Translations under genes and position numbers: made by a program | From: Smithella sp. | GTDB lineage: Bacteria; Desulfobacterota; Syntrophia; Syntrophales; Smithellaceae | Reading direction: 5' to 3' | NCBI GenBank assembly: GCA_030018675.1 | Contig: JASEHT010000004.1 | Coordinates: 1 to 35,934 of the forward strand | Length of the DNA stretch: 35,934 bases | Notes under the pieces: model-generated | What the model was told of the DNA's origin: nothing | Databases searched by the model: none | What the model saw: only the letters and a program-made list of their open reading frames with translations | Shown here: positions 1 through 35,934 of the stretch, piece by piece | How positions within the stretch are numbered: the first letter of the stretch is position 1 | How the letters are laid out: every line of letters starts with the position of its first letter

Positions 1-76
1 TAGGAAATCATGTTGAAAATTATGGTCCCTTTAATGGGAGATAAGTGAAAATACAAAATAATTTCAGGTGTATATG

Positions 77-1387
77 ATGAAAGAAGTTAATATCGGTTTA
101 ATCGGTTTCGGTACCATCGGCAGCGGCGTCGTCCGGCTGCTGAAGCAGAATGAAGATTTAATCGCTAAAAAGCTCGGCGCGAAACTGGTTATGAAGAAAA
201 TCGCCGACATCGATATAACCACATCGCGCGGAATTAAAATCAATAAGGGAGTTCTGACCAAAAACGCGCGTGAAATAATCAACGACAAGGATATTTCGAT
301 AGTCATTGAACTGATGGGAGGGTATGAACCGGCCAGAACATTTGTTTTGGAGGCCATCCGTCAGGGCAAAAATGTGGTAACGGCGAATAAAGCGCTGCTA
401 GCTACCCATGGCAATGAAATATTTGCTGCCGCGCAGAAGAATGCCGTGTACATCGGTTTCGAAGCTAGTGTCGGCGGAACCATTCCGATTATAAAAACCC
501 TCAAGGAAAGCCTTGCAGCGAACAGAATCAATTCGATCATGGGCATTATGAACGGAACCTGTAATTTCATTCTGACCAAAATGACGGATGAAGACAAACC
601 CTTTCATGATGTTTTAAAGGAAGCGCAGAAATTGGGTTTTGCCGAAGCGGATCCCACTTTTGACATCGAAGGAATCGATACCGCGCATAAAATGGCGATT
701 ATTCTTTCGCTGGCTTACGGAAAGAAAGTCAATTTGAAGGATATTTATCTGGAAGGCATTACAAAAATCAGCCGGGAGGATATCGCCTTTGCCCGGGATC
801 TGGGCTTCAGAATCAAATTACTGGCTATCGCCATGCTGAAAAAAGGAACGGTGGAAGCCAGAATCCATCCGACCATGATTCCGTCATCGCATCTTCTGGC
901 CAATGTGAACCGGAATTACAACGCTTTTCATATCATGGGCGACGCGTCCGGTCCCGTGTTTCTTTTCGGACAGGGAGCGGGAATGATGCCGACCGCCAGC
1001 GCCGTTTTCAGCGATATCATGGACAGCGCGCGGAATGTCCTGAACGGTCATAATTGCAGAGGGCCGCTGAGATCGATCAGCGAAACAGCAATGACTCCAA
1101 TAAAATTGATACCCATGGACGATATTGAAACAAAATATTTTTTCCGCTTTTCCGCGCTTGACCGGCCGGGCGTACTCTCGAAGATCGCCGGTATTCTGGG
1201 GAAACACAACATCAGCATTGCCGCCTGTATCCAGAAGGCCAGAGGGAAAAGGGGCGCCGTACCGATTGTGATGACCACGTACAAAGCCAGGGAAAAAGAT
1301 GTTCGCAAGGCGCTGGAAAAAATTGACAGGCTTGATATTGTGCAGGGCAAGACTATGCTCATTCGGGTCGAAGACGATTTAAATTAA
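77..1387 (+). CDS. hom: Homoserine dehydrogenase with C-terminal ACT domain
   Basis: ORF 68..1387; N-terminal NAD-binding GFGTIGSGVV, GGYEPAR, NVVTANKALLA, MNGTCNFILT, EADPTFDIEGIDTAHK motifs; C-terminal ACT-like LDRPGVLSKIAGILGKHNISIA. AGGTG at 66-70 favours the ATG at 77 over the GTG at 68. Confidence 0.96.
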   Translation: MKEVNIGLIGFGTIGSGVVRLLKQNEDLIAKKLGAKLVMKKIADIDITTSRGIKINKGVLTKNAREIINDKDISIVIELMGGYEPARTFVLEAIRQGKNVVTANKALLATHGNEIFAAAQKNAVYIGFEASVGGTIPIIKTLKESLAANRINSIMGIMNGTCNFILTKMTDEDKPFHDVLKEAQKLGFAEADPTFDIEGIDTAHKMAIILSLAYGKKVNLKDIYLEGITKISREDIAFARDLGFRIKLLAIAMLKKGTVEARIHPTMIPSSHLLANVNRNYNAFHIMGDASGPVFLFGQGAGMMPTASAVFSDIMDSARNVLNGHNCRGPLRSISETAMTPIKLIPMDDIETKYFFRFSALDRPGVLSKIAGILGKHNISIAACIQKARGKRGAVPIVMTTYKAREKDVRKALEKIDRLDIVQGKTMLIRVEDDLN

Positions 1388-1411
1388 GAAAACGAAAGAA
1401 GTTTATATAAA

Positions 1412-2638
1412 ATGAAATACGTAATTTTACTCGGCGATGGAATGGCCGATTATCCGACAGATAAATTAGGCGGAAAGACGCCGCTGCAGTGCGCGTTTAC
1501 GCCCTTCATGGATCAGGTCGCCGCGGAAGGAACGCTGGGTCTGGTGGACACCATTCCGCAGGGTTTGAATCCGGGAAGCGATGTCGCCACATTGAGTGTG
1601 CTGGGTTACGATCCGGTTGAAAATTACACCGGCCGCGGACCGCTGGAAGCCGCCAGCATGGGCATCAGCCTTGGTCACAATGACATGGTTTACCGTTGCA
1701 ACCTCGTGACCATCGGCGAGAAGGATTCTCCCGGAGAATTCATGGATGATTTTACCGCCGGGCACATTTCCACCTCGGAATCCAGGGAAATTATTCTTGA
1801 TCTCGAAAAGACATTAGGCTCGTTGCTCCACAAGTTTTTCCCCGGTGTCGGTTATCGTCATCTATTCGTCCAGCGGGACGCACAATCCGCTCCGCAAACA
1901 ACACCCCCGCACGATATTACCGGCAAACCGATAGCAGACTATCTGCCGCGGGGCGAGTCCGCCGACGAAGTGAACGCCATCATGCGGAAGGCGTCTGAAA
2001 TATTGAAAAATCATCCCGTGAATATCCGGAGAAGAGAAGCGGGTAAGAAAGAGGCGAATTCCATCTGGCTCTGGGGGCAGGGGAAGAAACCGAAAATGAT
2101 GTCGCTGACCGAAAAGTATTCGATTACCGGGGGAATGATTTCCGCTGTTGATTTGCTTAAGGGTATCGGGGTGATTGCCGGTTTGAAAGTTTGCCCCGTG
2201 GAAGGCGCGACCGGTTACATAGACACCAATTATGACGGCAAGGCCAAAATGGCGCTTGATGTTTTAAATTTTATGGATTTTGTTTTTGTGCATCTGGAGG
2301 CACCCGATGAAATGGGACACGAAGGCAATGCCGAAGGCAAAATCATGGCGATAGAGCTTTTTGATGAAAAAATCGTGGGACCGGTGTTGAATAAAATCGG
2401 ATCATTCGGCGACTACCGGATCATCGTTTTGAGCGATCATCCGACTCCTCTGGATCTCAGAACGCATGTCGCCGATCCGAGTCCTTTCGCTGTTTTATCT
2501 TCAGTCAAGGAGGAAAACCGCGCGGCAGGTATGGTTTTTAATGAAATCAACGCGAAGAATAGTAATCTTCTGATTTCTCCGGGATATTCGTTGATGGAGA
2601 AATTCATTAAAGACTGGGGGAGCGTTGTCCGTTCATAA
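1412..2638 (+). CDS. Cofactor-independent phosphoglycerate mutase-like protein (ApgM family; possible homoserine kinase)
   Basis: MKYVILLGDGMADYP, NPGSDVATLSVLGYDP, HLEAPDEMGHEG, VLSDHPTP motifs of the alkaline-phosphatase-superfamily ApgM group; immediately downstream of hom. Confidence 0.9.
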   Translation: MKYVILLGDGMADYPTDKLGGKTPLQCAFTPFMDQVAAEGTLGLVDTIPQGLNPGSDVATLSVLGYDPVENYTGRGPLEAASMGISLGHNDMVYRCNLVTIGEKDSPGEFMDDFTAGHISTSESREIILDLEKTLGSLLHKFFPGVGYRHLFVQRDAQSAPQTTPPHDITGKPIADYLPRGESADEVNAIMRKASEILKNHPVNIRRREAGKKEANSIWLWGQGKKPKMMSLTEKYSITGGMISAVDLLKGIGVIAGLKVCPVEGATGYIDTNYDGKAKMALDVLNFMDFVFVHLEAPDEMGHEGNAEGKIMAIELFDEKIVGPVLNKIGSFGDYRIIVLSDHPTPLDLRTHVADPSPFAVLSSVKEENRAAGMVFNEINAKNSNLLISPGYSLMEKFIKDWGSVVRS

Positions 2639-3047
2639 TCTAGCTAAAGTCAGGGTGCTTTTCGCCGATACGGACGCCATGGGGGTTGTTTATCACACCA
2701 ACTATATCAAATGGTTTGAGTTGGGGCGAAACGAATTGATGCGACAACTGGGAGTGCCTTACACGGAACTGGGGAAGCTTTCTTTGAATCTCCCGCTGAT
2801 AAATGTGAATTGCGAGTATTTGAAATTTGCGCTGTACGATCAGCTGCTGACGGTTGAAACGCGATTTGCTTATATTAAAAGGGCGACCATCCGATTTGAC
2901 TCCCGCATATGGGACGAAGACATGAAAAATCTTCTGGTAGAGGGCTACACGATTCACGCCTGCACGAACAACGAGGGGAAAATACGAAGAATACCGAAAC
3001 TGCTTCTCGAATTAACTGAAAAATATAATATTAGAAAAGGGGAATAA
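2625..3047 (+). CDS. Acyl-CoA thioesterase, YbgC/4-hydroxybenzoyl-CoA thioesterase (hotdog) family
   Basis: VRVLFADTDAMGVVYHTNYIKWFELGRNELMR is the classic hotdog thioesterase motif; TTG start overlaps the end of the upstream gene by 14 nt, with GGGGGAG upstream. Confidence 0.9.
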   Translation: MSVHNLAKVRVLFADTDAMGVVYHTNYIKWFELGRNELMRQLGVPYTELGKLSLNLPLINVNCEYLKFALYDQLLTVETRFAYIKRATIRFDSRIWDEDMKNLLVEGYTIHACTNNEGKIRRIPKLLLELTEKYNIRKGE

Positions 3048-3052
3048 ATAAT

Positions 3053-3736
3053 ATGGCGGATAAATTAACCAAACAGGATCTGGAAGGGCCGGATGTTTTT
3101 CAATCCACGGTGGACTTGATCAGGGATTATATTTCCGAAAACAAAAAGCGATTTTATTCCATTGTGTCAGCGATTGCCATTGCCGCCGTTCTGGCCTTCG
3201 GCATTTATATGTACTGGAGTCATTATCAATATTCAGCGAAAACAATGTACTCCGCCGCATGGAAAAACGTGACGCAAAATGTCGTGACGAATCCGGAGGC
3301 GGCCCTGATAAACATCAAAGCCTTTCAGGAATTGATTGAAAAGTATCCCCATAGCTGGAGCGCCCGTATGGCTTATTATCATATGGGAAATATTTATTAT
3401 AACGCGGGTGAACTGGATAACGCGATTGCGGCTTACAAGAAATTCGTCGGATTCAGAATGTCCGATAAGGCAGGGCTTAAATTCCTCGCGCTGTCTTCGA
3501 TAGGGTATTGCTATGAAGCGAAAAATGATTACAAATCAGCCCTTGATTCTTTTGAAAAGGCTCAGAAAAGCAACAACGTGGGATTTGAATCCATCGGATA
3601 TGGCAACATCGCCCGCATTCACGAATTATTAAACGACAAAGAAAAAGCTCTGGAATACTATCACAAGGCTCTGGATGACGCCTCTGACGCGTCCAAGGTC
3701 ATTTTTATCAAGCATAAGATTTCGTCTCTCAGTTAA
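3053..3736 (+). CDS. Membrane-anchored tetratricopeptide-repeat protein
   Basis: One N-terminal TM segment (YSIVSAIAIAAVLAFGIYMYW) followed by TPR-like helices (AYYHMGNIYYNAGELDNAIAAYKKFV; ALDSFEKAQK; ALEYYHKALDDA). Confidence 0.8.
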   Translation: MADKLTKQDLEGPDVFQSTVDLIRDYISENKKRFYSIVSAIAIAAVLAFGIYMYWSHYQYSAKTMYSAAWKNVTQNVVTNPEAALINIKAFQELIEKYPHSWSARMAYYHMGNIYYNAGELDNAIAAYKKFVGFRMSDKAGLKFLALSSIGYCYEAKNDYKSALDSFEKAQKSNNVGFESIGYGNIARIHELLNDKEKALEYYHKALDDASDASKVIFIKHKISSLS

Positions 3737-3759
3737 AGCCGGTTTGGAGGATTACTTAT

Positions 3760-5520
3760 TTGAAAGTTTTAATGTCAGGTAACGAAGCGATTGCTCGGGG
3801 GGCTTATGAGGCTGGCGTCCGGTTTGCTGCCGCCTATCCGGGAACGCCCAGCACGGAAATACTGGAAAATTTCTGCAAGTATGAAGGGGTTTACGCGGAG
3901 TGGTCGCCCAATGAAAAAGTAGCGGTGGAAGTGGCTATAGGCGCGGCGCTGGCCGGAGAAAAAGCGATGGCGGTGATGAAGCACGTGGGTGTCAATGTCG
4001 CGGCCGATCCCGTTTTCACGGTCAGTTATACGGGGACGAACAGCGCGCTGGTGATCATCAGTGCGGATGATCCCTCTCTGCACAGCTCCCAGAACGAGCA
4101 GGATAACCGCCACTACGCGCGGTCTGCCAAAATTCCCATGCTGGAACCGGCCGATGCACAGGAAGCAAAGGAGTACATCAAGCTTGCTTTCGAGATCAGC
4201 GAAAAATTCGACACGCCTGTGTTTTTACGATCAACCACACGTGTTTCTCATTCCAAGTCGGTTGTGACCCTCTCGGAGCCGGCACCATACGAGGACAAAA
4301 CAGATTTTACCTATAATGCACAGAAATACGTTATGGTTCCCAACTGCGCCCGCATCCGTAGGGCGGAGGTGGAGAAACGACAGCAGGCATTAAGGGAATT
4401 TGCCGAAACTTTTCCGGAAAACAGAATGGAAATTAATAATCCGGACGTGGGAATCATCACGGCGGGCATGCCCTATAACTACGCCAAGGAAGTTTTCCCC
4501 GATTATTCTTATCTGAAACTGGGCATGGTTTATCCTTTGCCGGAGCAACTCATCCGCGATTTCGCTCACAAAGTCAAAAAAATATATGTGATCGAGGAAC
4601 TCGATCCTTTTCTGGAAGAGCAGATTAAAGCTCTCGGCATTAAAGTTATCGGCAAGGAGACATTCCCCTACACCAATGAGTTCGACCCCGGGGTTCTCCG
4701 AAATGCGATCGCGGGAACCACAGAACCTTTATCGCCTTATCAAGAAAGCCTCTCGCCGCGTCCTCCCAATCTTTGTCCCGGATGTCCGCATCGCGGTTTG
4801 TTTTACGCTCTGAAAAAGCAAAAGGCTTTCGTCCACGGCGATATCGGCTGCTACACACTGTCGTATATGAAACCGCTGGAAGGTTTGCATTCCTGCATTT
4901 GCATGGGCGCCAGTATCGGGATGGCGCACGGCATGAGCAAAGCGATGAAGGAAAAAGGGAAGGGGAAGGTGGTCGGCGTCATCGGTGATTCCACGTTTTT
5001 GCATTCTGGAATCACGCCGCTTCTGAACATGGCTTACAACCGAAGTGACGCTTTAATTATCATTCTGGATAACAGTACCACTGCCATGACCGGCATGCAA
5101 GAACACCCCGGAACCGGTTATACTCTGATGGGAAAAGAGGCAAATAAAGTTAATCTAAAGGATTTGATTTCATCTTTAGGAATTGAAAATATAAAGATTA
5201 TCGATCCTTTTGATCAGAAGGCTACAATCAGCGCCATAAAAGAAGAATTGTCCAAAGAAGGGCCTTCGGTCATCATTGCGCAAAGTCCGTGCGCTCTGTT
5301 TAAAAGAGCGAACATCAAGCCGAAACCGGCGCTGAAAGTCGACCCGGATAAATGCGAAGGATGTAAATCCTGTCTTGGTCTTAACTGTCCGCCGATATCC
5401 TGGAAAAAAGGAATAACGAAGGAAGGATCCAAAAGAAAGGGAATCTCCTTCATTGATGAAGCTTTATGTAATGGATGCGGTTTATGCGCGCAGGTCTGTA
5501 AATTCGAAGCAATAAGTTAA
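3760..5520 (+). CDS. iorA: Indolepyruvate ferredoxin oxidoreductase alpha subunit
   Basis: MSGNEAIARGAYEAGVRFAAAYPGTPSTEI, TPP-binding GDSTFLHSGITPLLNM, C-terminal 2[4Fe-4S] ferredoxin cysteines (CEGCKSC, CNGCGLCAQVC). TTG start preceded by GGAGG. Confidence 0.96.
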   Translation: MKVLMSGNEAIARGAYEAGVRFAAAYPGTPSTEILENFCKYEGVYAEWSPNEKVAVEVAIGAALAGEKAMAVMKHVGVNVAADPVFTVSYTGTNSALVIISADDPSLHSSQNEQDNRHYARSAKIPMLEPADAQEAKEYIKLAFEISEKFDTPVFLRSTTRVSHSKSVVTLSEPAPYEDKTDFTYNAQKYVMVPNCARIRRAEVEKRQQALREFAETFPENRMEINNPDVGIITAGMPYNYAKEVFPDYSYLKLGMVYPLPEQLIRDFAHKVKKIYVIEELDPFLEEQIKALGIKVIGKETFPYTNEFDPGVLRNAIAGTTEPLSPYQESLSPRPPNLCPGCPHRGLFYALKKQKAFVHGDIGCYTLSYMKPLEGLHSCICMGASIGMAHGMSKAMKEKGKGKVVGVIGDSTFLHSGITPLLNMAYNRSDALIIILDNSTTAMTGMQEHPGTGYTLMGKEANKVNLKDLISSLGIENIKIIDPFDQKATISAIKEELSKEGPSVIIAQSPCALFKRANIKPKPALKVDPDKCEGCKSCLGLNCPPISWKKGITKEGSKRKGISFIDEALCNGCGLCAQVCKFEAIS

Positions 5521-5541
5521 AGTACAAGTACCGCCTTTTTT

Positions 5542-5580
5542 CCCTCTCCCTTGAGGGGAAAGGGCTAGGGTGAGGGTGAA
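5542..5580. repeat. REP-like GC-rich palindromic intergenic repeat
   Basis: CCCTCTCCC-TTGAG-GGGAAAGGG (9-bp stem with one C:A mismatch, 5-nt loop) followed by CTAGGGTGAGGGTGAA; resembles the dispersed CCCTCTCCC...GGGTTAGGGTGAGGGTG repeats found between genes in many proteobacterial genomes (recollection, not searched). Confidence 0.7.
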
Positions 5581-6162
5581 ATGTCTGATAATGAAGCAAA
5601 AAGTATATTATTTGCCGGAGTAGGCGGCCAGGGAATCCTGCGGGCCAGCGATATTACCTGTGAAGTGATCATGGAAGTCGGTCTTGATGCTAAAAAAAGC
5701 GAGGTCCATGGAATGGCGCAGCGTGGCGGATGCGTGACCAGCCATGTCCGATATGGGAAAAAAGTTTATTCTCCGCTGGCCGAACCGGGAAGCATTCAGA
5801 CGCTTGTTTCCTTCGAAAAAATGGAATCCCTGCGTTATTTGAAATTTCTCAGACAAGACGCCTCTATTATTGTCAATACCGAAGAAATTTATCCTCCGGT
5901 CGTCAATATGGGCGAAGCTCAGTATCCAGAAGAATCTGTTGATTTTTTAAGAAAACATTACGGCAGGGTTATCAGCTTCAACGCCGCCGAACTGGCGCTA
6001 AAGGCGGGAAACATCAAAACCGCGAACGTGGTTCTTTTGGGCGCGCTATCTAACCTGATGAACATTGATAAATCCATCTGGCAAAAGGTTATTAAAAATT
6101 CTTTCCCTGAAAAGCTTGTAAAAATGAATTTAGACGCTTTTCAAATGGGAATTGATGCTTAA
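5581..6162 (+). CDS. iorB: Indolepyruvate ferredoxin oxidoreductase beta subunit
   Basis: ILFAGVGGQGILRASDITCEVIMEVGLDAKKSEVHGMAQRGGCVTSHVRYG is characteristic of the 2-oxoacid:ferredoxin oxidoreductase gamma domain; directly follows iorA. Confidence 0.95.
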   Translation: MSDNEAKSILFAGVGGQGILRASDITCEVIMEVGLDAKKSEVHGMAQRGGCVTSHVRYGKKVYSPLAEPGSIQTLVSFEKMESLRYLKFLRQDASIIVNTEEIYPPVVNMGEAQYPEESVDFLRKHYGRVISFNAAELALKAGNIKTANVVLLGALSNLMNIDKSIWQKVIKNSFPEKLVKMNLDAFQMGIDA

Positions 6163-6213
6163 ATTAATGCACAAATGTTCCATCATAATAATATGATAAA
6201 TAAAGGTTAATAT

Positions 6214-7167
6214 ATGGCAGAAGATTACTATCAGGTTCTGGGCGTCGAAAAAAAAGCTTCGGCAGACGATATTAAAAAAGCTTATCGAAAGCTTGCATTG
6301 AAATGGCACCCGGACAAAAACCCAAATAATAAGGCGGCTGAGGAAAAATTCAAGAAAATTAGCGAAGCGTATGCTGTTTTAAGTGATAATGAAAAACGTC
6401 AGCAGTACGACCAGTTCGGATCGGCTGATCAGTTCCGTCAGCAATATTCCCAGGAAGATATTTACCGTAACTTTGATCTTGATGAAATATTGCGAAGTTT
6501 CGGATTTGGAGGAGCAAAGGGAGGCAGGACGACTTTCCGTACAGGAAGAAGGGGAGGCGGCGCCCGCGATGATTATGATGACCCCTTTGCCGGTCTCTTT
6601 GGCGGCGGTATGGGTGGCGGAAGACAATACGCGAATATGTCGCAAAAAGGACAGGATGCTGAATATAACTTGTCGATTACATTAGAAGAATCTGTTTTCG
6701 GCGCCGATAAAAAGATATCATTTAAGCTCGAAAACCGGATTGAAGACATCAACGTAAAAATACCGGCGGGCATCAGCAACGGAAAAAAATTGCGTTTGCC
6801 CGGCAAGGGATTATCCGGTCACAACGGCGGTCCCAGTGGCGATTTATACTTAAACATTAATGTATTGCCTCATCCTATCTATGCCCGCGATGGCAATGAT
6901 CTCTATATCGAAAAGACCATCAAATTCACCCAAGCGGCGCTCGGAACAACAATAGATGTTCCGACGCTGGACGGAACATCTAAACGAATCAAAATCGCAC
7001 CTGGCACTCAAAATAACACCAAAATTCGCATGAAGGGTTATGGCGTACCGGGATTAAAAGGCGCTCCCAAAGGGGACCAGTACGTAAAAATAAACGTTGA
7101 AGTTCCGAAGAAGCTTTCCGATCGCCAGGCTAAACTTGTTGAGCAACTAGCCGCCGATGGCATATGA
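6214..7167 (+). CDS. DnaJ-class chaperone without zinc finger (CbpA/type II-like)
   Basis: J-domain [34 protein letters not shown] with HPD, Gly/Phe-rich linker, C-terminal DnaJ substrate-binding domains; no CxxCxGxG repeats. Confidence 0.94.
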
Positions 7168-7425
7168 TTCCTTGCCGTCGCAATATCATCTTTGATTTAA
7201 TAAAGAATCCTGTGATCGCTGTAAATTGAATTATTTAAGTAACTTAAGCTTTTTGATGGCCTGCTATCCTTGTCTAATAATTAAAACATTACGTCCTATA
7301 AGATATCTTATGTAAACATGAAAGAGAAACGATTCGAAATATAGGCTGAAATTGAATCGATTAGGATAATCAAACAACCCGTCTCAATAATTTAAAGAAT
7401 ATTAGCAGAAATTCGTTCGGGCGAT

Positions 7426-8235
7426 CTATCGACCGGAAACCAAGAGAGTGCTCAATTGCCTGTATGATTTTGGAACATTAAAATGATGAATGGATCTTTC
7501 TTTTTGCAGATTAAGAGTCCAGTTTGTACCATTATCGGCGCTCTGTCGGGCAATATTCATGTTATTAGTCAAAGTTTCCTTTTGACGGCTCCCCTCTTCC
7601 GTTTCCGGCAAATGCTTCCCCGACCTTTTTAATTCTTCAAGCATGGCGCTTTCAATGATAGAGACTGATCTTGTTTCGATTTCACGGAGCATCCGGATTT
7701 GCGTCTCATCAGGCGTTGAGGACGGAAGAATAATTCGGAAAGGCCTATCTATAACGCTTTTCAATGATTTGTTTAAAATAAAAGAGGCTAGTTTTTCGGC
7801 GGCTTGTTCAGGAGTGTTTGTTTCAGAGCAACCGGGTGCTGCAACTTCATTATACATCGGGCAAACGGTAATGGTATAATATTCCGCTTCCGGCAAGAGA
7901 AGTTCATCTCCGATTAAAGGCCCGAAATTCAGCGGCCGGAAAAGTTCATCGGTGGGATCTGGTATATTCAGCAAGTTAATGGGGTTAGGATTTGTGCTCA
8001 AATTTTTATTATCAAAGGCACTTGGCAGTGCCCCGGAGGATTCGGGAGATGTCGGAGAAATGGACGGAATGGTGGTATTGGGCGGTAATTCGACGGATAG
8101 TATATTCAGAAGGTTTTGAAAATTAATGGTTACGCCTTCAGCGAACGCTGCTTTTAAAAAATGACATGGAGAAAAAAATAAATACGCTGACAGCGTAAAC
8201 GCCAGTAAAGTCATTTTAAACGTTTCCCGGGTCAT
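7426..8235 (-). CDS. Hypothetical secreted protein
   Basis: 269-aa ORF with signal peptide (KMTLLAFTLSAYLFFSPCHFLKAAFA) then Pro/Ser/Asn-rich region; no family recognised. Confidence 0.65.
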   Translation of the reverse strand: MTRETFKMTLLAFTLSAYLFFSPCHFLKAAFAEGVTINFQNLLNILSVELPPNTTIPSISPTSPESSGALPSAFDNKNLSTNPNPINLLNIPDPTDELFRPLNFGPLIGDELLLPEAEYYTITVCPMYNEVAAPGCSETNTPEQAAEKLASFILNKSLKSVIDRPFRIILPSSTPDETQIRMLREIETRSVSIIESAMLEELKRSGKHLPETEEGSRQKETLTNNMNIARQSADNGTNWTLNLQKERSIHHFNVPKSYRQLSTLLVSGR

Positions 8236-8271
8236 GAATCCACCGTTTGTCTTTTGAGGCTTGAAATTAAA

Positions 8272-9237
8272 TTATATTTTTTTTCTCCGTCCGACCACAG
8301 CACAAATAACATCGTAGAGCTTTTCCTTTAACTCGTCTGTCGTTTCCCAGACGACATGGTTATACTGCCTCGTGTCGAAATGAACGTTTTTGAGGTCGTC
8401 TTTGCGAACGCACCAGATAACCGGGAGATTTCTGCCTATGGCATAACCCGCTTCGAAATAAACCACCCTTTGTTGTTCAGTAACTTCCGCTACGACAAAC
8501 AGGGAGTTTTTTATTTCTGCGATGATTTTGGCGTTTATTTTATCACTATGCTGTTTCGAATTAACCCGGCAAGCCTTGTATCCCGCGTCATTTATGGCTG
8601 GCTTGATCGCCCTTTCCCATGCGATATTCATTGAATTCGAAAAAGACATTGCCACATAGGCCTGACTTAATTCAATTGCTCTTTGCTCGTATTTATCCAG
8701 ATATTCCCAACCGGAAGGGCTGATGGCGACTGCCACCGGCTTGTTGCCGCCGGCAAGGATTTCCTTCCTATCATCGATTGAAATCAGCAGGCCACGTTCA
8801 ACGAGAAATCTGATATAAAAAAACAGTTCCTCGGGGGCGGAGGCCCAGGCCAACGGATAATCAAATCGAGGGTGTATGGAAACAATATCACCGGGATATT
8901 TAGATTTCTGCGAAATATGCCGCAGAAAAAGATACTGTTTGTCGGAGGGATTGTAGTCTGGAATGGATTGCTCAATTTCCTTCAGAATGCTCATATTAAT
9001 ATCAGGAATTTCCATGCCGAGTTCAGAAAGATTCCTTATCCAACCGGAAAGTTTCGGCCCTAGATTTTTTTCCTCGATCCATGGCTGGAGTGAATTTGAT
9101 ATTCTGAATTCTCCGCAGCGGGCGCATTTATATTGTAATGCCTTGCCGGACTTTTCTTTAACGGAAACGTCCAGAGCTTGAATCTTGCAGACGGGACAAA
9201 CATTGCTGGGTGTTTTTTTCATAAATCCATCAGTCAA
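8272..9237 (-). CDS. Zinc-ribbon protein with central wHTH-like region and C-terminal nucleoside 2-deoxyribosyltransferase/TIR-like domain
   Basis: N-terminal CPVC...CARC pair; middle FYIRFLVERGLLI...ISPSGWEYLDK (wHTH-like); C-terminal AYVAMSFSNSMNIAWERAIKPAINDAGY...IIAEIKNSLFVVAEVT...VYFEAGYAIGRNLPVIW. True start may be the ATG at 9222. Confidence 0.75.
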   Translation of the reverse strand: MTDGFMKKTPSNVCPVCKIQALDVSVKEKSGKALQYKCARCGEFRISNSLQPWIEEKNLGPKLSGWIRNLSELGMEIPDINMSILKEIEQSIPDYNPSDKQYLFLRHISQKSKYPGDIVSIHPRFDYPLAWASAPEELFFYIRFLVERGLLISIDDRKEILAGGNKPVAVAISPSGWEYLDKYEQRAIELSQAYVAMSFSNSMNIAWERAIKPAINDAGYKACRVNSKQHSDKINAKIIAEIKNSLFVVAEVTEQQRVVYFEAGYAIGRNLPVIWCVRKDDLKNVHFDTRQYNHVVWETTDELKEKLYDVICAVVGRRKKI

Positions 9238-9311
9238 TTACGGTTGGAGATTATTCACGGGAAATACTGCTTATTTCTTAAACCAATATCCCCGAACTAT
9301 CAACCGGTTTT

Positions 9312-10031
9312 TTAGACAAGTTCAACCTCCCCTATTGCGCCCATATCTTTTCCGCATATGATGATAATTCCCGTAATCCCGGATATTGTAATGCCGAAAT
9401 CCAGCGCTTTTCTGATATCCTGGCTGCTTTTGACTTGATTGCCGATAGCGGAAGCAGCGGCATCGGCCAGCGTCGCGGACGGGGAAATAACGCAAACCGC
9501 GTCCGCTTTGCCGAAGCTGAGCGATGGGCCGACCGTGCCGGACGATGTGCAAATGCCGACAGGCGTTTCTTTAGGTTTTACGATGAAATTGATATTGTAA
9601 CTTAAAGGAGATTCTCCGGCAAAAACGGATGTGATCAGTTTTTTTTTGGATCTTAAGAAAATGTCCCCGCCGTTTTCGATGATGATGTTTTCCGTCAAAT
9701 CCATAAGATCACGCCCCACAAATTCAGAAACGGCTCCCGCCACTCCGGCCATCGGCCCTACTCCGCATATTTTTGATTTCGAAAGCATCTCTCTGACAAT
9801 CGGCGGAGCTAAATCATCATCGGCAAGCGGAGTCAGAGATTTCTGAAATTCAGGATGATTCTTGATGTAGGACTCTAAAAAATTACGGTGTTTTGCAAGG
9901 GACTCGAAGGCTTCATCAGCAAGATGAACATCAGAACTGATTAAGAGATCGCTTTCTGCAATTTTCACATTATACGAAACAAGATTATCCTTGTTAATTA
10001 AGGATCTATATGTCCTGTTTTCATATTCCAT
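9312..10031 (-). CDS. UPF0280 family protein (ApbE-like)
   Basis: YRSLINKDNLVSYNVKIAESDLLISSD..., GVGPMAGVAGAVSEFVG, ENGGDIFLRS, GICTSSGTVGPSLSFGKADAVCVIS match the UPF0280/ApbE-like pattern. Confidence 0.85.
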   Translation of the reverse strand: MEYENRTYRSLINKDNLVSYNVKIAESDLLISSDVHLADEAFESLAKHRNFLESYIKNHPEFQKSLTPLADDDLAPPIVREMLSKSKICGVGPMAGVAGAVSEFVGRDLMDLTENIIIENGGDIFLRSKKKLITSVFAGESPLSYNINFIVKPKETPVGICTSSGTVGPSLSFGKADAVCVISPSATLADAAASAIGNQVKSSQDIRKALDFGITISGITGIIIICGKDMGAIGEVELV

Positions 10032-10040
10032 ATTAACCGG

Positions 10041-13000
10041 TTAGGAATAAACGGTGGCACCCTGCCCCAGAATGCTATCCGCCTCTTTCTTCAATTTGTC
10101 ATTGATATCCAGGCGGTATTCGTCGCCGAGATAAACGATGGTTTCACTTTGCCCATTGGAGATATGCATATAACTTTCACATTTGCCGTGGAATTTTTTT
10201 ATGGAAACCAGAAATTCGGTTATATTCTCGGGCGACACTTTATCGGTATCCACCATAAAACGAACCTGCTTGTATGGATTTTCAAGAGCATTGGACAAGG
10301 GAGTCACGTCCTGGGCGATTAAAGTAATTTTGGTATTTTCTTCAGAGCCGCCGATATCAATTGTTCCTTTAACAACGATCGGCTCCTCATCATGAAGCAT
10401 TTCATAATATTTTTTGTATATATCACCGAAAAATATCGTGTTAATAGAACCCTGTAAATCCTCAAGTGTAACGTAACACATGGTGTCGTTTCTTCTTGTC
10501 TTTTTTTCATTAATCGCACTGACGACGCCGGCCACCGTCGTGGTCTCTTTGTCCCGCTTGGTGTTTAGATTGCCCGAATTGGCGTCCGTGACAAGCTTCA
10601 GTTTGTCCGCAAAACGCAACAGGGGATGTCCGGTAATATAAAATCCCAGGGCTTCCCTTTCAATGGATAAAAGTTTTTTATGATCCCATTCGGGCACATC
10701 GGGTATTTGATAGGTTTTCGGGGCGTCACTTCCTGATGACGAACCGGATTCAAACTGGTCGAAGAAATTCGATTGGTTGCTTTGCCGCTCCTTTTGATTG
10801 CGTTGTACTTCCTCTACGGCTTCTTCATAATATTGCGTAAGCTGACTGCGCTTATATCCCAGAGAATCAAAAGCACCGCACTTGACCAGACTTTCAATCA
10901 CTCTTTTATTCACTCTGCGCAAATCGACACGTTCCAGAAAGTCGATGAAAGAAGTAAATTTCCCTTCGTTACGGACGGATAAAATGGAATCGATGGCGGC
11001 TACGCCCACGTTCTTAATAGCCGCCATGCCGAAGCGGATATGTTTCCCGGAAACCGTAAAATCACGTTCGGATTCATTGATATCCGGTGGAAGGACATCG
11101 ATGTTCATTTCCTTGCAGGCGCTCATGTGTTTGATGATTTTATCACGATTGTCCTTTTCACTCGTCAGAAGTGAAGCCATAAATTCAACCGGATAATGAG
11201 CCTTTAGATAGGCTGTCTGATAAGCGATGATTGCGTACGCTGTGCTGTGGGATTTATTAAAACCGTAAGCGGCAAACGTCTCCATCTGCTCCCAGATTTT
11301 TCTCGCTTTGGCTTCATTAATTTTCTGTTTTTGAGCGCCTTCCAGAAATTTGGGTTTTTCTTTCTCCATTTCCGCGGCTTTTTTCTTGCTCATCACCTTG
11401 CGCAACGTATCCGCCTCAGCCATGCTGTATCCGCCGATGACGCTGGCAATCTGCATGACCTGCTCCTGATAGAGAATAATACCGTACGTTTCTCTCAGGA
11501 TGTCTTCCAATTGTGGAAGCTCGTAGGATATTTTTGTATCTCCCTGTTTGCGCGATGTAAATTCCGGAACCATTTTCATCGGTCCGGGACGATAGAGGGC
11601 GATCAAAGCAATGATATCCTCAATGCAATCCGGTTTTAATTTAATGGCGACATCGGTCATGCCGGCGCTTTCCATTTGAAAGATGCCGTCCGTTTCGCCT
11701 TTCATAAACAATTCATATGTTTCTTTATCATCCAGAAGAAGATTGTGAATGTCGATTTCAATGCCTTTTGATTCCTTGATGAATTTCAGGGTATTGTTGA
11801 TGACGGTCAACGTTTTCAAGCCTAGAAAATCGAACTTGGTCAAACCAACTTCCTGGATGTCGTTCATCGAATACTGAGAAACAACGTCGTCTTTCGATGA
11901 ACAAAGCGGCACCCTTTCCACGAGCGGTGCATCCGATATGACAACTCCCGCCGCATGAGTTGAGGAGTGACGGTTTAATCCTTCCAGAATTCTTGAAAAA
12001 GTCAGAAGTTTGGCGACCGTGGGATTGTTTTTTTCTTCTTCAGCCAGGCGCGGTTCCATTTTGATGGCTTCATCGAGTGTTACATTAAGAACATTGGGAA
12101 TCAATTTCGCGATTCTGTCGGCTTCGCTATAGGGAATATCCAGAGCGCGACCGACGTCACGAATCACGCCCTTGGCCTGCATTTTGCCGAACGTTATAAT
12201 TTGTGAAACTTTATCCTGACCGTATTTATCGGTGACGTATTGGATGACTTGATCGCGCCCTTCCGGACAAAAATCAATGTCAATATCCGGCATGGTACGG
12301 CGGCTGGGGTTCAGGAAACGCTCAAAAAATAAATTGTATCGAATGGGATCAATATTCGTGATTCTGATCGCATACGCTACAAGGCTTCCCGGAGCGGAAC
12401 CACGTCCCGGCCCGACGGGAATATCATTATGCTTGGCGTGTTTGACAAAGTCGGAAACGATCAGAAAGTATCCGGCGAATCCCATGTCCTTGATGATCCC
12501 CAGTTCTTCGTTCAGACGTTTTTTGTATTTTTCCTTAATCGAGGATTCATCTCCCTCTCTGTTTTTTAAAATAATCGGGAGGAGTTTTTCGAGACCTTCC
12601 CTCGCCTTTCTTTCCAGATATTCGTCTAGAGTTTCCTCCGGATTTTTAACCGTAAAATTTGGCAAATAAAACTTGCCTTTCTCCAGAGCAAAATTGCACT
12701 TTTCGGCGATACTGACGGTATTGGAAAGCGCTTCGGGCGTTGATGAAAATAATTCGCTCATTTCATCCGGAGAGCGAAAATAAAACTGATCAGTGCTTAA
12801 GGACATTCTGTCCTGATCGGTAATCTTTTTACCGGTCTGGATGCAAAGCAGAATGTCATGCGCCTCGGCATGATCTTTTTGCAGATAATGACAGTCATTG
12901 GTGGCGATCAAAGGAATGGACAATTCTTTGCTTAATTCGATTAAACCGGCATTGGCGGTTTTCTGCTCCGGGATGCCGTTTTCCATGATCTCGAGATAAT

Positions 13001-13511
13001 AATTCCCTTCACCGAAAATATTCAGATAATGGATGGCGACATTTTTTGCCCCTTCCATATTGCCCTGAAGAATCAGGTCGGCGATTTCACCTTGCAGGCA
13101 GGCGCTGGAAGCAATGAGGCCTTCGTGGCATTCTTTTAAAAGTTCTTTATCCACGCGTGGCCGGTAATAAAAACCGTTCAAATAAGCGGTGGTCGTCAGT
13201 TTCATCAGGTTTTTATAACCTTGCGCGTTTTTCACAAGGACAATCAAATGTTTCGATCTTTCGCTTGCAATTCTGTCGGTCAGCTTATTGGGGGCAACAT
13301 ATAATTCGCAACCAATGATGGGTTTTACGCCAAAGTCGTAGGCCTGCTTGTGAAAATCGATTGCCCCGAACATGTTGCCGTGATCCGTAATGGCGACGGC
13401 GGGCATTTTGTATTCTTTTGCTTTTTTGAACAGATCTTCCAAACGGATCATACCGTCCAAAAGGCTGTATTGGGTGTGAAGATGCAAATGGACAAAATCG
13501 GAGTGCTTCAT
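10041..13511 (-). CDS. dnaE: DNA polymerase III subunit alpha
   Basis: N-terminal PHP domain FVHLHLHTQYSLLDGMI; GPGRGSAPGSLVAYAI; PDIDIDFCPEGRDQVIQYV; YRPGPM; YGFNKSHSTAYA; 1156 aa. Confidence 0.98.
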   Translation of the reverse strand: MKHSDFVHLHLHTQYSLLDGMIRLEDLFKKAKEYKMPAVAITDHGNMFGAIDFHKQAYDFGVKPIIGCELYVAPNKLTDRIASERSKHLIVLVKNAQGYKNLMKLTTTAYLNGFYYRPRVDKELLKECHEGLIASSACLQGEIADLILQGNMEGAKNVAIHYLNIFGEGNYYLEIMENGIPEQKTANAGLIELSKELSIPLIATNDCHYLQKDHAEAHDILLCIQTGKKITDQDRMSLSTDQFYFRSPDEMSELFSSTPEALSNTVSIAEKCNFALEKGKFYLPNFTVKNPEETLDEYLERKAREGLEKLLPIILKNREGDESSIKEKYKKRLNEELGIIKDMGFAGYFLIVSDFVKHAKHNDIPVGPGRGSAPGSLVAYAIRITNIDPIRYNLFFERFLNPSRRTMPDIDIDFCPEGRDQVIQYVTDKYGQDKVSQIITFGKMQAKGVIRDVGRALDIPYSEADRIAKLIPNVLNVTLDEAIKMEPRLAEEEKNNPTVAKLLTFSRILEGLNRHSSTHAAGVVISDAPLVERVPLCSSKDDVVSQYSMNDIQEVGLTKFDFLGLKTLTVINNTLKFIKESKGIEIDIHNLLLDDKETYELFMKGETDGIFQMESAGMTDVAIKLKPDCIEDIIALIALYRPGPMKMVPEFTSRKQGDTKISYELPQLEDILRETYGIILYQEQVMQIASVIGGYSMAEADTLRKVMSKKKAAEMEKEKPKFLEGAQKQKINEAKARKIWEQMETFAAYGFNKSHSTAYAIIAYQTAYLKAHYPVEFMASLLTSEKDNRDKIIKHMSACKEMNIDVLPPDINESERDFTVSGKHIRFGMAAIKNVGVAAIDSILSVRNEGKFTSFIDFLERVDLRRVNKRVIESLVKCGAFDSLGYKRSQLTQYYEEAVEEVQRNQKERQSNQSNFFDQFESGSSSGSDAPKTYQIPDVPEWDHKKLLSIEREALGFYITGHPLLRFADKLKLVTDANSGNLNTKRDKETTTVAGVVSAINEKKTRRNDTMCYVTLEDLQGSINTIFFGDIYKKYYEMLHDEEPIVVKGTIDIGGSEENTKITLIAQDVTPLSNALENPYKQVRFMVDTDKVSPENITEFLVSIKKFHGKCESYMHISNGQSETIVYLGDEYRLDINDKLKKEADSILGQGATVYS

Positions 13512-13574
13512 AAAATCACTTCATTGAAAATAACGGCAGTTCAAACTATTCTATTGACAGAGAAGATGGATTTT

Positions 13575-15035
13575 CTAATCCAGCCAATAATTGGGCGCTT
13601 CTTTGGTGATGATCACGTCATGAACATGGCTTTCTCGCAATCCTGCCTGCGTAATGCGGACAAAACGCGCCTTCTTGATCACTTCTGCAATCGTTTTACA
13701 GCCGACATAACCCATGCCCGCCTTGAGTCCTCCGATGAGTTGGAGAATGCTCGCGGATAAGGAACCGCGGAAGGGAACTCTGCCCTCAATACCCTCGGGA
13801 ACTATTTTTGCCGGACCTTCGATATCATCCTGATAGTATCGGTCCCGGCTGCCCATCTTCATGGCTTCCAGGGAACCCATGCCGCGGTACACCTTGTAAC
13901 TTCTTCCCTGGAATAAAATGGTTTCTCCGGGACTTTCCTCGGTACCGGCAAACAATCCGCCGATCATCACGCAACTGGCTCCCGCGCCGATTGCCTTGAC
14001 GATGTCGCCGGAATATTTTATTCCGCCGTCGGCAATGACGGGAATGCCTTTTCTGGATGCCACTTTATAGGTATCCCTGATCGCCGACATCTGTGCCACA
14101 CCGACGCCGGCAATAATACGCGTGGTGCAAATGGATCCCGGTCCGACGCCAACTTTAACGGCATCGACACCGGCGTCTATTAGAGCTTTGGCGCCTTGGG
14201 AGGTGGCGACATTCCCGGCTATCAATTGGCATTTGGGAAAATTTGATTTGGTGGCTTTGATCGCTTTGAGTACGCCTGCGGAATGCCCGTGTGACGTATC
14301 AATAGCAATGACATCAGCGCCCGCGGCAAGCAATGCTTCAATTCTGGCTTCACGGTCGATAATGCCGACAGCCGCGCCAACTCTTAACCTGCCTAGAGAA
14401 TCCTTGCAGGCGTAAGGGTATTTTCTGATTTTTTCGATATCTTTGATGGTGATAAGACCCTTTAATCGGTATTCATCATCCACAACCAGGAGTTTTTCAA
14501 TACGATGTTCATGAAGAAGTTTTTTTGATTTTTCCAGAGAAATATTCGAAGATACCGTCACAAGATTTTTCTTCGTCATCACATTGGAGACAGGCTGATT
14601 GAGATTTTCTTCAAATCTCAGATCGCGGTTGGTAAGAATTCCTACCAGTTTTCCCTTTTTAACCACCGGTACGCCGGAAATCGAATATTGGTTCATTAAC
14701 TTTAATGCATCGCTGACTTTCCGGTCGGGTTCGATCGTGATGGGATCGACGACCATTCCGCTTTCCGATTTTTTCACTTTGTCCACTTCAATGGTCTGCT
14801 GCTCGATGCTCATATTGCGGTGGATGATGCCGATGCCGCCCTCTTGAGCCATGCCAATCGCGGTGCGCGATTCTGTGACTGTATCCATGGCAGCTGAAAC
14901 AATGGGAATGTTCAGGGAAATCTCTTTTGTCAACTGAGTTGATGTCTTGACGTCCTTGGGGAGAATATTGGAAGCCGCCGGCACCAGCAGCAAATCATCA
15001 AAAGTTAAAGATTCTTTTATTGTGTCATCAAGCAT
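13575..15035 (-). CDS. guaB: Inosine-5'-monophosphate dehydrogenase
   Basis: [14 protein letters not shown] domains, [49 protein letters not shown]. Confidence 0.98.
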
Positions 15036-15053
15036 TTTTTCCTCCGTCTTTGC

Positions 15054-15518
15054 CTATAAATCCCGATTTGGATTAATAAAATATTTTTTATCGTTTAAGT
15101 TTACAAAAAAACCGACTCCGTTTTCGGCCTGTTCAATAAATTCGGCAAGCTGATAATAACTTTTCCTTGAAAACCTGGCATCAAATTCTCCCTCTTTCAC
15201 CCGGCAATATAGAACGTTGTCTTTACCGACTCGCAAAGAATTCATTTCCAGTGTTTCGCGGGAGTCATCACTTAAAATAATTTCTATCCGCTCGCAATCA
15301 TTTCCGGATAGATGCGTTTTGCAGACTGCGAGCACCACGAAAGCCGTATCTTCGACATGAAGATAGCAACGTTCTTGTCCAAGTTCAATTAAATATTTGC
15401 CGCATTCGTCAATTTTAAGATTTTGAAAAAAGACGCTCAGGATATCCTTGCGGAACATGTGGGCGCCGTTATAATACCAAAGACCGTCTTTATCAATCTT
15501 AATTTCAAAATCTTCCAT
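15054..15518 (-). CDS. Hypothetical protein (possibly DUF1285-like)
   Basis: 154-aa ORF packed between dtd and guaB on the same strand; IKIDKDGLWYYNGAHMFRKDILSVFFQNL resembles the DUF1285 N-terminus (recollection). Confidence 0.6.
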   Translation of the reverse strand: MEDFEIKIDKDGLWYYNGAHMFRKDILSVFFQNLKIDECGKYLIELGQERCYLHVEDTAFVVLAVCKTHLSGNDCERIEIILSDDSRETLEMNSLRVGKDNVLYCRVKEGEFDARFSRKSYYQLAEFIEQAENGVGFFVNLNDKKYFINPNRDL

Positions 15519-15520
15519 GG

Positions 15521-15970
15521 CTAAACTACTTTCCGGCTGTCCAATAATATCGTGACAGGACCGTCGTTAACCAGTTCCACTTTCATCATCTCCTGGAATT
15601 TTCCGGTTGCCACATGATTCACTTTTTCACGGGCCTTGTTGACGAAATATTCATAAAGTTTATTCGCCTTGTCCGGTTCTTCCGCGTCTGTAAAAGAAGG
15701 ACGTCTGCCCTTCACACAATTGCCGAGAAGCGTGAATTGCGAAACAACCATCATCTGGCCACCGATATCCAGTAGCGATTTGTTCATTTTATCCTGTTCA
15801 TCTTCGAAAATGCGGAGATGAACAGTCTTTTCCAGAATATAAACGGCATCGGCTTCCGTATCTTCCCTGGCCACCCCCAGAAAAATCAGAATTCCTTCGT
15901 TGATTGAGGATATTTCCAGATGGTTAATACTGACACGAGCGTTTTTGACTCGCTGAATAACTGCACGCAT
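15521..15970 (-). CDS. dtd: D-aminoacyl-tRNA deacylase
   Basis: MRAVIQRVKNARVSI, GILIFLGVAREDT, MVVSQFTLLGNCVKGRRPSFTDA (SQFTL motif), NDGPVTILLDS. Confidence 0.97.
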   Translation of the reverse strand: MRAVIQRVKNARVSINHLEISSINEGILIFLGVAREDTEADAVYILEKTVHLRIFEDEQDKMNKSLLDIGGQMMVVSQFTLLGNCVKGRRPSFTDAEEPDKANKLYEYFVNKAREKVNHVATGKFQEMMKVELVNDGPVTILLDSRKVV

Positions 15971-16167
15971 TGGAGGTACCGTTCAATTTTTTATTCATTT
16001 AGCAATAAATTTCTGCGCATTCAAGTTATTTCTCTGAAATATCATACAATATTTTTAAGTAATGAAAATTGTAAGGGATGATGAAAGAATGCAGCGAATT
16101 AATGTAGAGGGAATTTCGGCTTTTGGGAGCTATGACAGCCATCATTCGCGATAATTCAATTTTTCTT

Positions 16168-16196
16168 GACAGGCGGTGCTTTTGTTGTTAAGGACA
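16168..16196 (+). promoter_or_regulatory. Candidate sigma70-like promoter for the cysteine-rich gene
   Basis: TTGACA, 17-nt spacer, TAAGGA; weak -10, upstream of the 16305 start. Confidence 0.4.
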
Positions 16197-16304
16197 CGCC
16201 TGTTTTAATTTCAGGGGCGTTTGTGGAATATTCAAGCTAGTAATCCTTTTACATCATATTACCTCAAAGCCTTAAACAGAAATTCTAAGGGGGTTTGTCA
16301 CAAG

Positions 16305-16586
16305 ATGATTTGCAATACGGTGAAATCTGGATTTGACTGCGTTTTTATGACGAAAAAAGGATGCAGTTATGTCAATAGCAGCTGTAAGGTCGTCGTTGAA
16401 CAGTGTGATGGCTGCGTGAAAATTTTTGAATATGAATCAGGGAAATACTGCAAAGTCTACCCTGATCCGGATGGAAAATGGATGAGCGGTGGCTGCCCGA
16501 CGGCAACTCATGTCAAACTGGAGATCAAAGAAGCGCAGAAAATTAATCCTTTGAAGGCATCCAAGAGAGCCAGTAAAAAAGCCTAA
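16305..16586 (+). CDS. PxxKW family cysteine-rich protein
   Basis: MICNTVKSGFDCVFMTKKGCSYVNSSCKVVVEQCDGCVKIFEY..YCKVYPDPDGKWMSGGCPTATH; PDGKW motif and eight cysteines; AAGGGGG upstream of the ATG at 16305 (the track ORF opens at 16221). Confidence 0.85.
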   Translation: MICNTVKSGFDCVFMTKKGCSYVNSSCKVVVEQCDGCVKIFEYESGKYCKVYPDPDGKWMSGGCPTATHVKLEIKEAQKINPLKASKRASKKA

Positions 16587-16613
16587 CCATTATTGGGATA
16601 GTATCTTGAAAAG

Positions 16614-16643
16614 AAAAAGCCGGCTTCGAATGCCGGCTTTTTT
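16614..16643. terminator. Bidirectional rho-independent terminator
   Basis: AAAAAGCCGGC-TTCGAAT-GCCGGCTTTTTT between convergent genes. Confidence 0.9.
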
Positions 16644-16989
16644 AACTGATAATTTCCCTGATTTGTTGCAATTCCTTTTTGATTTTTATTAAAAATATTT
16701 TCTGTTTTTCATCATTCCGGAACGGTGCTTCATCGCCGTTATTACGGATTTTCTGAAGCTGTTTTTTAGCGCCGTCAATTGTAAAACGCTGCGCATAAAG
16801 CAGGTTTTTGATGGTCAACAATTCCTGCACGTCCTTTTTTCTATACAAACGCTGAGCCGTTTTTGTGCGCACAGGGTTAACCGTTTTGAATTCTGTTTCC
16901 CAGTATCTGATCACATACGGTTCAACATTGAGAATTTTACTGACTTCACCAATGCGAAAATATGCTTTCTCCGGAATGATTGTTTCCAT
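16642..16989 (-). CDS. MerR family transcriptional regulator
   Basis: YFRIGEVSKILNVEPYVIRYWETEF...RLYRKKDVQELLTIKNLL is a MerR HTH; typical position downstream of ihfA. Confidence 0.93.
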   Translation of the reverse strand: METIIPEKAYFRIGEVSKILNVEPYVIRYWETEFKTVNPVRTKTAQRLYRKKDVQELLTIKNLLYAQRFTIDGAKKQLQKIRNNGDEAPFRNDEKQKIFLIKIKKELQQIREIIS

Positions 16990-17125
16990 AGCCTTGCCTG
17001 AAATTTTACAATTGAATTCACCGATTCAAAATTAAAAAATAATTAAAAGAGCTAACATAAATACGCGAATAAACACCCAGGAACTCCTCGCATATTTTGC
17101 CTTGCTGAACGGTGATCTTTTATAA

Positions 17126-17398
17126 TTAATTCAGAGCTTTGCGCAGGACCTGAGAGGATTTGAAAGTCAGCACTCTCCGGGCGGTAATGGAAATTTCCTG
17201 TCCGGTCTGAGGATTACGTCCGCGACGGGCTCTCTTCTCCTTGACGATGAAATTTCCAAATCCTGATATCTTGACTTTTTCACCCTTGGCAAGACAATCC
17301 TTAATGATATCGAACACAGATTCAACGATATCTGAAGAGTCTTTCTTGGAAAACCCGAGCTTTTCGTGAACATTTTGAATAATATCTATCTTCGTCAT
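17126..17398 (-). CDS. ihfA: Integration host factor alpha/HU-family DNA-binding protein
   Basis: MTKIDIIQNVHEKLGFSKKDSSDIVESVFDIIKDCLAKGEKVKISGFGNFIVKEKRARRGRNPQTG; downstream of pheT as in many proteobacteria. Confidence 0.92.
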   Translation of the reverse strand: MTKIDIIQNVHEKLGFSKKDSSDIVESVFDIIKDCLAKGEKVKISGFGNFIVKEKRARRGRNPQTGQEISITARRVLTFKSSQVLRKALN

Positions 17399-17433
17399 AT
17401 CCCTATCACCTCCATTTGAATGTTAAATGTTTG

Positions 17434-19845
17434 TCATGCTCTAATTTTTGAACCTGTTACTTCAATGATCTTTTGCAGTAATTTTTCGTGTATGGAGCTT
17501 ACTTCCGAATCAGTTAATGTCCTGCTGGAAGCGCGGTAAGAAAAACGTAATCCTAAACTTTTTGTCCCCTCGGGAATTCCTTTGCCTTTGTATACATCAA
17601 AAACATACACATTTTCAAGCAAATCTTCATTTTCTTCAAGAATAACATTAAGCATCCTATCCGCTTCCAAATCAACGGATACAACAAAAGCGGCATCGCG
17701 CATTACAGCCGGAAACTTTGATATTTCCTGATAGATTATCTTCTTGTCTGCGTATTTATCTGGAAGATAATCCATATTTATTTCAAATACATAGACATTA
17801 TTTTTAAAGTCAATTCTTTCCATCACATCGGGATGAATTTCTCCGAGAAATCCTATTCTTTTATCATTCATCATGATTGCACAGGATTTTCCGGGGTGTA
17901 AAAACGATTCCGTATTTTCTGGAATATATTTACAGTGATCAATCTTGAGATCAAAAAAAATATTTTCCAGGCAACCTTTGAGATGATAAAAATCAACGTT
18001 TTTTCCGGCATTCCATAAATCGTCAGAAATTTTACCGGTTGCCAGACCGGCAATCATGTTTCTTTCCTCAGGCAACTCTCCCTTGGCACGCTTAAGAAAA
18101 ACCCGGCCCATCTCAAACATCTTCAGATCAAAACAACCGTTGTTTGTATTTCTCTTAGCCGTATCCAGCAAACCGTAAATCATTGTTGTACGCATGACAG
18201 ATAGATCTTCACCTAGCGGATTTGTTATCTTAACTGATCTGCGCCGTTCGTCATTTTCTCTCAGGCAAAGCATGTCTGCAGCCACGGGCGTGCCGAAACT
18301 ATAATTGACAATTTCCGTATAGCCATTGCCGATCATCGCCTTCCGGATTTTTTCTTCAAGTTTTAAACGAGGAATATCTTCCATTTCCGTTATGAAGACA
18401 TCCGGCATATTAGACGGTACGCGATCATAACCGTAAAGGCGGATCACTTCTTCGATGAGATCAATCTCCCGGGATATATCGACTCTGCATGTCGGTGGGG
18501 TGACAAGGTAAGCGCCCTTCCCGTTCTGTTTTAGATTCATACCGATATCGCGGAGTATTTTAACAACCTCTTTGGCGGTTATTTCAATGCCTATCAATTC
18601 GCGGATCCGGTCGATGCGTAAAGGGATATCGCGAACCACGGGAATTTTGTTCGGGTATTCATCAATATAATTTTTACCGACCGTTCCTCCGGACAGGTCG
18701 GCGATTAATTGAGCCGCTCTATTCAGGGCGTTCACAACACCTTCGGGATCAATCCCTCTTTCGAAACGGAATGCGGCATCCGTGGACATACCCAGCTTTC
18801 GGGCGGAACGTCGAATGGACGGGGGATTAAAATAAGCGCTTTCCAGCAGTATTGTTTCAGTATCTTCCTTGACTTCCGAATTCAGACCGCCCATGATGCC
18901 TCCGATGGCTACCGGCTTGATGCCGTCGCAGATCAATAATGTTTCCGCCGGGAGAATTCGGCTTTTCCCATCAAGGGACGTAAACTCCTCCTGGTCCCTG
19001 GATTTGCGAACAATAATTTTTTCTTTTTCCAAAAAACGGAAATCAAACGCGTGGAGGGGCTGTCCCATTTCTAACATGACAAAGTTCGTCGCATCAACGA
19101 TATTATTGATGGTGCGCATTCCGGCTGCTTCCAACCGGATTTTAAGCCAGACGGGCGACGGACCCACTTTAACTTTTTTTATCATTCGTGCGGTATAACG
19201 GGGGCAGAGATCCGAATCGATAATATTTACCGAGGTTAAAGCATTGATGTCTTCGGATGATTCTTTAACCTTGACGGCGGGCGGCTTCATTTTTTTCCCG
19301 GTCAGCGCTGCGACTTCCCGTGCGATGCCAATCATGTTCAAGCAATCCGAACGGTTCGGTGTAACATTAACGTCCAACACGGTATCGCCAATGTCGAGAG
19401 CGGTTTCCAATGGCATTCCCGGTGTTAAATCGGCAGGAAGATGCATGATGCCTGATTCGTCATCTCCGATTTCCAGTTCGGATTCCGAACAAAGCATTCC
19501 ATCCGATTTCTCGCCCTGGATTACCGATGATTTGATGGTGTATCCGCCGGGGATGACGGCGCCGACTTTTGCCAGGGGAACGATATCTCCTGCAGCAATG
19601 TTTTTTGCGCCGCAAACCACGTTATATGTTTGAGATCCGTCCGTGACTTCACATAACAAAAGACGATCCGCCACGGGATGGTTTCTTACGGATAAAATCC
19701 GCCCGACCACAACATGACTGAATTGCGGCTCTATATTCTTTATTTCTTCCACTTCCAGACCGGCCATGGTCAGCTTATGGGATATGTCGTCCGCCGCTAA
19801 TTGCACGTCAACATAATCTTTAAGCCATTTGAGACTAACCAGCAT
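17434..19845 (-). CDS. pheT: Phenylalanyl-tRNA synthetase beta subunit
   Basis: MLVSLKWLKDYVDV; tRNA-binding domain VVVGRILSVRNHPVADRLLLCEVTDG; B3/B4 and FDX-ACB-type C-terminus; 803 aa. Confidence 0.98.
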   Translation of the reverse strand: MLVSLKWLKDYVDVQLAADDISHKLTMAGLEVEEIKNIEPQFSHVVVGRILSVRNHPVADRLLLCEVTDGSQTYNVVCGAKNIAAGDIVPLAKVGAVIPGGYTIKSSVIQGEKSDGMLCSESELEIGDDESGIMHLPADLTPGMPLETALDIGDTVLDVNVTPNRSDCLNMIGIAREVAALTGKKMKPPAVKVKESSEDINALTSVNIIDSDLCPRYTARMIKKVKVGPSPVWLKIRLEAAGMRTINNIVDATNFVMLEMGQPLHAFDFRFLEKEKIIVRKSRDQEEFTSLDGKSRILPAETLLICDGIKPVAIGGIMGGLNSEVKEDTETILLESAYFNPPSIRRSARKLGMSTDAAFRFERGIDPEGVVNALNRAAQLIADLSGGTVGKNYIDEYPNKIPVVRDIPLRIDRIRELIGIEITAKEVVKILRDIGMNLKQNGKGAYLVTPPTCRVDISREIDLIEEVIRLYGYDRVPSNMPDVFITEMEDIPRLKLEEKIRKAMIGNGYTEIVNYSFGTPVAADMLCLRENDERRRSVKITNPLGEDLSVMRTTMIYGLLDTAKRNTNNGCFDLKMFEMGRVFLKRAKGELPEERNMIAGLATGKISDDLWNAGKNVDFYHLKGCLENIFFDLKIDHCKYIPENTESFLHPGKSCAIMMNDKRIGFLGEIHPDVMERIDFKNNVYVFEINMDYLPDKYADKKIIYQEISKFPAVMRDAAFVVSVDLEADRMLNVILEENEDLLENVYVFDVYKGKGIPEGTKSLGLRFSYRASSRTLTDSEVSSIHEKLLQKIIEVTGSKIRA

Positions 19846-19860
19846 AATGGAATATTTCTC

Positions 19861-20877
19861 CTAAAATTGTTTCAGAAATCTGATGTCGTTTTCGAAAAAG
19901 AGCCGGATATCTGAAATTCCGTATTTCAGCATGGCGATACGCTCCAACCCGAGACCGAATGCGAAACCGGAATATTTTTCAGAATCGTAATTTACGTTTT
20001 TAAAAACGGCGGGATCAACCATGCCGGAGCCCAGTATTTCCAACCAGCCGCTTTGACCGCAGACTCTGCATCCCTTACCGCCACACATGACACAGCGAAT
20101 ATCAACTTCAGCCGATGGCTCCGTAAAGGGAAAAAAACTGGGACGAAAGCGCAGAACGGTACTTTCACCGAAGATTTTTTTTAAAAAAGAGGCGAGAATT
20201 CCTTTCAGATCTCCGAAGTTCACGCCCTGATCAACCAGAAGACCTTCTATCTGATGAAACATCGGCGTGTGCGACACGTCGGAATCACGCCTGTAAACTT
20301 TTCCCGGAGATAAAATTCTTAAAGGCGGTTGGATTTTTTCCATAATTCTGACCTGGACAGGCGAGGTATGCGTACGCAAGACAACATTATCTTCAATGTA
20401 AAAAGTGTCCTGCATATCCCGTGCGGGATGATCCTGGGGAATATTCAAAGCTTCGAAATTGTAGTAATCCAGTTCTATTTCGGGACCTTCAACAATGGAA
20501 AACCCATATGACGCAAAGATGGAACAGATTTCCTGGCGTACCTGGATGACGGGATGTATTCTTCCACATTTAATCGCGTTACCCGGCAGTGTCACGTCAA
20601 TTTTATCATTGAACAAATCCTGTTGATTCTTCAGGTCGGCATGCTTTTGAAGCGCTTCGTCAATATTTGCATTCAAGGAGTTCTTCAGTTCATTGCAAAG
20701 CTTTCCGAATAAAGGTTTTTCGTCATCGGAAACCTTTGCAATATTCCTTAGAATTCCTGTTAAAAGACCTTTTCTGCCGAGATATTTTGTTCTGATATTT
20801 TGAAATTGATCTAGAGTTTTCGCATCCTTTAATTCGGCCAGAGCATCCTTTCCCAGTTGTTGAAGCTCGTTAATCAT
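19861..20877 (-). CDS. pheS: Phenylalanyl-tRNA synthetase alpha subunit
   Basis: PARDMQDTFYI, LRTHTSPVQVRIM, GKVYRRDSDVSHTPMFHQIEG, FAFGLGLERIAMLKYGI. Confidence 0.98.
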   Translation of the reverse strand: MINELQQLGKDALAELKDAKTLDQFQNIRTKYLGRKGLLTGILRNIAKVSDDEKPLFGKLCNELKNSLNANIDEALQKHADLKNQQDLFNDKIDVTLPGNAIKCGRIHPVIQVRQEICSIFASYGFSIVEGPEIELDYYNFEALNIPQDHPARDMQDTFYIEDNVVLRTHTSPVQVRIMEKIQPPLRILSPGKVYRRDSDVSHTPMFHQIEGLLVDQGVNFGDLKGILASFLKKIFGESTVLRFRPSFFPFTEPSAEVDIRCVMCGGKGCRVCGQSGWLEILGSGMVDPAVFKNVNYDSEKYSGFAFGLGLERIAMLKYGISDIRLFFENDIRFLKQF

Positions 20878-20882
20878 GCCGA

Positions 20883-21233
20883 TTACTTGCCTTTAGCGAT
20901 AGCAACAACCTGTGCGAAGCCCTGCGGATCATTGACAGCCAATTCCGCGAGAATCTTACGATCCAACTCAATGCCAGCTTTTTTCATGCCGTCAATTAAC
21001 CGGCTGTATGTCAAGCCGTTTATCGTTGAGGATGCGTTGATACGGGCTATCCATAATTGACGAAATTCTCTCTTTCTCACACGACGGTCACGATAAGCGT
21101 ATTTCATCGCTTTGTTGACTGCTTCCGTCGCCGTTCTGATCAACCGGCTGCGGGCGCCAAAGAAACCTTTGGCCATTTTCAATACTTTTCTTCTTCTTTT
21201 GCGTGCGTTGACGCTCCTCTTTATTCTGGACAT
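20883..21233 (-). CDS. rplT: 50S ribosomal protein L20
   Basis: [33 protein letters not shown]; 116 aa. Confidence 0.98.
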
Positions 21234-21281
21234 GTCTATTTTCTCCTGACTTTACAAATTATATCCGGTTCCGGCTGTTCC

Positions 21282-21479
21282 CTATAAATATGGAATAAGT
21301 TTTTTTATTTCCTTGGCGTTAGCAGAATGAACCAGAGCTGATTTCCTTAACGTTCTTTTTCTTTTCGTCGTCTTCTTGGTGAGGATGTGGCTGGCAAAAG
21401 CTTTGCCCCTTTTCACTTTACCGCTTGCTGTGAGTGAAAACCGCTTTGCCGCTCCTCTGTGAGTTTTTAATTTTGGCAT
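21282..21479 (-). CDS. rpmI: 50S ribosomal protein L35
   Basis: [42 protein letters not shown]; 65 aa. Confidence 0.98.
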
Positions 21480-21496
21480 TTGTGCACCTTTCGTGT

Positions 21497-22009
21497 TTAT
21501 TGTTTTTTAGGTGAAAAAATCATCACCATATTACGCCCTTCCAGGCGGGGTTCCTGATCAATGACACATTCATTAGACAGTTCGTCCCTTATTTTTCCCA
21601 TTAATTTTCTCCCGATATCGGTAAAAGCAATTTCACGCCCTCTGAACATCATTGAAACCTTTACCTTGTCGCTATTATTTAAAAACTTTCTGATGTGCTT
21701 CATCTTCACCTGCACATCATGATCTTCAGTTTTTGGTTTTAATTTAATTTCCTTGACCTGAATTACGGTTTGGCTCTTTTTAGCGTCATGCAATTTTTTG
21801 CTCTGTTTATAACGGTACTTTCCATAATCCATAATTTTACAGACAGGCGGATCAGCGGATGGTGAAACTTCCACGAGATCAATTCCTGCTTCTTCAGCAA
21901 TACTGAGAGCCTCTTCCAAAGAAATAACGCCTAATTGCTTGCCGGCATCGTCGATCACCCGGACATTGGCCGAACGTATTTCTCTATTAATTCTTAAATC
22001 CTTAGCTAT
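21497..22009 (-). CDS. infC: Translation initiation factor IF-3, predicted ATA start codon
   Basis: Track ORF begins at an internal GTG (21958). In-frame upstream sequence encodes (I/M)[17 protein letters not shown], the conserved IF3 N-terminus; GGAGG at 22016-22020 sits 6 nt before ATA 22009-22007; an in-frame TGA lies at 22015-22013. Confidence 0.92.
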
Positions 22010-22035
22010 ATGTCACCTCCTGAAAATAATTTCTT

Positions 22036-23949
22036 CTATTGTTTTTTTACGCACATTTCGTGTAATAAAGCAATAAATTCATCAACCGACAATGATCCCA
22101 TATTCCTTCCGTCGCGAGTTCTTGGCGCTACCGCTCCAGCTTCCATTTCCCTGTCTCCGATAACCAGCATGAATGGAATTTTCTGCATTTGCGCCTGACG
22201 AATTTTATATCCGAGTTTTTCGTTTTCAAAACATCTTTCGGAACGTATGCCGGATTCAATTAATTTATCATGAACGGTTTGAGCATAGGGTATATGTTTG
22301 TCCGTCACAGTCAAAAGGACGCATTGCGTCGGAGACAGCCAAACGGGAAAAGCGCCCGCGTAATGTTCTATAAGGACGCCCATGAAACGTTCAATGGCGC
22401 CCAGAATAACACGGTGCAGCATGACCGGGCGGTGCTTTTCTCCATCCGGTCCTATATAGTTTAAATCAAATCTTTCGGGCAAAGTAAAGTCACACTGAAT
22501 GGTGGCGCATTGCCATTTTCTCTTCAACGCGTCTTTCAATTTAAAGTCGATTTTCGGTCCATAGAACGCACCGTCGCCGACGTTTACTTCGTAGCTGATA
22601 TTGTTATCTTTCAGGGCGTTTTCTAAAGCGGATGTCGCCAGTTTCCAGTCGTCATCCGAACCGATAGATTTTTCCGGTCTGGTGCTCAGTTCCACTTCGT
22701 ATTCAAAGCCGAAAATTCCCATGGCGTAATCAACAAAATCGGCAATGGCTCTGATTTCAGAATTCAATTGTTCCGGGGTGCATAGAATATGGGCGTCATC
22801 CTGAGTAAACTGCCTAACTCTCATCAGCCCGTGCAAAACACCGGTCTTCTCGTGTCGATGAACCGTCCCCAATTCAAAATATCTCAGGGGCAAATCACGG
22901 TAGCTTCTGATCGTAGATTTATAAATCAGCATATGGGAAAGACAATTCATCGGCTTGATCCCGTATAACTGTTCATCCACTTCCGTGAAATACATGTTTT
23001 CACGATAATGATCGAAGTGCCCCGATTTTTTCCAGAGATCGACCTTTAGAATCTGGGGTCCCATCACCATGTCGTAACCGCGTTTCAAATGTTCCTTTTT
23101 TTCCCAATCCTCTATCAGATGGCGCAGCATCATGCCTTTCGGATGGAAGATCACCATGCCCGGTCCGGCTTCGTCATTGATCTGAAAAAGATCAAGCTCT
23201 CTTCCCAACCGACGGTGATCGCGCTTTTTCGCTTCTTCGAGCAAATTCAAATATTCCCGCAGGTCATTTTCGCTGGCAAAACCCGTTCCGTAAATGCGCT
23301 GCAGCATCTTATTCTTTTCATCCCCGCGCCAGTAAGCGCCGGCAACACTCAACAATTTGAAAGCCTTGACCCTGCCTGTTGAAGGAATATGCGGTCCGCG
23401 GCACAAATCAATGTAAGAGCCCTGTTTATAGATGCTGACTTCCGTAATGTCAGCCGGCAGATCATTGATTAATTCGACTTTGTAACTTTCATCTCTATCT
23501 TCAAATAACTTTAAAGCATCCGCCCGTGGCAGATCTTCACGCACAAAAATATTATCTGCGACGATGATTTCCTGCATCCGTTTTTCAATCTTTGGAAAAT
23601 CATCTGTGGTGAAAGGCTCCTTGTACTCAAAATCGTAATAGAATCCGTCTTCAATGGATGGCCCGATGCTTACTTTCGCGCCGGCAAAGATATCCTGAAC
23701 AGCCTGAGCCATGATATGTGATATGCTGTGACGTAAAATAGCCAGCCCTTCAACAGAGGACGCATTGATTAAATCAAGTTTCGAATCTTCCTTTATCGGA
23801 TAACTCAAATCTACGGGAATTTTGTTCATTGCTACAGCAACAATATCGCCCAATGATTTCTTTCCCCAGGCTTTTACAGCTTCCGACGCAGATGTGCCTT
23901 GCGGGAATGAAATTTCCTGATTATCCTGGAAAACAACTTTTACATTCAT
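22036..23949 (-). CDS. thrS: Threonyl-tRNA synthetase
   Basis: TGS domain, editing domain [15 protein letters not shown], core [46 protein letters not shown]-like motif; 637 aa. Confidence 0.98.
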
Positions 23950-23975
23950 AACTTACACTACAACAGACTTAATTC

Positions 23976-24011
23976 ATTTTAAAAGGGCATCACTGTCTTG
24001 CTGATGCCCTT
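23976..24011 (-). terminator. Intrinsic terminator or attenuator-like hairpin between tRNA-Val and thrS
   Basis: Minus strand AAGGGCATCA-GCAAGACAG-TGATGCCCTT followed by TTAAAATG: 10-bp stem, 9-nt loop. Confidence 0.7.
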
Positions 24012-24044
24012 CAAGTCTTTAATAATTCAAGACATTTAAAAAAA

Positions 24045-24119
24045 TGGTAGGCAAGCAGGGATTTGAACCCTGGACATCCACCGCGTCAGGATGGCGCTCT
24101 CCCCCTGAGCTACTTGCCT
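24045..24119 (-). tRNA. tRNA-Val(GAC)
   Basis: Cloverleaf: acceptor AGGCAAG/CTTGCCT, anticodon arm CCATC-CTGACGC-GGTGG (anticodon GAC), T arm CAGGG-TTCAAAT-CCCTG, encoded CCA. Confidence 0.95.
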
Positions 24120-24149
24120 GCAATAAACACATGTTTTTTCGGCGTTGCG

Positions 24150-24178
24150 TAAATAGCAATAAAATATCGCTGTGTCAA
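24150..24178 (-). promoter_or_regulatory. Candidate sigma70 promoter of tRNA-Val
   Basis: Minus strand TTGACA (24178-24173), 17-nt spacer, TATTTA (24155-24150), followed by GC-rich CGCAACGCCG discriminator-like sequence. Confidence 0.75.
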
Positions 24179-24206
24179 GCTAAATATCTTATTTATTAGC
24201 CTATTT

Positions 24207-24752
24207 TTAAGAGGCCCGATTGAGAATCCGTATGCCTTTAAATATATAAACCAGTCCGGAAAGAACGGTAAAACAAGCCGTCAGCCACCACATAATATTC
24301 TTCAGCAAATCGTAATTTAAAAAGTCGAACGTGAAGGTTTTTAAAACCATGGCTAGAAATATCGCACCGATTTGCAATGCTGTTGTTATTTTGCTGACAA
24401 AAACCGGCTTGATTTCATAGGTTACCGACATCATGGAAAGCGTCATAATGCCGATTAATATGATCAGATCCCGGCTGATGACAATTACCGTAAGCCAGCT
24501 GGGAATAAGGCCGAAAATAGACAATGCTATGAAACTGGTGGAGAGAAGAATTTTATCGGCCAGCGGATCCAGAAACGCTCCTAATTCCGTTTGTTTGTTC
24601 AGCATGCGGGCCAGTGCACCGTCAAGAGCGTCGGTAATGCCGGCAATGACAAAAACGATCAATGCCTTTAAATATTCATCCTGGATTAAAAAAATTACAA
24701 TGACAGGGACAAGGATAATTCTTAATAATGACAGAAAATTAGGTATGTTCAT
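24207..24752 (-). CDS. pgsA: CDP-diacylglycerol--glycerol-3-phosphate 3-phosphatidyltransferase
   Basis: MNIPNFLSLLRIILVPV; CDP-alcohol phosphotransferase motif TDALDGALARMLNKQTELGAFLDPLADK. Confidence 0.95.
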   Translation of the reverse strand: MNIPNFLSLLRIILVPVIVIFLIQDEYLKALIVFVIAGITDALDGALARMLNKQTELGAFLDPLADKILLSTSFIALSIFGLIPSWLTVIVISRDLIILIGIMTLSMMSVTYEIKPVFVSKITTALQIGAIFLAMVLKTFTFDFLNYDLLKNIMWWLTACFTVLSGLVYIFKGIRILNRAS

Positions 24753-24801
24753 TTTATATTATAATTGTTGAATAATCGTTTCTGCCTTTTTTAAACATTA
24801 A

Positions 24802-25407
24802 TCACTCACTTCTCAAGTTCGGACCGTCCGGCAGAGTTTTAACTAATGTATTAACAACCTCTTCAATAACGTTCTCAAAATTATCATGGGATTTTTTATC
24901 CAAACCTTTATCCGTGAAATAAAAATTTCTTATGATCGATTCAGTTTTTTCTTTCCAGATTGTTTCTCCATGATCGGCACTGATGATTTCACATTGTATG
25001 GCGATGTTGATGGGTGCATAAAATATTTTTGCCTCGCTTTTGTCTTCCAACCGGCAATGCATAATTGCGTCGGCTCCAAATGCCTCTTTCACTTTTTGCC
25101 GAACCATTGCGGATGTTTTAATCTCTTGACTTGCAGACCCATCAAGTTTTCTGTCTATCTCTTCCGGATCAAATTTTAAATATCCCTTGAAATAAAGTTC
25201 TTCCATCATACGGGAACGAAACAAGCGAGCGGCGTTATTGTTTTCTGCCTTACTTTCAACAGGCAGCAATACGATTACGTTCGGCCGCAATTTATCGGAA
25301 CCCGTCTCGTTTAAAATATTTTGCGATTTTCCCAGACATCCGCAGATCAGCAATATTATGACTGCCAATAAAATATTGCTTTTAAATATTTTCATATTCG
25401 CTCCCAT
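24802..25407 (-). CDS. Putative lipoprotein
   Basis: Signal sequence with lipobox-like LLICGC; 201 aa. Resembles the DUF799/GNA1162 group only weakly. Confidence 0.7.
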   Translation of the reverse strand: MGANMKIFKSNILLAVIILLICGCLGKSQNILNETGSDKLRPNVIVLLPVESKAENNNAARLFRSRMMEELYFKGYLKFDPEEIDRKLDGSASQEIKTSAMVRQKVKEAFGADAIMHCRLEDKSEAKIFYAPINIAIQCEIISADHGETIWKEKTESIIRNFYFTDKGLDKKSHDNFENVIEEVVNTLVKTLPDGPNLRSE

Positions 25408-25484
25408 GTTAGTGGTCTCTTTATCAATATATTAAGAATACCCGAAACGATCATTATTGAAAATAGGTACATTCCAACATATTT

Positions 25485-25811
25485 TTATTTATCGTTAATT
25501 GTTTTTTTTATTTTTTCGATTTCTTCTTTAATTATTTTTTTCGCAATATCAGGAATGATTTCGCGGGCGATTTCCGCAACAATTTTTTCCGCATGTTTTA
25601 TGACTTCATCTCGTATAGGACTGTCCACGTTTGCATTATCATCAATGACGTCAACTAGCGTTATAATTTCATCACGATCAAAGGAATGATCTTCATAACT
25701 GCGTCCATCAACAAAAATAGTCTCCTTATTGTTTTCATGATCGGACTCATTAATCGAATTTGTTAAATCGTATATAGGCTTCATATCCTGTTTTATGGAA
25801 TCATCATCCAT
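25485..25811 (-). CDS. Acidic hypothetical protein with amphipathic C-terminal helix
   Basis: 108 aa; C-terminal EKIVAEIAREIIPDIAKKIIKEEIEKIKK; acidic N-terminal half. Confidence 0.55.
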   Translation of the reverse strand: MDDDSIKQDMKPIYDLTNSINESDHENNKETIFVDGRSYEDHSFDRDEIITLVDVIDDNANVDSPIRDEVIKHAEKIVAEIAREIIPDIAKKIIKEEIEKIKKTINDK

Positions 25812-25935
25812 ATTGTTCTCCTGATTATTTTTATCTACAAATCATTTTATGCTGTGCTCGACTGATTATCATAGAGACCCGAACACTTCAAGCAATATAT
25901 CTTTATGGTTTCTTCAAGAACAGAACATTTTATGA

Positions 25936-25966
25936 TTGACATAGTTGCATTGTTTGAGGTTAAATA
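25936..25966 (+). promoter_or_regulatory. Candidate promoter of the UXS-UGDH gene pair
   Basis: TTGACA then TTAAAT/TAAATA with 18-19 nt spacing, about 30 nt before the ATG at 25994. Confidence 0.4.
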
Positions 25967-25993
25967 CGCGCAAATTAAGACATAGAATAAAAA

Positions 25994-26938
25994 ATGACAA
26001 AACGAATATTAATTACGGGCGGAGCCGGGTTTCTGGGATCCCACTTATGTGAAAAATTATTGCGCGATGGCAATGATATTATTTGTCTCGATAATTTTTT
26101 CACCGGTGACAAGAAAAATATCGCGCACCTCATGGGCGCGCACAACTTTGAGTTGGTGCGTCACGATATTATTAATCCCATCTATCTGGAAGTTGATGAA
26201 ATATACAATCTGGCCTGTCCCGCCTCTCCGATCCATTATCAGTACAATCCCATTAAAACCATCAAAACCAATGTCATGGGAGTCATTAACGTCCTGGGCA
26301 TTGCCAAGAGAACCCGGGCAAAGGTTCTGCAGGCTTCCACGTCTGAAGTTTATGGTGATCCGGAAGTACATCCTCAAAAGGAGTCCTACTGGGGCAAGGT
26401 GAATCCTATCGGTGTTCGCAGCTGTTATGACGAAGGCAAGCGAGCAGCCGAATGCCTGATGATGGATTATCGACGCCAGAATGGTGTCAATACTAAAATA
26501 GCCCGAATATTTAATACCTACGGGCCACGTATGGCCGTCAATGATGGTCGAGTTATCAGCAATTTTATTATCCAGACTTTGCAGAATCAAAACCTCACCG
26601 TTTATGGCGACGGATCCCATACAAGATCCTTCTGTTACGTGGATGACATGATTGAAGGATTGATCAAGATGATGAACTCCGATGACGATTTTTTCGGTCC
26701 GGTGAATATCGGCAATCCCGTTGAATTTACTATTTTAGAATTGGCAAAAAAAATCATCCAAATGACAAAATGTCGTTCGAAGATTGACTTCCTTCCGTTG
26801 CCTGCTGATGACCCCGTACAGCGGAAACCGGATATAACGATAGCAAAAGACAAACTGAACTGGATGCCCCGGACAGATTTAACCGAGGGACTCCTGAAAA
26901 CAATTGATTATTTCCGCGGAATCTTGCAATCAACATAA
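25994..26938 (+). CDS. UDP-glucuronate decarboxylase (UDP-xylose synthase), SDR family
   Basis: [88 protein letters not shown]. Confidence 0.93.
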
Positions 26939-26961
26939 TTCTTGAAGGATTTATATAAACG

Positions 26962-28338
26962 ATGAAATTGAAAAAGAACATCCTCTGCATCGGCGCCGGT
27001 TATGTCGGGGGTCCCTCCATGGCCATGATCGCCTATAAGTGCCCCGATTATCGTGTCACCGTGGTCGATATCAATGGCGACCGCATTGACGCATGGAATT
27101 CGGATAATCTTCCTGTTTATGAACCAGGGCTTGAAAAGATCGTGAAGAAAACCCGGGGCAATAATTTATTCTTCCGCAAAGATATTGAAAACCAAATAAA
27201 GGAAAACGATATTATTTTTGTCAGCGTGAACACCCCGACAAAGACATACGGCGCCGGCGCCGATATGGCCGCTGACCTCCAGTACGTTGAAAAGACGGCG
27301 CGTCAAATACTGAAATATTCCCGATCATCTAAAATCGTCATTGAAAAGAGCACCCTGCCGGTTAAAACAGCCTTGGCCATCGAAAAAATATTATCTTCTT
27401 CGAAGGGCAGAATCAAATTTGACGTTTTATCCAATCCGGAATTCATGGCTGAAGGTACCGCCGTCAAAGATCTGGAAAATCCCGACCGCGTTCTTATCGG
27501 CTCGCGCGAAACAAAAAGTGCGCTGAATGCAAGGAATCAATTGATTGAAATTTACGCCCGATGGATCCCCTTAAAAAAAATCATTACCTCCAATATCTGG
27601 AGCAGTGAGCTGTCCAAGTTGGTGGCGAATGCATTTCTCGCCCAACGGGTATCTTCCATAAATTCCATTTCCGCCTTATGTGAAAAAACGGATGCAGATA
27701 TTACTGAAGTCGCGAAAGCCGTGGGGATGGACAGCCGGATTGGCGATAAATTTTTAAAAGCAGGCATCGGATTCGGCGGCTCATGTTTCAAGAAGGATAT
27801 TCTGAATCTGGCCTATCTCTGCGAGTACTACGGCTTGAATGAAGTTGCTTCCTATTGGAAAAGCGTCATTAAGATCAATCAATACCAGCAGGACCGTTTC
27901 ATCGCCAATATCCTGCACCGGATGTTCGGTACGTTGGCGGGAAAAAAAATATGCATTTGGGGGTTCGCCTTTAAAGCAGACACCAGCGATACAAGGGAAA
28001 GCCCGGCTATTTATGTTGCGAAGAAGCTCATTGCCGAGCAAGCCGAAATAATCATTTCCGACCCACAGGCGATGAAAAATGCTGTTTCCGACCTTGCCGA
28101 TTCAAAAGGAACAATCAGATATGTTGAAGATCCTTACGAGGCGGCCTCCGGCTGCCACGCGATTCTGATTCTGACCGACTGGGATTTGTATAGGAAAATG
28201 GATTTCCGGAAAATCTACCGTTCGATGGTGAAACCGGCGTTTATTTTTGACGGTCGAAACATCATTGAGCGGGAAAAATGTTTTGATATCGGATTTAATG
28301 TGTATTCGATCGGAAAATCGGCTTTAAGCCATATATAA
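26962..28338 (+). CDS. UDP-glucose 6-dehydrogenase, eukaryote-type
   Basis: ILCIGAGYVGGPSMAMIAYKCP, VDINGDRIDAWNSDNLPVYEPGL, SVNTPTKTYGAGADMAADLQYVE, FGGSCFKKDILNLAYLCE (catalytic Cys), GFAFKADTSDTRESPAIYVAK. Confidence 0.95.
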   Translation: MKLKKNILCIGAGYVGGPSMAMIAYKCPDYRVTVVDINGDRIDAWNSDNLPVYEPGLEKIVKKTRGNNLFFRKDIENQIKENDIIFVSVNTPTKTYGAGADMAADLQYVEKTARQILKYSRSSKIVIEKSTLPVKTALAIEKILSSSKGRIKFDVLSNPEFMAEGTAVKDLENPDRVLIGSRETKSALNARNQLIEIYARWIPLKKIITSNIWSSELSKLVANAFLAQRVSSINSISALCEKTDADITEVAKAVGMDSRIGDKFLKAGIGFGGSCFKKDILNLAYLCEYYGLNEVASYWKSVIKINQYQQDRFIANILHRMFGTLAGKKICIWGFAFKADTSDTRESPAIYVAKKLIAEQAEIIISDPQAMKNAVSDLADSKGTIRYVEDPYEAASGCHAILILTDWDLYRKMDFRKIYRSMVKPAFIFDGRNIIEREKCFDIGFNVYSIGKSALSHI

Positions 28339-28348
28339 TCATTGAATA

Positions 28349-28717
28349 TTATGAGATAAAATCAAAGGCATTTTTAATTAGCCGAATCTCGTTTTTTGAT
28401 CCGGAAACCGTAATAGCGATGACATCAAACCTCGCGTTGGCGTTATTCATTGCCTCGTTCTGCAAATACCATAATGCTAGCTGTGACATCTTCTTTTGTT
28501 TTTTGATGCCGACAGCCTCTTCCGGATAGCCCATTTCACCGGACTTCCGTGTTTTTACTTCCACGAAAACCAGTTCATTGTTTTCCCGGGCGATGACATC
28601 AATTTCCCCGATAGCACAGCGATAATTTGTTTCCAGAATTTGATATCCGTTTTGTTTCAGATATGATACGGCGGCAAACTCACCCTTTTCTCCGGTTGTT
28701 TTATTGGGATTTTTCAT
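28349..28717 (-). CDS. YraN family protein (UPF0102)
   Basis: GEFAAVSYLKQNGYQILETNYRCAIGEIDVIARENNELVFVEVKTRKS. Confidence 0.94.
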   Translation of the reverse strand: MKNPNKTTGEKGEFAAVSYLKQNGYQILETNYRCAIGEIDVIARENNELVFVEVKTRKSGEMGYPEEAVGIKKQKKMSQLALWYLQNEAMNNANARFDVIAITVSGSKNEIRLIKNAFDFIS

Positions 28718-28718
28718 T

Positions 28719-29336
28719 TTAACCGATCAAATCGATTGTCGTCTGATTCAAATTTTTTACATGAAATGACTTGCGATGTATTTTACAGATACCGAATTGC
28801 CTGATGGCATTAAGATGTTCTTGCGTACCGTACCCTTTGTTCCGCTGAAAATTATATTGGGGAAATTGCCGGTGATACATTTCCATAATTCTATCCCGGG
28901 AAACCTTGGCTATAATCGAAGCGGCGGCGATCGAAACGCTTAAGTTATCCCCCTTGATCAGAGTTTTTTGCGGTGTAATGATGGGAATGCGATTGACACC
29001 GTCAACCAGGATAAAGTCAGGGGATACGGATAACTCCAGCACGGCTTCACGCATGGCTTGCAGCGTCGCCCTGAGAATATTGCATCGATCAATCGTCTCG
29101 GCATCCGTTACTTTCATGCCGATCGCAACAGCATCTTTCCCGATGATGCCATATAATTTTTCACGACTTGCTGGCGTGAGTTTTTTTGAGTCCTTGATGT
29201 CGGGGTTCACGTAGTCAGGCGGAAATACAACAGCCGCCGCTACAACCGGTCCCGCTAGAGGCCCCCTTCCCGCTTCGTCCACTCCCGCGATGATTTGGTA
29301 TCCGTCGCTGTAAGCGTTTTTCTCAAAGGCATCCAT
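28719..29336 (-). CDS. rnhB: Ribonuclease HII
   Basis: IIAGVDEAGRGPLAGPVVAAAVVFP, DSKKLTPASREKLY, AAASIIAKVSRDRIM. Confidence 0.97.
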   Translation of the reverse strand: MDAFEKNAYSDGYQIIAGVDEAGRGPLAGPVVAAAVVFPPDYVNPDIKDSKKLTPASREKLYGIIGKDAVAIGMKVTDAETIDRCNILRATLQAMREAVLELSVSPDFILVDGVNRIPIITPQKTLIKGDNLSVSIAAASIIAKVSRDRIMEMYHRQFPQYNFQRNKGYGTQEHLNAIRQFGICKIHRKSFHVKNLNQTTIDLIG

Positions 29337-29394
29337 AAGAATCTATCGGTTGCGCCACGCTAAATGATTATGACAATCTTTTTTAAATAGAATT

Positions 29395-29745
29395 TTATTG
29401 TTTTGCTGCTTCCTTGATTTTCGCCTTCTTGCCTCTGAGGCCTCTCAGGTAATACAGACGTGACCGGCGAACCTTGCCTTTGCTGATGACTTCGATTTTA
29501 TCGATAATCGGCGAATGCAGGGGGAATGTTCTTTCCACCCCGACTCCGTAGGAAACTTTTCTTACCGTAAAATTCGATCGGCTGTTGCCGCTTCTCTTGC
29601 GGATGACAACGCCTTCAAAAGCCTGAATTCTCTGTTTCTGTCCTTCAATGATGCGCACAAAAACCTTTACGGTATCTCCCGTTTTAAATCCGGGGATATC
29701 GGCTCTGGTTTGCTCTTTTTCAACGATTTCCAATATATTCATCAC
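29395..29745 (-). CDS. rplS: 50S ribosomal protein L19
   Basis: [29 protein letters not shown]...[46 protein letters not shown]. Confidence 0.98.
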
Positions 29746-29781
29746 TATTTCCTCCTGAAATAATTACTAATAAATTATAAT

Positions 29782-30333
29782 TTAATTTCCCATCATCCGA
29801 TCCAGAATAATAGCCGCTGCCGAACGAACGGCCAGATGATTATAACCTTCACAACCTTTGATCGGCTCCAATCTGTAATCGGCCTGACCGACCACTTCAT
29901 CGGCGATTCCCGAACCTGTTCCGAAAATTACGAGATACGGCGCATTCGCTATAAGCAGTAATTTTCTTAATTCGGCAAATTTTAAAACATTCCCAGAAAT
30001 ATTCGCTCCGGTAGCGACAGTACGCGGAACCAACCCTGTGCTTCCGGCAATATCATCGATAACCGACTGAAGGCTTTCTTTGATGAAAATCAATTCAAAT
30101 GCCGCCCTGCGATCATCATTGAATTCGGCTCCATAGCCGTTGCGCCAGTGATTGACAATTGTCTCAGCCAGTTTGCGTTGTTCTTCGATCGGATTGACAA
30201 TATAAAATCTCTTAACTGCGTATGTTTTCGCCGTTCTGGCAATATCGTGTATATCCATATTCGCGATAGATGTTGTTACGACTCTGCCTTCTTTATTATA
30301 CACCGGGTAATGTAAAAGAACGATATAAAGCAT
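29782..30333 (-). CDS. Putative SpoU-like RNA methyltransferase domain protein
   Basis: LYIVLLHYPVYNKEGRVVTTSIANMDIHDIARTAKTYAVKRFYIVNP...LVIFGTGSGIADEV; position between trmD and rplS fits known operons. Confidence 0.8.
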   Translation of the reverse strand: MLYIVLLHYPVYNKEGRVVTTSIANMDIHDIARTAKTYAVKRFYIVNPIEEQRKLAETIVNHWRNGYGAEFNDDRRAAFELIFIKESLQSVIDDIAGSTGLVPRTVATGANISGNVLKFAELRKLLLIANAPYLVIFGTGSGIADEVVGQADYRLEPIKGCEGYNHLAVRSAAAIILDRMMGN

Positions 30334-30396
30334 TCAAGCTTTTCCATATTAAGTTGGGGAAGACCCTTACATTATAAATTTCTTAAAATCAAGACT

Positions 30397-31137
30397 TTAT
30401 ATGTTTTCGAATTTAATTTTCTCCAGATACTTTTCATCATCCGAAGAGAGTTGCGCGCCCTTCAGCAAATCGGATCGTCGTTGATATGTTCTTCTCAGCG
30501 ATTCCTTCCGTCGCCAGAGTTCAATATCGGCATGATGACCCGAAAGCAAAACATCCGGCACAGCCCAGCCCCGATAAACCGACGGTCTCGTATACTGCGG
30601 ATATTCAAGGAGATTATTTGAAAAAGACTCCTTTTCCGCGGATTCTTCATTTCCCAAGACATCGGGTACAAAGCGTGAAATCGCGTCGATAAGAACTAGG
30701 GCGGCAAGTTCTCCGCCTGTCAGAATATAATCACCGATGGAGATTTCTCTATCCACCAGATGTTCCCTTATTCTATCATCAACGCCTTCATAGCGCCCGC
30801 AGATGATGATCATATTTTTCTTTTCGGACAGTTCTCTCGCGATGTCCTGATTCAGTAATTCTCCCTGCGGACTCATCAAAATGACGGTGACATCATCCCG
30901 GATTTTGTTTTTAATTGCTGTCAGCGCCTTGTCAACCGGTTCAATTTTCATCACCATTCCGCATCCGCCGCCGTAAGGTGCGTCATCGGTCATTTTGTGT
31001 TTGTCATCAGCCCAATCCCGAATATTGTGCAGGGAAACGCTTAAAACACCCTTTTCTCTGGCTTTCTTCAGAAGGCTGTAATCAAGGGGGGAAGCAAACA
31101 TTTCGGGAAAAATGGAAAGAATTTCGAATCTAATCAC
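30397..31137 (-). CDS. trmD: tRNA (guanine-N1)-methyltransferase
   Basis: [65 protein letters not shown] start. Confidence 0.98.
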
Positions 31138-31139
31138 GG

Positions 31140-31640
31140 TTACAAACCTGCCATTAATTTTACTTTCATGATTTTCTTTTGGACGTTGATTTCTTTGATG
31201 ACCTCAGCGATAGCGGGAATAAGAATTTCCCGTTTCCCTTTGCAAACATAAACATCATTGCTTCCCGTGGGAAAGATGGATTCTATTTTTCCTATGTGCT
31301 CACCTTCTTCAGTATAAACATCAATCCCGATAACATCATCGCAGTAATACTCGCCTTCCGGCAGTATTTCCAAAATATCTCTCTGCAGATATACTTTACG
31401 ACCGATGAAACCGCGGGCTGTCTCAACATCGGATATTTTTTCCAATTGAACAAAGAACATTTTGCCGGACCGATCAATTTTTCTGATGTTGAAGGGCTTT
31501 TTATTTCCGGAAGCCTCTTCAACATACAGACATTGAATTTTATTAAAAATACCCGCGGTCTCCAGGCATGACCGCACTTTCATACATCCCTGGAGACCGC
31601 GGGTATTTACGATCTCTCCGACTTCCAAGAGATCCATCAT
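31140..31640 (-). CDS. rimM: 16S rRNA processing protein
   Basis: [22 protein letters not shown]-barrel [41 protein letters not shown]; operon position between khpA and trmD. Confidence 0.96.
31547..31608. repeat. Perfect 20-nt inverted repeat (long hairpin) inside rimM
   Basis: AAATACCCGCGGTCTCCAGG (31547-31566) and CCTGGAGACCGCGGGTATTT (31589-31608) are exact reverse complements separated by 22 nt. Confidence 0.98.
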
Positions 31641-31645
31641 TTATT

Positions 31646-31882
31646 CTACTCGATTATTTCTAAAACGGCTCTTTTATGAGCTTTCGCGGAGGCCGCGCTT
31701 AAAATCATACGAATCGCCTTGGCGGTTCGACCCTGTTTGCCGATGACCTTGCCCAAATCTTCCTTCGCCACGCGCAATTCAATAACAGATGTCTGTTCCC
31801 CGACTATTTCAGTAACTTCAACCTTATCCGGATAATCTACCAAAGCCTGAGATATATACTTAATCAATTCCTTCATCGTCAC
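31646..31882 (-). CDS. khpA: KH-domain RNA-binding protein
   Basis: [33 protein letters not shown]; between rpsP and rimM. Confidence 0.95.
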
Positions 31883-31950
31883 AACCTCCGCTGAATTTAA
31901 TAAGTTTCGTTTAGAAATAATTTTTCAATAACAGCATGCTCGTTAATGGG

Positions 31951-32205
31951 TTACTTGATTTTAGCTTCTATACCTTTCGTCTTAAGTAAATTAGATACCG
32001 TCAGAGTTGCCTTGGCCCCTTTCGCCAGCCAGTTGCGAACGCGATCTTCCTTGAGTGTCACTTTAGCCGGATTCGTCTTCGGATCATAATTACCCAAAAT
32101 TTCGAGAAATCTTCCATCTCGCGGAAAATCTGCATCAGCCGCCACAATACGATAAAAAGGTTTACCTTTGGCACCCATACGAGCCAATCTAATTTTTACA
32201 GCCAT
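31951..32205 (-). CDS. rpsP: 30S ribosomal protein S16
   Basis: AVKIRLARMGAKGKPFYRIVAADADFPRDGRFLEILGNYDP. Confidence 0.98.
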   Translation of the reverse strand: MAVKIRLARMGAKGKPFYRIVAADADFPRDGRFLEILGNYDPKTNPAKVTLKEDRVRNWLAKGAKATLTVSNLLKTKGIEAKIK

Positions 32206-32275
32206 TGATTTCTAATATTACCTCCTTAAAATAATAATTTTTTTGATGAATTCATTTATCACAGTTTTTTGCATT

Positions 32276-33607
32276 TTAAAAGGGAAAATTCCTCATCAGG
32301 GATTTAATGCCGTCTTTTTTGTTGAATTTTTTCATCATTTTTCTTATTTCCATGTAATTTTTCAGCAATCGGTTCACATCCTGAACGGTTGTTCCGCTGC
32401 CCAAGGCGATTCTTTTTCGCCGGCGACCGTCAATAACAAGATAATTATAACGCTCCTGTTTCGTCATTGAATCGATAATCGCCGTTATTTTGACCAGTTC
32501 CTTTTCGTCAGGCTCAACATCCTTTAACGCTTTCATCTTGCCCAATCCCGGAATCATCCCCATAATGTCCTTCATCGACCCCATTTTTTTAATCTGAGAT
32601 AAATGATTGCGAAAATCGTCCAGCGTAAAATTATTCTTTTTTATACTTTTTTCAAGTTCAAGGGCTGTTTTTTGGTCGATGTTTGCCTGAGCTTTCTCGA
32701 CCAGGGTAAGAATGTCACCCATGCCCAGAATTCTGGAGGCCATTCTCTCCGGATGAAAAACTTCCAGATTGTCAATTTTTTCTCCCACGCCGACGAATTT
32801 TATCGGTTTACCGATGACCGATTTAAGGGAGAGCGCGCTGCCGCCGCGTGCGTCACCGTCCATTTTCGTCATAATGACGCCGTCGATGTTGAGCAGTTCA
32901 TTAAATTTGGCGCCCACATTAACGGCGTCCTGACCGGTCATGGCATCAGCCACATATATAATCTCCGCGGGGTTGACATTCAGCCTTATATTCTTCAGCT
33001 CGTCCATCAAAACATCATCGATATGCAATCGTCCGGCCGTGTCGATGATCAGGATTTCAAAACCGTTTCTTTTAGCCTCCTCCACCGCTTGAACACAAAT
33101 CTTTACCGGATCTTTCAATGTCTTGTTTTCAAAAACACCTACCTTTATCTGTTTTCCCAGGAGAGCCAACTGTTCAATAGCCGCAGGACGATAAACATCC
33201 GCAGACACCAGACAGACCTTTTTCCCCTCTTTGGACAGTAAAAGAGCCAGCTTTGCGGCAGTGGTTGTTTTACCGCAACCCTGAAGTCCCACAAGCATGA
33301 TGACGGAGGGAATACGCGCGCCGAATTTTATGGTTGAACTCACGCCCCCCATCAACTCAACCAGACGATCGTGCACAATCTTGACTATCTGCTGTCCCGG
33401 GGTAATGCTTTCCATCACATCCCTGCCGATGGCTCTGACACGAACATCTTCAATAAAATCTTTTGCAACCTTGAAATTAACATCCGCCTCCAGAAGGGCC
33501 ATGCGTACTTCCTTGAGGGAGGCGTTTATATTTTCCTCCGATAAAATACCGCGTCCTTTTAATTTCTTAAATATAGAGTCCAGCTTTTCAGAAAGATTTT
33601 CGAACAT
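32276..33607 (-). CDS. ffh: Signal recognition particle protein
   Basis: GLQGCGKTTTAAKLALLL, DTAGRL, TKMDGDARGGSALS, GMGDILTLVEKA, C-terminal M domain. Confidence 0.98.
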   Translation of the reverse strand: MFENLSEKLDSIFKKLKGRGILSEENINASLKEVRMALLEADVNFKVAKDFIEDVRVRAIGRDVMESITPGQQIVKIVHDRLVELMGGVSSTIKFGARIPSVIMLVGLQGCGKTTTAAKLALLLSKEGKKVCLVSADVYRPAAIEQLALLGKQIKVGVFENKTLKDPVKICVQAVEEAKRNGFEILIIDTAGRLHIDDVLMDELKNIRLNVNPAEIIYVADAMTGQDAVNVGAKFNELLNIDGVIMTKMDGDARGGSALSLKSVIGKPIKFVGVGEKIDNLEVFHPERMASRILGMGDILTLVEKAQANIDQKTALELEKSIKKNNFTLDDFRNHLSQIKKMGSMKDIMGMIPGLGKMKALKDVEPDEKELVKITAIIDSMTKQERYNYLVIDGRRRKRIALGSGTTVQDVNRLLKNYMEIRKMMKKFNKKDGIKSLMRNFPF

Positions 33608-33627
33608 AATGGTGCGCCTTTATTTCC

Positions 33628-34371
33628 TTAGTGTTTATTTGAAACATCATCCTCCTTGCGGATGATACATTTTTTCCCTGTTTTGACGGAAATGATATTT
33701 ACCGCATCTTCAGCGTGCAGCCTGCTCTGAAATCCGGTAGCAATGACCCTGAATACGATGCCTTTCCCCTTGACATCTGCTTTGACGATCTCCGTTTTAT
33801 AGCCCAACAAAGATACGTCTTTACGTATGGCTTCCGCTTTGTTCTTTTCTTTCAGGGAAGCCACCTGAACAATAAATTTATTTTCTCCTGAATGTTTCAA
33901 TCCCTGCTCTTCTCGAGGCGGAGCCAGTTTAACGTTTTTTTCGATCTTCGTTATCTGCTGCTCTTTTTGACTGTTCTGGACAGAATTAGGCTTTGGTGTT
34001 TCTTCTTTGACAGGTTGTGCGACAGCAGTCTCCTTGGGAGATAACGATTCCTCTTTCGGTGGAGCTTTCTTGCTGGTCAATGTATTGTGAAACGTCAGAT
34101 TAATATTTTCATCATTCAAAGAGGATGGGTCTTGAAGAATCTTCTCATCCGCGACGCTTTGAGCCATTCTAATCCTGGCCGGACGCCAGACCAGAGCCAG
34201 TACTCTTTGAGGCACGCCGGCAATTTTTTCCGGATAGGTATCGATATTTTTTCCGACATCAATACCGAACAAAAAAGCCGCACACAAAAGAGCGGTCATC
34301 CCGGTCACCACAATGATGAGTCCCGTTTTACCGATCGTCAGTTCAATTTTTTTTTTATTACCGGTGGCCAT
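33628..34371 (-). CDS. SPOR domain-containing protein
   Basis: N-terminal TM segment, low-complexity linker, C-terminal FIVQVASLKEKNKAEAIRKDVSLLGYKTEIVKADVKGKGIVFRVIATGFQ. Confidence 0.88.
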   Translation of the reverse strand: MATGNKKKIELTIGKTGLIIVVTGMTALLCAAFLFGIDVGKNIDTYPEKIAGVPQRVLALVWRPARIRMAQSVADEKILQDPSSLNDENINLTFHNTLTSKKAPPKEESLSPKETAVAQPVKEETPKPNSVQNSQKEQQITKIEKNVKLAPPREEQGLKHSGENKFIVQVASLKEKNKAEAIRKDVSLLGYKTEIVKADVKGKGIVFRVIATGFQSRLHAEDAVNIISVKTGKKCIIRKEDDVSNKH

Positions 34372-34421
34372 AAGAATGAACTTTAAATAAGATTCAATTA
34401 TCTACATCGACAATGACATTT

Positions 34422-35934
34422 TTACATTTTTTCCGGCGCGTTTACGCCCAAAATGTTCAGGGCATTCCGTAAAACAATCTTCACGGTTTTGGCCAGAAAA
34501 AGTCTCGCTTTCATTAAAGGCTCATTGTCGGAAATTACCTTATTTTTATTGTAATAGCTATGAAATACTCCGGCCAATTCATTGAGGAAAAACGTGATCC
34601 GGTGAGGCTCCAGCGCGCTGGCGGCGCCTTGAATCATTTCCGGATAACCGACAATCATCTTGATCAAAGTTTTCTCTTCCGGTTCGCTGAGCAACGCCGG
34701 ATTGATATCAGCGTATTGCGGCAAAGACACCTGGCGTTCACCGGCCGTTCTGATAATACTGCAAATGCGGGCATGGGCATACTGCACGTAATAAACCGGG
34801 TTTTCATTCGACTGTTTCTTGGCCAACTCAAGATCAAAATCCAGATGGCTGTCGGACCGGCGCATCAGGAAATTATACCGGGCGGCATCACGCCCGACCT
34901 CATCGATGACTTCTCGTAACGTCACAAACTCTCCGGAGCGCGTGGACATGGCCGCCGGTATCCCCTCCCGCAAAAGATTGACGAGTTGGACAAGAATAAT
35001 CTTCAAGGAGTCTTTTTCATGACCCAAGGCCTGAATTCCCGCCCACAGACGCGGCATATAACCGTGATGATCAGCGCCCCATATATCGATGAGCATCTCA
35101 TAACCGCGTCCATATTTATTCTTGTGATAGGCGATATCCGCGGCAAAATAGGTCGGTTCTCCGTTTTGACGGATGACGACCCTGTCCTTTTCATCGCCGA
35201 AGGCTGTGGTTTTAAACCAAAGCGTTCCTCCGTCGGAATAAATAAATCTCTGGCGGCGTAAATCATTGAGAAGTTGATTGACGCCGTCGTTTTTATAAAG
35301 CGCCCTTTCGCTGAAATATTCGTCGAAGACAACACCGAAATCCTTCAGATCGACTTTGATTTCATCGAGGATTGATTTTCCGGCCAAGGCGGTAAAATAA
35401 CGTATAGATTGTTCTTCTTCGATTTGCAGATATTTTTCTCCTTCCCGGCCAAGAATATCACGAGCAATATCTTTAATGTAGTCGCCCTGATAGCAGCCCT
35501 CCGGAAATTCGACTTTGCGACCGCAGAGCTCCTGATAACGTAACAGCACGGATTTCCCGAGATTGTTCATCTGGTTTCCGGCGTCATTGATATAATATTC
35601 CCGGGTAATATTGAATCCGGCGGTTTTGAGCAAATTGGCAATGACGTCGCCGACAACAGCGCCTCGGGCATGACCGATATGCAGCGGTCCGGTGGGATTT
35701 GCGCTGACGAATTCGATTAAGACTTTTTTACCGTCGCCCAATTCAATTTTCCCGTAATGATCATTTTTTTCTTCAATATTTTTTAGCGCCGCATGCCAGG
35801 CGCGGTCATTGATGAAAAAATTAATAAACCCCGGTCCAGCAATCTGAGTCTTTTCAATGATATTGTTGGGATCGATGATATTTTCCTGAATTATCTGAGC
35901 AATGGCGCGAGGGTTTTTTTTGACCTTGGATGCC
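34422..35934 (-). CDS. argS: Arginyl-tRNA synthetase (5' end outside window)
   Basis: [32 protein letters not shown] (HIGH motif); reading frame stays open upstream of the track start 35741 to the window edge ([20 protein letters not shown]...[11 protein letters not shown]). Confidence 0.97.

Follow-up and report, generated by a model that had tools for sequence, protein, structure and literature searches.

The rimM gene of a Smithella sp. draft genome (GenBank assembly GCA_030018675.1) carries a perfect 20-bp inverted repeat that was probably formed by quasipalindrome correction, that is, by template switching in replication. A probability of roughly 0.7 is assigned to this reading, under which effects of the hairpin on translation would be unselected or mild. 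The DNA analyzed, hereafter the window, is the whole stretch of 35,934 nucleotides from contig JASEHT010000004.1. On its minus strand, the open reading frame 31140–31640 encodes RimM, with the Pfam RimM N-terminal and PRC domains both above cut-off, in the gene order rpsP, khpA, rimM, trmD, a SAM-dependent RNA methyltransferase gene, and rplS.

Both 20-nt arms lie inside the 5′ coding region of rimM. The sequence AAATACCCGCGGTCTCCAGG (31547–31566) is the exact reverse complement of CCTGGAGACCGCGGGTATTT (31589–31608), with 20/20 bases complementary around a 22-nt loop; towards the loop, one mismatch is followed by 3 further pairs (24 nt, 96%). The original prediction had described such a repeat about 32 nt downstream of the rimM start and had assigned NTRGLQG to the upstream arm of the mRNA and LETAGIF to the other, all of which is borne out. 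The distance of 32 nt is counted from the first ATG; it is 29 nt from the second ATG, to which the start of rimM in relatives is equivalent. The elements discussed below are the following:

31140..31640, minus strand: rimM, 166 codons; its second ATG, at 31637, corresponds to the start in relatives
31589..31608, minus strand: mRNA 5′ arm of the 20-bp hairpin, encoding N-T-R-G-L-Q-G; mostly the older arm, with codon 12 AAT (Asn)
31567..31588, minus strand: hairpin loop, 22 nt
31547..31566, minus strand: mRNA 3′ arm of the 20-bp hairpin, encoding C-L-E-T-A-G-I-F; apparently mostly derived, with codons 29–30 GCG GGT
31592..31598, minus strand: 5′ side of the seed, GGTCTCC; pre-existing and found in most genus members
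31557..31563, minus strand: 3′ side of the seed, GGAGACC; pre-existing and found whole or in part in most genus members
31611..31634, minus strand: small start-proximal hairpin, GATCTCTT...GGAGAGATC, whose pairing is kept across the genus by synonymous codon choice

A chance origin of the 20-bp stem is excluded. Folded as RNA, 31520–31640 (121 nt) reaches −58.4 kcal/mol; shuffled versions average −28.9 (z −8.7), and 0/200 were as low. Contig stretches of the same genome were scanned for perfect stems with N runs excluded and loops of up to 80 nt; in these 341,565 unmasked bases the rimM stem is the longest, followed by stems of 17 bp (outside open reading frames of at least 80 codons) and 16 bp. 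Within such frames, stems do not exceed 12 bp, barring the rimM stem and one of 16 bp, and in a first-order Markov sequence matched in size the longest stem, a single one, was 12 bp. When the codons of relatives were recombined at random in 2 million draws, the perfect run never exceeded 15 and the pairs never exceeded 18/20. The claim that the hairpin is far beyond chance thus holds against fold shuffles, the Markov control, the genome scan, and codon recombination alike.

Three other inverted repeats were recorded. At the edge of contig C107 of the same genome (stretch L101, 36–71), a 16-bp perfect stem with a 4-nt loop falls in an 82-codon open frame, and it may represent a terminator instead of coding sequence. 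In the rimM region of a family member (L032, 655–725), a 28-bp perfect inverted repeat (TGTGATTCCCGCGAAGGCGGGAATCCAG) outside frames of at least 80 codons looks like a dispersed repeat or a terminator. Within the window, positions 20676–20758 hold a 33-nt inverted repeat that is 76% complementary, with a 17-nt loop.

The rimM comparison comprised 15 other members of the genus (a sixteenth, incomplete, was left out), a total of 41 from the family, and 26 from the order. The full 20-bp stem occurs in none of these genes. The homologous arms of the 15 genus members form 6–14 of 20 Watson–Crick pairs, with a longest perfect run of 9; the maximum among the 41 family members is the same, and order members form 3–10 pairs. 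Since the first 33 codons (99 columns) align without gaps across relatives, the hairpin arose through substitution and not through insertion. A mobile hairpin or repeat insertion was considered and rejected on the same gapless alignment and because the stem sequence is found only once in its genome. Searches of the genus and the family for closer relatives gave RimM proteins no nearer than 57–59% identity, and a scan of genome contigs returned one distant Bacilli locus.

These comparisons do not support a conserved RNA element made from the 20-bp arms, one of the options listed in the original prediction, which had proposed a nucleotide alignment of relatives to separate a functional RNA from a template switch. 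Restriction of the full stem to one genome favors the switch, and the lack of covariation between the arms speaks against the RNA. Pairing of arms within a genome equals pairing of arms mixed between genomes (9.02 versus 8.91 in the family; 10.20 versus 10.20 in the genus). The arms therefore do not covary, and nothing points to a common structural constraint that would hold the full stem together; this argues against a maintained stem, although the core, being near-invariant, says little either way. The 20-bp helix is paired in 56.5% of cells and the start-proximal helix in 91.7%. When the named structure was tested, both pair-counting measures fell within the shuffles. Slightly above them were the covariation score (equaled in 18/500 shuffles) and the percentage paired (equaled in 8/500), in counts that include the start-proximal helix. 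Rfam gave only chance-level matches, far below gathering scores. Judged from these sequences, the 20-bp hairpin looks like a lineage-specific feature and not a conserved regulatory element.

What the relatives do share is the core. GGTCTCC and GGAGACC pair wholly or partly in most genus members, and pairs 12–17 form in 9–15 of the 15. The core is encoded by G-L-x on one side and L-E-T on the other; the protein motifs TRGL.G and LET, together with codon choice, yield complementary codons and hence an older imperfect palindrome in rimM. Against this background, the two arms differ in their history, as judged by column-by-column comparison of living sequences. The 5′ arms of relatives form 14–17 of 20 pairs with the 3′ arm of the present genome, whereas its 5′ arm forms only 8–16 of 20 with their 3′ arms, an asymmetry which indicates that most of the change took place on the 3′ arm. 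This arm carries most of the new matching bases, at pairs 7–9. At pairs 7 and 8, where 14/15 and 11/15 genus members have A, the present genome has G, and codons 29–30 (GCG GGT) match the opposite arm and not the relatives; codon 30 as GGT (Gly) is absent from every other family member. The smallest change required on this arm is perhaps 2–3 adjacent bases (e.g., GCA AGC in relatives versus GCG GGT), which comes near to ordinary substitution. At pair 4 the direction is reversed, the derived base being on the 5′ arm: the 3′-arm base is the usual one, and codon 12, Lys or Arg in 15/15 genus relatives, has gone from AAA (Lys) to AAT (Asn), giving K12N.

The proposed mechanism starts from the imperfect inverted repeat that rimM already contained, with the core GGTCTCC...GGAGACC. 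The nascent strand probably folded back on this core, so that one arm served as template for the other, and synthesis would then have returned to the original template. Codons 29–30 of the 3′ arm, and perhaps neighboring bases, would thereby have been rewritten to complement the 5′ arm. The reading frame remained open, and the part of RimM affected is variable, so that the change was presumably tolerated. A single template switch accounts for the 3′ arm if the Asn codon 12 came first; otherwise two events are needed. Given that the K12N pair calls for either an ordinary substitution beforehand or another round of correction, the history may have had two steps. We infer the switch itself, its occurrence as a single event, and the tolerance of its product. 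Among the explanations that the original prediction had listed without preference (an RNA element, a template switch, a cruciform or protein-binding site, and an assembly or amplification chimera), template switching is nonetheless the best supported: the stem is present in one genome only, an imperfect palindrome is older, the substitution left no gap, and the new matching lies mostly on one arm. It is possible that selection has acted on the hairpin after its origin. At 32 nt past the ATG, the stem should not cover the initiating ribosome, and it could slow elongation as a putative effect.

A second, smaller structure precedes the long stem. Directly behind the rimM start codon, GATCTCTT and GGAGAGATC base-pair with each other, and the codons involved are conserved in an unusual way: in the genus, the Leu codon is CTC in 14/15 members (background 12%) and the Glu codon is GAG in 15/15 (background 22%), although covariation of this hairpin is slight and, the genomes being related, the figures are non-independent tests. 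When 488 sites from five genes of the operon were scored for constraint, ranks 1, 3, 5, 10, and 29 went to rimM codons in the start-proximal hairpin and the core. Compared with synonymous shuffles, the opening 33 nt of rimM show more structure in 15/15 genus relatives (mean z −2.33, the strongest effect among 30 segments), opposite to the starts of rpsP and trmD, which are less structured than their shuffles (+0.68 and +0.88). The start structure fades outside the genus: it is weaker in the family's other genera, and order-wide it is absent (mean z −0.27). On these patterns, the start-proximal hairpin is a candidate translational control element of rimM. As a separate observation, the trmD start codon (window 31137) is GTG in 12/12 genus genomes compared.

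Four complementary segments in 31557–31634 (minus strand) can pair either as 1:2 together with 3:4 or as 2:3, which is the geometry of an attenuator; the RNAalifold prediction is 1:2/3:4 with the genus sequences and 2:3 at family level. A broader proposal can be built on this arrangement, namely that the first 80 nt of rimM hold an undescribed, family-wide RNA control element whose four segments (codons 3–5, 8–10, 14–17, and 26–28) can adopt either pairing and are maintained by the unusual CTC, GAG, and GGT codons. In the present species, the 20-bp extension would have locked 3:4 and shifted the balance permanently. This proposal is regarded as improbable. Somewhat better placed, though still unlikely, is the idea that the hairpin itself was selected, on top of a weaker family-wide fold, because it adjusts RimM and TrmD within the rpsP-khpA-rimM-trmD operon, either by slowing ribosomes or through an effect on mRNA decay. 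The great stability of the fold, the structured start of the gene, and the synonymous constraint in the core and in the start-proximal hairpin all speak for selection. However, that constraint falls on the start-proximal hairpin and the 7-bp core and not on the added pairs, the full stem is limited to one genome with arms that do not covary, and a stem 32 nt into a gene lies past the usual initiation footprint.

The remaining explanations concern how the palindrome could have been completed or misread, and all are considered very unlikely, in the order given. Stepwise ordinary substitution would have started from seven core pairs and several AT pairs that pre-exist by coding, needing perhaps 5–8 extra matches on a long branch (0.285 substitutions per site); yet the column-based probability that all 13 non-core pairs match is about 4e-8 (genus columns), and no relative has a run longer than 9. 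A chimera of assembly or amplification is less probable again: the genome is a fragmented draft of 398 contigs, but the site is internal to a 35.9-kb contig, homology runs without gaps through both arms, the frame is open, and the conserved motif is intact. Chimeras usually produce long inverted duplications. The least credible of all is an intragenic, terminator-like attenuator composed of the GC-rich stem and the T-rich stretch TATTTTTAAT that comes after it, active when rimM is untranslated. A 22-nt loop on a 20-bp stem is unusual for a terminator, and relatives have no such T-tract directly behind the core. A terminator scan found 10 sites where 5.2 were expected and reported here only a short 7-pair stem, the 22-nt loop being beyond its limits.

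If template switching did complete the palindrome, rimM offers a clean natural example, from a bacterium, of a short palindrome that coding constraint leaves behind and replication can then complete. Such a completion would alter adjacent amino acids at once and equip a ribosomal-protein operon with a strong hairpin, no selection for it being needed; a striking perfect hairpin is by itself no evidence of regulation. Distinct from it, the start-proximal hairpin can be tested in its own right as a candidate for translational control of rimM and is the part most worth following up. Regulation of the rimM operon was called unknown in a 2024 review (PMC10931766). Literature searches on how rimM is regulated within the trmD operon turned up no primary report in open access. 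Folding of the E. coli rimM/trmD mRNA was reportedly treated by Wikstrom and Bjork, which is taken here as a lead and not as evidence.

Compared with known cases, the rimM hairpin looks like the scar of an already described mutation process. Its short loop, older imperfect repeat, perfection in one lineage, and amino-acid changes nearby agree with the anatomy of cases in yeast genes (PMC8604942) and E. coli reporters (PMC7202029). In coding genes of S. cerevisiae, template switches give new perfect arms of 7–16 bp together with amino-acid changes (PMC8604942). The homogenization of arms seen there resembles rimM in that an imperfect intragenic repeat becomes a longer perfect one, in a lineage-specific manner and with replacements of neighboring amino acids. 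The yeast events, however, were placed between near-identical strains, whereas the nearest rimM has less than 60% protein identity, and the 20-bp arm of rimM exceeds the yeast maximum of 16 bp (PMC8604942). Quasipalindrome-associated template-switch mutation was likewise followed with lacZ reporters in E. coli, where, as in rimM, a bacterial imperfect palindrome becomes perfect within a protein gene; that event was observed experimentally in an engineered 4-bp frameshift reporter, while the one in rimM is deduced by comparison (PMC7202029). Template switches have also been proposed to create RNA stems, with a perfect stem obtained by copying one side from the other as would apply here, but those cases are RNA genes with a functional stem, and rimM is a protein gene in which nothing indicates maintenance of the full stem (PMC8794818). 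Finally, the mitochondria of Nematomorpha resemble rimM in having perfect inverted repeats in open-frame protein genes; their palindromes are numerous and up to 284 bp long, in contrast to the single 20-bp case of the present genome (PMC6649704).
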